Shown: positions 1-64,000, counted from the first letter of the stretch. The stretch: DNA of 64,000 nt from Bacilli bacterium (GCA_024408505.1 JAKSUZ010000001.1:64206-128205); one strand, 5' to 3'. Notes: generated from the letters alone by a model not told the origin. Made by a program: numbers and translations.

Positions 1-341
1 GATAATTCATAACGGAATGTATGTTTAAATTCTTTGGCCTGCGCTTCTATTTTATGAGTTGAGATTATAATCTCTCCTAGAAATTGCGGTTCTTTACTTT
101 TTATTTTAATTTCACCTTTCTTTAACTCAAGAAACGCGAACGATAAGACGTCCGTTTCTTTATCTATTTTACGATACTGTTTATTGATTTTTTTAATTTC
201 AGCCGCGCTTACAAAATCAAGATCAATAATGTAATTATCTTTTATCTTTAGATGTTTAAATGTTTTTTTGCTTAACTTTAATAAAAGCGGTTGGTACTTA
301 TTATATTTTTTATCGCTTGAGTTATTAAAATTTAATTGCAT
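1..341 (-). CDS. ybeY: YbeY rRNA maturation endoribonuclease, 3' end cut by window edge
   Basis: My own translation from the ATG at 341 reads through to base 1 without a stop. It contains the YbeY core: INKQYRKIDKETDVLSF, then LGEIIIS and an E-x-Q-A-K-E-F-x-H segment. The zinc-binding H-x3-H-x5-H motif of the family would lie just beyond the window. YbeY is a metal-dependent RNase used in 16S rRNA 3'-end maturation and ribosome quality control. The start lies 17 bases after the stop of the C39 gene, so the two are probably co-transcribed. No Shine-Dalgarno sits at normal spacing; a GGAG lies about 25 bases upstream, separated from the ATG by a perfect 8-bp-arm hairpin (AAAGATAT/ATATCTTT). The family call is firm; the gene is partial. 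Confidence 0.85.
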   Translation of the reverse strand, partial: MQLNFNNSSDKKYNKYQPLLLKLSKKTFKHLKIKDNYIIDLDFVSAAEIKKINKQYRKIDKETDVLSFAFLELKKGEIKIKSKEPQFLGEIIISTHKIEAQAKEFKHTFRYEL

Positions 342-358
342 GTAAAGATATTATATCT
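342..358 (-). promoter_or_regulatory. Hairpin between the upstream stop and the ybeY start
   Basis: Bases 343-359 form a perfect inverted repeat with 8-base arms around one central base. On the mRNA it would lie between a GGAG in the last codons of the upstream gene and the ybeY ATG. Folding would bring the GGAG close to normal spacing. It has no T-run, so it is not an intrinsic terminator. The regulatory role is inferred. Confidence 0.35.
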
Positions 359-1573
359 TTATTTCTCCTCTTTTTCATTAATTAAATTATAAAATTTTAC
401 CTGATTAATCATATTTTCTTTACTTGTATCTACCATCTTATAAACATTATCTAGACTAACATAAGTGAACATGCACATCGCGAAATGAAAGATTACAAAG
501 TAAACATCTACACTACCACTCATTCTCGATAAAACTAGAGTTAAGATTAATAAAATGAAATAAGCAATTAATCGTTTTAGACCAATTAAGCGAGCAATTT
601 TATAAGTTGTATCTTTGATTTCGCTATAGTTATTTAGATATTCTTCTTTACTTAAGTTAGTCTTCTTCAAAGTTTGATTTTCTAGTTTCTCTAAATCAAA
701 TGATTTATTTTTAATCCATGGATCAATAAATACCGCATCTATTAAAACTAATACTAGAGAAGAAATGATGATATAAACTGCAATAGTGTTTTGTAAAATT
801 AAAATAACATTTATTAATAATGCAGACGATAAAGTAAGAATCATATTACTAGTAGAATTTAGTAAACCACTTTTGGTCTTGTGCATTAAGCGATAATTGT
901 CTTCGCGCGTTATTAAATCATTACTGAAAGTAAATTCAATAAATTCTTCATCAAAATGTTTCATGGTATTAATAGAGACTGCTTTAAAGATAATCGCAAA
1001 GAGCGCACCGATTACCATTAGAACAATTGGAATAATGATGTCGTATTCTTTACCAAGAAAATAAGCTGCAAAGAAATAACACATGATAGCGGCTACTTCA
1101 AAAACTATGTTTTTAGTTCTTTCTTTATTGCTTATAAGTGGTCTAACATCAAACAATCGACTCACAAATGAATGCGACTCTACTGTTAATACCTCTACGT
1201 TACCATTAAACGAAAAATATTTTTTAGTCGATACTGTCTTTTTACCTAATGCTGGATCATAAATAGTCGCAAAGTATTTATAAATCTTTTTTACCACCAC
1301 TGCATGTTTACCTCCGTTAGCTAAGGTTTTTATTAAAATAAAAGGCGTTTTAAGATTTAATAAATCGTGCTCGTTATTGATTAGATAGCCTGCTAACAAT
1401 ACACCATTTGCTTTAGCGATTTCTTTTAATTCTAATAAATCATATTGATGGCTTTTATTTTCATGGTGTGGCAAAAATAAGTAGCTACTATCCTTTAATA
1501 CCATCGCTAGTAGCATTTTAAGTGAAGCGTAACCGCATTCGTTTTGATTAATTTGATACACAAAGTCTTTCAT
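359..1573 (-). CDS. C39-type peptidase fused to ABC-exporter membrane domain, no ATPase domain
   Basis: 404 residues. The N-terminal ~130 residues match peptidase C39: Q7..ECGYASL with catalytic Cys13, His90 in GGKHAVVV, and Asp106 in YDPALG. C39 domains cut the double-glycine leader of bacteriocins and pheromone peptides. From about residue 150 to 390 there are roughly six hydrophobic segments, as in an ABC exporter transmembrane domain. The protein then ends: there is no Walker A, LSGGQ or Walker B, where full-length peptidase-containing exporters (about 700 aa) carry an ATPase. No ATPase gene is adjacent; ybeY follows. It may pair with an ATPase in trans, act as a stand-alone leader peptidase, or be a naturally truncated exporter. 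No double-glycine precursor was recognised nearby. Start ATG at 1573 has no clear ribosome site. Confidence 0.75.
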   Translation of the reverse strand: MKDFVYQINQNECGYASLKMLLAMVLKDSSYLFLPHHENKSHQYDLLELKEIAKANGVLLAGYLINNEHDLLNLKTPFILIKTLANGGKHAVVVKKIYKYFATIYDPALGKKTVSTKKYFSFNGNVEVLTVESHSFVSRLFDVRPLISNKERTKNIVFEVAAIMCYFFAAYFLGKEYDIIIPIVLMVIGALFAIIFKAVSINTMKHFDEEFIEFTFSNDLITREDNYRLMHKTKSGLLNSTSNMILTLSSALLINVILILQNTIAVYIIISSLVLVLIDAVFIDPWIKNKSFDLEKLENQTLKKTNLSKEEYLNNYSEIKDTTYKIARLIGLKRLIAYFILLILTLVLSRMSGSVDVYFVIFHFAMCMFTYVSLDNVYKMVDTSKENMINQVKFYNLINEKEEK

Positions 1574-1580
1574 AATGCTT

Positions 1581-1655
1581 GGGCAATAGATTAATTAATA
1601 GATGAATTTCATAACACTAGGAGAATATTTTTAAGGGGTTTTGCTTCTATTGCCC
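1581..1655. promoter_or_regulatory. Long-range inverted repeat upstream of the C39 gene
   Basis: GGGCAATAGA at 1581-1590 is the exact reverse complement of TCTATTGCCC at 1646-1655, with 55 bases between. The pair covers the likely promoter and leader of the 359-1573 gene, which starts at 1573. It could be a paired regulator site or a leader RNA stem that closes off the start region. The function is unknown. Confidence 0.35.
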
Positions 1656-1746
1656 TTATTAGATAATTAACAAAAAACGTTAAAAATCCTCACCAAGACC
1701 TTAAATATTTATTTATATAAATAAATATATTTTTTTCGAGCTTTTG

Positions 1747-1782
1747 AAAAAGTTAACCAAATCGCTTACTTGTTAACTTTTT
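1747..1782. promoter_or_regulatory. Stem-loop in the divergent intergenic region
   Basis: AAAAAGTTAAC at 1747-1757 and GTTAACTTTTT at 1772-1782 make an 11-bp stem with a 14-base loop and T/A runs outside. It lies between the divergent C39 gene and the transglutaminase-like lipoprotein. It could stop stray transcription toward the lipoprotein gene, but no gene ends here, so a terminator role is only a guess. Confidence 0.35.
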
Positions 1783-1794
1783 TAAAAATGCATT

Positions 1795-1832
1795 TTTTAG
1801 ATATTTATCTAAAAGTTAGTTATAATGAACTT
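1795..1832 (+). promoter_or_regulatory. Promoter with palindrome over the -35 position, leaderless-type start
   Basis: A perfect -10 box TATAAT lies at 1821-1826, only 6 bases before the ATG at 1833, so transcription should begin at or next to the start codon. A palindrome with 9-base arms (TTTTAGATA at 1795-1803, TATCTAAAA at 1806-1814) covers the expected -35 position. The -35 itself is weak, as expected of an activated or repressed promoter. There is no Shine-Dalgarno. This is a sequence-based prediction. Confidence 0.5.
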
Positions 1833-3887
1833 ATGAAGAATATTAGTAGAATTATTACCTTGTTATTTGTTCCTACCCTCTTTTTAACATCGTGTAACGG
1901 AGGCGGATCAAATGTTAAGAGCTATCAAATATCATTTATTGGTAGCGGTGTTAAGTTTGATAAAGATTCTGATACTGTTACCTATGGTAAGGATTATACA
2001 ATCGGCGCGACTCCACTAGATGGATATGCTTTAACTAAGGATGACTTTACTATTGAAGTAGGAAATGTCCCTCAAAGCGAAAGTTTATGGGATTGGTCCG
2101 ATAATGTGTTAACTATTAAAGGCACTGTCTTTAAAAATGATGTTAAAGTTACCGCTAGTGCAGATATAGTTTCGTTTAAAGCGAACATCACAGCATCTGC
2201 TGGTGTTACCGTTGGTCCATATGACCATACAGTTTCTTTAGAAAAAGGTTTTGAGGTTAATGTTTCTGCTAATGCTAACATGTCTCTTAAAGTTAATTTA
2301 AAAATTAATGGAGAGCCTTCTACTAAATATACTTTAAATAGTAACAATGGTACTAACATCGAATATACTTTCAAAATTAAAAGCGAAGATATTACCGGGG
2401 ATATTGATGCCTATTTCTATGCCATAGAAAACGATATAACTGTAAGTACCACCGCACTTTCCTTTACTACCTATGCGACTGATGCAATTACTTATTCTTT
2501 ACCAAGCAGCATAACTAGCATAACTGCAGAAAGTCATGATACAACGCTGTTTACAGTTGATCCAGATTATACAAATAAAATAATTAGAATTAATTCTAAT
2601 CTAAACAATAAAACCGGAAGCGACTATATTCAATTTAGAAGTGCTGGAGGACTCTTACCCACAACTGTGTCTGTAACTATCGCCAATCCTATCAACATTG
2701 ATGAGGCGCACGACGCACTTGCTTTAGCATCTATTAGATGCCAGGAAGGGACTCAATTTAAAATTACTTTTGATTTTAATAACACTTTGAACGAGGACGA
2801 TTTTGAACTTTCTCAAGAAATATATGGAAGAATGCTTGCAACCAATTTTGTCACTTATTCAACCGGCAATAATAAAATAAATATCTTTAGCGTGACTAAG
2901 AATAACGCTACCCCTACTCTATCAAGCGAAATGACACCAGGCGATAGATATTATTACTATAACGCTAACAACATAAACTATTTAAATTGTGCATTAACGT
3001 CACCTATACCTCATACTCTTTATATTGATACTGTTAACAAAACACTTGCAGTAGATAATTCAGATGAATTATTCTGGGCGGTAGAGCATGGATATAATCC
3101 TATTATTGATCCTAGCAAGACTAGTTTAATTGCTATATATAACGCTGCTAGAGATATATGTAGTGAGTTTGTCGATCCTAACTTAACCGATTTTGAAAAG
3201 TTTAGAATTATCTTTGAAGAACTAGAAACACGCACTCACTACGATAATTGGGTGATAGAACAAAGAGACTATTGGTTTTATCATAAAGCATATTTCTTAG
3301 AAGGCGTCTTTGCTGATGAAGGGAAAGCGGTATGCGATGGTTTTTCTAAAGCCTACGCTTTACTTTGTGGTATCGAAGGCCTTCCTTGCATTCGTTCGTA
3401 TGGATTCGCTGGAGATTCTGGACACGCTTGGAACTATATCAAACTTGAAGGCAGATGGTATCTTGCTTGCCCAACTTGGTGCAAAGCCAGTTTAAAAGCT
3501 TATTTCGTTAATTTTATGGATTATGGAGCTTTTGCTACAAGCAGAGATTATTTTGCCAAATACGAAGCGCCCTTTTCGGATTTAGCGTTCACTACTTATG
3601 ATAAATCTACCGAACCTTATTGTTCTACTTCAATTTTATCTTTGGATAATCCTTCATATTTAATCTCATCTGATGAAGATGCATCAAGAATAAATCAGGT
3701 TGTTTTAGACAAGATTGTAGAGGGACAAGAAAACTATGTGTGCGTAGTGTATAAAAGTAGTGACGCTAGTAAAAAAAGTAGATGGGAAAACATTATTACT
3801 TCTGGTGTTGCCGGGTTTGACATATACAACATAGGCAGGACTTCAACGACCGAAACCTATTCTTATATGTGGTTATATTTTAGATAA
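1833..3887 (+). CDS. Lipoprotein with C-terminal transglutaminase-like domain
   Basis: 684 residues from the chosen start. An in-frame start at 1770 is possible, but the ATG at 1833 puts a classic lipoprotein signal peptide at the N-terminus (lipobox LTSC, Cys21). A long beta-rich region follows, then a transglutaminase-like domain: Cys501 in AVCDGFSKA and His531 in GHAWNYIKL. The third catalytic residue, normally Asp in W-Y-x-V-D-x-T-W, is replaced by Cys546 (WYLACPTW). Such domains act as thiol proteases, cross-linking enzymes or inactive binders on the cell surface. It is one of few plus-strand genes and its last 15 bases overlap the convergent valS end. The fold is clear, the substrate unknown. 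Confidence 0.75.
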   Translation: MKNISRIITLLFVPTLFLTSCNGGGSNVKSYQISFIGSGVKFDKDSDTVTYGKDYTIGATPLDGYALTKDDFTIEVGNVPQSESLWDWSDNVLTIKGTVFKNDVKVTASADIVSFKANITASAGVTVGPYDHTVSLEKGFEVNVSANANMSLKVNLKINGEPSTKYTLNSNNGTNIEYTFKIKSEDITGDIDAYFYAIENDITVSTTALSFTTYATDAITYSLPSSITSITAESHDTTLFTVDPDYTNKIIRINSNLNNKTGSDYIQFRSAGGLLPTTVSVTIANPINIDEAHDALALASIRCQEGTQFKITFDFNNTLNEDDFELSQEIYGRMLATNFVTYSTGNNKINIFSVTKNNATPTLSSEMTPGDRYYYYNANNINYLNCALTSPIPHTLYIDTVNKTLAVDNSDELFWAVEHGYNPIIDPSKTSLIAIYNAARDICSEFVDPNLTDFEKFRIIFEELETRTHYDNWVIEQRDYWFYHKAYFLEGVFADEGKAVCDGFSKAYALLCGIEGLPCIRSYGFAGDSGHAWNYIKLEGRWYLACPTWCKASLKAYFVNFMDYGAFATSRDYFAKYEAPFSDLAFTTYDKSTEPYCSTSILSLDNPSYLISSDEDASRINQVVLDKIVEGQENYVCVVYKSSDASKKSRWENIITSGVAGFDIYNIGRTSTTETYSYMWLYFR

Positions 3888-6443
3888 CTTATCTTCAAGC
3901 GATTTTTTAGTTAACTTATACTTTTCGTATTTATCTTGCTCAAGCGCTAGTTTTTCTTTGGGAGCCTTCTTCACAAAGTTTTCGTTGTGAAGTAAACTTT
4001 CACTACGTTTAATCTCTTGATTAATATGTTCTAATTCTTTAGTCAATCTCTCTTTTAATTCTTTTTGATCAATTTTAACATCAATAATTAAAGTTGCGTT
4101 TGGATAAGTAAAACTAACACCTTTGATTTCAGCGCTCTTACTTACCTTAATATCCTTAGCAAAGCTAAAACGTTTTAAATAATCAATAAATCCAGCAAAC
4201 AAAGAACTACTAGAAACAATATCTAAATTAACTTCAGCATTAGGAGCGATTTTATTAGTGACTTTATAATTACGAATATCTTTAATCATATTATTAAGTA
4301 GACTAACTTGTTCAATCGCTTCTTTATCAACTAACTTCTGATTATAAGTAGGATAATCTTCAATCATGATGCTTTCCTTATGAGCGGGGAGATTTTGATA
4401 AATCTCTTCGCTAATAAATGGACAATAAGGATAAATCATTAAGACAATTGATTTTAATACATGATATAAGACTTGTTTAGTTTCATCTTTAGCATTAGTG
4501 AGTTTACTCATCTCAAGATAGAAAGAACAGAAATCATCGTACACAAAATTATATAAATATGAAGAGGCAGCACCTAATTCAAACTTCTCCATATTTTTAG
4601 TAACGTTATTAATCGTTTCATTTAAACGAGAAATAATATATTTCTCCATAGTTGGTAACTTATTAAAATCTAGGTCTTTAACTTTAAAATCGTTTCCTAA
4701 AATATCTAAAACGTAACGTGCACTATTCCAAATCTTATTTAAATAGTTTTGACTAGCCTCAACCTTCTTTTCATCATATCGCATATCTAAACCAGGCGAA
4801 GAATTCGTGGTTAAGAAATATCTAAGTGCATCAATACCATATTGATTGATTACATCAAATGGATCAATCCCGTTTCCTAAGGTTTTTGACATTTTACGAC
4901 CTTGTTTATCGCGAATTAAACCATGGATTAATATTTTCTTAAAAGGAGGTTCTTTAGTAAATTCAATACTTTGGAACACCATGCGTGATACCCAGAAGAA
5001 GATTAAGTCATACCCCGTTACCATTAATGAGGTTGGAAAGTAACGTTTGTAATCACTATCGTTTGTATCTGGCCAATTTAAAGTAGAAAATGGCCATAGA
5101 GCACTTGAGAACCATGTATCTAATACATCTTCATCTTGTTTATAGTTACTCATGTCCTTAGGCGCGGTTTCACTTACAAGTACCGTTCCATCATTTTTAT
5201 AATAGACCGGGATTCGATGACCCCACCATAATTGACGTGAGATACACCAGTCATCTATATTCTCCATCCATTGAATCATCGTTTTAGAAAAACGAGATGG
5301 GAAGAAATCAATCTTCTTTTTACTTTTTTGTAGTTTTATCACCGCATCCGCAAGTGGTTTCATTTTTACAAACCATTGTTTACTTAAATATGGTTCCACC
5401 ACCGCATCGCTTCTTTCGGAGTGACCGACTTCGTGTTCTATATCTTCGGTTTTAATATATAAACCTTTCTTTTTAATATCTTCCACTAACTGTTTACGAC
5501 AAGCGAAACGATCTAGGCCTTTATATTTGCCCGCCTTAGAGTTCATATGTGCGCTTTCATCCATGACAATAATCTTTTTAAGATTATATTTATTCGCTAA
5601 ATTAAAGTCGTTTGGATCATGTGCTGGGGTACACTTCATCGCACCGGTACCAAAACTAATATCAACATATTCATCACCCATAATTGGTAATTTCTCATCA
5701 TTCGCGGGATTGATGCAATATTTACCAATATATTTTTTATAGCGCTTATCTTTAGGATTAACAAAGACTGCGGTATCACCAAACATAGTTTCCGGACGAG
5801 TAGTCGCAACAATTAATGATTCTTTAGAATCGACAATTGGATATTTAAAATACCAAAACTTACCTTTATCTAGTTTATGGACTACTTCTACATTACTTAA
5901 TGCCGTTTTTAAATCCGGATCCCAGTTAATAATTCTTTCGCCTTGATATATAAGTCCTTTATTATATAAAGACACAAATACTTTATTAACGCACTTATTT
6001 AATTTTTCATCTAAAGTAAATCTTTCTTTAGAATAGTCAAGAGAAAGTCCTAACGCTGCCCATTGCTTATGAATCGTATTTGCATATTCATCTTTCCATT
6101 CCCACGCTTTCTTTAAAAAGCCTTCGCGTCCTAAAGAGTGATAATCTATTCCTTCGCCTCTTAAACGCTCTGCAACTTTAGCTTGAGTCGCAATACCTGC
6201 GTGGTCCATACCAGGGAGCCACATAGTATCAAAACCTTTTAGTTTCTTATAACGAATTAATATATCAGCGGGGATAGTATCAAGTGCATGTCCTAAATGT
6301 AATTTACCCGTTACATTTGGTGGAGGTATCACAATGCTAAAAGGAGTCTTGCTTAAATCGTGAGTAGAAAAGTATTTATGCTTTAACCAAAAATCATACT
6401 TACCATTTTCTACTTGTTTATGATCATATCTTTTTTCTAGCAT
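3873..6443 (-). CDS. valS: Valyl-tRNA synthetase
   Basis: 856 residues, normal length for the family. Class I signatures are present: PPPNVTGKLHLGHA (HIGH-type) near residue 42-55 and GRKMSKTLGN (KMSKS-type) near 520. The editing domain shows ATTRPETMFGDTA. The last ~65 residues are a charged coiled coil, the tRNA-binding arm of bacterial ValRS. It charges tRNA-Val and hydrolyses mischarged threonine. The start ATG at 6443 has a good AAGGAG ribosome site 7-8 bases upstream. A T-box leader with a GTC specifier controls it. The 3' end overlaps the convergent lipoprotein gene by 15 bases with no visible terminator. Confidence 0.97.
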   Translation of the reverse strand: MLEKRYDHKQVENGKYDFWLKHKYFSTHDLSKTPFSIVIPPPNVTGKLHLGHALDTIPADILIRYKKLKGFDTMWLPGMDHAGIATQAKVAERLRGEGIDYHSLGREGFLKKAWEWKDEYANTIHKQWAALGLSLDYSKERFTLDEKLNKCVNKVFVSLYNKGLIYQGERIINWDPDLKTALSNVEVVHKLDKGKFWYFKYPIVDSKESLIVATTRPETMFGDTAVFVNPKDKRYKKYIGKYCINPANDEKLPIMGDEYVDISFGTGAMKCTPAHDPNDFNLANKYNLKKIIVMDESAHMNSKAGKYKGLDRFACRKQLVEDIKKKGLYIKTEDIEHEVGHSERSDAVVEPYLSKQWFVKMKPLADAVIKLQKSKKKIDFFPSRFSKTMIQWMENIDDWCISRQLWWGHRIPVYYKNDGTVLVSETAPKDMSNYKQDEDVLDTWFSSALWPFSTLNWPDTNDSDYKRYFPTSLMVTGYDLIFFWVSRMVFQSIEFTKEPPFKKILIHGLIRDKQGRKMSKTLGNGIDPFDVINQYGIDALRYFLTTNSSPGLDMRYDEKKVEASQNYLNKIWNSARYVLDILGNDFKVKDLDFNKLPTMEKYIISRLNETINNVTKNMEKFELGAASSYLYNFVYDDFCSFYLEMSKLTNAKDETKQVLYHVLKSIVLMIYPYCPFISEEIYQNLPAHKESIMIEDYPTYNQKLVDKEAIEQVSLLNNMIKDIRNYKVTNKIAPNAEVNLDIVSSSSLFAGFIDYLKRFSFAKDIKVSKSAEIKGVSFTYPNATLIIDVKIDQKELKERLTKELEHINQEIKRSESLLHNENFVKKAPKEKLALEQDKYEKYKLTKKSLEDKLSKI

Positions 6444-6461
6444 TATTCTCTCCTTATAAAT

Positions 6462-6660
6462 AAAAAAAGATGGCTAAGGGCGATGTTATTCGCGGTACCA
6501 CCTTATTTTATATATCATAGATATACCTTCATTTAACTTACCTCTTAACGCGAGGTTCACGAGATTCCTCTAATTTATAGGAAGCGACATAATTAGCTGA
6601 CTAGATTCTTTTTCACCTACCAAGAACTCTCTAGGCTAGTGTTACTAATTTCCTCTTCCG
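6462..6660 (-). promoter_or_regulatory. T-box riboswitch, valine specifier GTC
   Basis: On the minus strand the leader carries the T-box signature AAGGTGGTACCGCG followed by a T-run at 6462-6468. Upstream lie the stem I landmarks GAGAGTT and GGTAGGTGAAAA. On the 3' side of stem I the bulged triplet GTC (complement of 6586-6588) is flanked by sequence that pairs back to the 5' arm. GTC is a valine codon, matching valS immediately downstream. Uncharged tRNA-Val should stabilise the antiterminator and let transcription reach valS. The boundaries are approximate. Confidence 0.93.
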
Positions 6661-6665
6661 TAATT

Positions 6666-6695
6666 ATTATAAGCGATAAAATGTTTTTTTGTAAA
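6666..6695 (-). promoter_or_regulatory. Promoter of the T-box/valS transcript
   Basis: On the minus strand, -35 TTTACA (complement of 6690-6695) and -10 TATAAT (6666-6671) are separated by 18 bases. The predicted transcription start is just before the T-box 5' stem. The 3' copy of the ATPase-flanking palindrome (6717-6744) lies about 22 bases upstream of the -35. Confidence 0.65.
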
Positions 6696-6716
6696 TTTTA
6701 AAAATATCAATATTTT

Positions 6717-6744
6717 CCAATTTGCAATAATTTTTGCATTTTGG
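6717..6744. repeat. 28-bp palindromic repeat, 3' copy flanking the DUF4143 ATPase gene
   Basis: These 28 bases, starting CCAATTTGCAATAATT and ending TTGCATTTTGG, are identical to 8015-8042 and in the same direction. The unit is an imperfect palindrome: 22 of 28 positions match its own reverse complement, with CCAA/TTGG and TGCA/TGCA arms. It begins 7 bases past the ATPase stop codon. Confidence 0.8.
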
Positions 6745-6751
6745 CAAGTTG

Positions 6752-7990
6752 TTAAGAAATGTGTATATCTACTTTTTTAAGTAAGAAATCTATTATATTT
6801 ATATGAGTTATCCCGTCGTGGGACATATCTAGGGTATCAAGAGAAAGCACATATTTTGGGGATCCGTCTTTTATGTTTCTAAATGCTCCAAATTCTCTCT
6901 TTATCGTAGAATCATTTTCCATGGTAGTAGCAACTTGAATAAAACATTTTTTGGTCCCTTTTATTGCTACAAAATCAATTTCGCCATTATATAAGTGCCC
7001 TAACCTGACATCGTATCCGCGGTACTTTAACTCTCTATAAATAACATTCTCTAAGTTAAATGAATTATCGATATCTACGGTGTTTGTCAATGAAGTTTTA
7101 AGCCCGTTATCGACAACATAATACTTTAAAGAAGGGTTCATGCTTTTTCTACCAGAAATAATATAAGGCTTGCATTGGTTGATTAGAAAACACTCTTCAA
7201 TATACGCTTTATAATTATTGATATTCCTAGCAATTTTAGCCTGCTTTTTTTTATCGGCATTTTTATATAATGATCTAGCAATTTTTGTCGAAGAAAATAG
7301 ACGACCAGAATTTCTTAATACGTAGTCGCTTACACTTTTAAATTCTTCTTTAATTATCCGTTTGTGACGATCGTATACGTCTTTTTTTAAAATAGAGTTA
7401 TATAATCCATTGAAGTAATCAACGAGTCCTTGATCGTCAACTTCTAAAAATCTTTGAGGCATGCCTCCCCATTTTAAATAATTGTCAAAGTCGCCTTTTA
7501 AAATAGGCATGTTATTTAATTTTTTGTACTCTATTGATTCAAGATAGGTAAAGGGTTCTATAACAAACTCCTTTGCTCGACCGGTTAGTCTATCACTTAA
7601 TTTTCCTAATAATAGTTTGGAATTGCTACCAGTCACAAACAATGAACAATTATACGAAACTCTGATTGATGCGAGAACTATTTCAAACTCTTTAATGCGC
7701 TGCACTTCATCGATAAATATATAATATTTTCCTTTTCCTTTAATGTCTTTGTGCAATTCGTTCTCCAACTGTTTTCTAGTTATGATATCTTCATATTTTT
7801 CACTTTCTAAATCGTAATATAAAATATTTTTAACACCCTTTTCTTTTAATTCATCAATTATTTGAGTCATGATAACGGATTTACCGCATCGTCTAATCCC
7901 GGTAATCGCTTTTATATAATTTGTATCATAAAAAGGTCTCATCCTATTTAGATACGCATATCTAATTATATTTTTTACATCGTTTTCCAC
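6752..7990 (-). CDS. AAA+ ATPase with C-terminal DUF4143 nuclease-like domain
   Basis: 412 residues. Walker A is GIRRCGKS at residues 31-38 and Walker B is YYIFIDEVQ around 89-97, typical of the AAA_14 family of prokaryotic ATP-binding proteins. The C-terminal third fits DUF4143, a restriction-endonuclease-like fold, with GEID and FIQVA about 15 residues apart near residue 350 (cf. the E-x-D...Q/E-x-x motif). Such genes are often multi-copy and have no settled function; defence, toxin-like and selfish roles have been considered. The start is GTG at 7990; a shorter form from ATG codon 17 would lose family-typical sequence. A 28-bp palindromic repeat brackets the gene and it sits between two housekeeping genes, so acquisition as a unit is likely. 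Confidence 0.85.
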   Translation of the reverse strand: MENDVKNIIRYAYLNRMRPFYDTNYIKAITGIRRCGKSVIMTQIIDELKEKGVKNILYYDLESEKYEDIITRKQLENELHKDIKGKGKYYIFIDEVQRIKEFEIVLASIRVSYNCSLFVTGSNSKLLLGKLSDRLTGRAKEFVIEPFTYLESIEYKKLNNMPILKGDFDNYLKWGGMPQRFLEVDDQGLVDYFNGLYNSILKKDVYDRHKRIIKEEFKSVSDYVLRNSGRLFSSTKIARSLYKNADKKKQAKIARNINNYKAYIEECFLINQCKPYIISGRKSMNPSLKYYVVDNGLKTSLTNTVDIDNSFNLENVIYRELKYRGYDVRLGHLYNGEIDFVAIKGTKKCFIQVATTMENDSTIKREFGAFRNIKDGSPKYVLSLDTLDMSHDGITHINIIDFLLKKVDIHIS

Positions 7991-8025
7991 ACTATAATAA
8001 TAACGATTAACTTACCAATTTGCAA
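7991..8025 (-). promoter_or_regulatory. Leaderless-type promoter of the DUF4143 ATPase
   Basis: On the minus strand, TTGCAA (8020-8025) and TATTAT (7997-8002) are separated by 17 bases, and only 6 bases separate the -10 from the GTG start. The -35 lies inside the palindromic repeat, so a protein bound there would block RNA polymerase. There is no Shine-Dalgarno. Confidence 0.5.
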
Positions 8026-8046
8026 TAATTTTTGCATTTTGGTAAG
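8011..8046. repeat. 36-bp palindrome containing the 5' copy of the ATPase-flanking repeat
   Basis: The copy upstream of the ATPase contains the same 28-bp core (8015-8042). Its palindrome is extended to CTTACCAA at 8011-8018 and TTGGTAAG at 8039-8046. Only part of this extension is kept at the 3' copy. It overlaps the -35 of the ATPase promoter, so it is a candidate operator and may also be the boundary of a mobile unit. Confidence 0.75.
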
Positions 8047-8078
8047 TAAATAATTTAATTTTGAACTATAAATACAAC

Positions 8079-8561
8079 TTATTTATTCTTTTGAATGTTA
8101 AGAATTTTAACTTTATAGTTAACTTTTCCACGGACCTCAATTTCGTCTCCGACTCTATGACCAGTTAAGGCTAAACCGAGTGGTGATTCATTCGATATTT
8201 TATTATTGATTGGATCAGCTTCAACAGTTCCAACAATCGTATAAGTATCTTCACTTCTTTCATTACTAGCTTTAATCGTAACCTTAGAACCAATACCAAC
8301 GACTTTGTCGTTATTAGTAGATTCTCTTACGATTTTAGCATTCGCTAAGATGTTTTCGATTTCTTTAATGCGGCCTTCTACTTCGCCTTGGCGGTTTCTG
8401 GCTGCATCATAATCCGCGTTTTCTTTTAAATCGCCTTGGGCTCTAGCGCTCGCTAAAGCTTCGATGATCTGTGGACGTTCAACGTTAATTAAACGATTGA
8501 GTTCTTCTTTGAGTTTTTCTGCGCCGTCTTTGGTTAAAATAGTTTGATTATCATTACTCAT
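8079..8561 (-). CDS. greA: Transcription elongation factor GreA
   Basis: 160 residues, full length. An N-terminal coiled-coil hairpin carries the tip motif GDLKENADYDAA with acidic Asp44 and Glu47. The C-terminal FKBP-like domain includes VVGIGSKVTI and ends GKVNYKVKIL. GreA enters the RNA polymerase secondary channel and stimulates transcript cleavage to rescue backtracked complexes. A strong AAGGAG ribosome site lies 7 bases before the ATG. It is alone on its transcript, between the ATPase unit and a region of opposite strand. Confidence 0.96.
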   Translation of the reverse strand: MSNDNQTILTKDGAEKLKEELNRLINVERPQIIEALASARAQGDLKENADYDAARNRQGEVEGRIKEIENILANAKIVRESTNNDKVVGIGSKVTIKASNERSEDTYTIVGTVEADPINNKISNESPLGLALTGHRVGDEIEVRGKVNYKVKILNIQKNK

Positions 8562-8579
8562 AATATGACTCCTTATTTT

Positions 8580-8594
8580 ATTGATTATATCAAT
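8580..8594 (-). promoter_or_regulatory. greA promoter with palindrome centred on the -10 box
   Basis: ATTGAT at 8580-8585 and ATCAAT at 8589-8594 are perfect arms around TAT. The minus-strand -10 box TATAAT (8584-8589) is in the centre. Similar -10-centred palindromes occur before the 36493-37650 gene and before potA, so binding by a regulator is possible. The -10 assignment is better supported than the operator. Confidence 0.4.
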
Positions 8595-8760
8595 AAGGTT
8601 ATTTTTTGCAAGGGGGGTGGGGTATATAAGGGACTAAGTAAAGATTTAATAAATCTATATTTACTTCGTAAATATAAAAAAATAAGTGAGTAATTTAACT
8701 TCTTTTTGTTAAGTAACTAATAAGCCTATTACGGTTATTTTCAAGTGGAGGTAGACAATT
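8595..8760. other. Intergenic region with small hairpins
   Basis: It lies between divergent greA and the small plus-strand gene. Two simple hairpins are visible: AGATTT/AAATCT at about 8642-8656 and a 9-bp stem TATATTTAC/GTAAATATA at 8656-8676. Neither is followed by a T-run on the strand that would need it. A G-rich patch lies near 8611-8625. No conserved RNA was recognised. Confidence 0.3.
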
Positions 8761-9062
8761 ATGAAAAGAGACTTAAAAAGTATGGTTGAATTAAAAGAAT
8801 TTCTAAAAATCCCTCACCGAATTTAAAAGTTCCGGTGTATACTGAAAGCGAAGGCGGATTTAAACCGGTGAACAAATCAAAAGGTAAAATGACATTATCC
8901 AAATTAGCTATGGCCGTTAATGGTTTAGCGGAGCAAATGCGAGATGGTTTTAAAAGACTGGATGCTAAAATGGATGCTGGTTTTAAGCAAGTGAACACTC
9001 GTCTTGATTACATTGTTAAAGCAAACGATTTAAAAGATCTATCCAATTCTAAAAATAAATAA
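8761..9062 (+). pseudogene. Small coiled-coil protein gene split by a -1 frameshift
   Basis: An ATG at 8761 with a strong GGAGGT ribosome site 8 bases upstream opens a reading frame that stops after 21 codons (TAA at 8824). The frame one base back continues without interruption to 9062 and carries an amphipathic heptad-like segment (DGFKRLDAKMDAGFKQ). Joining the frames at the A-run 8805-8809 gives a smooth 100-residue protein (ELKEFLK then NPSPNLKVPVYTE). It is therefore either a gene inactivated by loss of one A, or one read by -1 slippage on the A-run. A GTG restart at 8835 is a third option. The function is unknown; small coiled-coil proteins like this can be accessory or antitoxin-like. 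Confidence 0.6.
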
Positions 9063-9085
9063 AGAACATCAACCTGAATAATATA

Positions 9086-9337
9086 TTACTTGTTGGTATT
9101 TTCTTCAATTGCGCACGCTAATTGATCAGCGCAGCTAGTCGGACGATTACCGCACTTATTGCCTTTAAGCTTACTAACTACATAATCCGCTTTTTGGCCT
9201 TCTAATAATTTAGAAATCGCACTTAAATTACCTGGGCAACCACCTAGGAACTTGATGTTATGAATAGTATCCCCGTCTAAATCAAACGAGATTTTGACAC
9301 TACAAGTGCCACGAGTATTATATTCAACATGTTTCAT
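9086..9337 (-). CDS. TSCPD domain protein, TIGR03905-like
   Basis: 83 residues from the ATG at 9337; this start is chosen over one eight codons upstream because AAGGAG lies 6 bases before it. The sequence has the TSCPD hallmark near the C-terminus (RPTSCADQLACAI) and a conserved FLGGCPGNL segment. Cysteines at both suggest metal binding. Related domains occur at the C-terminus of some ribonucleotide reductases; the stand-alone form has no defined role. The gene starts 17 bases after the stop of the surface lipoprotein gene and may share its transcript. Confidence 0.8.
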   Translation of the reverse strand: MKHVEYNTRGTCSVKISFDLDGDTIHNIKFLGGCPGNLSAISKLLEGQKADYVVSKLKGNKCGNRPTSCADQLACAIEENTNK

Positions 9338-9353
9338 AAATTTCTCCTTATCT

Positions 9354-11891
9354 TTAATCAATATGATTAATCGCCCAACCTTCTAGAATGGTCGACTTAT
9401 TACGATTATCATATGTTGTGCTGCCTTTCCAGTCAAACGCACCAACCGCCTTTACATCTTCACACCATGAACTTGTGTATATGTATCTACCATCCTCATC
9501 TTGACTAAAGCCGTATTCATCGAAACCAACTTCAATGCTACGCAAATTAGTGCATCCCATGAACATAAATTGATAGCAACCTTTCACTAATTGGTTATTG
9601 GCGGCAGGTAGTTTAGGCGCCACTAAAAGTGATGTACATTTATTAAACATATTAGAATAGCACTGATCAGCTAATGTAGTAGCAGGCAACGCTTTCGCAA
9701 AACGCAAAGAAGTACAACCTTCAAACATAGCGTCACACGCTAATGTCGATAATTTAGTAGCTTGAATATCTGGCATATGCACTAGTGAAGTACAATTAAG
9801 AAACATACGTGCATAACTGCTACCATCATCTAACGTCTTAGCAATTAATTGAGGGGCTTTAACTAATGAATGACATCCGCTGAACATATTTCCATAGCTA
9901 CTTCTTTTAACGTTTTGAGCTAATAATAAAGGAGCCTTTTTGATGGAGGCACAACTACTAAACATTTCTGAATATGTTGCATTGCCTATACTAGTAGCAG
10001 GCAAAGCAGGTGCTTCCAATAAATTAGTACATCCATCGAACATTCCAAGATAACTATAATCACTTAATTCGGTTAATGGTAATTGTGGAGCGGTAAGTAG
10101 TTCAGCGGTTCCGCTAAATAGACCCTGGTAACTACGTTTCTTAGTGGAATAATTACGTAAACACGTAATATCGCCATCAGCTTTGATTCTTCCGTTCATA
10201 ATAAAGTATAGATTATTGCTATCTCCACCAAGCTTATCATTAGTGCCGCGAATGTATCGTGTCTCTCCATTAGGAATACGAAGCTTGCCTGGGCTCTCTC
10301 CACGTCCGCCTTCCCAGCTTTGCCATCCCTCTTCTGATAACTGAGTGTTATATTCTAATTTACCTCCGCCTCTTTGTAATACTTCTGGATCAAAAGAAAC
10401 CCATGAATCATCCGCTGCGGCGGTAAATGATAAATATTTACAAATCGCTTCATTAGCTTTTATATGAACAACTGATTTTTGATTCTTTAAATCAATTGTA
10501 ATGGTATAGCTACTCGAGTCTAATGAACAATTGGTATAGGCTTTGCCATTACTAGTTGTTATATCGTAATAAACAATTGATTTTGGAATATAGTAATAAT
10601 TAGCATCCACTCCGTTTGCTAAAGATACATCTACCTTAAAGGTATCACCGCTATATGTAGGATTTTTAAATTCTAAAGATTCAGAAGACTCTAGAACTAC
10701 TTGTTCTTTTCCATACTCAGCGTATAAAGTAATGTCTTCCGTGATAGGTGTATCAAAATCAAATACTTCTTGACTACCATCAGCAACATTTATGTACCAA
10801 GAATCAAAATAATAGTTCTTTTTAGTAGGATCTTCAGGTTGATCAACGTAATCGCCTAATATCACTTTCTCAGTAACATCAGGAGCGCCGTTATTGTATT
10901 TAAAAGTGACGGTGCATTTTGGAATATCTTTATCCCATCCGGCAAAAAGAAACATATTTTCTTTTATTGGGGTTGTCTCTAAATCAACTGCTGGATCATC
11001 AACTGGGAATATTTGACTACGATGCCACCCGGTAAATTCATATCCAGACATAGTAGGTGTCGCTACATTAGTAACATATTCACCATCATTAACTTTTTTG
11101 AGTTGGTGATACGGGCTTGCGCCTGGCGCATATAACTCAACCATCCACACTTCTGTCCATTTAGCGTATAAAGTCATAGAGCCAGTTACCAAAGTACCAA
11201 ACTCATATTCCTCTTGTAGTTCCTTATCTTTATACCACCCTTCAAATATTGCGATTCCTTTTTTCGGATCTTCCGGTTTATCAATTGTATGATTTTTAAG
11301 AACCTGAATCGGTGGAATTTTCGTTCCTCCATTTGTCTCAAATGACACTATACACGTATCTTCAAATTTAGCATATAAAGTGATGTTTTTATTAATTGGA
11401 GTATTTTCAAAGTCAAAAACTTCTAATCCTCCAATCGGACTACTATAGTACCAATTTTCAAAAGAAGTACCTATAGGTACATCAAATTCAGGACGGGTAG
11501 CGTATCCGTTTTCCGCTACTATTTGATTAGGAATTGGGTCGGTCTTGCCAAACGTTTCAAAAGAAACGGTATAAATATTGGTGTAATTAGCCACTAAGGT
11601 CATATCACCTAAAACTAGATTAGAAAAATTATAAGGAGTGTCACGCCCTTTCTTTGACCAATAATCAAAACGTGCATTTTCTTTTTCGGGGTTTTTAGGT
11701 TTCTTAACTTGTTGATATTTTTTAACCGTTTGAGTAGCCGGAACCGGTGTTCCGCCATTCGCATCGAATTCTACAGTATATGTCTTTGTTGGTTGTGGTT
11801 CAGGTTCTGGTTCAGGACTAGACTCACTACAACCAAATAAAAACACAAGTGATGACAATAAAACAATTCGACCTAATTTAATAAATTTCAT
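9354..11891 (-). CDS. Large surface lipoprotein: InlB-type repeats plus BspA-like LRR region
   Basis: 845 residues. A lipoprotein signal peptide (lipobox LFGC, Cys21) is followed by an acidic proline linker of EP repeats. Residues about 38-395 hold five Listeria-Bacteroides (InlB B-type) repeats, each with a F-x-x-N-G-G-like start and a FDYW/FEGWY/FTGWH end. After a beta-rich spacer, about 560-810 holds roughly ten repeats of about 23-25 residues of the form APxLPAxxLxxxCYxxMFxxCxSL, a BspA-like leucine-rich variant. Such proteins serve as adhesins or ligand-binding surface proteins. Promoter and start look leaderless. It is expressed separately from the upstream exporter, whose stop overlaps its promoter region. 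Confidence 0.85.
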   Translation of the reverse strand: MKFIKLGRIVLLSSLVFLFGCSESSPEPEPEPQPTKTYTVEFDANGGTPVPATQTVKKYQQVKKPKNPEKENARFDYWSKKGRDTPYNFSNLVLGDMTLVANYTNIYTVSFETFGKTDPIPNQIVAENGYATRPEFDVPIGTSFENWYYSSPIGGLEVFDFENTPINKNITLYAKFEDTCIVSFETNGGTKIPPIQVLKNHTIDKPEDPKKGIAIFEGWYKDKELQEEYEFGTLVTGSMTLYAKWTEVWMVELYAPGASPYHQLKKVNDGEYVTNVATPTMSGYEFTGWHRSQIFPVDDPAVDLETTPIKENMFLFAGWDKDIPKCTVTFKYNNGAPDVTEKVILGDYVDQPEDPTKKNYYFDSWYINVADGSQEVFDFDTPITEDITLYAEYGKEQVVLESSESLEFKNPTYSGDTFKVDVSLANGVDANYYYIPKSIVYYDITTSNGKAYTNCSLDSSSYTITIDLKNQKSVVHIKANEAICKYLSFTAAADDSWVSFDPEVLQRGGGKLEYNTQLSEEGWQSWEGGRGESPGKLRIPNGETRYIRGTNDKLGGDSNNLYFIMNGRIKADGDITCLRNYSTKKRSYQGLFSGTAELLTAPQLPLTELSDYSYLGMFDGCTNLLEAPALPATSIGNATYSEMFSSCASIKKAPLLLAQNVKRSSYGNMFSGCHSLVKAPQLIAKTLDDGSSYARMFLNCTSLVHMPDIQATKLSTLACDAMFEGCTSLRFAKALPATTLADQCYSNMFNKCTSLLVAPKLPAANNQLVKGCYQFMFMGCTNLRSIEVGFDEYGFSQDEDGRYIYTSSWCEDVKAVGAFDWKGSTTYDNRNKSTILEGWAINHID

Positions 11892-11897
11892 ACAATA

Positions 11898-11936
11898 ATT
11901 CTAACACATTATAATGAATTATATAACTCATTATAG
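11898..11936 (-). promoter_or_regulatory. Promoter inside the end of the exporter gene, leaderless-type
   Basis: On the minus strand an extended -10, TGT-TAGAAT (TAGAAT at 11898-11903), lies 6 bases before the lipoprotein ATG at 11891. An inverted repeat, TATAATGA and TCATTATA with a 10-base spacer, covers the expected -35 position and the last codons and stop of the exporter gene. No ribosome site is present. These are predicted features. Confidence 0.45.
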
Positions 11937-13645
11937 TAGCCGCCTTTTTTAATAAGTTCTTCGTGATTACCAGTTTCAATAATCTCACCATCTTTCATCA
12001 CGATTATTAAATCTGCGTGGCGGATCGTTGATAAACGATGCGCAATGACAATGGAGGTTCTACCATCCATCATAATATTAAAGGCTTTTTGAATATTAAC
12101 TTCGGTCCTAGTATCAATGTTACTAGTCGCTTCATCTAAAATAAGTACCTTAGGTAAATTAATCATTAAGCGTGCGATACAAATTAATTGTTTCTCGCCT
12201 GTAGATAAACCGTCATCGTCATCAATCACGGTATTATAACCGTCTTTAAGCTTCATGATAAAATCATGGGCCTTCGCTAAAGTAGCGGCTTCGATAATTT
12301 CATCATCTCCCGCATCTGGTTTAGCATAACGAATGTTATCCTTAACCGTTCCTTTAAATAACCAAGTATCTTGTAACACCATACCAATATGATTACGGAG
12401 TGAGGCGCGTTTAATTTGATTGATGTTTTTGTTATCAAAAAGAATCTCACCACTATCTACATCATAATAATGCATTAATAAATTAATAAGCGTAGTCTTC
12501 CCGCATCCGGTTTTACCTACAATCGCGATCTTTTTATTTTGTTCAGCTTTAAAGGAAATATTCTTTAATACTTCCTTATTAGGAATATATGAGAAATGAA
12601 CGTTTTTCATTTCATATTCTCCGATATTAGTAGTAACTTCCTCTAAGTTAGACTCATCATTTAGTTCCTTTTCATCTAATAATTCAAGCACGCGTTTTAA
12701 AGAAGCGAAGGAACTCGCTAATTCACTAGCAACATCACTAATCTCATTAAACGGACGAGTGTATTGACTAGCGTATGCTAGAAATACGGTTAAAACACCA
12801 ACTTTAAGAATAATATCCTCTGTGCTTCTAGCAATCCAAATCGTACCGTATAAAACGACCGAAGCATAAATAATTGCATTCACTAAACGAGTCGTAGGAC
12901 GCGCAAAGGAAGCGGTAAATTGAGCCTTTACTCCTACTTTATATAACTTCTGATCTAATTCTTGATACTTAGTATCATTCTCATCATTTAACCCATACGC
13001 AATTACGGTTTTTTGATTCGTTATCATTTCATTAGATAAACCACCCATCGCTCCGGTAATCTTAGCTTGTTCCACAAATGATTTGTGGGAGAACTTTGCG
13101 ATTAGCATCGCAGCTAGGACACTAAGTGGAGTGAGTATCACCACAATTAATGCAATATCCCACTTTGTGATGAACATAAAGATGATTGTAATGATAATAG
13201 CAACCACGCCTCTAAAGATATGGGTAAAGCCATGGAGTAATCCATCCCAAACTTGATCAACATCACGAGTAACTCTAGTTAATATATCACCATGAACATG
13301 TGAATCAATATAACTAACGGGTAGCTTTAATAATTTATTAAAAGCATCAATTCGAATATCTTTAATCATTAGATAGCTAATGACATTAAGTAAGCGCCCC
13401 ATAATTGCACCAAAGATACATCCTAATACGGTTACTATCGCTAATTTAATAATCGGCTCTACTAAGATTGACATCGTGAAGGTTGCTTCATTAAATAAGC
13501 TAACAATTTCAACACCAATAATATAGGGCGCATATAAAGTAAGCGCAACATAGATAGTGCTAGTAAGAAGAGCAAAAACAAATCTAACCTTGTAAGGTTT
13601 TAGGTAATGTAAAATGCGCTTAATCATACTTTTTAAGTTATACAT
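11909..13645 (-). CDS. ABC exporter half-transporter, canonical ATPase subunit
   Basis: 578 residues: a six-helix transmembrane domain (about 15-310) followed by an ATPase domain (about 340-575). Walker A is GKTGCGKTTL, the signature is LSTGE rather than LSGGQ, Walker B is VLILDEATS with the catalytic Glu present, and the H-loop is AHRLST. With the preceding gene, whose start order and 8-base overlap indicate co-translation, it should form a heterodimeric multidrug/lipid exporter of the MsbA/LmrA or TM287/288 type. An AGGAG ribosome site lies 6 bases before the ATG. The substrate cannot be read from sequence. Confidence 0.92.
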   Translation of the reverse strand: MYNLKSMIKRILHYLKPYKVRFVFALLTSTIYVALTLYAPYIIGVEIVSLFNEATFTMSILVEPIIKLAIVTVLGCIFGAIMGRLLNVISYLMIKDIRIDAFNKLLKLPVSYIDSHVHGDILTRVTRDVDQVWDGLLHGFTHIFRGVVAIIITIIFMFITKWDIALIVVILTPLSVLAAMLIAKFSHKSFVEQAKITGAMGGLSNEMITNQKTVIAYGLNDENDTKYQELDQKLYKVGVKAQFTASFARPTTRLVNAIIYASVVLYGTIWIARSTEDIILKVGVLTVFLAYASQYTRPFNEISDVASELASSFASLKRVLELLDEKELNDESNLEEVTTNIGEYEMKNVHFSYIPNKEVLKNISFKAEQNKKIAIVGKTGCGKTTLINLLMHYYDVDSGEILFDNKNINQIKRASLRNHIGMVLQDTWLFKGTVKDNIRYAKPDAGDDEIIEAATLAKAHDFIMKLKDGYNTVIDDDDGLSTGEKQLICIARLMINLPKVLILDEATSNIDTRTEVNIQKAFNIMMDGRTSIVIAHRLSTIRHADLIIVMKDGEIIETGNHEELIKKGGYYNELYNSL

Positions 13646-15377
13646 GGCGCTCTCCTAAATCTTGCGAAGCACATATTTCGCGGTATAACTTAGAACTACT
13701 TAATAGTTCATCATGAGTTCCGGTTGCGATTAATTCACCTTTATCTAATAAGATAATTCGATCCATATCAACGACGCTACTAGCGCGCTGAGAAATCGTA
13801 ATCACGGTTTTATTAAGTTTCTTAATCTCTTTTTTAAGTTTAGCCTCGGTCATATAATCGAGCGCGCTACTGGAGTCATCTAGAATAAGTATTGGTGAAT
13901 CCTTAATTAATGCACGTGCAATAGAGAGTCTTTGCTTTTGTCCGCCACTTAAATTTTTAGCGTTTTCTTGAACCAGGTGCTCCACACCATTATCTAGTTT
14001 TGACACGAAATCAAACGCCTGAGCGCTTTTTAGAGCATTAACGATTTCCTCGTCATTCGCATCTCTTTTTCCTTTTCTAATGTTCTCTTTAATGCTGGTG
14101 TTAAATAAAACTGCTTTTTGCATCACAGTTGCGACTAAATTAGATAATGTTTGTTTACTATAATGTTTGACATTATGACCATATAAAGTGACTTCACCAT
14201 CACTAACATCATAGAAACGATTAATTAAATTAATTAAACTAGTTTTACCGCTACCAGTACCACCAATAATACCAATATGTTCGCCTTTCTTGATATTAAA
14301 AGTTATATCTTTTAAAGCAGCATTTGCGTTCTCGTTATACTTAAAAGTAACATGGTTAAAGTTAATGACTTCATCCGTATCATTAATAGAATTAATCTCA
14401 CCATATTTAATCGAACTAGTTAAAGCATAAACTTCGTTAATTCTTTGACCAGAGGCGGCGCCTTTAGTGAGTAACACTACAAATGTTAATACTGCGACGA
14501 CCGCTAATTGAATTTGAGTGAAATAGTTAATTAATGCTTGAATATCACCTAAACTAATTTCATTATTTACAAATTGTAATCCACTAACATATAGAACGAT
14601 TACACTAGCGAGGTTAATAATAAAGAAAACCATTGGGTTTAAAAATGCTTCAATCGTTGCGAGTTTAGATTGAATCTTACATAAACTCACTTGGTTATCA
14701 ACAAAACGAGTATACTCGTATTTTTGTTTATTAAATGCTCTAACGACTCGATTACCAGATAAGTTTTCTTTACTAATTTTAGTGACTACGTCCAATTTAG
14801 CCTGACTCTTTTTAGAAATTGGAATAATGTAAAACATTAAAAAGAAGATTAAGACGAATAATAAAATGGTTGTGCCTAAGAATATTAACCCGGCTTTCCA
14901 ATTTACAATGAATGACATAATCATTGATCCGATTACTATCATCGGCGCACGTAACACTAAGCGAATAATCATCGCTACACAACTTTGAACATTAACCGTA
15001 TCACTTTGAAGTCGGTTAATTAATGAAGCGCTCGATATTTTATCGAGTTCTTTAAAAGATAAAGTATTGATGTGCTTATATAAGTCATTACGTAAATCCG
15101 TACCAAATCCTTGTGAAGCCCGAGAAGCAATATATTGAGCGCACGTGGTAGAGATAAAGCCTAGAATCGCAAAAGCAAATAAGATCCCACCGCATATCCA
15201 TAAGCGCTCTACTTTAACTTGCTCGGTTAATGTATTATTTTTAACCACTTCATCTATCATGTACTTAAGTACAAGCGGGACTACTAATTCAAAGAATGCT
15301 TCAAGCACTTTTAAAAGCGATCCAAAGATCACATGGAATTTATATTTTCCTAAAAAGCGTCTGAAGAGTTGAATCAT
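13638..15377 (-). CDS. ABC exporter half-transporter, degenerate ATPase subunit
   Basis: 579 residues, with a six-helix membrane domain and a C-terminal ATPase. Walker A is GGTGSGKTSL and the signature is LSGGQKQR. Walker B reads ILILDDSSSALD, so Asp stands where the catalytic Glu should be. The H-loop region is ISQRASS rather than AHRLS. This asymmetry is typical of heterodimeric exporters, in which one site hydrolyses ATP poorly. The start overlaps the stop of the membrane-protein gene as ATGA, and the end overlaps its partner subunit, so all three are translationally coupled. Confidence 0.92.
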   Translation of the reverse strand: MIQLFRRFLGKYKFHVIFGSLLKVLEAFFELVVPLVLKYMIDEVVKNNTLTEQVKVERLWICGGILFAFAILGFISTTCAQYIASRASQGFGTDLRNDLYKHINTLSFKELDKISSASLINRLQSDTVNVQSCVAMIIRLVLRAPMIVIGSMIMSFIVNWKAGLIFLGTTILLFVLIFFLMFYIIPISKKSQAKLDVVTKISKENLSGNRVVRAFNKQKYEYTRFVDNQVSLCKIQSKLATIEAFLNPMVFFIINLASVIVLYVSGLQFVNNEISLGDIQALINYFTQIQLAVVAVLTFVVLLTKGAASGQRINEVYALTSSIKYGEINSINDTDEVINFNHVTFKYNENANAALKDITFNIKKGEHIGIIGGTGSGKTSLINLINRFYDVSDGEVTLYGHNVKHYSKQTLSNLVATVMQKAVLFNTSIKENIRKGKRDANDEEIVNALKSAQAFDFVSKLDNGVEHLVQENAKNLSGGQKQRLSIARALIKDSPILILDDSSSALDYMTEAKLKKEIKKLNKTVITISQRASSVVDMDRIILLDKGELIATGTHDELLSSSKLYREICASQDLGERHV

Positions 15378-15889
15378 ATTTTCGCTAACACTTCTTCTTT
15401 AGTAAGAACTTTCTTAAATAAGACAAAGAGTAGGATACCGGTAATATAACCAAACACAAAGTGAACACCCATACCAATTAAGTTATAAATGAGTTGAGAG
15501 CTAGCGTTAGATATGCTAACAGGTAAAGTAGGATCGACTAATCCTAATCCCGTTATCTTATATAGTTCATTTTGAATAACGCCAGCATAAGCCGATTCTA
15601 ATCCCATTAGGATTAAAATCACTAAAATATAAACCGCTAAAGGTTTACCAATCGGAGGTCTTTCTTCGAAATTCTTATAGCGGTTAAGCGCAAAGATCAC
15701 ACCATAATAAACTACTAGAGTAAGAGTAGTACTTAAGAAAGTACCAATGGTTTGATGACCATATGGCATAGGCGCTACAATTCCAGAGAAAGCATAAGCA
15801 AATAATGGTCCCGCTAATAATTTAGCGAACAAGGCAATCCAACGATAAATCTTATGGTGTTTAAATTGTTTATTCTTAGGCTTGGCCAT
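15374..15889 (-). CDS. Small multi-pass membrane protein of unknown function
   Basis: 171 residues, basic N-terminus, then about four hydrophobic segments (near 15-38, 45-65, 85-105 and 140-162) and a charged C-terminus. No family was recognised. It is coupled on both sides: its start overlaps the ruvX end by 14 bases and its TGA stop overlaps the exporter ATG. The TGA stop is direct evidence for the standard code. It may be an accessory subunit of the exporter, but position alone is weak evidence. Confidence 0.75.
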   Translation of the reverse strand: MAKPKNKQFKHHKIYRWIALFAKLLAGPLFAYAFSGIVAPMPYGHQTIGTFLSTTLTLVVYYGVIFALNRYKNFEERPPIGKPLAVYILVILILMGLESAYAGVIQNELYKITGLGLVDPTLPVSISNASSQLIYNLIGMGVHFVFGYITGILLFVLFKKVLTKEEVLAKI

Positions 15890-16310
15890 TTTTCTTCATC
15901 TCCATATATGTTTCTAAAATTACTACTGCGCTTTGCATATCAATTACTTTCTTGCGCTTAGCGCGAGAAATATCGCTCTCTAATAGACGACGATTCGCTA
16001 ACATCGTAGACATTCTTTCATCTACCATCTTAACTTTTAAATTCGGCATTCTTTTAATTAATTCATCTTTAAAGATGTTACTAGCCTTACTACTATTAGA
16101 ATCACTACCATTCATATTAAGCGCTAAACCAATTGCGACTTCATTAACGCTTTCACGTTTAATAACATCTATAGCATGCGAGATTGCAGTTTGATATCCG
16201 CCTTCGTTAAAACGAAAGTTCTCTAATCCATGCGCAGCAATACCAAGTGCATCGCTAATAGCAATCCCTAAAGTCTTAGTGCCTAAATCAAACGCGATAA
16301 TCTTCTTCAT
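15876..16310 (-). CDS. ruvX: RuvX/YqgF Holliday-junction resolvase-like nuclease
   Basis: 144 residues, normal length. An RNase H-like fold is indicated by IAFDLGTKTLGIA with Asp8, IGLALNMNGSD, VDERMSTMLA and the C-terminal SAVVILETY. YqgF/RuvX acts in 16S rRNA 5' maturation and is predicted to cut branched nucleic acids. The ATG overlaps the alaS stop (ATGA), an arrangement common in Firmicutes where alaS and yqgF are neighbours. Confidence 0.95.
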   Translation of the reverse strand: MKKIIAFDLGTKTLGIAISDALGIAAHGLENFRFNEGGYQTAISHAIDVIKRESVNEVAIGLALNMNGSDSNSSKASNIFKDELIKRMPNLKVKMVDERMSTMLANRRLLESDISRAKRKKVIDMQSAVVILETYMEMKKNGQA

Positions 16311-18889
16311 AAAAGCTTAGTCACTAATTCCTCGACTTGTTTAATTTCATTAATGGCGTTAACTTTACCGTTCGCTTCGGTTGGTTTACCACCACCAGAT
16401 CCACCAAGAACCTGACATATACTTCTAGCGATATTACCCGCATTAGCTTCTTTAATGTCACTCGTGACATAAAGGTGATTACCACCCGTACGAGAAACAC
16501 CAAATAAAATAATTAGATAATTATGGTTATTACTTTTTAATGCACTAGCGACATTAACTAATAAATCACGGTTACCACCATCAATCTTAACGATTAAGAC
16601 CTGATGGTCTTTAATATTCTTAAATTTAGTCTTCAAAGTATTTGCCATATTATTAGCTAGTAACGCTAGGTTATTCTTAAGTGCTAATTTAAGCATCTCA
16701 CGGTCTTTTAATAAAGCGTTCATGGCTAATGGGATTTCTGGGATACTACGTGCACCTAAATGTTGCATCGTAACTCCTAATACATTCTCACGAGCATCAA
16801 TTAACATGTAAGCGCCAATTGAAGTACGAGCCGTAATTCTTCTAATTCCACTAGCGATACTTTCTTCACTTTCAATCTTAAATATACCAATATCACTTGT
16901 ATTACTTACATGAGTGCCGCCACAGAATTCTATAGAATAGTTACCCATTTTAACGACTCTAACGGTATCACCATACTTTTCGGTAAATACCATCTTCGCT
17001 CCTAATTTCTTAGCCTCTTCAATTGGTAATACTAAAGTCTCTACCTCTAAGGCTAAAGCAATTTGTTCATTAACCTTTCTTTCGATTAACTTGATGGTTT
17101 TACCATCGAGTTTACTATTATAGTTAAAATCAAATCTAAGACGTTCATCACTAACAAAGCTACCCTTTTGTTCTACATTAGGTCCTAATACTTGACTTAA
17201 AGTTGCATCAAGTAAATGGGTCGCGCTATGGTTACGCATAATTAAATGGCGACGATTCTTATTAATCTTAAGAGTAAATGAATCACCAATATGAATCTTA
17301 CCAAACGCTACTTTAACAAAATGTAGGTGTTGTTGATGCGGTGCTTTAATAACATTAGTAATACTAATTTGGCTTTCTTTATTAGTAGCACTACCAATAT
17401 CGGCTACTTGGCCACCCATCTCAGCATAGAAGTTAGTCTTATCAAAGATAATCTCACCATGATCAATAATCTCATTAGTCTTAACGCCATCAATAAACAT
17501 TGCGACTACTTTAGCCTTAATATATTTAAGTTCATAAGTAAATTCGCTTTTAACGGTACAATCTAGTAAGTCTTTAGCTTGAGCGTGCATACTTTGCACT
17601 TCGCCTCGAGCTGATCTCGCTCTTTCTTTTTGTTCACTCATCTTCTTTTTAAAGTCTTCTAGATCGACTTTTTCATTAGCTTCATTAGCGAGTTCAATTG
17701 TTAACTCGATTGGGAAACCAAAGGTATCGTATAATTTAAAACCATCAATGTGATGATTTTTAATCATCTCTTTAAGTACTTCTTCACCATTAGTAAGGGT
17801 TAAGAAGAATTTTTCTTCTTCACTCTTAATTAAATTAGTGACATAACTTTCTTTATTAATTAGTTCAGGATAAAAAGATGAGTAGTTAGCCACTACTACT
17901 CTAACTAAGTTATACATGAATGGCTTATTGATATTGAGTCGATGTCCATGAGAGACCGCTCTACGAAGTAGACGTCTTAGGACATAGCCTCTACCTTCAT
18001 TAGAGAACATTGCTCCATCAGTTAAGGCGAATGTACACGCTTTAATATGATCAGCGATTACGCGATAACTCATGGTGTTATCTTGATATTTAACTTTAGT
18101 TAATTTAGCGACTTCATTAATAATTGGTTTAAATAAGTCGGTATCAAAGTTGGTTTCTACTCCTTGAAGGATTAACGCAAAGCGTTCAAGTCCTGCACCA
18201 GTATCAATATTCTTACTTGGTAATTCTTTATAGTCTTTACGAGCGACTCCGCTCTTCGCATTAAATTGAGATAGCACAATGTTCCATATCTCAATATATC
18301 GATCGTTTTCAATATCTTCTTGTAGAAGTTTAATGCCTAAATGTTTAGGATCATACTTCTCCCCTCGATCATAATAGATTTCGGTATCAGGACCGCAAGG
18401 TCCTTCTCCAATCTCCCAGAAGTTATCCTTACTAGCGATTAAGTGAGTAGGATCGATACCTAATGATACCCATTTATTAAAAGAATCTTTATCATCTGGA
18501 TAATAAGTAATATAAAGTTTATCTTTATCTAAACCAAAATACTTATCACTAGTTAATAATTCAAATCCATATTCAATCGCTTCATTTCTAAAGTAATCTC
18601 CTATAGAGAAATTACCCATCATTTCAAAGAAGGTATGATGTCTAGCCGTCTTACCAACATTTTCAATATCGTTTGTACGAATACATTTTTGCAAATTAAC
18701 AATTCTTCTACTAGGTGGCACCTCTCTACCATCAAAGTATTTCTTAAGAGCGGCTACGCCGGCATTAATCCAAAGTAAAGTTGGATCATTATTAGGCACT
18801 AAAGAAGCACCTTTTTCAATATGATGACCTTTACTCTTAAAAAAGTTTAACCAAGTATCTCTAATTTCTTGACTCGTCATGTATTTCAT
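16307..18889 (-). CDS. alaS: Alanyl-tRNA synthetase
   Basis: 860 residues. Class II catalytic motifs are HHTFFEMMGNFSIGDYF and RRLLRRAVSHG. The editing domain has the zinc site HSATHLLDATL with CGGTHV, and the C-terminal C-Ala domain ends with GGSGGGKPTEANG. It charges tRNA-Ala and clears Ser/Gly mischarging. A cognate tRNA-Ala gene with G3:T70 is at 55251-55326. The ATG at 18889 has no ribosome site; an internal ATG at codon 4 begins MTSQEIRDTW, which looks like the usual family start, so either may be used. Confidence 0.97.
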   Translation of the reverse strand: MKYMTSQEIRDTWLNFFKSKGHHIEKGASLVPNNDPTLLWINAGVAALKKYFDGREVPPSRRIVNLQKCIRTNDIENVGKTARHHTFFEMMGNFSIGDYFRNEAIEYGFELLTSDKYFGLDKDKLYITYYPDDKDSFNKWVSLGIDPTHLIASKDNFWEIGEGPCGPDTEIYYDRGEKYDPKHLGIKLLQEDIENDRYIEIWNIVLSQFNAKSGVARKDYKELPSKNIDTGAGLERFALILQGVETNFDTDLFKPIINEVAKLTKVKYQDNTMSYRVIADHIKACTFALTDGAMFSNEGRGYVLRRLLRRAVSHGHRLNINKPFMYNLVRVVVANYSSFYPELINKESYVTNLIKSEEEKFFLTLTNGEEVLKEMIKNHHIDGFKLYDTFGFPIELTIELANEANEKVDLEDFKKKMSEQKERARSARGEVQSMHAQAKDLLDCTVKSEFTYELKYIKAKVVAMFIDGVKTNEIIDHGEIIFDKTNFYAEMGGQVADIGSATNKESQISITNVIKAPHQQHLHFVKVAFGKIHIGDSFTLKINKNRRHLIMRNHSATHLLDATLSQVLGPNVEQKGSFVSDERLRFDFNYNSKLDGKTIKLIERKVNEQIALALEVETLVLPIEEAKKLGAKMVFTEKYGDTVRVVKMGNYSIEFCGGTHVSNTSDIGIFKIESEESIASGIRRITARTSIGAYMLIDARENVLGVTMQHLGARSIPEIPLAMNALLKDREMLKLALKNNLALLANNMANTLKTKFKNIKDHQVLIVKIDGGNRDLLVNVASALKSNNHNYLIILFGVSRTGGNHLYVTSDIKEANAGNIARSICQVLGGSGGGKPTEANGKVNAINEIKQVEELVTKLL

Positions 18890-18899
18890 AACGAGATAA

Positions 18900-18908
18900 A
18901 TAATAACA
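18900..18908 (-). promoter_or_regulatory. alaS extended -10 promoter with very short leader
   Basis: On the minus strand TGT-TATTAT (TATTAT at 18900-18905) lies 10 bases before the ATG, predicting a 5' leader of only about 3-4 bases. No T-box was seen upstream, unlike valS. The remaining 18909-18986 is very AT-rich and shows nothing else recognisable. Confidence 0.4.
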
Positions 18909-18986
18909 CACTCAAAAGAATAAAGTTAAAGAAATATTATAATTAATAATTATTAATTAAATAACAAACAATAGATGTAGTTTCTA

Positions 18987-21900
18987 TCACGAACCTAAAA
19001 CTAAATTTATGAAAAGGTCGCCGGGCCAGCCTTCGCTATCTTGGCTGTAGTAATAATAAGTAACTTTCTGATACGTTATCGGTGAGAGCGTCCAGTTCCA
19101 TCCTGTTACTTTGCCTTGTTTAAGTTTATCTATCCAACCAGAGTCGATTTTTAGGCAATTGTAATCGTGATCAGATTCAGGGCTACTATAATTAATATAA
19201 TCATACCAACCATAGAATACTTGTTCACCCATTTCAAACTTACTTGGTTTTTTAATATTATCATATTGAATATGAAGAGGATTAGTGTGAATAGCATATT
19301 CGCCTGTGCGTCTTCTTCCTAGAGCTACACAGTTAATAAATGCACGGTCACCGATTTTTCCTAATTTAGAAGACATTTTATTATTGGAAGTATATCCAGA
19401 GGAATCTTTTTCGCCTAAATATGCGAAGTTTTGATCTTGAGCAAAAGCGTAGGCTCCAATCGATTCAATATTGGTTCCGCTGCCATATAAGAAATAATTT
19501 AAGTTTGAATCACCGTAGCATACCGAATCAGGAATTTCTGTAAGGAGAGTAGTTGCACAATATATTCCTGGCAAATTGTAACAATCTTGGAAAGCGCTCG
19601 CTCCGATTTTTGATAAAACAGTTGAAGATATATCAACCTTTTTATTAACGCTCTTACAACGCAAGAATGCATTGCTCCCAATTTCTTTCAGAACGGTTGA
19701 ACTAATTTTAATTTCAGTGGCTTTAGAGCACAAAGCATACGCATAATCGCCGATTGTCTTTACGCTTGTAGAAACTTCAATTGATTGAAGAGCGGTGTTA
19801 TAAAAACAATAACTAGGTATGATTCCGTTAGCTCTATATGTTACTGTTTTTAAGGCGCTGCAATTTTTGAATGTTCCGTCGCCTAACGTCACTCCATTGC
19901 CGGTGTCTTTTAAAGCGATTTTGGTTAAGCCTGTGCAGTTTTCAAAAGCACTATTGCCAATCAGCGTGGCATAAGAGAGTTTAAGATTTACTAGAGCTTT
20001 ATCGTTTATGAAGGCAGAACTTCCTACTGTGGTGAGTGTGCTAGGAAAAGTAGGACTCGTACTATCATTTATCGCTAATTTTTCACAGTTAGCAAACGCT
20101 GATGTGCCAATTGATTCTAATTTACATCCCTCGCCAGTATAAAAACTAACATTAGTTAGATTTGGGCAATTAGCAAAACTATATGACCCAACGGAAACGA
20201 GACCGCTACATTGTGACATATTAATTGTTGTAGCCTCGACGCCCATAAACGCTTTTGTGCCGATCTGCGAAACCGGGAAATCACCTAATATCGCAGGGAC
20301 TTCGATTGTTTCCTTGGCCTTATCTCCAATATATTGAATAATATAAACAGATTTTTTACCTTCTTCACCAACAACAATATATGAATATTGTTTATCTTTA
20401 TCTATTTCGGGATTAATTTCAGGATTTTTTACTCCGTAAGCTACCGCAGAATATTCTCCGGCCCAATGTTCATCCCAACTTTCGGGTTTTTTATCTTCAT
20501 CCACATAGCATTTAATTAAACCTTCAAAATTTTCGAAAGCTCTTTCTTTAATTGTTGTTACTCCTTCTGGCAAATAAACATTTGACATATTAAGGCAATC
20601 CTTGAAAGCACGTTCGCCAATGGTTCCGACTTTAGTGAAGTCAAAGGAAGCTAATGTTTGGCAACCATCAAAAGCATGCTCTTTTATCTCAACAACATTG
20701 GTTGGGCAAGTAAATTTACTTAAGCCACGGCATCCGTGACAAGCATATTTCTTTATAATCTGATTTTGTGTTATTCCATCGCCCACTTTTTGAATATCAA
20801 TTTCTTGAATATAAGCACAATTACTAAACGCTCCTTCAGGAATCGATGTCGCATTAGTTACCGTAACCTTTCTCAAAGAAGAGGGAATCGCGGCTTTTAC
20901 ATCATAATGTTTACCAGATTCATCGTAATAATCTTGATAAGTTAATGTCTCAGCGCCTTTAAATGTTTCTTCCCCGAATAATGCTCCGAGTAGATGTCTT
21001 CCATCTTCTGATGGATCTGCTTCTTTATCCAATCCGATAAACGGAATAGTTAGATTCTGAAGATTAGAAAATCCATTTAATATACCTTTTCCGTATTCTA
21101 AATCGTTTTCTCCGTCCTTCGCCGGCAATCCAATTCCAACTACATCGTGAGCACCTTTTTCATCTTCAAAATGATTCTTAAATTCTACTGAAACAACTTC
21201 CTCTTTTGATAATCCTTCATCAAGTCTTAATCCTGTAATAACAACTTTCGACCAATCGCCTTCAACAAGCGGTTCACAGATATAATCACTAACAGGCACA
21301 TCTGTCTTAGGAATAGCGTTAACTGTGATATGAATAGCATTTTCTGTAGGAACTTTAATGTTTAAATAACCGGTGGCAACATCAAAATCGTATTCATCTA
21401 ATACTTGAGTATCCTCTAACTTTCTATTGCCCATGTAAATTTCCACGCCACTACCATCAACTCCGTATTGGTAGTAATATTGGTTATTAATACTGAATTT
21501 ACATTCGTATTTCTCTCCGCCTTTCGAAGTTCTTTCACCAGACTCAAGGGTAATCGCTGAAGGTATATGGAATACAACATCATATCCAGCTTCTGGCTCT
21601 GGTTCTTTGCCGCCCTTTTGACCAAGGAATACCATTCCAACTGCCATACCGACAATTGCAAGTACTGCAACTGAAGCAGTAATAATAAGTGGAAGATGAC
21701 CTTTTATGTTCTTCTTCTCTTTTGGCGCGGGTGCTCCACTACTAGGAGCAGTCTCTATTTTAACTACTGGAGCAGTTTCAGTATTCTTACCTACTAATGC
21801 GGTAGCATCCGTAGGTTTCTTCGCTTTAACTACTCTCTTCTTATTGCGTCTAATAAACTTATGACTGTAGGAAGCAAGTGCTCCACTTCTCATCTCTTGA

Positions 21901-22076
21901 TCAATAATCTTCTTTGCTTCAAAGACATAAGAGGTTCCTGGGTTTTCTCTTATATATACTTTACGGAGTACTTCGATACCGTTATATATATAACAGACTA
22001 GTATCTCCTTATAACCCTTCTTACTAGAAGTAGTGTTTACTGCATAGGAAAAATCAGAAAATGAATGTTTTAACAT
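18987..22076 (-). CDS. Membrane-anchored BspA-like LRR protein, paralog 1
   Basis: 1029 residues. A conserved N-terminal domain of about 75 residues (starting MLKHSFSDFSYA, rich in Tyr/Lys) is followed by a basic and Pro/Ala-rich linker, a single transmembrane helix at about 128-151, and a large outside part. From about residue 330 to 1000 there are many leucine-rich repeats of the LRR_5/BspA type (IGxxAFxNCxxL pattern). With no signal peptide and positive charges before the helix, the N-domain should be cytoplasmic. The N-domain is about three-quarters identical by eye to that of the neighbour at 22219, while the outer part diverges. A likely adhesin or surface receptor. Ribosome site GGAGG, 7 bases before the ATG. 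Confidence 0.85.
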   Translation of the reverse strand: MLKHSFSDFSYAVNTTSSKKGYKEILVCYIYNGIEVLRKVYIRENPGTSYVFEAKKIIDQEMRSGALASYSHKFIRRNKKRVVKAKKPTDATALVGKNTETAPVVKIETAPSSGAPAPKEKKNIKGHLPLIITASVAVLAIVGMAVGMVFLGQKGGKEPEPEAGYDVVFHIPSAITLESGERTSKGGEKYECKFSINNQYYYQYGVDGSGVEIYMGNRKLEDTQVLDEYDFDVATGYLNIKVPTENAIHITVNAIPKTDVPVSDYICEPLVEGDWSKVVITGLRLDEGLSKEEVVSVEFKNHFEDEKGAHDVVGIGLPAKDGENDLEYGKGILNGFSNLQNLTIPFIGLDKEADPSEDGRHLLGALFGEETFKGAETLTYQDYYDESGKHYDVKAAIPSSLRKVTVTNATSIPEGAFSNCAYIQEIDIQKVGDGITQNQIIKKYACHGCRGLSKFTCPTNVVEIKEHAFDGCQTLASFDFTKVGTIGERAFKDCLNMSNVYLPEGVTTIKERAFENFEGLIKCYVDEDKKPESWDEHWAGEYSAVAYGVKNPEINPEIDKDKQYSYIVVGEEGKKSVYIIQYIGDKAKETIEVPAILGDFPVSQIGTKAFMGVEATTINMSQCSGLVSVGSYSFANCPNLTNVSFYTGEGCKLESIGTSAFANCEKLAINDSTSPTFPSTLTTVGSSAFINDKALVNLKLSYATLIGNSAFENCTGLTKIALKDTGNGVTLGDGTFKNCSALKTVTYRANGIIPSYCFYNTALQSIEVSTSVKTIGDYAYALCSKATEIKISSTVLKEIGSNAFLRCKSVNKKVDISSTVLSKIGASAFQDCYNLPGIYCATTLLTEIPDSVCYGDSNLNYFLYGSGTNIESIGAYAFAQDQNFAYLGEKDSSGYTSNNKMSSKLGKIGDRAFINCVALGRRRTGEYAIHTNPLHIQYDNIKKPSKFEMGEQVFYGWYDYINYSSPESDHDYNCLKIDSGWIDKLKQGKVTGWNWTLSPITYQKVTYYYYSQDSEGWPGDLFINLVLGS

Positions 22077-22089
22077 AAAAATTCCTCCA

Positions 22090-22134
22090 ATGTATATTTA
22101 TATACATATCTACCCTAAATCTTACTTATAAAGA
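22090..22134 (-). promoter_or_regulatory. Conserved upstream region of LRR paralog 1 with palindromic operator
   Basis: ATGTATATTTATATACAT at 22090-22107 is a perfect 18-bp palindrome placed just before the ribosome site. Further upstream the 16-base block 22119-22134 (AATCTTACTTATAAAG on the plus strand) next to an A8 run is identical to the region before the second LRR gene. The shared block probably contains the promoter, and the palindrome is then in the 5' leader. ATGT/ACAT half-sites resemble PadR-type operators; that is inference. Confidence 0.55.
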
Positions 22135-22172
22135 AAAAAAAGTCAATATGAATAGGAAAGGTGTCTATTTTT

Positions 22173-22199
22173 AAAAAAGGCACCACACTATGTGATGCC
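22173..22199 (-). terminator. Intrinsic terminator after LRR paralog 2
   Basis: On the minus strand a GGCATCACA / GTGGTGCC-type stem (22179-22199) is followed by a run of six T (22173-22178). It lies 20 bases past the stop of the 22219-25278 gene and before the promoter of paralog 1, so the two LRR genes are separate transcripts. Confidence 0.85.
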
Positions 22200-22218
22200 T
22201 TTTCTATAAGGCTCAATA

Positions 22219-25200
22219 CTAAGCGATATTTTTTACGATGTGAATATAAAGATTATCGTTTCCTAAAGCCGAACACTTATATCTTTCGGTATAGCCTTGG
22301 TCTGGATATTTATCCCCACTCCAACCGCCGGTCGCGCAAGTTGAGTTATCAGCTAAATACCATCCCCATTTCGTCGTATAATTATGGATATTGCCATCAA
22401 AAGCGACGTGTGTTTCATTAAGCCAACCTTCGGCTAAAGAAATATAGCCAGAGGTATCTGATTCGTATGAATTATACAAAATGCCTGGGTCAATATTTGT
22501 GTGTTTAGTGACCCAACCTTTAAACACATCATTACCAAATTCAAGACTTGTAGACACATTTGCCTGATAGTTGAATATCAACTGTGGAATTCCTACGCAA
22601 TTATAGAACGCTGAATCACCGACCTTAGAAAGTGTAGCAGGGAGATTACCAGCATTCATAAACGATGTGATATTACGGCAATCGAAGAACGCTTTAGCAC
22701 CAATCGATTTTAAAGAGTTTGTCGGGCATGCAAAGCTTGTCATATTGATACATCCATCAAATGCACTATCTGAAATAGTGGTTAATAAAGATTCACCTGA
22801 CACATTACCAATTCCAACGCTTGTAATGCCTATACAATTCCTAAATGCATTAGAACCGATTGAGTCAAGGCCTGTCGCTTTGCCTAGCGAACTAACATCA
22901 GTAAGTTTCGAGCAACCAGCAAATGCGTTGTCTCCAATAGTACGTAATTTATCTGCTTTTCCGTTATTTCCAACTTCTAAAGTGAATTTTGTAATAGGAC
23001 AATTTTCAAAAGCGCTCGCGCCAATTGAAGTGATGTAGTATGGGATAGATTGCTCACCGCTTATGGATGTATTCTTAAAACATTCATCAGAAATGACTTT
23101 AAAGTCTTTCCCGACATAGTCCCAATCTGGCGATTCCTCTTGGTTCCAATAATATTCGATTGATGTAAGTTTTGCACAATTAAGGTACGCTTTCGCACCG
23201 ACGGAAACTACATCTGCTGTAATTTTAACTTTTTTTAAGTTAAAGCAACCTTCAAACGTTGATGCACCAATTTTACTAGCGTTAGGTAAAGAAACTTGGA
23301 CTAAGTTTGTGCAACCTTTAAAAGCAGAGGCTCCAACTGTTTTTATAGAAGCAGGTAAAACGCCTTCGTCCATCGGATTATCACCGAAAGGATCGGTTGG
23401 ATTGATGACATCATTAATCTGTAATGAAGAACAATTTAAGAATGCTCCAGCGCCTATAGTTTTAAGGTTAAAGTTACCGTTCCCAGGAGTTTGTGCTATA
23501 AAGTATAATTGTTCTAAATTATAACAGCCCATGAAACAATAATTACCGATTGATAATAAATCAGTACAATTGAATGTAACTGTTTTAAATGGAGTGTATT
23601 GATAAAATAGTCCCATGCCTAAATGACGAATAGGATAATCCTTGTTGCCATCGCTTAAGGAATATGGAATAACAGGGTTCTCCTCGTATTGCTCGCCGAC
23701 ATATTCGGTAACAAAGGCATATTCAATGTTATCTTTTTCAGTGGTAACAATAAACTTGAAGTTTCCATCTTTAATAGGGGTAACGCTACCGTTTGAACCA
23801 TAAATTACTGCAGTAGTATCACTGGCCCAATCCTTATCCCAATCTTTTTCCGCAACATCTTCTTCGTAATCTTCAACCATTACGATTCCGCCAACACTAG
23901 CGAAAGCGCCGGTTCCAACTTTTTCAACGGTTTTTGGAATAAATGTTTCTTGCGCGCCAGAGCAATCGCTAAATGCATCGTCTCCAATCTCTGTTACGCC
24001 TTTTAAATTAAAGAGCACGGTTTCTTCATCAGTGCTTCTAGGTCCAACAGCGGTTAATGTATTACAACTACTAAAAGCCATAGCTCCGATTTTGCTAACT
24101 ATACCCTCAGGGAAGACTACTGTTTCAAGAGCTTTGCAGTTATAAAATGCATAATTCCCAATTTCACCAACATTTCCAGAAATAGTAATATCGTTTATGC
24201 GATTACATTCACTAAATGCACCAATTCCTATTGGTGAATCGCCAGTAATAGAAATATCACTTAAATCGTTTGGAATAATCCATTTTTTCATCTTGTGAGT
24301 CGAAATATCAGTAGGATCTTCAAGATAATCCTGCCAAACAGGAATACCACCAGAATAATCTTCATCACCGAAAATGTATCCTAGCATTTGGTCTTCTATT
24401 GAGTTTGTGGCTGTAGGATTTTTATATCTACCAACAAATGGTATAGATAAGTTTTGTAGATAACCACATCCAGCTAAAGCGCCTTTTTCGATTTCAACAA
24501 CCGTAGCAGTTTCACCGGTTTCTGGATTTGGTACACTATTAGGAATAATAATGGTACCTATATCCTTTAATTTAGTTTGATCGTATTTAACTCCCACAGC
24601 CTTTGCTGTATTGCCATCAAATTCATATTCCATCTCAGCTGTGACTTCGTGCTCACCATGTCCGTAAGCATGTATATAAAGGTCATCTGTAATTACACCT
24701 TCATTAATTTTTAATGTTTTTCCATCAAAAGAATAATCTACATCATTTGTAAGAAGCTTAGTCCCCATCATAACTGATGAAACAGAGACAATTTGTTTAT
24801 TTTGAGCAGCGGTAAATTTACATTCATAAGCAGCGTTTTTTTCTACTTGTGATGGTCCGTCAGCAGAGCAACTGTCATAGGTGAATCTAACTTCAAAAGT
24901 AGTTCTCTCAGGAATAGGCTCAGGTAACGGCACAGATCCCTTACCAGCAAAGAACATACCGACACTCATGCCAGCAATTAATACTGCAGCGATACCTGCT
25001 GTAACAAGAACCGCTTTCTTACTAGATTTTCCACCATTATTCTTGCGTTTAACAAACTTATGACTATAAGAAGCAAGCGTTCCGCTTTTCATTTCCTTAT
25101 CAATAATTTGTTTAGCTTCAAAGATATAAGAAGACTTACCCGGTTCATCTTTTATATAAATCTTACGAAGTACTTCTACTCCGTTATAGATATAACATAC

Positions 25201-25278
25201 AAGAATTTCCTTGTAGCCTTTCTTTTCTGATGTCTTATTTATTGCATAAGAAAAGTCTGAGAATGAATGATGTTCCAT
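22219..25278 (-). CDS. Membrane-anchored BspA-like LRR protein, paralog 2
   Basis: 1019 residues with the same plan as its downstream neighbour: N-terminal domain (about 1-76, starting MEHHSFSDFSYA), short Lys-rich linker, transmembrane helix at about 89-112, then a beta-rich part and LRR_5/BspA repeats to about residue 930. It lacks the Pro/Ala linker of paralog 1. The shared N-domain against divergent repeats indicates tandem duplication followed by diversification of the exposed part. Ribosome site AGGAG, about 7 bases before the ATG. No catalytic motif is seen. Confidence 0.85.
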   Translation of the reverse strand: MEHHSFSDFSYAINKTSEKKGYKEILVCYIYNGVEVLRKIYIKDEPGKSSYIFEAKQIIDKEMKSGTLASYSHKFVKRKNNGGKSSKKAVLVTAGIAAVLIAGMSVGMFFAGKGSVPLPEPIPERTTFEVRFTYDSCSADGPSQVEKNAAYECKFTAAQNKQIVSVSSVMMGTKLLTNDVDYSFDGKTLKINEGVITDDLYIHAYGHGEHEVTAEMEYEFDGNTAKAVGVKYDQTKLKDIGTIIIPNSVPNPETGETATVVEIEKGALAGCGYLQNLSIPFVGRYKNPTATNSIEDQMLGYIFGDEDYSGGIPVWQDYLEDPTDISTHKMKKWIIPNDLSDISITGDSPIGIGAFSECNRINDITISGNVGEIGNYAFYNCKALETVVFPEGIVSKIGAMAFSSCNTLTAVGPRSTDEETVLFNLKGVTEIGDDAFSDCSGAQETFIPKTVEKVGTGAFASVGGIVMVEDYEEDVAEKDWDKDWASDTTAVIYGSNGSVTPIKDGNFKFIVTTEKDNIEYAFVTEYVGEQYEENPVIPYSLSDGNKDYPIRHLGMGLFYQYTPFKTVTFNCTDLLSIGNYCFMGCYNLEQLYFIAQTPGNGNFNLKTIGAGAFLNCSSLQINDVINPTDPFGDNPMDEGVLPASIKTVGASAFKGCTNLVQVSLPNASKIGASTFEGCFNLKKVKITADVVSVGAKAYLNCAKLTSIEYYWNQEESPDWDYVGKDFKVISDECFKNTSISGEQSIPYYITSIGASAFENCPITKFTLEVGNNGKADKLRTIGDNAFAGCSKLTDVSSLGKATGLDSIGSNAFRNCIGITSVGIGNVSGESLLTTISDSAFDGCINMTSFACPTNSLKSIGAKAFFDCRNITSFMNAGNLPATLSKVGDSAFYNCVGIPQLIFNYQANVSTSLEFGNDVFKGWVTKHTNIDPGILYNSYESDTSGYISLAEGWLNETHVAFDGNIHNYTTKWGWYLADNSTCATGGWSGDKYPDQGYTERYKCSALGNDNLYIHIVKNIA

Positions 25279-25291
25279 AATTAATCTCCTA

Positions 25292-25334
25292 ATGTATAGT
25301 TATACATAACTATCTATAATCTTACTTATAAAGA
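25292..25334 (-). promoter_or_regulatory. Conserved upstream region of LRR paralog 2 with palindromic operator
   Basis: ATGTATAGTTATACAT at 25292-25307 is a 16-bp palindrome (ATGTATA/TATACAT arms) in the same place as the 18-bp one before paralog 1. The block 25319-25334 and its A-run match that gene exactly. The spacing ATGT-N8-ACAT is that of PadR-family operators. The common layout suggests one regulator for both genes. Confidence 0.55.
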
Positions 25335-25369
25335 AAAAAAAAAGTCTATATAAATTTATAATTATGTTT

Positions 25370-26506
25370 TTATTTATCTAGGCGCTTTTTATCTAGATAA
25401 ACTTCAGAAATAATGCCACCACCGATCATAATACCTTTACTGGTATAAAATACGGCGGCTTGACCAGTTGCGACTGCTTTAGCTTTCTTAGGAACGATTA
25501 CTTCAATTTCATCCTTGTTAATACAATTAATTGTAGCGGGATAATCTTTCTCACGATATCTAAATTTAACCCCCACTTTCATATTTTTCTTAATGGGATA
25601 AACGATATTTAAATTAGTAACAATAATTCTGTTACTCATGATTAATGAAGTATCACTTTCTTTAGTAACATAAACAATGTTCTTCTTAGTATCTTTTTTC
25701 ACTACTGTCCAACCTTCTGCAGTTTCTCCAGAAATACCACCAATCCCTAATCCTTTATGTTGACCGATGGTGTAATAAAACGCTCCATTATGTTTACCTA
25801 CTACTCTTTTATTCTTAATATCAACAATCTTTCCTGGTTGAGCAGGGATATAGTTATGTAAGAAATCTTTAAAATGTCTTTCACCAATAAAACATACTCC
25901 CGTTGAGTCTTTCTTATTAGCGATATTAAGTTTTAATTTATTCGCAATCTTTCTTACTTCACTTTTAGTGATATCCCCTAATGGAAATAGGCAAGAAGCA
26001 ATCTGCTTCTCGTTAATTTGACTTAAGAAATAAGTTTGATCTTTATTTAAATCTTTAGCTTTCTTTAAATAATATTTATTACCGATCTTAACTCTTTTAG
26101 CGTAGTGTCCCATCGCAATTAATGAGAAACCATGTTTTTTAGCGTAAGTTAAAAACGAATCAAATTTAATATATTTGTTACAAAAGATATCCGGATTAGG
26201 AGTTCTACCTTTTTTATATTCACTTAAGAAATGCGTAAACACATAATCCCAATACTCTTTAATAAAATCCACTCGTAATAATTTAATTTTTAAAATCTTC
26301 GCCGCAACTAGAGCATCGTTATAGTCTACTTCTTGAGGACAACACGAATTATTAATGGTGGGATTACCAAAGTAATCGTTATTGGCTAACGCATCCCAAT
26401 TACGCATAAAACAACCAGTTACTTCATAACCTTCCTTTTTTAGTAAATAAGTAGCGACCGCGCTATCAACACCACCGCTAAATCCAATTAATATTTTTTT
26501 CTTCAT
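25370..26506 (-). CDS. mnmA: tRNA-specific 2-thiouridylase MnmA
   Basis: 378 residues. The N-terminal PP-loop is GFSGGVDSAVA. Catalytic cysteines sit in PNPDIFCNKYIKF and in STGVCFIGER, and the C-terminal region has YTIGQHKGLGIGG. MnmA makes the 2-thio group of wobble U34 in Lys/Glu/Gln tRNAs. Its ATG overlaps the TGA of the helix-turn-helix protein gene by ATGA, so it is read from the kinase/HTH transcript or from a promoter within it. The upstream insertion therefore probably influences a housekeeping gene. Confidence 0.96.
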   Translation of the reverse strand: MKKKILIGFSGGVDSAVATYLLKKEGYEVTGCFMRNWDALANNDYFGNPTINNSCCPQEVDYNDALVAAKILKIKLLRVDFIKEYWDYVFTHFLSEYKKGRTPNPDIFCNKYIKFDSFLTYAKKHGFSLIAMGHYAKRVKIGNKYYLKKAKDLNKDQTYFLSQINEKQIASCLFPLGDITKSEVRKIANKLKLNIANKKDSTGVCFIGERHFKDFLHNYIPAQPGKIVDIKNKRVVGKHNGAFYYTIGQHKGLGIGGISGETAEGWTVVKKDTKKNIVYVTKESDTSLIMSNRIIVTNLNIVYPIKKNMKVGVKFRYREKDYPATINCINKDEIEVIVPKKAKAVATGQAAVFYTSKGIMIGGGIISEVYLDKKRLDK

Positions 26507-27291
26507 TTGCCTTTTTTAGTCTCAATGGTGTTCTTTTTAATTTTGAGACTTTTTGCCCTCCTAAAAAACGTACTCCTTGATATGCCTAAAAAGTCTAGCG
26601 CTTGTTGCGCGGTAAGTTTTTTATAAAAATATTGCTTATAAATTTCGAGCAATTCGTTATTATCTATTTTGATTGGTTTCCTTCCTAAATATGAACCATG
26701 TTCTTTACGCTTAATGACGCCGGATTTTTGATTATCGAGTTTTCTTTTATACATAATTTCATATATCGGCAAAAAATAATTTCGAATTGAAGCTAAATCA
26801 ACTTGTTTCCCATCAATATAAACAGTATTACCAGAAGCATAATTGCCAACAATACTTTTGACACTCTTATAAAGGTCATTTTCATCTTTTAAATTACAGT
26901 AAATTTTTCTTTTAGGAAAGTGAGGAATAGGGTATATAGAATCACCTGTATATCTACCTTTATTAAGCATGTATAATTCTAATGGGTCATAGTATTTCAT
27001 TTTATTATTACTGAGAATGGATCTAATATTAACGCGATTTTCCGGAGGAATTCTTTCTTGAAGAAATACGGGGATTCCTTCACGAACATAACACTCTTTT
27101 TTTAAATCGAGATTCAAACCTTGAATCCCATTAAAAGTTGAAGGTGGCAACAATTCAATGACATCGTAATTAGGATAAAAACTATATTTGTAACCATCCG
27201 AAGAAATCTCTTGTTTTAAAGAAGCTATGCGATAGACAATTGCTTTTCGCCTAACGGCTAAGTCAATTAATTTACTTTTTTTGTTTACCAT
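26503..27291 (-). CDS. Partner protein with C-terminal resolvase-like helix-turn-helix
   Basis: 262 residues. The last ~65 residues (YLGRKPIKID, then LTAQQALDFLGISRSTFFRRAK) read as the HTH of serine resolvases/invertases, but there is no resolvase catalytic domain. The N-terminal 190 residues match nothing I recognise. It overlaps the kinase gene upstream by 20 bases, giving a kinase-then-DNA-binder order. In HipA-type modules a DNA-binding partner represses the operon; here the partner would be a new type, and the palindrome over the operon -35 is a plausible target. The final 11 codons are themselves part of a 33-bp repeat that matches that operator. Confidence 0.7.
   Translation of the reverse strand: MVNKKSKLIDLAVRRKAIVYRIASLKQEISSDGYKYSFYPNYDVIELLPPSTFNGIQGLNLDLKKECYVREGIPVFLQERIPPENRVNIRSILSNNKMKYYDPLELYMLNKGRYTGDSIYPIPHFPKRKIYCNLKDENDLYKSVKSIVGNYASGNTVYIDGKQVDLASIRNYFLPIYEIMYKRKLDNQKSGVIKRKEHGSYLGRKPIKIDNNELLEIYKQYFYKKLTAQQALDFLGISRSTFFRRAKSLKIKKNTIETKKGK
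26518..26550. repeat. 33-bp repeat, 3' copy, inside the HTH gene
   Basis: Matches 28171-28203 at 30 of 33 positions in the same direction. It has perfect inverted arms AGTCTCAA (26518-26525) and TTGAGACT (26543-26550). It codes for residues near the end of the HTH protein and ends 11 bases before the mnmA start. Confidence 0.8.
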
Positions 27292-28144
27292 ACTTGCCTC
27301 CTAATTTTAAAAACGCTGGTTTTAGAATCTTTTCATACCTTTCTTTTATCATACGTATCAAAAATTGCTTACGTAAATTTGTTATATCTGTGCTCAGAAC
27401 AACTTTTTCGATTTCTTTAAGATTTATTTTCGGAAAAATCTTTAATAATGCCTCATTACATTTTTTATATTTCAAGGAATTGATAATGGTAAAATAATCG
27501 CTTTTGCGATTGTTACTATTTTTTATAATCGATAAAGGAGTTTGGTAAACTCGTTCATTGATTTCGTCTTGATCTCCTTTAACTATCAACCGCATTTCAC
27601 TTTCATCTAGCATTCCACAGAATAGACATGATCCGTTATCAAACACCGGACAAACATAATATTTATTATCAATTTTTTTATAACCCCAATTTCTACCATG
27701 ACGATCTCCATTCGCTAGTAACGCATCTACAATATATGTTTCCCAGAATTTATTCAAAGCCTCTTCTTTGTTAACGAGTTTTCGGTTCTTTAAAATCATT
27801 TCTTCAATTTCTTCGTAAGAATATCCGTAAGTCTTACCGTCATCTAAGCTAGACTCTCCGACATCATTAAACGGGGTAAAATTAAAATCTTTGACAAAGT
27901 CCAAGCAAGCAACTACATATTCGTTTTTGTATTTTCCTAAAATCGTTTTCTGGCATTCAATGCCGATTGATTCGAACACGCGCGAACCTATGTATTCAGA
28001 TATATCATTAAAATAATCGCCTAATGCCTCATGTCTTCTAAATTTAAGCATATATTTTTTATTGCAAAAAATAATGCCTTTTTTTTCTTCCATTCCACCA
28101 TAGGTAATGCCACTAGATTTGCACTTGCTAAAATCAATTCTCAT
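27272..28144 (-). CDS. HipA/CtkA-like serine/threonine kinase
   Basis: 290 residues, the short form without the HipA N-terminal subdomain. Lys34 in YMLKFRR fits the ATP-binding lysine. The catalytic loop is NGDRHGRNWG (Asp147, His149, Asn152) and the metal-binding motif is FDNG (Asp169), as in HipA and Helicobacter CtkA. HipA-type toxins phosphorylate aminoacyl-tRNA synthetases or other translation targets and cause growth arrest. The gene has a near-consensus promoter under a palindrome and is followed, with overlap, by an HTH partner, the layout of a toxin-antitoxin module. The C-terminus is basic. The target is unknown. Confidence 0.85.
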   Translation of the reverse strand: MRIDFSKCKSSGITYGGMEEKKGIIFCNKKYMLKFRRHEALGDYFNDISEYIGSRVFESIGIECQKTILGKYKNEYVVACLDFVKDFNFTPFNDVGESSLDDGKTYGYSYEEIEEMILKNRKLVNKEEALNKFWETYIVDALLANGDRHGRNWGYKKIDNKYYVCPVFDNGSCLFCGMLDESEMRLIVKGDQDEINERVYQTPLSIIKNSNNRKSDYFTIINSLKYKKCNEALLKIFPKINLKEIEKVVLSTDITNLRKQFLIRMIKERYEKILKPAFLKLGGKYGKQKK

Positions 28145-28150
28145 ACAAAC

Positions 28151-28178
28151 ATTATAACAATGTGTATATTAGTGTCAA
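28151..28178 (-). promoter_or_regulatory. Consensus promoter of the kinase/HTH operon, leaderless-type
   Basis: On the minus strand, perfect -35 TTGACA (28173-28178) and perfect extended -10 TGT-TATAAT (TATAAT at 28151-28156) are 16 bases apart. The -10 is 6 bases before the ATG at 28144, and there is no ribosome site. It is the strongest-looking promoter in the window, and the -35 lies within one arm of the palindromic repeat, as expected of a tightly repressed operon. Confidence 0.7.
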
Positions 28179-28203
28179 TAGTGTTCTTTTTTATTTTGAG
28201 ACT
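28171..28203. repeat. 33-bp repeat, 5' copy, candidate operator of the kinase/HTH operon
   Basis: AGTGTCAA (28171-28178) and TTGAGACT (28196-28203) form inverted arms with one mismatch. The unit matches 26518-26550 at 30 of 33 positions and starts 1653 bases from it. It lies between the nucleoside phosphorylase stop and the kinase start and covers the -35. Confidence 0.8.
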
Positions 28204-28206
28204 GTT

Positions 28207-29508
28207 TTATTTAATGTAATCAATTATCACTTTTGGCGTTTTTACTTTAACGGGTAAAATCTTAAAGGCCTTATTAATCGTTTTTAGGATATCATTAACA
28301 TTCTCTTTGTTCGTATAGACTTTACATAGTAAATCATTAAATTTCACATGATCTCCGACTTTCTTATTTAAAACAATACCAGCCGTTGGATCAATTTTAT
28401 CTTTAATAGTTAAGCGTCCTGCGCCTAAATGCATAGCGGCTTCACCAATAGTGAGCGCTTCAATTTCTTTAATATAACCTACATGTTTACATTTAATGTC
28501 GTATACATATTTAGCCTTTTTAAATTTATCAGGATGATCTAAGTAGTAAGTATCTCCACCTTGCGAAGCAATCCATTGTTTAAATTTATAGAAAGCTTTT
28601 CCGTTTTTTAAATTTGCTTCGGCCATTTCTTTAGCCTTATCTAGATTATCGGTAACCTTAGCTTGAGTTAACATAATGGCCGCACAAGTAAGGCAAAGTT
28701 CAGTAAAGTCTTTTGGACCTTTATTATTTAATGTATCAATAGCTTCTTTTACTTCTAAGATATTACCAACTGCGTACCCTAATGGTTCTTGCATATCAGT
28801 AATAATGGCTCTAGTATCCTTATTACAAGCTTTACCAACACTTACTAATAAATTAGATAATTCACGAGCGTCTTTTAATGTTTTCATAAACGCCCCGGAA
28901 CCAACTTTAACATCAAGTAAAATCGTATCAGATCCACTCGCTAACTTTTTTGACATAATGCTACTAGTAATTAAGGGTAACGAGCCTACAGTCGCGGTCA
29001 CATCACGAAGCGCGTATAGCGTTTTATCAGCCGGATCAAGCTCTTTAGTTTGTCCCATAATTGCTATTCCATTTCGTCTTACTAGTTCTTTAAACTTAGC
29101 ATTCGTTAAATTAATGGACATGCCTGGAATTGATTCAAGCTTATCTAAAGTACCACCAGTATGGCCTAATCCTCTTCCTGATACTTTAGCGACTTTAACT
29201 CCGAAAGAAGCGACTAATGGTGCGAGCACCATACTAGTCTTATCTCCTACTCCACCAGTTGAGTGTTTATCAACTTTAACTCCGGGGATATCACTTAAAT
29301 CAATAATCTCACCCGACTTCATCATCTCTTTAGTAAGATTAACAATTTCATCATGACTCATGCCGTTTAGATAAATCGCCATAAGTAAAGTAGAAGCATG
29401 GTAATCTTCAATCTTATGGCTTACTAATGATTTAATAAAATACTTGATTTCTAGACGAGTTAAAGCACGGTTATCTCTTTTCTTAGCGATAATATCTACG
29501 ATATTCAT
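28207..29508 (-). CDS. pdp: Pyrimidine-nucleoside (thymidine) phosphorylase
   Basis: 433 residues. It has the family signature SGRGLGHTGGTLDKLE, phosphate-binding KHSTGGVGDKTS and the pyrimidine-site region DVTATVGSLPLI. The enzyme splits thymidine, uridine or deoxyuridine into base and (deoxy)ribose 1-phosphate; the class is Pdp/DeoA, and the exact substrate range cannot be read by eye. An extended -10 TGT-TAGAAT (29517-29522), in the last codons of the permease gene, lies 8 bases before the ATG with no ribosome site, so a leaderless start or simple coupling to the upstream gene is possible. Confidence 0.93.
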   Translation of the reverse strand: MNIVDIIAKKRDNRALTRLEIKYFIKSLVSHKIEDYHASTLLMAIYLNGMSHDEIVNLTKEMMKSGEIIDLSDIPGVKVDKHSTGGVGDKTSMVLAPLVASFGVKVAKVSGRGLGHTGGTLDKLESIPGMSINLTNAKFKELVRRNGIAIMGQTKELDPADKTLYALRDVTATVGSLPLITSSIMSKKLASGSDTILLDVKVGSGAFMKTLKDARELSNLLVSVGKACNKDTRAIITDMQEPLGYAVGNILEVKEAIDTLNNKGPKDFTELCLTCAAIMLTQAKVTDNLDKAKEMAEANLKNGKAFYKFKQWIASQGGDTYYLDHPDKFKKAKYVYDIKCKHVGYIKEIEALTIGEAAMHLGAGRLTIKDKIDPTAGIVLNKKVGDHVKFNDLLCKVYTNKENVNDILKTINKAFKILPVKVKTPKVIIDYIK

Positions 29509-29514
29509 ACAAAG

Positions 29515-31377
29515 TTATTCTAACACTTTGAGCGATTCGTTCATATCAGTTTTAACAATCTTCATATGGAGTAAACGAGTCGCAAGTAAGGCGAAGACAA
29601 AGGTTAAGATCGGACTTACTAAGTAAGACCACCACTCTACATTGCTTAATTCAAACACTCCAATATAATCAAAGACAAAAACTAAAAATCCTACTCCCGC
29701 TGGTAATCCTAAAATTGCTCCAATCGCAGTTAAGATATAAATCTCCCGATATACATAACCCGTCACTTCATTATTTCGATATCCTAATACCATCAAAGTT
29801 GCGATTTCTCGTGTACGCTCACTAATGTTAATGTTAGTGATGTTATATATAACAAGAGCGCATAATGCCGCGGAGAAAGCTAATAGCATTATAGTTATGA
29901 TTCTTAGTGATTCAAATCCTTCCATTACATTTGCATTATTTAATAATCCAAAGGATGCAAACACTAATACCGTTGCAGACATAATCGATAAAATCGTCAT
30001 CGCTAGTCGTCCTTTAAAAAAGAAGACGTTACGGAAGGTTGATTTATATTTGAAGGATAATCTCTTCCAAAATGGTTTAATTCTTTCTATTAGCACTCTT
30101 TTACCGGGTTTTGGCGCTCTTGGGGTCAATAGTTCAATCGGCTTATAGTTCGCCGTTCTCATACTCTTAATAAAAGTAAGAATCGTAGATAGTAACACAA
30201 TCGCGCCTGAGAGCATAAAGAAATAATTACCTACTACGGGTAAAGATATTTCTTTCATAGCATATTGAATATTAAAAGCATTTAATATTAATCCGCTTAC
30301 TAGTCGAGATGGAAATACGCTGATGGCCACTCCTACTAGTCCTGCTACTATTACATATGCAATATAACGAGCAGAAATCGCAAGATTAGAATATCCTAAT
30401 GTTTTAAGTACTGCCATTGAACTACGTTCTTCATCTAATAAACGTGACATCGTTGAATAAATCACTAGGATCGCTATTAATATAAAGAAGATAATAAAAA
30501 TCATCGCAAGCGTTCCGACTTTTTCTGCATACATATCTAAAGACACTAGACTATAGCATTCATTTAAAGTAACTATTTGATAATTAGTTGCGTGAACGCT
30601 TTTAGCGATTTCTTCAATTCTTCCTTTAATTACATCAATTTTATCGCGATAAGCTTCGTTAAAAGAATCGAAGATAGTTCGATTTTTGATTGAAATATTT
30701 AAAGCTGATACCGTAGCGTATAAAAAAGGGCTAGTGTATTTAGATGAATCAAAATAAACCACTTCGTTAATATAACGATTATCTTCATCTTGATAATAAT
30801 CACTAGGTTCATTTCTTAAAATTACCATTGTGGGGTTTTTAACCACCCCAACCACTTTAACGTTATTAATCATGGTTGGAAATGGCAAGAAATCCGGGTT
30901 AATCATTACATTGATTACATCACCGATTTTACGTTCCTTAATATCTTTCGTACTACGTTCAACCACTACTTCATTTTCGTTTTTTGGCCAATTTCCCTCT
31001 AATAGTTCAAGTTTATCAATGGTTTGATTTGATAAATCACGGAACACGGCGCGATTCGCGAAATTACTTCCTTCTTCTACTCTAGTGTCAAAGGTATAAT
31101 AGGTTTCGATTTTATCTATTTCTTCAATTTTTTGTTCACCCTCTAACGCTTCTTTAATATTAGCTAACTCGATTGAAGGCCCACGAATGGTTAAATCATG
31201 TAATACATCTTCTTGATAAGAAGCATTGATACTTTTTTTGATATCGCCTTCTACATCTCCTAATCCCGAAATTAAAGAAACGGTGACAATAAATATCGCC
31301 GAAATCGAGAGTAGACGTAATAGATGTTTTATGAATAAACGTCTAGTGGAACGAAGATAAGCTTTATGTTTCACCAC
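29515..31377 (-). CDS. FtsX-type ABC transporter permease
   Basis: 620 residues. An N-terminal helix (about 17-40) precedes a ~220-residue outside domain, then a three-helix FtsX domain (about 285-405), followed by a second FtsX-like block near 455-605. This is the architecture of MacB/YknZ-like or double-FtsX permeases used for peptide or lipoprotein export and stress sensing. It overlaps the ATPase gene by 7 bases. The substrate is unknown. Confidence 0.88.
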   Translation of the reverse strand: MVKHKAYLRSTRRLFIKHLLRLLSISAIFIVTVSLISGLGDVEGDIKKSINASYQEDVLHDLTIRGPSIELANIKEALEGEQKIEEIDKIETYYTFDTRVEEGSNFANRAVFRDLSNQTIDKLELLEGNWPKNENEVVVERSTKDIKERKIGDVINVMINPDFLPFPTMINNVKVVGVVKNPTMVILRNEPSDYYQDEDNRYINEVVYFDSSKYTSPFLYATVSALNISIKNRTIFDSFNEAYRDKIDVIKGRIEEIAKSVHATNYQIVTLNECYSLVSLDMYAEKVGTLAMIFIIFFILIAILVIYSTMSRLLDEERSSMAVLKTLGYSNLAISARYIAYVIVAGLVGVAISVFPSRLVSGLILNAFNIQYAMKEISLPVVGNYFFMLSGAIVLLSTILTFIKSMRTANYKPIELLTPRAPKPGKRVLIERIKPFWKRLSFKYKSTFRNVFFFKGRLAMTILSIMSATVLVFASFGLLNNANVMEGFESLRIITIMLLAFSAALCALVIYNITNINISERTREIATLMVLGYRNNEVTGYVYREIYILTAIGAILGLPAGVGFLVFVFDYIGVFELSNVEWWSYLVSPILTFVFALLATRLLHMKIVKTDMNESLKVLE

Positions 31378-32072
31378 TCTATATCCTCAATTGGTTTAAT
31401 ATGTCTATTTTGATAATTTTTAATAATTTCACCGTTTTTAATTTCAATGACCCGGTCCGCCATTTGCTTTAAAGCTTGGTTATGAGTAACCACAATCACT
31501 AATTTCTTTTTCTTTTTAGAAATATCATAAAGTAAACGAAGAATCATCTTACCGGTTTTATAATCTAAGGCTCCAGTTGGTTCATCACAAAGTAACATTT
31601 TCGGATTCTTAGCGATTGCGCGCGCAATGCTAACGCGCTGTTGCTCGCCTCCGCTTAGTTGCGCGGGAAAGTGTGATGCTCGATTTTTTAAACCGACTAG
31701 GGATAATATTTTCATCGGATTAAGTGCGTCACGATTAATCTCCGTAGCGAGTTCAACATTCTCTAACGCAGTTAGATTAGGCATTAAATTATAAAACTGG
31801 AACACAAATCCAATATGATGACGACGTAATTCGGTTAATTGTTTTTTGTTAAAACGGGAAATCTTTTTATGGTCTAAGATAATTTCTCCACCGGTTACGG
31901 TATCCATACCGCCTAATAAATTAAGTAAAGTGGTTTTGCCCGCGCCAGAAGGACCAAGAACAACTACAAATTCTTTACTTTCACTGGTGAAGTTTACGTT
32001 ATTAAGAGCGCGGCATATTCCTTCGCCAGATTTATACTCTTTTACGACATTTTTTAGTTCCAAAAAACTCAT
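31371..32072 (-). CDS. MacB/LolD-type ABC transporter ATPase
   Basis: 233 residues. Walker A is [10 protein letters not shown], the signature is [14 protein letters not shown], Walker B is [12 protein letters not shown] and the H-loop is VTHN. The LSGGEQQR and DEPTGALD forms are typical of LolD/MacB ATPases, which pair with FtsX-type permeases, as does the next gene. The start has a GAGGG ribosome site, weakly spaced. The pair forms a two-gene operon. Confidence 0.95.
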
Positions 32073-32089
32073 AATTTAACCCTCTAACG

Positions 32090-32104
32090 TATATATAATA
32101 TATA
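32090..32104. promoter_or_regulatory. AT palindrome in the ABC pair promoter
   Basis: TATATAT and ATATATA arms around one base lie 18 bases before the ATPase start, within the likely promoter. A 14-base part recurs in reverse sense before the ABC-2 ATPase gene (58911-58925). Operators of GntR/YtrA or PadR regulators of ABC exporters look similar, but alternating AT sequence can arise by chance. Confidence 0.3.
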
Positions 32105-32126
32105 ACAACTAGAAAAATATTGTAAC

Positions 32127-33443
32127 TTATAAATCAGTTTTTAACCAATGTTCGATTGTGGTGACATCAGAGGAACTGACTCCAATTACGTTTTCTAGAT
32201 AGTTTTTTGCATGAAGTTTAATATTGTTACTTTCATCACCGACAATATCCATTACCTCTTTTTTAGCATCAAAGGTATACCAATCGGTACCAGATAAATC
32301 ATTGATTGGATCATTAAGTAATATTGAATAAATGTGTCGATATACTAATAAATCGGCAATTTTGTCATACTGTTCTTTATTATTAATTTCCGTGATATTG
32401 TAATAATTTTTAAATGTAAGCATATAATCGGAAAGAATATCTTTCAAAGATACGCCTGCTAAAGCTTCAAGAACCATAATGATAAATCCAGTTCGATCTT
32501 TACCTTCGTTGCAATGAATGTAAAAAGTAGTTTTACTGTTAGAAATTCTTTCGCTCATATAATGAAAAACGGCTTTAACCGCATCTCCATCTTTAAGCGG
32601 TACACCGGTGGTATAAAAATCAGCCGCTAAACAAACAGCAAAAAAATCACGCTCTTTGAGTTCTATACCTGGAGTTTTAGATTGCTGATATTTTACGTAC
32701 GTGTTAGATAGACGGCGAGTTGGGTCACTTGCGATATCATTCATCAATTTCTCAACTTGCTCATCGTCGTTTGCTAAAGAAACTTCACTTTCAATTTCGT
32801 GAACCGAAATTAATTTATCAGCCACAATATCTCTACCTTCGGGATTATCTTTTGGATTAAATGGTGAAGAACCACGATATAAACGTTTAGATCCAACGCC
32901 TTCAGGATAGATTGATCCTATGCTACTTACATCTCGGAAATTAGCAAAAGCTAAATTATCATATCCGGTTTCGGCTAAAGACATTCTTCTACTTAAATCG
33001 ATTAGTTGATGAACATGAGCGTAACCTTGCTTTTTATTTAATTTAAATTTTACTTTAACATGTCGATCGACTAAATCTTGTGCTTTCTTTTTTAACGGTT
33101 CAATGCCAAAAGAGAAGTCAAAAGTATCACTTTTATTTTCGTAATTACATAGGCATGGAGCGAAATTACCAACTTCGTTATATGCTTTAACATACGCAGT
33201 ATCATATGTAATATCATTACCTTTACCATCATAATCATAAAAAGTTACATAAATTAGATCATAATAGTCAAAACCGGCTGCGGCAAATTGCGCACAATTA
33301 ATATCAAAACCAATATTGTTAAATATCGGGTTAGAGATTCTATCCACGGTTGCTTCTATTTCAAATGATTTATTAGCACAGCCGGTAACGATAAAAGTAA
33401 ACGGCAATAGAAGAGTGATAATAAATTTTAATGTTTTTTTCAT
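32127..33443 (-). CDS. Lipoprotein with tyrosine-phosphatase-type P-loop
   Basis: 438 residues. A lipoprotein signal peptide (lipobox VTGC, Cys22) is followed by a beta-rich N-terminal domain, then from about 155 a dual-specificity phosphatase fold (Y_phosphatase3-like). The P-loop HCNEGKDRTG has Cys311 and Arg317, the C-x5-R signature, with the KDR form seen in bacterial phosphoinositide/tyrosine phosphatases. A YRGSSPF segment supports the family. An outward-facing, lipid-anchored phosphatase could act on host or surface phosphomolecules. AGGAGG lies at good spacing before the ATG, and a terminator of the upstream gene separates it from guaB. Confidence 0.8.
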   Translation of the reverse strand: MKKTLKFIITLLLPFTFIVTGCANKSFEIEATVDRISNPIFNNIGFDINCAQFAAAGFDYYDLIYVTFYDYDGKGNDITYDTAYVKAYNEVGNFAPCLCNYENKSDTFDFSFGIEPLKKKAQDLVDRHVKVKFKLNKKQGYAHVHQLIDLSRRMSLAETGYDNLAFANFRDVSSIGSIYPEGVGSKRLYRGSSPFNPKDNPEGRDIVADKLISVHEIESEVSLANDDEQVEKLMNDIASDPTRRLSNTYVKYQQSKTPGIELKERDFFAVCLAADFYTTGVPLKDGDAVKAVFHYMSERISNSKTTFYIHCNEGKDRTGFIIMVLEALAGVSLKDILSDYMLTFKNYYNITEINNKEQYDKIADLLVYRHIYSILLNDPINDLSGTDWYTFDAKKEVMDIVGDESNNIKLHAKNYLENVIGVSSSDVTTIEHWLKTDL

Positions 33444-33460
33444 AATTTCCTCCTAGTAGC

Positions 33461-33482
33461 AAAAAAGGGCAATCGCCCCTTA
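33461..33482 (-). terminator. Intrinsic terminator after guaB
   Basis: On the minus strand AAGGGGC / GCCCTT forms a short GC-rich stem followed by a run of six T (33461-33466). It is placed between the guaB stop and the phosphatase lipoprotein gene. Confidence 0.8.
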
Positions 33483-33558
33483 ATTTAAAACTTAGAATAA
33501 GTAATAAATTGCATACCTAAAGATATTATCATAGATGATATCTTTCGGTAAAGAAAAT

Positions 33559-35061
33559 TTACTTAAAACTACTGGTCTTATCTTTTTGGATTACGTCGTG
33601 AGCGCCGCCTTCAACAATGCTAGTAGAACTAACTAAAGTTAAAGTTGCGTTTTGTTGTAATTCTTTAATCGTTAACGCACCACAGTTACACATCGTGGAT
33701 TTAACTTTCTCTAAACTCATCACCACGTTATCATGGAGTGCGCCGGCATATGGAACATAGCTATCAACGCCTTCTTCAAATTTAAGCGTAGCTTCTCCAC
33801 CTAAATCATAACGTTGCCAGTTACGAGCACGGGCGCTACCTTCACCCCAATATTCTTTATAGAATGTTCCATTAATATTTACTTTATTAGATGGTGATTC
33901 ATCAAATCGAGCGAAATATCGACCAAGCATAACAAAGTCTGCTCCCATCGCTAGGGCTAAAGTAATATGATGATCAAGCACAATCCCGCCATCACTACAA
34001 ACCGGAACGTAGATTCCTGTTTGTTTATAGTATTTATCTCTTTCTTTACAAACTTCAATTACTGCTGTAGCTTGGCCTCTACCAATTCCTTTGGTCTCAC
34101 GAGTAATACAAATTGATCCACCACCGATACCGACTTTAACAAAGTCTGCACCTGATTCTACTAAGAAACGGAAACCTTCCGCATTAACTACGTTACCAGC
34201 GCCAACTGGAATATTTGGATAATTCTTTTTAATCCATTTAATTGTTTTCTTTTGCCATTCAGTGAAGCCTTCACTACTATCAATACAAAGAATATCCACT
34301 CCGGCTTTAACTAATGCGGGAACTCTTTGTTCGTAGTCGCGTGTATTAATACCAGCGCCAACTACGTAACGTTTCTTATCATCAAGAAGTTCATTTGGAT
34401 ATTTCTTGTGTTCATCGTAGTCTTTTCTAAAGACGAAATATTTTAATTCACCTTTTTTACCAATGATTGGTAATTGATTAATTTTGTTATCCCAAATTAA
34501 ATCGTTCGCTTTATTTAAGGAGATTCCATCTTTACCAGTCACTAATTTACTTAATGGAGTCATAAAGGTAGATACTTTAGTATTTAAATCCATTTTATTA
34601 GGACGATAATCACGAGAAGTAATAATACCAACAAACTTACCCTTACTAGTGCCGTCACTTGTGACCGCTATAGTAGAATGACTGGTTTTTTCTTTTAAAG
34701 CGATTACATCTTTTAAGGTTGAACTTGGTTTAACATTTGAATCGCTAGGAACAAAACCGGCTTTATAACTTTTAACATTACGAACCATCATGGCTTCGCT
34801 TTCAATTGGTTGCGCGCCAAAGATAAAGCTAATACCGCCTTCTTTTGCTAAAGCAATCGCAAGCTTATCACCACTAACCGATTGCATAATCGCACTCACC
34901 ATCGGAATGTTCATTTTAATTTGTGGTTCATGACCTTTTTTAAATTTAGTAATCGGGGTCGCTAAACTGACCTTACTTGGAATATTATCCTCATTACTAT
35001 AATTTGGGATGAGTAGATACTCATTAAAGGTATGAGCAGGTTCGTTGATGATTTTAGCCAT
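33559..35061 (-). CDS. guaB: Inosine-5'-monophosphate dehydrogenase
   Basis: 500 residues. The TIM barrel carries the catalytic loop [12 protein letters not shown] with the active-site Cys. A CBS pair is inserted at about 105-220 ([15 protein letters not shown]). The flap region and a C-terminal GGxHD-like end (EGGAHDVIQ) follow. IMPDH makes XMP from IMP with NAD and is the rate-limiting step to GTP. The ribosome site AAGGAG lies 8 bases before the ATG. No purine riboswitch is seen in the short leader. Confidence 0.95.
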
Positions 35062-35083
35062 ATTTTATTCTCCTTATATATTT

Positions 35084-35105
35084 AACAAAAACGCCCGAAG
35101 GCGTT
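35084..35105 (-). terminator. Intrinsic terminator after the rubrerythrin gene
   Basis: AACGCC and GGCGTT arms (35090-35095, 35100-35105) with a four-base loop are followed on the minus strand by a T-rich tail at 35084-35089. It lies 8 bases past the rubrerythrin stop and before the guaB start. Confidence 0.85.
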
Positions 35106-35112
35106 CTTGTAT

Positions 35113-35661
35113 TTAATAGTTAGTTGCGCGAAGTTCGAAGTAACTTTGTGGGTGGCGGCACACTGGGCAAATTTTTGGTGCTTCTTTACCCACATGGATG
35201 TGTCCGCAATTACGGCACTTCCAAATCACTACGCCTTTGGCGATAAAGACGCGATTGGTCTTTAAATTTTCTAAAAGTTTTCTATATCTTTCTTCATGGG
35301 CTTTTTCAATTTTCGCTACGCCTTCGAATTGATAGGCGATTTCTTTAAAGCCTTCTTTCTTAGCTACTGCTGCGAATTTTTTATACATTTGGCTCCATTC
35401 TTCATGTTCACCCATAGCCGCGGCAAGAAGATTCTTCTTGGTTGAAGGAACTTCACCACCACTAAGATGTTTAAACCAAAGTTTGGCATGTTCTTTTTCA
35501 TTATCAGCGGTTTCTAAGAAAATCGCTGCGATTTGTTCATATCCTTCTTTCTTCGCTTTGCTTGCAAAATAAGTATATTTATTGCGAGCTTGTGATTCGC
35601 CTGCAAAAGCAAAGGCGAGATTTTTCTCGGTTTGACTTCCTTTTAAACTTTTTGTTTTCAT
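35113..35661 (-). CDS. rbr: Rubrerythrin
   Basis: 182 residues. The N-terminal ferritin-like diiron domain shows two metal-binding E-x2-H-type helices (ETADNEKEHAKLW and EGVAKIEKAHEERY). The C-terminal rubredoxin-like domain has two C-x2-C knuckles (CRNCGH, CPVCRH). Rubrerythrin reduces hydrogen peroxide in anaerobes and microaerophiles. The ribosome site GGAG precedes the ATG. A possible PerR half-site lies upstream. Confidence 0.95.
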   Translation of the reverse strand: MKTKSLKGSQTEKNLAFAFAGESQARNKYTYFASKAKKEGYEQIAAIFLETADNEKEHAKLWFKHLSGGEVPSTKKNLLAAAMGEHEEWSQMYKKFAAVAKKEGFKEIAYQFEGVAKIEKAHEERYRKLLENLKTNRVFIAKGVVIWKCRNCGHIHVGKEAPKICPVCRHPQSYFELRATNY

Positions 35662-35693
35662 TTTTATCTCCTTCTTTTTGAATAATTATATAG

Positions 35694-35703
35694 ATAATTA
35701 TAA
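35694..35703 (-). promoter_or_regulatory. Possible PerR-like half box before rubrerythrin
   Basis: On the minus strand TTATAATTAT matches the left half of the PerR consensus TTATAATNATTATAA; the right half is poor. It lies about 33 bases upstream of the ATG, and TATAAT may equally be the -10 box. PerR control of rubrerythrin is known in clostridia; here it is only suggested. Confidence 0.25.
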
Positions 35704-35720
35704 CAACTTAAAATTATTTA

Positions 35721-36509
35721 TCACTTTTTTTGCTCATAATGAATGTATTCGAAACTTTTAGCTTTTTTAATTGTGTCTTTCATAATGCAATAAGCAATAT
35801 CTCTCAGATATGCTTGATTATCTTTGACGGGTACTCCAAGTTTAGGGAATACAGGTTTAGAGATATGAAGCGTGATATAAGGTGGTTTATTTTTTAAGAT
35901 TTTTCTTTCGCGATAGGTTACTGTTGTAACTACCATTGGTTTATTTAAAGTAACTGGGAAGATGAAACTTGTTTCATTAAATAAACGAACATCATTATAG
36001 TATGGCCAGACATGAGCCTCTGGGAATATAACTATTACGTGTCTTTTATCAATGTTATATTTAATCGCATCGTATAATTTCTTAGATTGAATCATCGTAT
36101 TAGGAATCGGTAAAGTTCCTAACATATCAATAATCATCTTTAAACCTTTTAAAGAATAGACATCGTTATTAGCAATAATGTGTCCTTTTCGATGGAACAC
36201 TAAAGTGTGGTTAATAAATGCATCAATAATATTTTGTGAATGGTTAGTGTAAATAAAATAGCCAGTATGTCTTAATTGACGCAAGGCTCTTCTATTTTTC
36301 ACTCTAACATGGTATTTAATCTTTAAGATCAAATAAAAGATTGGTTTTGCGATAATGTGATAAAGAATAAACGAGAAGAAATTAAAGATTGGATTTCTAT
36401 GAATGTATTTAAAATCATCATCAATCTTGAATGACTTAGTCGGATTTTCCGCAAAGTCATCATTGATGGGGTCTTGATAATAAATTACTTGTTTAGTCTT
36501 GTTTTTCAT
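35721..36509 (-). CDS. PlsC-like acyltransferase with altered motifs
   Basis: 262 residues, with a hydrophobic segment near 40-62. The acyltransferase motif I appears as TNHSQNIIDAF, which has five residues between His and Asp instead of the usual four. Motif III appears as IFPEAHVWP where FPEG is usual. A lysophospholipid or glycolipid acyltransferase is likely, but the changes make the activity less sure. It overlaps the end of the GT4 gene by 17 bases, so a joint role in glycolipid synthesis is plausible. Confidence 0.75.
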   Translation of the reverse strand: MKNKTKQVIYYQDPINDDFAENPTKSFKIDDDFKYIHRNPIFNFFSFILYHIIAKPIFYLILKIKYHVRVKNRRALRQLRHTGYFIYTNHSQNIIDAFINHTLVFHRKGHIIANNDVYSLKGLKMIIDMLGTLPIPNTMIQSKKLYDAIKYNIDKRHVIVIFPEAHVWPYYNDVRLFNETSFIFPVTLNKPMVVTTVTYRERKILKNKPPYITLHISKPVFPKLGVPVKDNQAYLRDIAYCIMKDTIKKAKSFEYIHYEQKK

Positions 36510-37650
36510 TTTTCTTCTTCTTTATTGTTTCTAAGAACATTTTTTCCATTTCTTGCATACAATATTCTCGGTCGAATTTCTTTAAGAAATCCCGATACAT
36601 TTCTTTATTTTCCTTTCTTTTTTTAGGATTATCTAACCAATAATCTATTTTACTCGCTAAATCTTTGCTGTCATTTGCTTTAAACACATTTTGTGGTGTA
36701 ACCGCAAAGTCACGAGTCGCGCATCGATCGCTATCGGAAACAATTGGAACTAATCCGCCCGCAATTGCTTCTAAGCATGATATACCTTCAATCTCAATAT
36801 TGGAAGGGTGAACATATAAATCACACATTCTAATTGTATTAACAATTTGATCGTGCGAGAAAAGTTGGAAAATGGGTGGATATTTTAATCCTTCCTTCTT
36901 CGCTAATTTACGTAAAGCTCTTTCTTGCGGACCTTTACCGGCAAAGATTAATTGGATTCTATCTTTATATTTAGAATATTTAATCGCTTTAATTAAAACT
37001 GGATGGGCTTTTTCTTTTGCGTAGCGGCCAGAAAATAAAATTAAAATACGATCTTTTAAATATTCTGGACGATATACTTCTTTAGGATAGAAGTCTTTGG
37101 AAATACCATTAGAGATAACATATCCATTCGTTTTTACTCCAATCACGCTTTCAAAAGTGTTTCTAATAAATTGAGTTGGATAATGCACTGCATCTAGATA
37201 AGCATACATTTTCTTAAAGAAATATTTATAAGTTAAATAATTTGCCCATCTCCGGTTTTGGACAAAGAAGTGGCTAGTAAAGTTTTCCGCTTGAACATGG
37301 AATCCAGCAGTACAAGGAATATGATAACGATTACATATGTAGGCACTTCTTTTACCTAAACCAAATGGCATCATTAAGTGAACGATGTCTGCTTCTTTAA
37401 TAGCGCGCATTAACACTACATCGTCACGTTTAGAAATAACCACACCATTATGTTCTACATAACCATTAAACATGTGAAAATCATAAGTAGGAACTACATA
37501 ATATCCTTTCTTACCGACTTTATCTTTATCCGGACACACCACATGAACCTGGTGGCCTTTTTTTAACATATAGTTAATTAGATTATAAGAAGCAATACTA
37601 GTTCCGTTATTAGGGTCGCCTAGAACATCACAAACAATCGTAATCTTCAT
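36493..37650 (-). CDS. GT4 family glycosyltransferase
   Basis: 385 residues from the ATG at 37650. An in-frame start 14 codons upstream is less likely because the shorter form begins MKITIVCDVLGDPNNGTS, the usual GT-B N-terminus with glycine-rich donor loop. The C-terminal half has the nucleotide-sugar site LYVHPSNIEIEGISCLEAIAGG. The closest type is the 1,2-diacylglycerol or lipid glycosyltransferase group that makes membrane glycolipids. It is followed, with overlap, by a PlsC-like gene. The promoter looks leaderless with a palindrome on the -10. Confidence 0.88.
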   Translation of the reverse strand: MKITIVCDVLGDPNNGTSIASYNLINYMLKKGHQVHVVCPDKDKVGKKGYYVVPTYDFHMFNGYVEHNGVVISKRDDVVLMRAIKEADIVHLMMPFGLGKRSAYICNRYHIPCTAGFHVQAENFTSHFFVQNRRWANYLTYKYFFKKMYAYLDAVHYPTQFIRNTFESVIGVKTNGYVISNGISKDFYPKEVYRPEYLKDRILILFSGRYAKEKAHPVLIKAIKYSKYKDRIQLIFAGKGPQERALRKLAKKEGLKYPPIFQLFSHDQIVNTIRMCDLYVHPSNIEIEGISCLEAIAGGLVPIVSDSDRCATRDFAVTPQNVFKANDSKDLASKIDYWLDNPKKRKENKEMYRDFLKKFDREYCMQEMEKMFLETIKKKKNEKQD

Positions 37651-37657
37651 AGCGATT

Positions 37658-37679
37658 ATTTTATCATATAATGATAAAA
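37658..37679. promoter_or_regulatory. Palindrome on the GT4 promoter in the ara/GT4 divergent region
   Basis: Perfect 9-base arms TTTTATCAT (37659-37667) and ATGATAAAA (37671-37679) enclose three bases. On the minus strand an extended -10, TGA-TAAAAT, falls at 37658-37666 and ends 7 bases before the ATG at 37650. The site lies in an 86-base region that also drives araA on the other strand, so one regulator could act on both. Confidence 0.45.
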
Positions 37680-37736
37680 ACAACAAAAACATTCAAATAG
37701 TTTCATTTGTTATAAAATATTAATAGAGGTTTTTCT

Positions 37737-39191
37737 ATGCAAAACAAAGAAATTTGGTTTATTGTCGGTAGTCAATATCTATACGGTGATGAAGTTTTAA
37801 AAACAATTGAAAAGCGCGCTAAAGAAACGGCGACTTTTATAAATAAAAAGACTCCCATGAAATTTATTTTTAAAGGAATCGTTAAGACTAGCGAAGAAGC
37901 TACTAAATTAATTAAGGAAGCTAATTATCAAGATAATTGTTTAGGTATTGTAACTTGGTGTCATACCTTTTCACCAAGCAAGATGTGGATCAATGGACTT
38001 AAGTTACTTCAAAAGCCTTGGTGTCATTTAGCGACTCAATATAATCAAGAAATTCCTAATAAGGAAATTGATATGGATTTTATGAATCTTAATCAAGCCG
38101 CTCATGGTGATCGTGAACATGGTTTTATCGGAGCAAGACTTCGTCTAACTCGAAAAATCATTATGGGTTATTGGAAAGATCCATCCGTTTTAGATGAACT
38201 CTCTAATTGGATGCGCGTATGCTATGCATATTATATTAGCCAAAATCTTAAAGTTGTACGTTTCGGTGACAATATGAGAAATGTTGCGGTAACCGAAGGC
38301 GATAAGGTTGAAGCGCAAATTAAATTTGGCTGGCAAGTGAATACTTGGGCAGTCGGTGATCTAGTTAAAGAGATGAAGAAAGTAACTAATCAGGAAATTA
38401 ATAATTTAATGGCAACATATAAATCTTTATATGAATTTAAGACTAATAAGCTCGATTTAGTGAAATACCAAGCACGCGAGGAAATCGCACTTAAGCGCAT
38501 GCTTGATAAAATTAAGGCTGGAGCATTTACTAATACATTTGAAGATTTATACGGAATGGAACAACTCCCTGGCTTAGCCACTCAACACCTAATGTCATTA
38601 GGATATGGTTATGGCGGAGAAGGCGATTGGAAAGTAAGCGCGTTAACTCACATCATTAAAATGATGACTAAAGGTATGAAAGGTGGCACTTCCTTTATGG
38701 AAGACTACACTTATAATCTTACGAAAGGAAAAGAATTTAGCTTAGGCGCACATATGTTAGAAGTGTGTCCAAGTTTAGCCAATAAGAAGCCTCGAATTGA
38801 GACTCATCATTTAGGGATAGGCATGAACCAGAAAGATCCCGCACGTTTAGTGTTTGAGGGTAAACCTGGCAAAGCAACCGTCACATCAATCGTCGATATG
38901 GGCAATCGTTTTAGAATGATTGTTCAAGATATCGAAGTCGTGAAGTCACCTTATTCTATGCCTAACCTACCCACCGCGCGTGTATTATGGAAAGCGATGC
39001 CAAATTTAAAAGATGGCGCCAAGCTTTGGATACTTGCAGGCGGTGCGCATCACACTGTGCTTAGTATGGATGCTAATGCAAGCATGCTTCGTGATTTAGC
39101 CGAGTTACTTGATATGGACTTTGTTTATATTAATAAAGATACAACTTACGATTCACTTAAACGTGAATTAGCGTTATTTGATAAGAGATAA
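37737..39191 (+). CDS. araA: L-arabinose isomerase
   Basis: 484 residues, family length about 490-500. The N-terminus IWFIVGSQYLYGDEVL and catalytic-site segments EQLPGLATQHLMSLGYGYGG and TSFMEDYTY are diagnostic. It converts L-arabinose to L-ribulose in the cytoplasm. It is the first gene of the plus-strand operon araA - small ORF - araB - araD. An AGAGG ribosome site lies 7 bases before the ATG, and TATAAAAT upstream can serve as the -10. No arabinose transporter or araR is in the window. Confidence 0.97.
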   Translation: MQNKEIWFIVGSQYLYGDEVLKTIEKRAKETATFINKKTPMKFIFKGIVKTSEEATKLIKEANYQDNCLGIVTWCHTFSPSKMWINGLKLLQKPWCHLATQYNQEIPNKEIDMDFMNLNQAAHGDREHGFIGARLRLTRKIIMGYWKDPSVLDELSNWMRVCYAYYISQNLKVVRFGDNMRNVAVTEGDKVEAQIKFGWQVNTWAVGDLVKEMKKVTNQEINNLMATYKSLYEFKTNKLDLVKYQAREEIALKRMLDKIKAGAFTNTFEDLYGMEQLPGLATQHLMSLGYGYGGEGDWKVSALTHIIKMMTKGMKGGTSFMEDYTYNLTKGKEFSLGAHMLEVCPSLANKKPRIETHHLGIGMNQKDPARLVFEGKPGKATVTSIVDMGNRFRMIVQDIEVVKSPYSMPNLPTARVLWKAMPNLKDGAKLWILAGGAHHTVLSMDANASMLRDLAELLDMDFVYINKDTTYDSLKRELALFDKR

Positions 39192-39193
39192 TT

Positions 39194-39349
39194 ATGGATG
39201 ACATCCCGGTAATAATTGGAATACTTCTATCAGTTGTACTTGGGGGCGCTATTATCGCTTTAATAGTTAAGACTATTAGAGACCGTATCATTAGAAATAG
39301 AGCTATAAATAATCAAAAGAAAGATGAGTCAAAGGAAGATAAAAAATGA
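39194..39349 (+). CDS. 51-residue single-pass membrane protein in the arabinose operon
   Basis: An ATG at 39194, 3 bases after the araA stop, opens a 51-codon frame ending in TGA at 39347-39349, which overlaps the araB ATG as ATGA. The product starts MDDIPVIIGILLSVVLGG, has one hydrophobic helix at about residues 5-27, then a Lys/Arg-rich cytoplasmic tail ending KDESKEDKK. Correct operon placement and stop/start overlap on one side and close spacing on the other support a real gene. The function is unknown: it might couple the pathway to a transporter or anchor an enzyme. Confidence 0.65.
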   Translation: MDDIPVIIGILLSVVLGGAIIALIVKTIRDRIIRNRAINNQKKDESKEDKK

Positions 39350-40887
39350 AATATTCATTAGGTTTAGAATTAGGCTCCACTAGAATTAAAGCAATCTTGA
39401 TTGATGATAATTTTAAAATGATTGCTCAAGGAGACTATGCTTGGGAAAATAAATTAGTAAACGGCTACTGGACCTATGATCTTAATGATATTCACGTTGG
39501 TGTTAAAACTTGTTTTAAAAATTTATTAAATAATTATAAAAAGACTTACCACCACGATTTAAATAAAATCGACGCGATGGGAATATCCGGGATGATGCAT
39601 GGCTATCTTGCTTTTGATAAGAATAATAAATTATTAGTTCCGTTTAGAACTTGGCGAAACACTACTACTGGCGAAGCAAGTGATAAATTGACTAAATTAT
39701 TTAAATTTAATATTCCACAACGTTGGAGCATTGCTCATCTATATCAAGCAATTCTAAATAAAGAAAAACACATTAATCAAATTGCTTATATAACTACGTT
39801 AGCTGGTTATATTCATTATCGTCTAACTAACAAACACGAAGTGGGGATTGGCGAAGCAAGCGGCATTTTTCCAATTGATAGCAAAACTCTAACTTATGAT
39901 CAAAAAATGGTCGATAAATTTAACAATTTAATTAAAGGTAAAGTTAAGTGGAAACTCTTAGATGTTTTACCAAAAGTAAAAGTCGCTGGAGAATCATCTA
40001 CTACTATCACTTCAGAGGGGATGAAGTTTATAGGCACTAATATTAAAAATATTAAATTATGTCCTTGTGAAGGCGATGCTGGAACAGGGATGGTTGCCAC
40101 TAATAGTATTAAAGTTAATACTGGTAATGTTAGTGCTGGCACCAGTGACTTTGCAATGATAGTTACTAATAAGAAATTAGGTGTACATCCAGAAATTGAT
40201 ATGGTTACTACTCCAACTGGATACCCAGTTGCAATGGTCCATTGTAACAATTGCACGAGTGATATTAATGCATGGGTAAATTTATTTAGCGAAGTTTTAA
40301 AATTAAACGGAGTTAAAGTCGACCAAGGTAAGTTATTCACTAAATTATTTAATGAATCGTTAAAAGGTGATAAAGATGCTAATGGATTAACTAGCTTCAA
40401 TTATTATTCAGGTGAAGGTGTTACTAAATTAGATAAAGGAAAACCTTTATTAATTAGAGAACCCGATGCTAAATTTAACTTAGCAAATTTTATGAAGATG
40501 AATATCTTATCTTCACTTGCGACGTTAAAAATTGGATTAGATATTTTAACTAAAGTTGAGAAAGTTAAAATAAATAATATTTATGGTCATGGCGGTTTAT
40601 TTAAAACACCAAAGGTGGCGCAAGAAATATTAAGTGCAGCGATTAACGCACCAGTAAGCGTTCTTTCTAGTGCGGGTGAAGGCGGACCATATGGAATGGC
40701 AATACTCGCTAGTTACCTTATTAATAAAGGTAAGAAAGAAACCTTAGAAGATTATTTAGCGAAAAAAGTATTTAAGGATGCAAAAGTTGTTACAATAAAA
40801 GCGAAGGTTAATGATGTTAACGGCTTTAATAATTATTTAAAGCGTTATCAAAAATATTTAACAGTTGAGAAACAAGCGATTAAGTAG
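39346..40887 (+). CDS. araB: L-ribulokinase, FGGY family
   Basis: 513 residues. The N-terminal phosphate-binding loop is LGLELGSTRIKAILID, and AVCP-like and GEGGPYGMA segments mark the C-terminal ATP domain. The FGGY kinase family includes xylulokinase, but position between araA and araD makes L-ribulokinase the natural reading. It phosphorylates L-ribulose to L-ribulose 5-phosphate. The ATG overlaps the small ORF stop, and AAGGAAG lies about 9 bases upstream. Confidence 0.9.
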   Translation: MKYSLGLELGSTRIKAILIDDNFKMIAQGDYAWENKLVNGYWTYDLNDIHVGVKTCFKNLLNNYKKTYHHDLNKIDAMGISGMMHGYLAFDKNNKLLVPFRTWRNTTTGEASDKLTKLFKFNIPQRWSIAHLYQAILNKEKHINQIAYITTLAGYIHYRLTNKHEVGIGEASGIFPIDSKTLTYDQKMVDKFNNLIKGKVKWKLLDVLPKVKVAGESSTTITSEGMKFIGTNIKNIKLCPCEGDAGTGMVATNSIKVNTGNVSAGTSDFAMIVTNKKLGVHPEIDMVTTPTGYPVAMVHCNNCTSDINAWVNLFSEVLKLNGVKVDQGKLFTKLFNESLKGDKDANGLTSFNYYSGEGVTKLDKGKPLLIREPDAKFNLANFMKMNILSSLATLKIGLDILTKVEKVKINNIYGHGGLFKTPKVAQEILSAAINAPVSVLSSAGEGGPYGMAILASYLINKGKKETLEDYLAKKVFKDAKVVTIKAKVNDVNGFNNYLKRYQKYLTVEKQAIK

Positions 40888-40896
40888 GAGAAAAAT

Positions 40897-41598
40897 ATGG
40901 ACATTAATAAATTAAAGAAAATCGTTTATGAAGAAAATCTTAATTTAGTAAAGAATGATTTAGTAATTTTAACTTGGGGTAATGTTTCAATGGCAGATCG
41001 TAAGCTTGGAGTTTTTGTTATTAAACCAAGTGGAGTTTCTTACGAAAAGATGAAACCTGAAGATATGGTTGTGGTTTCACTTAAAACCGGTAAGAAAGTC
41101 GGCGGCAAACTTAATCCAAGTAGCGACACTCCTACCCACTATGAACTTTATAAAAAGTTCACTAAGGTAAATGGGATTGTCCATACTCATTCAATGTTCG
41201 CCACTGCATTCGCTCAAGCAGGAGAGGATATTATTCCTTTAGGAACTACTCATGCTGATACTTTTTACCAAAGTATCCCATGCGCTAAAAAATTAAGCGC
41301 GAATGAAATTAAAAAAGATTATGAAGCAAATACTGGAAAAGCGATTATTAAAGAATTTAATCGTCGCCATTTAGATTATTTAGCGACTCCAGCAGTTCTA
41401 TTAGAAAGTCACGGTCCTTTTGCCTGGGGCAAAGATGCGCATGAAGCGGTTAAGAATGCGATTACCCTAGAAGCAGTCGCGAAGATGAACTTCTTAACTT
41501 ACTCAATTAATCCAAAAGTAAAAAAGATTGATCAATATTTAAGTAATAAACATTACGAAAGAAAACACGGTAAGAACGCTTACTACGGACAAAAGTAA
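40897..41598 (+). CDS. araD: L-ribulose-5-phosphate 4-epimerase
   Basis: 233 residues, full length. Class II aldolase/epimerase fold with GNVSMADR, KPSGVSYEKM, zinc-ligand histidines in IVHTHSMFATAF, and ESHGPFAWG. It makes D-xylulose 5-phosphate for the pentose phosphate pathway. AGGAG precedes the ATG. It ends one base before the convergent acyltransferase gene with no visible terminator. Confidence 0.96.
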   Translation: MDINKLKKIVYEENLNLVKNDLVILTWGNVSMADRKLGVFVIKPSGVSYEKMKPEDMVVVSLKTGKKVGGKLNPSSDTPTHYELYKKFTKVNGIVHTHSMFATAFAQAGEDIIPLGTTHADTFYQSIPCAKKLSANEIKKDYEANTGKAIIKEFNRRHLDYLATPAVLLESHGPFAWGKDAHEAVKNAITLEAVAKMNFLTYSINPKVKKIDQYLSNKHYERKHGKNAYYGQK

Positions 41599-41599
41599 T

Positions 41600-42361
41600 T
41601 TATTTTAAATTACGAGAATTATTTTCTTGCGCAAGTTTTACAATACTTTCATTAGTGATTTTTTCAATCATCGGCATCACTTGCGTGGTTGGTTTATCTT
41701 TAAAATCTTTATATTTTAATGGTTTATGGAATTCAATTGTAATATTTCTTTTCTTAAAGCCTTTGGGCTTTTTTCTTGATATTAAATGAGAACCATAAGA
41801 TGAGACAAAGATAATATCTTTTTCCGCCCAATAAGCCGGTTTAAGTGCGCCATCCTTATAAGGAAGAGTTTGTAATTGATCCGGATTTCTCATACGTGTA
41901 CCTTCCGCAAAAATAAAATACGATAAATCATTTTTCTTTAAGCGTTCGCTTATTTGTTTAAAAAGTCTTAATTGGAGTAATACATCTTCTCGATCAATTA
42001 AAAGACAATCGAGTGAACTAATGATATTTCTTACAAAAGGAATATCAAATGCTTCCTTTTTAGCAACAAACGCAATTGGTTTTTCGCTAAGACAAATATA
42101 AAAAACTGGATCAAAAAAACTACGGTGATTTGAAATACCTAAAAAACTTCCTTCGTGTTCGGTTAAATATTCTGGATGATGCATTTTTACATCAAGATGT
42201 AAGACTTTAACGCATCTAATTAATAAGTCACGAACTTTTTTATAGCGAACTTCAATTGGAGTCTGTTCTGGATGTTTAGTATATTTTCTCATCCATGTAA
42301 AACGAGCGAATAAAATTCGCGGTGCAAGTTTGAGACATCCAAGAACGAAATAGGCTTTCAT
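41600..42361 (-). CDS. plsC: 1-acyl-glycerol-3-phosphate acyltransferase-like protein
   Basis: 253 residues. It has the canonical motif I NHRSFFDPV (H-x4-D), a motif II region near FVAKKEAF, and motif III FAEGTR. It is likely the main lysophosphatidate acyltransferase, because the other PlsC-like protein in the window has altered motifs. Its ATG overlaps the pullulanase stop by one base (TAATG). Confidence 0.88.
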   Translation of the reverse strand: MKAYFVLGCLKLAPRILFARFTWMRKYTKHPEQTPIEVRYKKVRDLLIRCVKVLHLDVKMHHPEYLTEHEGSFLGISNHRSFFDPVFYICLSEKPIAFVAKKEAFDIPFVRNIISSLDCLLIDREDVLLQLRLFKQISERLKKNDLSYFIFAEGTRMRNPDQLQTLPYKDGALKPAYWAEKDIIFVSSYGSHLISRKKPKGFKKRNITIEFHKPLKYKDFKDKPTTQVMPMIEKITNESIVKLAQENNSRNLK

Positions 42362-44418
42362 TATTTTTCTACCTTTATTGAAACTGGCGGCACAACAAGA
42401 GTTGTGTTGTCTTTTTTATTGTAGCATATCGCTTTATCACTAGGGTTAATAAAAATATTAATATTTTTGTGCGCCTTATCTTTACCATATCTACTTTTAA
42501 GTGCAAATAAGATTCCGTTATTATCTAAATCATAAATACTAGCATTGCGATCAATTGCGCTCATATCCACTTCGTGGAAATAACGAATTTTCTTTCTCTC
42601 TTTAACTGCTTCTTTAAACGCATCGACCATGAAGCTTCTTTCTTTTAATAAAGAATAGTCGAAGTGATTTAAAGCATCTCCGGCATTATAAGTATTGCCT
42701 TCGCCTTTCTTACTTAAACCGATTTCTTGACCCGCATGGAAAAATGGAATGCCTAAAGAATATAAAACGATTGAATTAGCAAAGCTAACTCGCAATAGTC
42801 GATCTTTCTCGCTTAACTCAGGGCGAAGGATTTTAACCTTATCATATAAGGTATGGTTATCATGGCACTCAATAAAATTGAGAGAACAAGACACATGCGA
42901 GAAGCGTGAGCGCCCGATTAAATTAAAGCTTGATCCAGTGATTGCTTCCTTAAAGCTTTCGTGCTGCTCATTACTATTTAAAGCATAACCCCAATATTTA
43001 CCACTAATATTACCGATGACTGCGTCACGATAAAAATCATTAAAGAAACTAACGAATTGTACATGATGCGCATTGTCGGCGTTCGCTAAGACTAAATTAT
43101 ATCCACTCATCATATTCCAACCTTCGCCATAAAACATGAATCCAGGTCGGAACGATAAAATCGTTGATTTTAATTCATTGATTGTATCCGCATCAATAAT
43201 ACCCATTAAGTCAAAACGGAAACCATCAACATGGTAATATGTCGCCCACCACTTACAAACATCAATAATTAATTTACGGGCCATTTTTCTTTCGGTCGCT
43301 AAATCATTACCGCAACCACTACTATTAAAGTAGACTCCATCCGTGGTACGTCTAAAATAATAATTTGGAACCGTAGCTTCTAAAGAAGAATGTTGATGTT
43401 CATACACGTGGTTAAACACGACGTCCATAACTATGCGCATTTTATTTTTGTGGAAGTGCGATACTAAGGCTAATAAATCTTTAATCCGACTTGCTGGATC
43501 TTTTACATCTGAAGCAAAGCTTCCTTCCGGAACAAAATATTGAATTGGGTCATAGCCCCAGTTATAACTTTTATCTGGATGCTCTTCATCCACAGTTGCG
43601 TAATCATAGATTGGTAATAATTGAAGATGAGTAATGCCAAGGCTCTTGATGTAATCAAAACCAACTGGTAATCCATCTTTGTTAGTCCGACCTTCTTCAA
43701 TTAAACCTAAGAATTTACCTTTATTTACAATATTTGTATTTTGGTCAATAGTTAAGTCACGAACATGCCCTTCATAAATAATAGCATCAAGATAGGAATT
43801 CATTTTTTCTGGATGCTTATCATGCATGTTTATTTTATAACTGTTTAAATCGAGAATAACGTTACTCTTACTATTAGGAGTAGAAGCTTTACCATATGGA
43901 TCAATAGTCTTAGTAGTTACTCCACTATTAGTGACCATGTAATTATAAGTATGGCCTTTTAAATTTCTTTCAATCGTTAAACGATAAACACCTTTATCAC
44001 TTCTTTCCATATCATAGAAATGTTTGTTATCGATAATTAAAACTACGCTACTAGCAAGCGGAGCCCAAAGGGCAAAAGCGGTTTTCTTGCGCGTATAAGT
44101 CGCGCCTAAATCATTACCGCTATAAGCGAAACGATTATCGAAGTCAGGTAACGCCGCAACTGAATTTACATTTAACGGGAATATACCAATATTGGTAATA
44201 GCGATGTGATAGTCGTAACCTAATTCAATATCTTTGGTTAATTTAAATTCGTATATTACTCGTTCATCATGCTTTTTAATAATTGTGCCATCTATACGAA
44301 AACGGAAATCGTTTTTAACGATTAAGGTAAAAATATAAGGCATGTCTTTATTCGCACCCGCGATACAAACACGAATCGTTCTAAAATCAACTAGCTTAGC
44401 TTCAACAAATCGTTCCAT
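42361..44418 (-). CDS. pulA: Type I pullulanase / glycogen-debranching GH13 enzyme
   Basis: 685 residues. An N-terminal beta domain and CBM48 (about 95-180) precede a GH13 barrel with the pullulanase signature YNWGYDP, MDVVFNHVYEHQ, catalytic GFRFDLMG and FYGEGWN, then ECHDNHTLYD. No signal peptide, so it acts in the cytoplasm on alpha-1,6 bonds of glycogen-like or imported alpha-glucans. It follows ftsK by two bases and overlaps the plsC start, so transcription is probably shared. Confidence 0.93.
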   Translation of the reverse strand: MERFVEAKLVDFRTIRVCIAGANKDMPYIFTLIVKNDFRFRIDGTIIKKHDERVIYEFKLTKDIELGYDYHIAITNIGIFPLNVNSVAALPDFDNRFAYSGNDLGATYTRKKTAFALWAPLASSVVLIIDNKHFYDMERSDKGVYRLTIERNLKGHTYNYMVTNSGVTTKTIDPYGKASTPNSKSNVILDLNSYKINMHDKHPEKMNSYLDAIIYEGHVRDLTIDQNTNIVNKGKFLGLIEEGRTNKDGLPVGFDYIKSLGITHLQLLPIYDYATVDEEHPDKSYNWGYDPIQYFVPEGSFASDVKDPASRIKDLLALVSHFHKNKMRIVMDVVFNHVYEHQHSSLEATVPNYYFRRTTDGVYFNSSGCGNDLATERKMARKLIIDVCKWWATYYHVDGFRFDLMGIIDADTINELKSTILSFRPGFMFYGEGWNMMSGYNLVLANADNAHHVQFVSFFNDFYRDAVIGNISGKYWGYALNSNEQHESFKEAITGSSFNLIGRSRFSHVSCSLNFIECHDNHTLYDKVKILRPELSEKDRLLRVSFANSIVLYSLGIPFFHAGQEIGLSKKGEGNTYNAGDALNHFDYSLLKERSFMVDAFKEAVKERKKIRYFHEVDMSAIDRNASIYDLDNNGILFALKSRYGKDKAHKNINIFINPSDKAICYNKKDNTTLVVPPVSIKVEK

Positions 44419-44419
44419 C

Positions 44420-46816
44420 TTAATTCTCCGTGTTAGGTTTAACGCTAGTTAATTCTTCGCTATCAATCTTTTGTTCTTTCTTTTCAAAGTGGAAATTCTC
44501 TTTGAGAACTTTACTGCCTTTACTCGCTTCACTGTCAAGTGCAACTAAGCCTTCATCTTGTAAGCGTTTAAAGAGACGGCCGGCCCGAGTAAAGCCGATT
44601 CCATTCTCACGTTCAATCGTAGAAATTGATGTATATTCGCGTTTATAAACTTGTTCTTTGACAAATTGGTACAATTCCTCGTCGCGTAACTTTTTCGCGT
44701 CTGCTGCGCTCATTTTCACTTCATCGCCTTTAACCGGTTCAACATTATGATCTTCTAAATCCATGAAACGCGGATCATAGTTTGGTTCTCTTTGTTCGTT
44801 AATAAAGTTTACTACTTTATCAATTTCTTCATCGGTTACATAGCAGCCTTGCGCTCTCACGCAACCGCTCGCTTGTATTTGCGGACAACTCACTAACATA
44901 TCACCATTACCAAGTAATTGTTCAGCGCCCATACCACCAATGATTGTTTTGCTAGATTCAATATCAGGAACACTTAACGCAACACGTACTGGTAAATTGG
45001 ATTTAATTACGCCTGTGATAACATCAACACTAGGTCTTTGCGTAGCAATCACTAAATGAATGCCAGCCGCTCTAGCCTTCGCAGTAATACGAGCAATGTC
45101 TAAATCGATTTTCTTATTTTGTTGGATTAAATCAGCAAACTCATCTACGATGACCACAATATAAGGAAGCTGACTATCTTTATTTTTAACTTTAGCATTA
45201 TAACTAATAATATTATTAGTCATCGTGCCTTCAAATAAACCATAACGTCTTTCCATTTCTTCTACCACTTTCTCTAAAGCAACTTTTGCTTTCTTTGGAT
45301 CAGTTACAACCGGGCAAAGTAAGAAAGGCGAATTTTTATAATGGGTGAACTCAACGCGTTTTGGATCTACTAATAATAGACGCACTTCGCTTGGAGTATT
45401 ACGCATAATTAAACTCATAATTAATGAATGGACAAATACGGATTTACCAGAACCGGTTGCACCGCCAATTAATAAATGTGGGAATTTAGCTAAATCCGCA
45501 TATTTAATTTCACCCGTAATATTTTTCCCAAAGGGAATCATTAAACGATTTTGTTCACCTTTAGGTAAAACACTAACGATTTCTTTAAAACCAATCGTTG
45601 CGGATTCTTTATTAGGTACTTCTAATCCAGAAGTAACCTTACCCGCCACAATCGGTTCAAAGCGTGCTTGAACACCACCAAGGCGTTGAGAAATATCTGA
45701 AACGTATCTTGGAATTGCTTGAATAGATGCATTAGCATCAACTTGAACATCGTAGCGCGTAATACGCGGACCAATGGTGTGACCAACTACTTTAGCACCA
45801 ATCCTTAAAGCTTGGAACGTAGCATTAATAATGATTTCATTATTAGCACAACTCTCTTCGTTCTTAGCGATGATATCTCCGACTTCATAATCTTTAAGTA
45901 AATCAAAACTTGGTAATTGATAAGGCTTTAAAATCTTTTCTTCTTTTTTGGGTTCTTCAATTATATCGTTAGCAAGACCAATGTCATCATCTAATAAATT
46001 AGCACTATGTAAAGTGCCACCCATACTAGTGGGTTCATTAATATCTGACATTTCTGGAGCATCATCATTACTATATAAATTAGCTTTTTCTAATACCGAA
46101 GGATCTTTTAATTCTTCATCGGGTAAAACATCATTAGAGAAGATTTCTTCTTTTCTTGCTCTAGGAGCTTGGTTAATAGCCTGTTCAATAATATCTGGTT
46201 CATGTACTTCTGCTTCCACCACCGGTTCGCCTTTTTTAACGGCTCTTTTATTTTTAATAAAGACAAAGAATTTCTTAATATATTTGTGGGTAAGAATGAC
46301 AATTGCGATAACTAAGAATATGCTAGCCGATGCAACCGTTCCTGCATAAGTAATTACTGAAAGTAACCCTGCAAAGAGATGACCAAACCAGCCGCCTCCT
46401 AAAGGTGTATATAAAGGATCAAGACGATGATAATTAGTGAAACGCGAAATCGGAATTGCGTTCATAAAATTTTCACCAAACAATGGATTAAAAGTTCCGA
46501 TTTGTAATTTATCGCCATTAGGAACCGCGGTGAATAAAATTAAAAGTGAAAAGATAAGTAACGCTAGTCCAATGATAATTGAATTATGTTTGACCTTAAT
46601 CGGTTTATTGCGATTAATGATTAAAAATAAGCCGGTTAGAATAAGTAATGGAAAGATAATCCAATAAGCGACTATTCCAAAAATAGCCGCTAGCCCCATT
46701 ACGATTGATTGAATGATATATCCTATATCAATTAAGGCTAATATGCCGAACAAGATAAACGCGAGACCGATCGCAACTTTGACTTTGCTTGATTTAATCG
46801 CGTTACTATTTTCCAT
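44420..46816 (-). CDS. ftsK: DNA translocase FtsK/SpoIIIE
   Basis: 798 residues. About four transmembrane helices in the first ~180 residues, an acidic linker, then the motor: Walker A GGATGSGKS, Walker B IVVIVDEFADL, and ATQRPSVDVITG. The C-terminal winged-helix gamma domain (STIERENGIGFTRAGRLFKRLQ) reads orientation sequences. It pumps the chromosome terminus at division. It sits between the RNase J-like gene (2-base gap) and pulA. Confidence 0.96.
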   Translation of the reverse strand: MENSNAIKSSKVKVAIGLAFILFGILALIDIGYIIQSIVMGLAAIFGIVAYWIIFPLLILTGLFLIINRNKPIKVKHNSIIIGLALLIFSLLILFTAVPNGDKLQIGTFNPLFGENFMNAIPISRFTNYHRLDPLYTPLGGGWFGHLFAGLLSVITYAGTVASASIFLVIAIVILTHKYIKKFFVFIKNKRAVKKGEPVVEAEVHEPDIIEQAINQAPRARKEEIFSNDVLPDEELKDPSVLEKANLYSNDDAPEMSDINEPTSMGGTLHSANLLDDDIGLANDIIEEPKKEEKILKPYQLPSFDLLKDYEVGDIIAKNEESCANNEIIINATFQALRIGAKVVGHTIGPRITRYDVQVDANASIQAIPRYVSDISQRLGGVQARFEPIVAGKVTSGLEVPNKESATIGFKEIVSVLPKGEQNRLMIPFGKNITGEIKYADLAKFPHLLIGGATGSGKSVFVHSLIMSLIMRNTPSEVRLLLVDPKRVEFTHYKNSPFLLCPVVTDPKKAKVALEKVVEEMERRYGLFEGTMTNNIISYNAKVKNKDSQLPYIVVIVDEFADLIQQNKKIDLDIARITAKARAAGIHLVIATQRPSVDVITGVIKSNLPVRVALSVPDIESSKTIIGGMGAEQLLGNGDMLVSCPQIQASGCVRAQGCYVTDEEIDKVVNFINEQREPNYDPRFMDLEDHNVEPVKGDEVKMSAADAKKLRDEELYQFVKEQVYKREYTSISTIERENGIGFTRAGRLFKRLQDEGLVALDSEASKGSKVLKENFHFEKKEQKIDSEELTSVKPNTEN

Positions 46817-46818
46817 AA

Positions 46819-48495
46819 CTAATTAACGTCCGTAATAATTGGAACCACTAAAGGTTCTTTACCAATCTCCTTACGGAGAAGTTTACTTAAACGGTCCGTG
46901 ACCGCACTTTCAACTACATATTTATTATAATTCCCCAAAAGGAATTCATTAAGAATATTTGTTAATTCATTGCTTACTAAGCGACAAACAGTTTTAATGT
47001 CTTTTAGACAAGTAACGCCAAATAAATTTACTTCCGGTACAGAAATAATTTTATGATTGCGTGAATCAATCGCTACGCTTGCAAGCACAACACCATCTTC
47101 ACCAAGTTTTAAACGCTCACTTAATACTTCGTTAGCGGAACTAGTCAGGTTCTTACCATTAATTAAGACGATGCCAGTAGGTACTGCCTGAGATGCCGGT
47201 AACATTCTGGCTGCTTCATTATTAATATCTAAAACTAATCCGTTTTCTAAAACGAAAATGTTATTGTGCGATAAATTTACGCCCATATTATAGGCAATCA
47301 TTGCATTCGCAATCATGTTGCGGTAGCTACCTTTGATTGGTACAAAGAATTTAGGATGGAATAAAGAAATCATGCTCTTAATGTCTTCTTCGCTAGGATG
47401 CATACTTAAGTATTCCTTGCGTGAAACGTTATGCACATTCATTCCGGTTCTAAATAAATTATCTAAAGTCGATGCACCGAGTACTTCAAAGTAGTTTGAA
47501 GTAGGCGCTGCTACGATAAAGGTATCAGTTTCTTTAAAAGTAATACGAGCGGTTCCGCTTCCTTTCGCAAAGCGATTCATCTTCGTATATAGCGCACGAC
47601 CAAAACCAGTCATTAAAATGACTAGGTCGGTGTCTTTTACACGATTAATGTCTTCATAATCTAAGAAATAGTTTCTTGGAATCGCGCATTCATCAATTGA
47701 TTCTAAACGCTTTAATAAAGCGTAGGTTTCTTTATCATATGCACAAATCTTACGATTATAAGAAATGGCTAGTTTAATTATTTCAGCAATTGCAAAAGCA
47801 TTTGTAGCAAACACGGAAATAAAAATTCTTCCTTTGGCATCATGTTCAAAGAAACTTACTAAGTGAGGAGTTAATCTATGATTAGGAGTTGTGTAACCAG
47901 GACGCGTGGCGTATGTAGATTCACACATTAAAAGTAAAGTTGGTTTTTCAGCAATACGACCAACCGCGGTTGAATCATAACTAAAGTTCTTAAAACTATT
48001 ATTTTCAATAATAAAGTCACCAGTATAAATAATATTGCCAGCGCTAGTTTCAATCGCAACGCCAAAACTTCTTGGCATGTTGTGGCAAGTTCCGAAGAAA
48101 TGAACAGTATGACCGGAAATTATTTCGTCGCTAGTCGGTTTAACAACGTTAAAAGTTAAATTCGTACCACTATTAACATGACTTAGGAATGATTCAATTA
48201 GCATCTTAGTAACATCACTACAATAAATGGGCGCTGGACAATCTTTAGCCATATACGCAATTGCGCCTAACTGATCATCATGACCATGAGTAATAATATA
48301 AGCTTTAATCTTTTTCTTATTTTCTTTTAAATAAGAATAGTCGCTAATAATATAGTCAATACCAGGTGTAGATTTATCTGGATATTTAATTCCAGCATCT
48401 AAAACAAAAATGTCATCATCAATCTCGACTACGGTTAAATTCTTTCCGTCCTCATCAAGACCTCCGAGCATAAATACATGAATGTGTTCGTTCAT
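46819..48495 (-). CDS. RNase J-family protein, probably non-catalytic J2 type
   Basis: 558 residues with metallo-beta-lactamase, beta-CASP and C-terminal domains. The family motif HGHEDH reads HGHDDQ here (His70, His72, Asp74, Gln75). The usual GHAS reads MHPS, and the usual HGEYR reads KGSYR, so several metal or substrate ligands are lost. Asp in YTGDF and His in CHNMPRSFG remain. B. subtilis RNase J2 is similarly weakened and acts as a partner of J1 in RNA decay. A catalytic J1 should exist elsewhere. The ATG follows the sequence GAGAG. Confidence 0.87.
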   Translation of the reverse strand: MNEHIHVFMLGGLDEDGKNLTVVEIDDDIFVLDAGIKYPDKSTPGIDYIISDYSYLKENKKKIKAYIITHGHDDQLGAIAYMAKDCPAPIYCSDVTKMLIESFLSHVNSGTNLTFNVVKPTSDEIISGHTVHFFGTCHNMPRSFGVAIETSAGNIIYTGDFIIENNSFKNFSYDSTAVGRIAEKPTLLLMCESTYATRPGYTTPNHRLTPHLVSFFEHDAKGRIFISVFATNAFAIAEIIKLAISYNRKICAYDKETYALLKRLESIDECAIPRNYFLDYEDINRVKDTDLVILMTGFGRALYTKMNRFAKGSGTARITFKETDTFIVAAPTSNYFEVLGASTLDNLFRTGMNVHNVSRKEYLSMHPSEEDIKSMISLFHPKFFVPIKGSYRNMIANAMIAYNMGVNLSHNNIFVLENGLVLDINNEAARMLPASQAVPTGIVLINGKNLTSSANEVLSERLKLGEDGVVLASVAIDSRNHKIISVPEVNLFGVTCLKDIKTVCRLVSNELTNILNEFLLGNYNKYVVESAVTDRLSKLLRKEIGKEPLVVPIITDVN

Positions 48496-48587
48496 TATAA
48501 AATCTCTCTTTTCGAATATATCGATAAAATTTAGGTGCTTTAATTATAAACAATAATTTATAGAAATAAAAGTATTTTTCACTAAGT

Positions 48588-48609
48588 AAAAAGCCTTACA
48601 GAGTAAGGC
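48588..48609 (-). terminator. Intrinsic terminator after tRNA-fMet
   Basis: GCCTTAC (48593-48599) and GTAAGGC (48603-48609) form a perfect 7-bp stem with a three-base loop, followed on the minus strand by a T-run at 48588-48592. It sits 10 bases past the tRNA 3' end. Confidence 0.85.
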
Positions 48610-48619
48610 AATTATTTTC

Positions 48620-48696
48620 TGGTTGCGGGGGATGGATTTGGACCATCGACCTCCAGGTTATGGGCCTGGCAAGCTACCAGACTGCTCTACCCCGCG
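48620..48696 (-). tRNA. Initiator tRNA-fMet (CAT)
   Basis: 77 bases, with encoded CCA (48620-48622). The acceptor 5' CGCGGGG and 3' CCCCGCA leave a C1:A72 mismatch, the hallmark of bacterial initiators. The anticodon loop reads CCCATAA, so position 33 is C where T is nearly invariant. The T-loop reads TCCAAAT, so position 55 is C rather than T. The anticodon stem has A29-T41 in place of the usual third G:C. The cloverleaf otherwise forms normally. Confidence 0.93.
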
Positions 48697-48741
48697 ATAT
48701 GTTAAAACTATACCACAAGGCAAAAATATAAAGCAAATAAA

Positions 48742-49728
48742 TTAACCTTTCAATTTCTTTCGTATTATTAAATACATTACGGGTAATGTAACTAAAGTTC
48801 CGAAACGATATGATAGAGGTAAACGCGACAAACGAGGGAGATATTTTAAATTATCTCGATATTTGTGATAAATCTCATTCACAACTTCCGGATTTTGATA
48901 ATCACTGTTCCTTAAGCGATACACAATATCCATCGCAGATAAACATATCATTGATGGAACGTATTTAACTGCGGTCGGATAAATTGTTGGATCAAGCGCT
49001 TTAACATTTTCTTCAAACATAAACAAAGACAATTCTTTTTCAGAAAAAGAAGCGTGCATCATACTAGACTTTACACGACGATATAGATATAGTTTAGCTT
49101 TACTATAGACAACTATTTTACAAATTCTGAACAAATAGGTAGAAAGCAGAATATCTTCTCCATAAAAACATTTTTCATTAAATACTTTTGGATAACCCGG
49201 AACGGTTTTTAATAAATCATGTGAAAAGAATTTAGACCAAGCGGCGCGCCCGCCATTAATATCAACAATAAATTTAGTATAAATTTGATCGGGGTTAGAT
49301 AAAATTTCATATTTTTTAGAGTAATTCCAACTGATGTTACTATAACGATATTCTTGCGATATGTGCTTTAAATTAAAATTAACCAAGTCAGCATTGTATC
49401 CGGTTATAAGTTTATAACAATATTCAATGGTTTCGGGATGAATGATGTCATCTGAATCCATAAAATAAATGTATTTGCCTTTAGCAATGGCTAACCCAGC
49501 GTTACGAGCGGAGCTTAACCCTCCATTAACTTTATGAACAACCTTAGCTTTTGAATAAGATCGTGCAAAATTATCTAACATCTTTCCGGTTTCATCAGTC
49601 GAACCATCATCAACAAAAATCGCTTCTATGTTTTGATAGGTTTGATTCTTAATGCTTAAGAAAACATCATTTAGAAAACGCGAAGCGTTATAACAAGGAA
49701 CAATGATTGACACTAAATCTTTTTCCAT
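48742..49728 (-). CDS. GT2 family glycosyltransferase
   Basis: 328 residues. GT-A fold: SIIVPCYNASRFL, FVDDGSTD, the metal-binding YFMDSDDI, and a C-terminal basic hydrophobic end that may associate with the membrane. Such enzymes add sugars to surface glycans or lipids. It overlaps the DUF2804 gene stop/start at base 49728. Confidence 0.9.
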   Translation of the reverse strand: MEKDLVSIIVPCYNASRFLNDVFLSIKNQTYQNIEAIFVDDGSTDETGKMLDNFARSYSKAKVVHKVNGGLSSARNAGLAIAKGKYIYFMDSDDIIHPETIEYCYKLITGYNADLVNFNLKHISQEYRYSNISWNYSKKYEILSNPDQIYTKFIVDINGGRAAWSKFFSHDLLKTVPGYPKVFNEKCFYGEDILLSTYLFRICKIVVYSKAKLYLYRRVKSSMMHASFSEKELSLFMFEENVKALDPTIYPTAVKYVPSMICLSAMDIVYRLRNSDYQNPEVVNEIYHKYRDNLKYLPRLSRLPLSYRFGTLVTLPVMYLIIRKKLKG

Positions 49729-50750
49729 TACCAGCGATTATATACTCTTTCGGCGAAACCCGGAACATTTTCAAAATGAATTTCTTCACCTTTGATTTTG
49801 ATGTTGCCGGTAAATAAACCGAACACTTGATGTTGATAACTTCTAATTAATAAAACATTAGAATCGCTAAAGCGATCAAGAACCGGTTTAAATATGATAT
49901 TAACATCACCACTATGGGATGTGATGCTCCATTGCGACAAGTAATCTAATTTGCCATCTTTTTCGGGAATATTAAATTTAACATCTTTTAATTTATAGGC
50001 TTGGTCACGATAGAAAAACATATTCTCACTAGCTTTGCTAGTATCTCCAAAACCATAGCCAAGATTCCAACCAATACGTTCTCCGTTATAAGTAGAATTC
50101 ATGCTTGACCAATACCAAGTATTTTTATAAGTCCAAATCCCACGTCCCCAATCAAGCACACCATAGGAATCAGTGAGATTATAAGTTTGACTACCAACGG
50201 TTACAGTTCCTTTCGCTTTTAATAGATTAATTTTTTGATTGTAATAAAAATGTCTAGGCTTTATAAAAGGCGTAGCAATTACCATGCTATCTTTATTAGT
50301 CTCAGTTAAAAATAAATCAGTTTCGAATCTAACTTTATTAGGACCAAATTTCTTCATCCACACTTTTATGTGTCGACCATTATTTTCGTGTTTAAACGAA
50401 AAGGAGAATTTTTTCTTTTCAAAAATTACATCGCCTGTTTTACTAGTGCTTGGCATATGTAATTTACCAAATGAGAAAAATCCAAGAGGAGAAGAAGTAA
50501 TTTCTTTTTTATTGATGAAATCAAAGAAGGTAATACTGACCATCCACATATAAGAATTATCCGCAACCGTTAAAGCTACACCATAATCCTTATTACCGAT
50601 GTAGTAATAATCCCATTCTTTAATACGTGAAATTAATCCCTTAATCTTTGTGCGATCATATTCTTTCACAAGTGAAAAAGCATAGCCGGCTTCCGATAGA
50701 TTACCATCTTCATCAAGAAGTGGACCAGGTATTAATTGATGTTCATCCAT
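49728..50750 (-). CDS. DUF2804 family protein
   Basis: 340 residues covering the full domain. Features are DSYGVLDWGRGIWTYKNTWYWSS and IGWNLGYGFGD, which are typical of DUF2804, and a beta-rich profile without signal peptide or membrane helices. Function not established; a carbohydrate or lipid substrate fold is likely. It lies three bases after a histidine phosphatase gene and overlaps the GT2 gene. Confidence 0.8.
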   Translation of the reverse strand: MDEHQLIPGPLLDEDGNLSEAGYAFSLVKEYDRTKIKGLISRIKEWDYYYIGNKDYGVALTVADNSYMWMVSITFFDFINKKEITSSPLGFFSFGKLHMPSTSKTGDVIFEKKKFSFSFKHENNGRHIKVWMKKFGPNKVRFETDLFLTETNKDSMVIATPFIKPRHFYYNQKINLLKAKGTVTVGSQTYNLTDSYGVLDWGRGIWTYKNTWYWSSMNSTYNGERIGWNLGYGFGDTSKASENMFFYRDQAYKLKDVKFNIPEKDGKLDYLSQWSITSHSGDVNIIFKPVLDRFSDSNVLLIRSYQHQVFGLFTGNIKIKGEEIHFENVPGFAERVYNRW

Positions 50751-50753
50751 AAA

Positions 50754-51470
50754 TTAATGGCGGGTTTTATCAGTATATAATTCGCAGAATCTTCCTGAGA
50801 AGCTTCTGATAATTCCTTCTTTACCTAAGTGAGTTGTATCACCATAGCGGCTCATTCTAAATTGCGCTAAGCCACGAGTTCTTTCTTCAGTAATGAAGAC
50901 TGTGACTCCGCTAGGTGGGCAAATCATAAATTGCGCAGCATTGGTGAACGGAATATTCATTAAGTGTGCAACAATCGCAGACATAACACCAATGTGACAG
51001 AATAAAATAACTTTGTCACGATTACGACGGGTTACTTTATAAAAGTAGCCTTCACGTTTATAACCATGTTTTGCTAATAATTTATCAAGTGAATCCCAAA
51101 CGTTAAACAAAGCTTTTTCAAAAATACCATCACGCACTTCAGAACTTTCCAAGAAGTTTGGTTGAATAAGCATTGGGTGCTTTTGAATATATTCAGGTTT
51201 AAAATCCCAGCAGTTTTGTTTCTTGCCGTTTTTAAGCACGGCGTGATAATGGTTTAATTCACGTAGCCATTCAACGGTATGGACTTTCCCTTTACCTTTC
51301 ACCACAGCTTGGCAAGTCATTTGTGCTCTTTCAAGCGGTGAGCAATAAATCTCATCAAAATCACTTGCGTTGTAGCGTTTGCCTAAGGCAGCCGCTTCTT
51401 TTTTGCCACGTTCGGTTATGGTGTGATGCTCATAATCCGGCTCGGCATGTCTAATAATATATAGTTTCAT
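50754..51470 (-). CDS. Histidine phosphatase family protein
   Basis: 238 residues. The N-terminal RHAEPD holds the phospho-accepting His. EIYCSPLERAQMT and the second His in LFCHIGVMSA complete the phosphoglycerate-mutase-like fold. Family members act on sugar phosphates, nucleotides or alpha-ribazole phosphate; nothing here narrows the substrate. It heads the minus-strand run with DUF2804 and GT2. Confidence 0.9.
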   Translation of the reverse strand: MKLYIIRHAEPDYEHHTITERGKKEAAALGKRYNASDFDEIYCSPLERAQMTCQAVVKGKGKVHTVEWLRELNHYHAVLKNGKKQNCWDFKPEYIQKHPMLIQPNFLESSEVRDGIFEKALFNVWDSLDKLLAKHGYKREGYFYKVTRRNRDKVILFCHIGVMSAIVAHLMNIPFTNAAQFMICPPSGVTVFITEERTRGLAQFRMSRYGDTTHLGKEGIIRSFSGRFCELYTDKTRH

Positions 51471-51506
51471 AGATATATTATAACATATAAGTTAATTTTA
51501 TTTGTT

Positions 51507-52367
51507 TTAGCTATTTTCCTTGAATTGATAAAGGAAGTTGCAAAACTGTACTACTGCCATCAATTTATCATTTTTATTCTTACGTTTCTCTAGGTTGTTA
51601 TTGATATAAGCGCGACAGCGAGCTTTAACGCTGTTAAAATTAAAATCTTTAAAAACTAAATCAGCAAACTGTTGACCGGAGCGTTTCCCGGCATTAATCA
51701 TCTCAATCATATCAGCTCTTGTAAAAGAAAACGGAGTTTTCTCGTCGTTAAGATTTAGCGTAACATCAGAATCAATCACAATAGTATTTTTGTTAAATAA
51801 ATCGAGTGGAGGATAATAACGATTATAACAATGTAATATAATTACCATATCAAGATTAAAATACTTTAATGGATAGATAGGGACATTGTCAGTCGAGCCC
51901 CCGTCAATATAAGTCGTATAGTTGAAACGTTGGGGCCCATTGATAAGCGGAAAAGCCGAAGAACAATTTAAAACCTTTTTAGCATCATTACGTTTCATAG
52001 TATTTAAACAAAAATAGTGAGGAATAAACGAAGGAAATTTAGTAGCCGTTACATAAAGCGGAACGACTAATTTATCGCTTTCGATTAAATTAAAAATGTT
52101 TCCGTATAAATCATTCTTGAGTTTTTGTCTAAAACGAAGCACTGATTCGCAATCAAAATTCTTGTAGAAATCGATTAGTTCATTTGCTTTTTTAGAAGCA
52201 ACTGCATATGCATTAAGCGCTCCGATTGAAGAACCAGTTAAAACCGTAATCTTTTTATAACCAATTTTTTTAATTATTTCATTGGCAAAAGCTAGTTGGG
52301 CAGCACCACGAGAAAAACCGCCTGAAAAAACGATACCAATATGATTAATCTTTTTCATTTTTTCCAT
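51507..52367 (-). CDS. Patatin-like phospholipase
   Basis: 286 residues. The oxyanion loop is SGGFSRGA (15-22), the nucleophile elbow is GSSIG (45-49) with catalytic Ser47, and the Asp of the dyad is in YIDGGSTDN (Asp155). This is the RssA/YjjU-type group of cytoplasmic lipid acyl hydrolases. The start overlaps the zinc-ribbon membrane protein gene by 23 bases. ATG codon 4 is an alternative start. Confidence 0.9.
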   Translation of the reverse strand: MEKMKKINHIGIVFSGGFSRGAAQLAFANEIIKKIGYKKITVLTGSSIGALNAYAVASKKANELIDFYKNFDCESVLRFRQKLKNDLYGNIFNLIESDKLVVPLYVTATKFPSFIPHYFCLNTMKRNDAKKVLNCSSAFPLINGPQRFNYTTYIDGGSTDNVPIYPLKYFNLDMVIILHCYNRYYPPLDLFNKNTIVIDSDVTLNLNDEKTPFSFTRADMIEMINAGKRSGQQFADLVFKDFNFNSVKARCRAYINNNLEKRKNKNDKLMAVVQFCNFLYQFKENS

Positions 52368-53148
52368 AGACTATTCTTGAATGGTTAATAATCGAAACAA
52401 CAACCATGGTATTAAAATTAATAAATATTAATGTATTAATGATAAACGAAAGTGAAATGACCGCCTCTTCAAAAACGGTCAACCAATCGTTTAGCTTGTT
52501 TTGATATATTATCACATAATTTGCGACGTTTTGATCGCCTTTTGCAACCATTAACAGTATAAATAATGTTAGCGACAATAAAAAATGAAAATTCAAAATT
52601 GAACCGGTTACTAAAGGGCGAAATTTTTCTTTTCTAGAAGTAATCAAGAGCGTGATAATTAAAGGCGACACAAGTAATAAGAAAGTAGGTATTACCAAGA
52701 AAGCGAAGAATGGCCCTGGGTTCGTATGTGTTAAAAATGAAGACGATTTCCATAAGTTAGCAAACGCTAAATTATTTCTATAATAAACAGGTAATAAGGT
52801 TGTAACAAGAATCAGCGATGATATAAAGTAAAAATCAAGATTTTCAACTATCATGACCGCTCCTCTTTTTTTGCTGCTAATTCGGAAAATAACACCAATA
52901 AGAACTAAGATAATATAAGCGCCTAGGGTAAGAAAATATTGGAATGAATAAAATATATCAATAATTAATACCGCAATAAATAAATTAACAAAAATAATAG
53001 CGATTAAAGTGGTAAGTTTAACGCTCGAATTATTACTTAAAGAAATGCGCTTATTTAAAAATTTTCTTTTATAATTTGATAAACAACCGCAATAAGGACA
53101 TTCATCGAAATCGCTATTACTGATGAAACCACAATTTGAGCAACGCAT
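52345..53148 (-). CDS. Zinc-ribbon multi-pass membrane protein, unknown function
   Basis: 267 residues. An N-terminal zinc ribbon has CSNCGF and CPYCGC. After a basic linker come about six hydrophobic helices (near 44-66, 68-90, 105-122, 145-170, 183-203, 230-250). No family recognised. The layout resembles many zinc-ribbon membrane proteins of Firmicutes with unknown role. The overlap with the patatin gene suggests a link to membrane lipids. Confidence 0.8.
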   Translation of the reverse strand: MRCSNCGFISNSDFDECPYCGCLSNYKRKFLNKRISLSNNSSVKLTTLIAIIFVNLFIAVLIIDIFYSFQYFLTLGAYIILVLIGVIFRISSKKRGAVMIVENLDFYFISSLILVTTLLPVYYRNNLAFANLWKSSSFLTHTNPGPFFAFLVIPTFLLLVSPLIITLLITSRKEKFRPLVTGSILNFHFLLSLTLFILLMVAKGDQNVANYVIIYQNKLNDWLTVFEEAVISLSFIINTLIFINFNTMVVVSIINHSRIVYGKNEKD

Positions 53149-53174
53149 TATTACTCCTTTTATTATTAATAAAT

Positions 53175-53265
53175 TGGCGGAGGTTTAGAGATTCGAACTC
53201 CAGCGGGCTTTGACACCCCTATCGGTTTTCAAGACCGACCCCTTCAACCACTTGGGTAAACCTCC
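53175..53265 (-). tRNA. tRNA-Ser (TGA)
   Basis: 91 bases with encoded CCA. A long variable arm (about TAGGGGTGTCAAAGCCCGC) shows a class II tRNA. The anticodon loop CTTGAAA gives TGA with normal T33. The T-loop TTCGAAT is normal. Confidence 0.95.
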
Positions 53266-53267
53266 AT

Positions 53268-53342
53268 TGGTGGACCCTGCAGATCCTGACACTGCAACCG
53301 TTCGGTTATGGGCCGAATGCTCTTCCTTTGAGCTAAGGGTCC
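53268..53342 (-). tRNA. tRNA-Ile2 (CAT, lysidine type) with unusual T-loop
   Basis: 75 bases with encoded CCA. The acceptor GGACCCT/AGGGTCC resembles the tRNA-Ile-CAT of Bacillus rather than elongator tRNA-Met, which has its own gene at 55169. The anticodon loop reads CCCATAA, with C33 instead of T33. The T-arm GCAGT-GTCAGGA-TCTGC has a T:T pair at 53/61 and G54/G58 in the loop. G18, G19, T55 and C56 remain, so the elbow contact may survive. TilS would be needed to convert C34. Confidence 0.8.
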
Positions 53343-53396
53343 GTGATAAACGATTATACAGCAAATGTAATTAAAATTCTATAATTGTAAAGACTA

Positions 53397-55157
53397 TTAA
53401 TCGATTAAACGAAATAGTTTATTTCTAACTTTTGCAAACATAATTATATTTAATGCTCTAAATAAATATTTGCGGAATGACCAATTTCCAAACATGGAAC
53501 AATAAGTATTGTGCTGAAAATCTTTTGAAATACTTACTTTAGTAAAATTGCTTATGTCAAGCCTGTTAGGATAAGCAACAAAATGATTAATCCATTCAAT
53601 AAGATCTTCACACGAAACATTTAAATAACTGTCATCAAAAATTTTCTTAAAAATTTCAGCAAATTTCAAAGCCCCTTCTGAAATAGCAGGATAAATTTGC
53701 ATATTTACCTTTTCGCTTTCGTTAGCGGATTTGAATATAGCCTTCCCGCCAATGACATCGATAATCGGCGCTTCAGGTGCAGACATTAAAAATTCCATAA
53801 TTTCCCATCGATAAGCAAAATGTATAATGTGTTTATGGAAAGATATATAAGGGTGGCTTCTTTTCTTACTTTTCGAAGAAAAAACCTGAAAATAAGATCC
53901 AATGTAAGAACGATTTTTATCAACGGCGCTTAATAAGTTTTGTGATGAAAAATTTGATGTGGTAGTATCAACCACTGCTACTTTATCCTTTTTAAAACAC
54001 TTATTTAAATAAGACAAGTAGTCTTTTTTCTTATTTTCTGATAATTTTTTGTACTCTTCTTTGTGCTTGTTAAAAAAATCCATCGCTTCTAGGTAAGTAA
54101 AACGCGAATTATTATTAATAGGTACCTCGTTTTTAAAATAATCAAAAATTGAATTTAATGCACGAAGTTCACGCTTCTTACTTTTATACATATCAGATGA
54201 TTGGTAATCTAAATTTATAAGTACATTAATTTTTCGTGGAGCGTACAAATAATGAGAATTGTATTTATGGTTGGTAATTAAATCAAAAATGCGCTTAAGT
54301 GTATAACCGTCCCTTGCTATGAAAGCAACATCGTTAATTTTGTTAGCATCTAGTTTATCGCTTAGCCACATCATGAACGAAAGTATAATTGGACCGCCAT
54401 TAGTAAAACCGAAATCGTACCAATAATCATCTTTTTTAGACGAAATCATAAATTGCGAAATAATCGCCAAGTATATTGAAATCGCTAAACTTTTTTTATT
54501 CCAACGATAAAGCGACCTAAATTTTTGATTATCTTTTAACAGCGCTTTTCTTGGCGCTTGTAATAATATTGCATCTAGTCCGACTGATTTAGCCTTGTAT
54601 ACATCAGCGTAATATAAGTCGCCTATGTGGAGTATATCTTTTGCATTACATTTATTATCTTCAACTACAAATTTAAATAATTTAGCCGAATTTTTAGTTA
54701 TACCGATTTCGGATGAAACATACATTTTTTTATAACCAATTATTTTGTTTGTAGCAAGTAATCTAGACAAAACAATTGAACTTAAATACATATCAGAAAC
54801 AATAATTATTGTTTTGTTTAGTTTTTTAGCGTATTGAAATAATTCATGACCAATTGGATTTATGAGATTCAATTTGCTTTCGCACGCTATCTCTTCATTT
54901 TTAATGTGTTTGAATTTCTCTGGAATATAACTATAAATGTCCTCAATAGTAATTTCTTTAGAAAGACTGTGGATTCTAGCCTTTCTTTCAGCCTTGATTC
55001 TTGCTTTATGAAATCCTTTTAATTTATATTTATCTTCAATATATAAAAATAAATCCGTTGGCTTCATAAACGGACGGAGAATTAATGTATCAAAAATATC
55101 GAAAGATATAATCTTATGATTTGCGATCTGTTCTTTGATAAATTTCAAATCATACAT
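53397..55157 (-). CDS. HAD-family protein linked to surface polysaccharide genes
   Basis: 586 residues. The N-terminal ~210 residues carry HAD motifs: ISFDIFDTLIL, IIIVSDMYLS and DILHIGDLYYADV, with the catalytic Asp pair in the first. A longer C-terminal region of about 350 residues has no recognised domain. Large HAD-like proteins of this type occur in glycan clusters beside glycosyltransferases. It is flanked on both sides by tRNA genes. Confidence 0.78.
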   Translation of the reverse strand: MYDLKFIKEQIANHKIISFDIFDTLILRPFMKPTDLFLYIEDKYKLKGFHKARIKAERKARIHSLSKEITIEDIYSYIPEKFKHIKNEEIACESKLNLINPIGHELFQYAKKLNKTIIIVSDMYLSSIVLSRLLATNKIIGYKKMYVSSEIGITKNSAKLFKFVVEDNKCNAKDILHIGDLYYADVYKAKSVGLDAILLQAPRKALLKDNQKFRSLYRWNKKSLAISIYLAIISQFMISSKKDDYWYDFGFTNGGPIILSFMMWLSDKLDANKINDVAFIARDGYTLKRIFDLITNHKYNSHYLYAPRKINVLINLDYQSSDMYKSKKRELRALNSIFDYFKNEVPINNNSRFTYLEAMDFFNKHKEEYKKLSENKKKDYLSYLNKCFKKDKVAVVDTTTSNFSSQNLLSAVDKNRSYIGSYFQVFSSKSKKRSHPYISFHKHIIHFAYRWEIMEFLMSAPEAPIIDVIGGKAIFKSANESEKVNMQIYPAISEGALKFAEIFKKIFDDSYLNVSCEDLIEWINHFVAYPNRLDISNFTKVSISKDFQHNTYCSMFGNWSFRKYLFRALNIIMFAKVRNKLFRLID

Positions 55158-55168
55158 AACTTTAATTG

Positions 55169-55245
55169 TGGTGGCTGAGGAGGGACTCGGACCCCCGACA
55201 CGCCGGGTATGAGCCGACTGCTCTAACCAACTGAGCTACTCAGCC
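55169..55245 (-). tRNA. Elongator tRNA-Met (CAT)
   Basis: 77 bases with encoded CCA. Acceptor GGCTGAG/CTCAGCC with a normal G1:C72. The anticodon loop CTCATAC has T33 as usual. The T-loop TCCGAGT has C55 where T is expected, like tRNA-fMet in this window. Confidence 0.93.
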
Positions 55246-55250
55246 ACATT

Positions 55251-55326
55251 TGGTGGAGCCAAAGGGGATTGAACCCTCGACCTCATGCTTGCAAAGCACG
55301 CGTTCTCCCAGCTGAACTATGGCCCC
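55251..55326 (-). tRNA. tRNA-Ala (TGC)
   Basis: 76 bases with encoded CCA. The acceptor pairs GGGGCCA with TGGCTCC and so contains G3:T70, the alanine identity pair. The anticodon loop TTTGCAA gives TGC. The T-loop is normal. Confidence 0.96.
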
Positions 55327-55331
55327 ATGAA

Positions 55332-55408
55332 TGGTTGGGATGATGGGATTTGAACCCACGACCTTCTGCTCCCAAAGCAGACGCGATACCAAGCTACGCT
55401 ACATCCCA
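55332..55408 (-). tRNA. tRNA-Pro (TGG)
   Basis: 77 bases with encoded CCA. The anticodon loop TTTGGGA gives TGG. The acceptor starts with T1:A72 rather than the usual C1:G72 for proline, a mild deviation. The T-loop TTCAAAT is normal. Confidence 0.94.
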
Positions 55409-55415
55409 ATAATTT

Positions 55416-55492
55416 TGGCGCGCCAGACAGGAGTCGAACCCGTAACCTTTTGGTTCGTAGCCAAACACTCTATCCAGTTGAGCTACTGGCGC
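55416..55492 (-). tRNA. tRNA-Arg (ACG)
   Basis: 77 bases with encoded CCA. The anticodon loop CTACGAA gives ACG, which becomes ICG when TadA is present. Acceptor GCGCCAG/CTGGCGC pairs fully. The T-loop TTCGACT is normal. Confidence 0.95.
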
Positions 55493-55505
55493 ACTTAATT
55501 GATAC

Positions 55506-55579
55506 TGGAGCATCCTGTCGGAGTTGAACCAACGCTCATTGAGTTGCAGTCAATTGCCTTACCACTTGGCTAAGGATGC
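55506..55579 (-). tRNA. tRNA-Cys (GCA)
   Basis: 74 bases with encoded CCA. The anticodon loop CTGCAAC gives GCA. Acceptor GCATCCT/AGGATGC pairs fully, with T73 as expected for tRNA-Cys identity. The T-loop TTCAACT is normal. Confidence 0.95.
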
Positions 55580-55640
55580 ATTTAGACCAGTGCGAAATAT
55601 TATATCATTAGTGAATTTAAATAGTAAATTTATTTAGTGA

Positions 55641-56951
55641 TTATTGCTTGATTGTAGTGTGACTACGCTTAATTTTTGACCACTTGCTTTTTAGGATAAT
55701 ACCTTTAATCACCGCAATTGCTTCAATAATCATAAATGCTGGGAAGAAAACGACTGATATTAATACGACTTTTTTATTTGTAATAAAAAGACGTTTTCTT
55801 TCGGCGATATACGAAATCGCAGGTTGAAACCAAAATGGTACAAACAAAGCAGCGCATAAAACGATGATAATAAAGATGGTGAACCATTTAATATCAAAAG
55901 TTCCTAATCCCCATATATTCATTGGACCAACTATGCCAGTATAAATAAGAGAATAGATGTAATAAAATGGAAACCAAACGCAGGCCACAAACGAACCGGG
56001 GATAATTGCAATGTTTGTATATTGATCTAAATAAGATAATTTTGTGCCAAATGGAATATCTTTTTTAAACAAATTCTTAAAGAAATGTCCTAGACATTTA
56101 ATTCCGCTTGTCCAAAATAATTTATTAAGACCGCCGCCCATCCTTGAATTACGTTTAAACACGTCATCTAAGGTTGTAGGTTGATCTTCATAAACAACTG
56201 CTTCATCAATATATTCAACAATAAGTTTATCGTTAATTAGGCGTTTTAGAGTAAACTCTAAATCTTCGCTATTGCTTAATGCATCCCAATTAAACGCTAA
56301 ATCACTTCTTATCATTGAAGTCGGTCCATTCATTACGCAACCGAAACGAAGAGCGCTTCTTCCAACGCATGCAATTCGTGAATCACGGATATACCAAAGA
56401 CCGGACATACACGAAATTACATTATCGGTTAAATTACGACTATTTTCGAAAGTACGTCCAATTGCCACTCCATCATCTGCAGCTTTATTACACGCTTTTA
56501 AATAATTCTTATCAATTTGATTATCAGCATCAATTAATACGAAGTATTCAGTTTTATATCCTTCATTTTTTAAAGCATCTAAACCATGTCTCATATTTGT
56601 GCCTAAACTTGGTTTACAAATATCAGCATCATTAACTTCAATAACCCGTGCTCCGTTTTCGCGAGCAATCTTTGCGGTGTTATCCTTACAATTGTGCGCG
56701 AACACAATAACGTTAAATTTATCCTTGGGATAATCTACTAATAAACTAGACTTAACCGAATCAGCAATCACGTCTTCTTCATCGTGAGCGCGAATAATGA
56801 TTGTAAAATGATGGACCTTTTTTGCCTCTGGATATTTTCTTGGTTTAAGGAAACAGAGAAACATAAATAAAAATTGAAATAAAAATAAACCGCCAAAAAG
56901 AATTATGATAGCAATATTTATCCACCAAATAATGTTATTAAATAATTCCAT
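55641..56951 (-). CDS. Membrane GT2 glycosyltransferase
   Basis: 436 residues. An N-terminal membrane helix (about 10-35) precedes a GT-A domain: TIIIRAHDEEDVI, DADNQID and, after the acceptor Asp region, FKRNSRMGGGL. Two to three C-terminal helices follow (about 310-430). The layout is that of cellulose/hyaluronan-synthase-like and polysaccharide chain-elongating enzymes, though the QxxRW motif is not seen as such. Two bases separate it from the ABC-2 permease gene, so it may belong to that operon and supply the exporter's substrate. Confidence 0.82.
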   Translation of the reverse strand: MELFNNIIWWINIAIIILFGGLFLFQFLFMFLCFLKPRKYPEAKKVHHFTIIIRAHDEEDVIADSVKSSLLVDYPKDKFNVIVFAHNCKDNTAKIARENGARVIEVNDADICKPSLGTNMRHGLDALKNEGYKTEYFVLIDADNQIDKNYLKACNKAADDGVAIGRTFENSRNLTDNVISCMSGLWYIRDSRIACVGRSALRFGCVMNGPTSMIRSDLAFNWDALSNSEDLEFTLKRLINDKLIVEYIDEAVVYEDQPTTLDDVFKRNSRMGGGLNKLFWTSGIKCLGHFFKNLFKKDIPFGTKLSYLDQYTNIAIIPGSFVACVWFPFYYIYSLIYTGIVGPMNIWGLGTFDIKWFTIFIIIVLCAALFVPFWFQPAISYIAERKRLFITNKKVVLISVVFFPAFMIIEAIAVIKGIILKSKWSKIKRSHTTIKQ

Positions 56952-56953
56952 AA

Positions 56954-57976
56954 TTATTTCTTCTTACGAATTTTAATTTTGCCATGTAATTTGCCACGAA
57001 GGTTCCGATCAAGGAATAATATGTTAAGAATAATGAAGAAAACCGCGAACACAATAATAGCTAAAGCCATGAATCCAGGAGTTACTTCAGTGCCGAAAAA
57101 ATTAATATTCATAGAAAGAGTGCTACTAAGTTTGTTAGTAATATCAATAATTTCAGAATGAGTAAATTGCCCTGTACTTTCTAAATATTGAGTAAAATTA
57201 TTGTAATAATCTTGCAAACAGAAAGTTCTCAATAAGCCAGCTGAATACGTCCCCGGGAAAAATAACGGAATATTTTTTGCAATATCAGGTAGCATTGATA
57301 TCGGCATAAACGCACCGATCATAAATCCAGAACCGCTCGATACAATAACTGATATGCTGTTATAGGTATTGTAATTAGTTAAAAAGCTTGCGATAAAACA
57401 AGTGATTAAAGAGGCTGAAATAACTGATAATAGTAAAATTGGAATTAGCAAAAATGTATGGCCTACTGAAATGTGAAATCCCCCAAGCCCTCCTAAGTAA
57501 AGATATGAAACCAAAAGAACACAAAAACATATTAAGAAAGTTGCCAGTATATTAAATATGACATAGGATGCATTAATCGAACGACGAGAAATTGGCGAAG
57601 AAACAAAATCCTTACTAACACCATTTAAACGATCGGTTATCATAATTGTACACGTATTAAGCGAAACAGAAATGCATGAAACAGCAACTATACCAGAAAG
57701 CATCCATCCATCCGCTAATAAAGACGCGCCTTTCATAACGTCTTCAGTAATCTTCCCGGGATTATCACTAAACAATTCTTTTAATCCTGAATTAATGGCA
57801 CTAACTTGCAATTGACGTAAAAATATAACGTAAAGAATTAGTGTAATCATCGGCACTAAAAGCGCAAAAACCACACTAATCTTGTTCTTAAAGAACACTT
57901 TAAAATGTCTTCTTACTAATGTGAAATAAACGCGGCGGTTATGATTAGTATGAACTTCGCGAGAAAAGAAACTCAT
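56954..57976 (-). CDS. ABC-2 type transporter permease
   Basis: 340 residues, with an N-terminal basic stretch, a first helix near 33-55, a loop, and five more helices to about 328 ending in a charged tail. The DrrB/YadH pattern of drug, lipid or polysaccharide export permeases fits. It starts on the last base of the ATPase gene stop, so it is co-translated with it. Confidence 0.88.
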   Translation of the reverse strand: MSFFSREVHTNHNRRVYFTLVRRHFKVFFKNKISVVFALLVPMITLILYVIFLRQLQVSAINSGLKELFSDNPGKITEDVMKGASLLADGWMLSGIVAVSCISVSLNTCTIMITDRLNGVSKDFVSSPISRRSINASYVIFNILATFLICFCVLLVSYLYLGGLGGFHISVGHTFLLIPILLLSVISASLITCFIASFLTNYNTYNSISVIVSSGSGFMIGAFMPISMLPDIAKNIPLFFPGTYSAGLLRTFCLQDYYNNFTQYLESTGQFTHSEIIDITNKLSSTLSMNINFFGTEVTPGFMALAIIVFAVFFIILNILFLDRNLRGKLHGKIKIRKKK

Positions 57977-58905
57977 TACTTTTTGCCTCCCACCACATTT
58001 AAGAAAACACTATTCATGTCACCTTTTTCTACTTCGAAATCTGGAATGTATTTTCCGTACTTTTCAAGTAGTTTTTTCGCATCAGCGCTGTTTTTAATTT
58101 TGATTCGATACGCTTCAGCATCACTATCGTAGGTATATTTATACCCTTTAATATTTTTTTCAAAAACATTATTTTTCTTTTGATAAGCGACTAACGTGTC
58201 AGTCGAAAAACGATTCTTTAATTCGTTTGGCGTACCTTCAGCGATAATTTTGCCCTTGTTCATAATTACTACATAACTAGCTTTCTCAGCTTCTTCAAGA
58301 TAATGCGTGGTAAGAAAAACTGTCATACCAGTTCTTTCTCTTACTTCATCAATTAATTTCCACACATCAAGTCGAGTTTTTGGATCTAGACCAGTGGTAG
58401 GTTCATCAAGCATTAATAATTTTGGCTCATGAATTAATGCGCGCGCAATATCGACACGACGTTTTTGCCCGCCTGATAATTTATCAACTTCTTGATCTAG
58501 AATAGGATCTAAATTTAGAATCTTGCTAACACGTTCAATCGATTTTTTAAGCGCATCTTTTTTCAAACGATAAAATCGAGCTCTAATGGTAAGATTTTCT
58601 CTTACAGTTAATAATCCATCTAAAACTGAATTTTGGAATACAATTCCAATTTTTTCTTTCACTATTGCGTTATCTTTAATTAAATCGCATCCATCAATAT
58701 TAATATCACCACTATCTTTTTCCAAAGTTGAAGAGATAATGTTAATAGTAGTAGATTTGCCAGCGCCATTAACACCTAAAAAAGCAAAAAGCGCGCCTCT
58801 TTTTACGGTAAAAGAAATATCATCAACCGCTTTCAAAACACCATAGCTTTTCTTTAGGTGTGAGACTTTAATAAAATAGTCACGTTTTGACTGCGTATTT
58901 TTCAT
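57976..58905 (-). CDS. ABC-2 type transporter ATPase
   Basis: 309 residues. Walker A GVNGAGKSTT, signature LSGGQKRRVDIARA, Walker B LMLDEPTTGLD and H-loop TTHYLEEAE. The ~80-residue C-terminal tail fits the DUF4162 region of DrrA-type exporters. Partner permease follows. A weak AAGG precedes the ATG. Confidence 0.94.
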   Translation of the reverse strand: MKNTQSKRDYFIKVSHLKKSYGVLKAVDDISFTVKRGALFAFLGVNGAGKSTTINIISSTLEKDSGDINIDGCDLIKDNAIVKEKIGIVFQNSVLDGLLTVRENLTIRARFYRLKKDALKKSIERVSKILNLDPILDQEVDKLSGGQKRRVDIARALIHEPKLLMLDEPTTGLDPKTRLDVWKLIDEVRERTGMTVFLTTHYLEEAEKASYVVIMNKGKIIAEGTPNELKNRFSTDTLVAYQKKNNVFEKNIKGYKYTYDSDAEAYRIKIKNSADAKKLLEKYGKYIPDFEVEKGDMNSVFLNVVGGKK

Positions 58906-58910
58906 ACCTT

Positions 58911-58925
58911 ATATATATTATATAT
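58911..58925. promoter_or_regulatory. AT palindrome in the ABC-2 promoter
   Basis: ATATATA and TATATAT arms around one base; TATAAT of the likely -10 is contained. It shares 14 bases with the palindrome at 32090-32104 when the strand is reversed. The region lies only 5 bases from the ATG and overlaps the potD stop codon. Confidence 0.3.
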
Positions 58926-60361
58926 TAAGCGGTTTTAATTTTTCTTTCTTTTCTTTGCTTTTTGTTTCTAAAACGTAAAACAACAACCATTGTAATAGCT
59001 GTAATAATAATTGCGATTTCTACAACAAATAATACAATTGCCCAAGTCGGAAGTGACTCATGTTTAACCTCTTCCCACATTTTTAAAATAAGATCGTTAT
59101 TTTTTCCATAATCTTTCATAACCATCAACGAATCAGTTACTTCTTCTTTTGGAAATTGTGCGACTATTTGACGGTTTTCATATTTTGTATCAATAGTTAA
59201 TTCTTTGCCTTCGCCAAAAAAATAACTAACAGGATAAGTAGTAGCGCTGTTACTAGAAGTAGGAGCATATATATCATTGTAATAATTAAAAACATCTTCA
59301 CTAGCGATTGAAGAGGTATAACCAATTGCTTTTATATTTTCAATCGCGTTTTTTGAATCAGAAAGAAAATCTAAAAATTGATACGCTAATTCTTTATTCG
59401 CGTTCTTTTGCAATGTCCAGCAGTCAAACCAAAGGTTACTGCCCTCATCAGGAATAGAATAATAAAGCATTAAATTCTTTTCGCTTTCTGCGTTGTTTAT
59501 TGCTTTAACTGCATCACCACTCCAAGCAGTATCAATACCAATTTTTTCTGTAACAATATCTTCTTTACCACTATCAACCTCAAAACCAAAGATATTATCT
59601 CTTAGTTTTAAGAGATCGTTTTTAACTGCGTTAATATGTTCGTTAGCGTTACTATCATCTTCTCCGCCATAGTTAAATACGGTTTGTCTCTCTTCAATTG
59701 TTTTACTTTTGTCTTTAAAAAATTCACCATTAGAGTGAATAAGTCCAACTGCGTAGGTATCTCGCATTGAATCTTTAACCGAAATAGTTTTTTGAAAACG
59801 TGTATCCCAAAGCGAATCAAAAGTTCTCATATCTTTATCGATCATTTCTTTCGCATCAATTTTTCTTTCTTTGAATAAATAAAAATTAGGATTATAGAGT
59901 AGCCCAAAGGTGCCCCACATGTAGCACATACTATAATCATCTAGATTATAATTATTGCCCCAAGTAATCGATTTTAAACGATTACGAATAAACTTTGATG
60001 CATTAGTGTCATAATTTGGAATGTACTTATAATCCATTTTTTCTAGTAAATCTAAGTTCACTAGCTTTTGAACCATATAATCACTAGCGCATACTAAATC
60101 ATATTTAGTCTTTCCAGTTTTTAAAGTATTAAACATGTTTTCCATCGTATCAAAGGTCTCATAAATCACTTTGACTCGTTGACCTTTTTCATCCAGCATT
60201 TTCTTTTCAAACGCTTCGGTCATGCCTTCGGCAATATAATCTTCACTATTAAGAACTCTTAAATATGAAACGTTAGGATCATTTTGTGTACAAGAAAAAA
60301 GTAGAGGCGAGGTCATTAATAAAGTAGGAACGAGTAAAAGCGCTTTTTTAACGAACGCCAT
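58925..60361 (-). CDS. potD: Spermidine/putrescine-binding lipoprotein PotD with C-terminal membrane helix
   Basis: 478 residues. Lipoprotein signal peptide (lipobox LFSC, Cys24), then a periplasmic-binding type II fold with YIAEGMTEAFEKK, YDLVCASDYMV, DTAWSGDAV and NLWFDCWTLQK. Unusually, a hydrophobic helix of about 25 residues (near 445-468) and a basic tail follow at the C-terminus, absent in ordinary PotD. The ribosome site AAGGAG is within the end of potC. It delivers polyamines to PotABC. Fusion-type or anchored PotCD forms are known in some Mollicutes and Gram-positives. Confidence 0.9.
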   Translation of the reverse strand: MAFVKKALLLVPTLLMTSPLLFSCTQNDPNVSYLRVLNSEDYIAEGMTEAFEKKMLDEKGQRVKVIYETFDTMENMFNTLKTGKTKYDLVCASDYMVQKLVNLDLLEKMDYKYIPNYDTNASKFIRNRLKSITWGNNYNLDDYSMCYMWGTFGLLYNPNFYLFKERKIDAKEMIDKDMRTFDSLWDTRFQKTISVKDSMRDTYAVGLIHSNGEFFKDKSKTIEERQTVFNYGGEDDSNANEHINAVKNDLLKLRDNIFGFEVDSGKEDIVTEKIGIDTAWSGDAVKAINNAESEKNLMLYYSIPDEGSNLWFDCWTLQKNANKELAYQFLDFLSDSKNAIENIKAIGYTSSIASEDVFNYYNDIYAPTSSNSATTYPVSYFFGEGKELTIDTKYENRQIVAQFPKEEVTDSLMVMKDYGKNNDLILKMWEEVKHESLPTWAIVLFVVEIAIIITAITMVVVLRFRNKKQRKERKIKTA

Positions 60362-61211
60362 TTTTCATTCTCCTTAATTTACGTTTAATGCCTGAGTTCC
60401 TAGCAAAATGATTACGATAAATTGTAATAACAATTATTGCAGTTAAAATAAGTAAGAAAAGAATGGTGGTTAACGCTCTAAGTTCAGGAGGAATTGGCCC
60501 TTTCTTGATTTTGGCTTGCACTAAAGTAGATAATGTTTCAATTGATTTATCACCGCTTAACAATCCAGGCCCACGGAGGAAGGCGCTTACGATAAAGTCA
60601 TCAAGTGAAAGCGTCATTGAAAGTAAGAACCCACTAATTACTCCTGGAATAATTTGAGGGATAACTGCTTTAAATAAAGCAATCCTAGGCGTACAGCCTA
60701 AATCCATTGCTGCTTCATATAAATTAGGATCCATTTGTTGTAGTTTTGGTTTTACTGATAAATACACAAATGGTAACGATAAACATACGTGTCCAATTAA
60801 TAAAGTGAAGAAAGAGAAGATGGAAGTACGGAAAATATATGTTCCTAAGAACACGAATAAAACAGTTAATGATAATGCCATAACAATTTCAGCATTAACA
60901 ACTGGAATTTGAGTCACGGCTTCAATCGCTCTTTTACTTCTCTTTTTACTATAGAAAGTGCCAATCGCACCTAAGGTGCCTAATAAAACTGATACTATAC
61001 TAGAAATTAGGGCAATGATGATGGTATTACCTAAAGCAACCATAATTTCATGACTTTGGAATAAACGTGGAAATAGATCAAATGAAAATCCAGTCCATAC
61101 ACCAATGTTCGCCGATTCGGTAAAGGAAAATACAACCAATAAAAGAATTGGTAAATACATCAAAAATAAAATGAGATAAATATAAATATTTGCAAATATT
61201 TTCTTTACCAT
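60348..61211 (-). CDS. potC: Spermidine/putrescine ABC transporter permease PotC
   Basis: 287 residues, six membrane helices, and the EAA loop EAAMDLGCTPRIALFKAVIPQI that contacts PotA. Overlaps potD by 14 bases and potB by 7. The AGGTGG ribosome site is in the last codons of potB. Confidence 0.93.
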   Translation of the reverse strand: MVKKIFANIYIYLILFLMYLPILLLVVFSFTESANIGVWTGFSFDLFPRLFQSHEIMVALGNTIIIALISSIVSVLLGTLGAIGTFYSKKRSKRAIEAVTQIPVVNAEIVMALSLTVLFVFLGTYIFRTSIFSFFTLLIGHVCLSLPFVYLSVKPKLQQMDPNLYEAAMDLGCTPRIALFKAVIPQIIPGVISGFLLSMTLSLDDFIVSAFLRGPGLLSGDKSIETLSTLVQAKIKKGPIPPELRALTTILFLLILTAIIVITIYRNHFARNSGIKRKLRRMKNGVR

Positions 61212-62005
61212 GTTCCACCTCTTACTTCTGGCTCACGCGAAAAACGACGTGTCGCTAACATAGATAAGAAAATGATAATTAACATTATTAAGGCAAGGAA
61301 ACTACCAGTATTCCATTGTGAGTTCGAAAATGAAATATAAATGGAATTACCAAAAAGAGTAATTTTTCCTTCGCTTAATGTATCGCTAATAACATAGCTA
61401 CTCATTGTCGGCATAAATACCATCGTAGCTGCACTAGCAACACCGGGTAATGATTGAGGAATAATATTCTTAATAAACACTTGAGTAGGCGTAGCGCCTA
61501 AATCACTCGCTGCTTCAATTTGACTCTTATCTAACTTAAGCATCGTTGTATATAAAGGTAAGATGGTAAAAGGTATGAAGTTATAGACCATACCAATTAA
61601 AGTTGCAAGATATGGAGTTCTACCACCATTAACGCCTAACCAAGTTAATAAATCACGTGTGGCGCCGGTTCGTAAAACGAAGTTAATCCACATCGGCATA
61701 ATAAATAAAGTAATTAAAACTCCGTTACGATTAATCTTTTTATCAGCTAAAAAATAAGCTAAAGGATAAGCAATGATTAAACATAAGATAGTAGTTTGAA
61801 GAGCGATAAAAACCGAGTTAATTAATATCGACACCTTAGTAGGCGTTGAAAAGAAATCTATTAAAGCTTGTGCTGAAAAGAAACCATCTTTATCCGTAAA
61901 TGCATAAAAGATAATTAAAAGAATTGGCAAAAGAATAAATAAAATTAAAAAGATTACGTATGGTATACAAAGGTACTTTCTTTGAAACCTAAGCGTCCTC
62001 TTCAT
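61205..62005 (-). CDS. potB: Spermidine/putrescine ABC transporter permease PotB
   Basis: 266 residues, six helices, EAA loop EAASDLGATPTQVFIKNIIPQS. It overlaps the potA stop by 17 bases with GGAGAT as ribosome site. Forms the heteromeric channel with PotC. Confidence 0.93.
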   Translation of the reverse strand: MKRTLRFQRKYLCIPYVIFLILFILLPILLIIFYAFTDKDGFFSAQALIDFFSTPTKVSILINSVFIALQTTILCLIIAYPLAYFLADKKINRNGVLITLFIMPMWINFVLRTGATRDLLTWLGVNGGRTPYLATLIGMVYNFIPFTILPLYTTMLKLDKSQIEAASDLGATPTQVFIKNIIPQSLPGVASAATMVFMPTMSSYVISDTLSEGKITLFGNSIYISFSNSQWNTGSFLALIMLIIIFLSMLATRRFSREPEVRGGTW

Positions 62006-63587
62006 ATTTCGAGATATCTCCTTTTAAACGGAGGTTTATATTTTCTTTTTTAACAATAATAGAAACAATGTCATTCACGTTCCATGAATCTTGAGTATCT
62101 AAGACATAGTCTTCTTCACTCGCGCTTCTTACTAATACTTGATAGTAATCGCCTTTCCAAATTGAGTTAATAACAACACCGTGTACTTCACTAGCATTAA
62201 TATCATCGCTTAATTCAATATTTTTAATATCAATTTCAACTGCAACTGGCGCATCAGTTAAGTTATAGCGAACTCCGTTCTTAGTTAAATAACCATCGCT
62301 ATCAATTTTGCTACCAGGTAGTAATTGGGTTAAATCACAATCGAATTCATCATCACTCATTGCTACTTTATTATTCTTAGTAATGTAAGCATCATAGAAA
62401 GCATTGATATTATATTGTTTCTTCATGATTTGAATATTTTGTGGATCAATTTTGATTGAAACGTGCGAATCAACTTTTAAATCACGTGTGTCACGAACTT
62501 GTAATTCGCTCTTACCAACCACAACAATATATTCATAATGAACACCTTTAAAGATTTTACTTTTAATTGTCCCGATTAGATTTGTGGTTCTAGGTCCTAA
62601 CAAGATAATATCTTCTGGACGCACCACAACATCAACGTTTTCGTTAATTTCAAAATCATCTACGCAGTCCCAAGTCCAGTTAAGGAAACGAACACGTTTT
62701 TTATCAACCATGTTGGCGCTATAAATATTAGACTCACCAATAAAGTCAGCGACGAATGCGTTTTTTGGTTCGTTATAAATTTGTGTAGGCGTTCCAACTT
62801 GTTGGACCACGCCACCTTTCATAACAATCACTGTATCGCTCATTGTCAAAGCTTCTTCTTGATCATGTGTAACATAAATAAAAGTAATACCTAATTTTTT
62901 ATGCATTTCTTTTAATTCGATTTGCATTTCTTTTCTCATCTTTAAATCAAGGGCACCAAGCGGTTCATCAAGAAGAAGAATTTCTGGTTCATTCACAATC
63001 GCTCGCGCAATTGCTACACGTTGTTGCTGACCACCACTAAGAGTATCAATTGAACGATCTTCCAAATCTTCTAGATCAACAATCTTTAATGCTCGCGCAA
63101 CTTTTTGATCAATTACTTTTGGCGGAAGATGTTTCATCTTCGTAACTTCTTTTAATAAAGTCGGCTGCTTACTAAATAAATTTTTAACAAAATCCGAAAA
63201 TTTAATTTCGTTTCTTTTTCTCCAATAATCAAAAAAGCTAATTCTCTTTTTAACTTGGATTGGGGTCTTCTTCAATTTAAGACCGAACGCGACATTATCG
63301 TAAACATCAAGATGAGGGAATAACGCATAGCGTTGGAATACGGTATTAATTGGTCTTTTATAGGGCGGAAGATTTGTTACGTCCTTTCCGTTTAATAAAA
63401 CACGACCCTTGGTTGGGATTTCAAAACCGGAGATCATTCTTAAAGTTGTAGTCTTACCACAACCACTAGGACCTAAGAAAGTAACAAACTCTCCTTTCTT
63501 AATTGAAAGGTTAAAATCATCAACGATTAAACTATCGCCAAATGATTTGTTTAAATGCTCTAAAGTAATTATGAAATTATCTTCCAT
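61989..63587 (-). CDS. potA: Spermidine/putrescine ABC transporter ATPase PotA, long form
   Basis: 532 residues against about 370-380 in E. coli. Walker A is GPSGCGKTTT, the signature is LSGGQQQRVAIARA, Walker B is LLLDEPLGALD and the H-loop is VTHDQEEA. An extra ~60 residues, rich in Lys/Phe, are inserted between the Q-loop (FQRYALFPHLDV) and the signature, as in the long mycoplasma PotA. The C-terminal TOBE-type region is also extended. It heads the potABCD operon. Confidence 0.94.
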   Translation of the reverse strand: MEDNFIITLEHLNKSFGDSLIVDDFNLSIKKGEFVTFLGPSGCGKTTTLRMISGFEIPTKGRVLLNGKDVTNLPPYKRPINTVFQRYALFPHLDVYDNVAFGLKLKKTPIQVKKRISFFDYWRKRNEIKFSDFVKNLFSKQPTLLKEVTKMKHLPPKVIDQKVARALKIVDLEDLEDRSIDTLSGGQQQRVAIARAIVNEPEILLLDEPLGALDLKMRKEMQIELKEMHKKLGITFIYVTHDQEEALTMSDTVIVMKGGVVQQVGTPTQIYNEPKNAFVADFIGESNIYSANMVDKKRVRFLNWTWDCVDDFEINENVDVVVRPEDIILLGPRTTNLIGTIKSKIFKGVHYEYIVVVGKSELQVRDTRDLKVDSHVSIKIDPQNIQIMKKQYNINAFYDAYITKNNKVAMSDDEFDCDLTQLLPGSKIDSDGYLTKNGVRYNLTDAPVAVEIDIKNIELSDDINASEVHGVVINSIWKGDYYQVLVRSASEEDYVLDTQDSWNVNDIVSIIVKKENINLRLKGDISKYEEDA

Positions 63588-63595
63588 ATTATCTC

Positions 63596-63614
63596 TCGTA
63601 GATTATATCTACGA
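63596..63614 (-). promoter_or_regulatory. Perfect palindrome over the pot operon -10 box
   Basis: TCGTAGAT (63596-63603) and ATCTACGA (63607-63614) arms surround TAT. On the minus strand the -10 TATAAT (63602-63607) is central. Its position lets a bound repressor block transcription of the polyamine operon. The GAT-ATA-ATC centre is the same as in the greA promoter. Confidence 0.45.
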
Positions 63615-63672
63615 AAAAGAATATATATTAAAAAAATAAAAATACAACAATTTTTTTCAATATTTTTAATTT

Positions 63673-64000
63673 TTAATTTTTCTTAGTTAAACGTTTTATA
63701 ACTTTCTCAGCGTTTTGATAAATCTTTTTTATATCTTCGCTAAGATAAAATTTATGCTTATAATATAAAATTTTTCCATCGATCATTGTCATCATAACGT
63801 TAGATTTACTAGCGCTATAAACAAGATTATTAATAACACTATGAGATGGCCTCATATTAGGAGCGTGAAGATCAATCATAATAATGTCGGCTAATTTTCC
63901 TTTAGCTAATACATCACAATTATTTAAGTTCATAAAATGAGCGCTATTAACCGTTGCCATTTTTAAAACGTCGAACGTTTTTAAACTAGCCGGATTATTT
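63673..64000 (-). CDS. Amidohydrolase of the MTA/SAH deaminase type, C-terminal part
   Basis: The reading frame is open to the window edge, so the first Met at 63960 is not the start. The last ~108 residues show LKMATVNSAHFMNL, KGKLADIIMIDLHAPNMRP, NNLVYSASKSNV and MIDGKILYY, which match the C-terminal end of ATZ/TRZ-type and methylthioadenosine/S-adenosylhomocysteine deaminases (MtaD). The catalytic metal site lies outside the window. Beside the polyamine operon, a role in recycling the methylthioadenosine from polyamine synthesis would fit, but is inference. No terminator was seen in 63615-63672, which is AT-rich. Confidence 0.75.
   Translation of the reverse strand, partial: NNPASLKTFDVLKMATVNSAHFMNLNNCDVLAKGKLADIIMIDLHAPNMRPSHSVINNLVYSASKSNVMMTMIDGKILYYKHKFYLSEDIKKIYQNAEKVIKRLTKKN

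Follow-up and report, generated by a model that had tools for sequence, protein, structure and literature searches.

Two tandem LRR surface proteins with a shared inner domain

The window analysed here, a 64,000-nucleotide stretch of Bacilli bacterium DNA, contains two tandem genes on the minus strand, A (18987..22076) and B (22219..25278), flanked by alaS (16307-18889) on one side and mnmA (25370-26506) on the other. ORF calling gives proteins of 1029 and 1019 aa, and both match LRR_5 at scores (221 bits for A and 236 bits for B) far above the Pfam curated cut-off of 27.7, with the BspA-type matches falling in the outer part of each protein, as four stretches in A (19428..20759, minus strand) and five in B (22564..24234, minus strand). 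A single hydrophobic helix follows the N-terminal domain, at about residues 128-150 in A (21627..21695, minus strand) and residues 90-110 in B (24949..25011, minus strand; located by hydrophobicity and K/R excess), and its N-terminal side is the richer in K/R. By the positive-inside rule, A and B would be exported and anchored at the cell surface by this one transmembrane segment in an N-in/C-out orientation, and from what is known of the family their outer LRR parts are probably adhesin-type. The LRR part is also partially matched by the model of the HupY/LrrG LRR adhesins (NF047961), but the scores (64 and 34 bits) are far under the family cut-off of 1250 bits and the anchoring differs. An earlier note on this DNA, which had described two LRR membrane proteins of about 1020 residues in tandem, was therefore accurate as to the basic anatomy.

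BLASTP aligns A with B nearly end to end at 30% identity, most of which comes from the first ~77 residues. Compared region by region, the two proteins share 77% of their amino acids over residues 1-78 and 41% over the linker and transmembrane segment; the figure falls to 21% for the stalk, while the LRR parts and tail give 26-35%. Residues 1-78 (21843..22076 in A and 25045..25278 in B, both minus strand), recognised by BLASTP, regional identity and structure modelling, make up a predicted inner-face domain, which in A is basic by K/R count. The corresponding gene of a sister species (horse gut, Bacilli bacterium isolate Horse_feces345) is nearer to B (48% identity) than to A, while residues 1-78 are 77-78% identical in all three pairings (A/B, B/sister and A/sister), as against 21-59% for other regions. 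The description of "constant inside, variable outside", based in the earlier note on close sharing of the first ~75 residues, is thus right for A and B, the outer regions being 20-40% identical. AlphaFold models for A, B and the product of the sister gene, three sequences in all, gave the order beta-beta-beta-alpha twice at low confidence, with a pLDDT of 63 for the inner-domain model and 36-60 for the same part in the full model, and a fold search with the inner-domain model returned no match with E below 0.08.

Synonymous differences are near saturation in inner and outer regions alike (pS mostly 0.6-0.8, and 0.71 for A/B), above the pS of 0.53 seen in the orthologs of the flanking genes mnmA and alaS. 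At the same time, dN is about 0.14-0.16 in the inner domain versus 0.4-1.1 for most of the outer part. Because synonymous sites are near saturation while the amino acids are conserved, we conclude that the inner domain is maintained by purifying selection, which is strong in the sister ortholog as well as in A and B. The same near-saturation (pS 0.71, against 0.53 in the flanks) rules out that the N-terminal domain was duplicated, or homogenised by gene conversion, in recent times. For recombination inside the LRR parts, raised in the earlier note, there was no sign, with neither long direct repeats nor tandem arrays found and synonymous sites saturated.

Promoters and upstream region

Each gene has a promoter of its own on the minus strand. 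That of A (22119..22146), taken from the promoter listing, consists of TTGACT, a 16-nt spacer and TAAGAT, and that of B (25319..25348), with hexamers read by eye, of TAGACT, an 18-nt spacer and TAAGAT. Both spacers between -35 and -10 contain a homopolymer, found by homopolymer scanning: a T8 tract in A (22134-22141, minus strand) and a T10 tract in B (25334-25343, minus strand), the latter being the longest A/T run of the window; the promoter of the sister gene has a T7 tract. Only 4 A/T runs of at least 8 nt occur in the window versus ~20 expected under a third-order Markov model, and two of these four are the A and B tracts. A strong intrinsic terminator (22172..22206, minus strand) follows B and precedes A, and none of 200 shuffled sequences folded equally stably (z -5.5). 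Separate promoters and an intervening terminator are present, as had been proposed, and the two genes can be expressed separately.

The shared upstream block with its T-run, previously put at 16 bases, turned out to be longer: a direct repeat of 41 nt with 88% identity lies upstream of both genes and includes an identical 19-mer, TTTCTTTATAAGTAAGATT, with 2 exact occurrences against a chance expectation of 0.21 at up to 3 mismatches. The shared block lies within the respective promoter on the minus strand (22118-22136 before A and 25318-25336 before B), and the 19-mer corresponds to spacer and -10 element of a putative sigma-70-type promoter. When the 20-mer TTTTCTTTATAAGTAARATT was searched for at 0 mismatches in five genomes of the genus, it was found at three sites, upstream of A, of B and of the sister ortholog.

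A palindrome is located between promoter and ribosome-binding site of both genes, as ATGTATA-N4-TATACAT before A (22090..22107) and ATGTATA-N2-TATACAT before B (25292..25307). These are exactly the 2 sites for ATGTATA-N2/4-TATACAT in the 1.23-Mb assembly (0 for the reversed-pattern control), which rules out a genome-wide operator, and the palindrome is absent upstream of the sister ortholog. The looser form ATGT-N8/10-ACAT, for which the earlier note had proposed a genome search and a test for a PadR-type regulator, occurs at chance level in the window, giving no sign of PadR-type operators at several promoters. The palindrome was also considered as an RNA hairpin; it folds, yet its stability does not exceed that of shuffled sequences (z -0.6 to 0.3). 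The upstream regions of other genes with the inner domain are unlike those of A and B. A control region common to the whole family, as the earlier note had envisaged, is therefore not borne out: the promoter block is limited to A, B and the sister ortholog, and the palindrome to A and B.

Distribution of the inner domain within the genus

The source assembly (53 contigs) is 87% complete, so that the copy numbers given here are lower bounds. A single-sequence search detected two good copies and a further, weak one here, and a search of relatives turned up 8 in the sister species. Profile searches raised these numbers to at least 6 here and 10 in the sister; two further species of the genus had 2 copies apiece, and the fifth genome yielded none. 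Further copies beyond the two genes, which the earlier note had proposed to look for, are therefore present both here and in relatives. Searches outside the genus (196 genomes of the family, 279 of the order and 395 of the class) returned weak matches alone; those inspected in other genera (G187, G118, G196, G210, G215 and G401) were rejected and read as chance because their contexts, e.g. ectodomains and soluble enzymes, are unrelated. Detected in one genus alone, the inner domain is, as far as can be judged from these searches, genus-specific. No member has a convincing family match in Pfam, sequence searches found no relative of solved structure, and no homolog was found in phage and plasmid sequences.

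Six proteins of this genome carry the domain. Beside A and B these are a DUF6273 protein (L016), a PL8 lyase (L043; Lyase_8_N, E 3e-24), a signal peptidase I (L042; TIGR02228, 54.8 bits with a cut-off of 51.85) and a transporter named MATE from reading of its sequence (L071), the domain forming the C-terminal tail of the last two. Carriers in the sister species include three LRR proteins, DUF6273-like proteins, a PL8-type lyase and a short membrane protein. A coiled-coil protein of that species has the domain at its C-terminus and, as far as its sequence was read, shows no obvious membrane-spanning stretch. The domain is inserted within an HGSNAT-like acyltransferase in two other species, one of which also has it on an InlB-repeat protein. 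It thus takes three kinds of position (N-terminal, internal and C-terminal), and nearly all of its carriers are envelope proteins.

Identity among copies is often 17-35%. In a held-out test, a profile built from 11 N-terminally placed copies only was able to recover the copies of the acyltransferase, InlB-repeat protein, coiled-coil protein, signal peptidase and first PL8 lyase (HMMER E 1.9e-9 to 1.9e-5), while those of the second PL8 lyase and the MATE transporter scored at noise level (0.002-0.1). In profile-profile comparison all six groups scored 33-50, whereas the 60 column-shuffled controls run for each did not exceed 19.5. Together these results show that the copies found across architectures represent one domain. 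The tail is conserved in the orthologous MATE protein of a second species (74% identity over 542 residues), whereas other MATE proteins of these genomes lack it, their match ending at about residue 470.

The earlier note had read A and B as part of an adhesin or receptor repertoire, and had named unrelated non-surface proteins with the domain as what would speak against this. The repertoire reading fails in view of the signal peptidase, MATE transporter, acyltransferase and coiled-coil protein; the objection concerning non-surface proteins is touched upon by the same finds, yet nearly all carriers belong to the envelope. What the distribution shows is not a receptor-repertoire domain but a more widely used module on the inner side of the membrane.

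Topology and re-pairing with outer parts

All 13 single-pass carriers have the domain ahead of the helix and a higher K/R count before the helix than after it; by the positive-inside rule, the domain is therefore expected inside. The C-terminal copies on the MATE transporter and signal peptidase I agree with a cytosolic location, as these tails are expected inside as well. In a tree of the N-terminal domain, which has long end branches and mostly weakly supported inner branches, a single clade of LRR-bearing copies was rejected (AU p = 0.012), and the outer part has switched at least 11 times. Copies with LRRs thus fall into more than one clade, so that the pairing of inner domains with outer parts has changed over time, which lends further support to the constant-inside pattern. 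The remaining LRR_5 genes that were seen here encode mostly lipoproteins with a lipobox-like N-terminus and no inner domain, and one has a bare transmembrane segment; because most are lipoproteins, the module is one of two or more ways of anchoring an LRR outer part.

Possible roles of the module

We suggest, at roughly even odds, that the domain is a genus-specific docking module on the inner face for otherwise unlike envelope proteins. A and B would be surface proteins of adhesin type, held in the membrane through an uncleaved signal anchor, and their ~75-residue cytosolic N-terminal domain would be a portable module that docks carriers of unlike outer function either to a single shared partner in the cytosol or to one another. 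LRR adhesins, DUF6273 proteins, PL8 lyases, signal peptidase, transporter and acyltransferase could all be docked in this manner, and would as a result be clustered, positioned or handled together. Binding would be left to the outer LRRs, which would be free to diverge, since the need to fit the common partner would fall on the inner face alone. The divergence among copies could also mean that there are different partners instead of one.

Several other explanations were weighed against docking. RsgI-type anti-sigma receptors combine a small constant cytosolic N-terminal domain with one transmembrane segment and a variable exterior. A and B have the same layout, and the strength of purifying selection acting on their inner domain would suit a signalling module whose LRR parts recognise a ligand, with the inner domain relaying the signal by binding a regulator. 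We consider this unlikely, as neither A and B nor nine other carriers match RsgI_N or another signalling family in Pfam, there is no linked regulator gene at this position between alaS and mnmA, and the module also occurs on non-sensors, i.e. on the transporter tail, on the signal peptidase and within the acyltransferase. The basic domain could instead merely secure N-in insertion of an uncleaved anchor, in keeping with its K/R-rich flank and its place before the anchor in all single-pass carriers; this is improbable to a similar degree, given that internal and C-terminal copies on multi-pass proteins cannot aid insertion of a first anchor, that sequence conservation goes beyond the needs of charge alone, and that an LRR protein of this genome (L112) has a similar anchor without the domain. 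The spread over unrelated envelope proteins is fitted best by docking or handling, and less well by a sensor or a topology signal.

It is likewise unlikely that A and B are simply members of an ordinary paralogous surface family whose N-terminal domain hitch-hiked by fusion and has no special role. The restriction to one genus would agree with it, as would the counts of two copies in each of two smaller-genome species and none found in one; against it stand the strong purifying selection seen in the inner domains of A, B and their sister ortholog, the fact that orthologous MATE proteins have kept the tail, and the occurrence of the domain at three protein positions. Very improbable, finally, is a role in tethering DNA or RNA to the membrane through an integrase-arm-like domain. 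This was suggested by the beta-beta-beta-alpha order, which resembles the arm domain of tyrosine integrases, by the K/R excess and by weak matches of 2 out of 19 members to Arm-DNA-bind_2 (best E 0.013). However, hhalign gave a probability of 0.3% against 13 arm domains from the same taxonomic order and no arm domain was among the best 50 Foldseek matches, leaving an Arm/AP2-like DNA-binding domain unsupported.

Expression of A and B might be switched by slippage of the spacer T-tract (T8 in 16 nt for A, T10 in 18 nt for B, T7 in the sister gene), which we regard as plausible on the basis of three sequences from two species, this one being represented by one assembly. This is similar to the vlp genes of Mycoplasma hyorhinis, where a change in promoter homopolymer length acts as the switch (PMC10502178): the promoters of A, B and the sister gene likewise hold an A/T homopolymer, and its lengths differ. 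The proteins, however, are LRR signal-anchor proteins here and lipoproteins in the case of vlp. A and B resemble BspA-like (TpLRR, LRR_5 PF13306) proteins in having LRR_5 repeats above the cut-off, in their large size and surface-type character, and in being present as several per small genome. Unlike the 26-member BspA-like family of 'Candidatus Mycoplasma girerdii', where 23 of 26 proteins have a C-terminal transmembrane segment (PMC4206474), A and B have an N-terminal anchor preceded by a conserved cytosolic domain, and most other LRR_5 proteins of this genome are lipoproteins.

If the docking reading is taken further, the domain may be a plug, invented in this genus and placed on the cytosolic side of unrelated envelope proteins, through which one scaffold organises much of the surface; we put this forward tentatively, as something that may well prove wrong. 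Most small-genome Bacilli of the gut are uncultured, and little is known of the organisation of their surface. A common organiser on the inside, if real, would serve adhesins, glycan lyases, signal peptidase and transporter alike, and could be fished with a single bait. The promoters of A and B, with their unequal spacer homopolymers, are candidates for expression switching beyond the classical mycoplasmas, and the module would offer a handle for naming otherwise anonymous surface proteins of the genus.

The HipA_C-type gene pair and A/T tracts

Next to mnmA, two overlapping genes on the reverse strand encode a HipA_C-type kinase (27272-28144) and an uncharacterised partner (26503-27291) with an HTH-like C-terminus. 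The pair (26503-28144) is flanked by mnmA and a thymidine-phosphorylase-type gene, and since these two flanking genes directly adjoin in the horse-gut sister species (locus L017), without the pair between them, it looks like an insertion. Kinase and partner could possibly form a toxin-antitoxin-like pair.

A/T runs of at least eight bases are scarce in the window (1-64000), with four observed versus ~20 expected under a third-order Markov model, which makes the promoter tracts of the LRR surface protein genes A and B, T8 (22134-22141) and T10 (25334-25343), conspicuous.

Other surface-type and inner-domain genes

The product of a reverse-strand gene at 9354-11891 (845 aa) contains several Listeria-Bacteroides (Flg_new) repeats and is probably one more surface protein in the window. 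Elsewhere in this genome, an LRR protein (L112:883-2218) lacks the inner domain, the cytosolic N-domain of A and B, and its N-terminal anchor resembles those of carriers of that domain. At L043:1-4191, the PL8 lyase with the inner domain is neighboured by the end of a lyase-like ORF and a lipoprotein-like ORF; similar lyases may have a second type of anchoring.

In the sister species, the LRR gene on contig C20 (L020) starts ~45 bases downstream of what appears by eye to be a 5S rRNA gene. At L018:1258-3930, a 677-aa ORF that lacks an early start comes after a 203-aa inner-domain ORF, in a different frame; a frameshift or a broken long gene may account for this arrangement.
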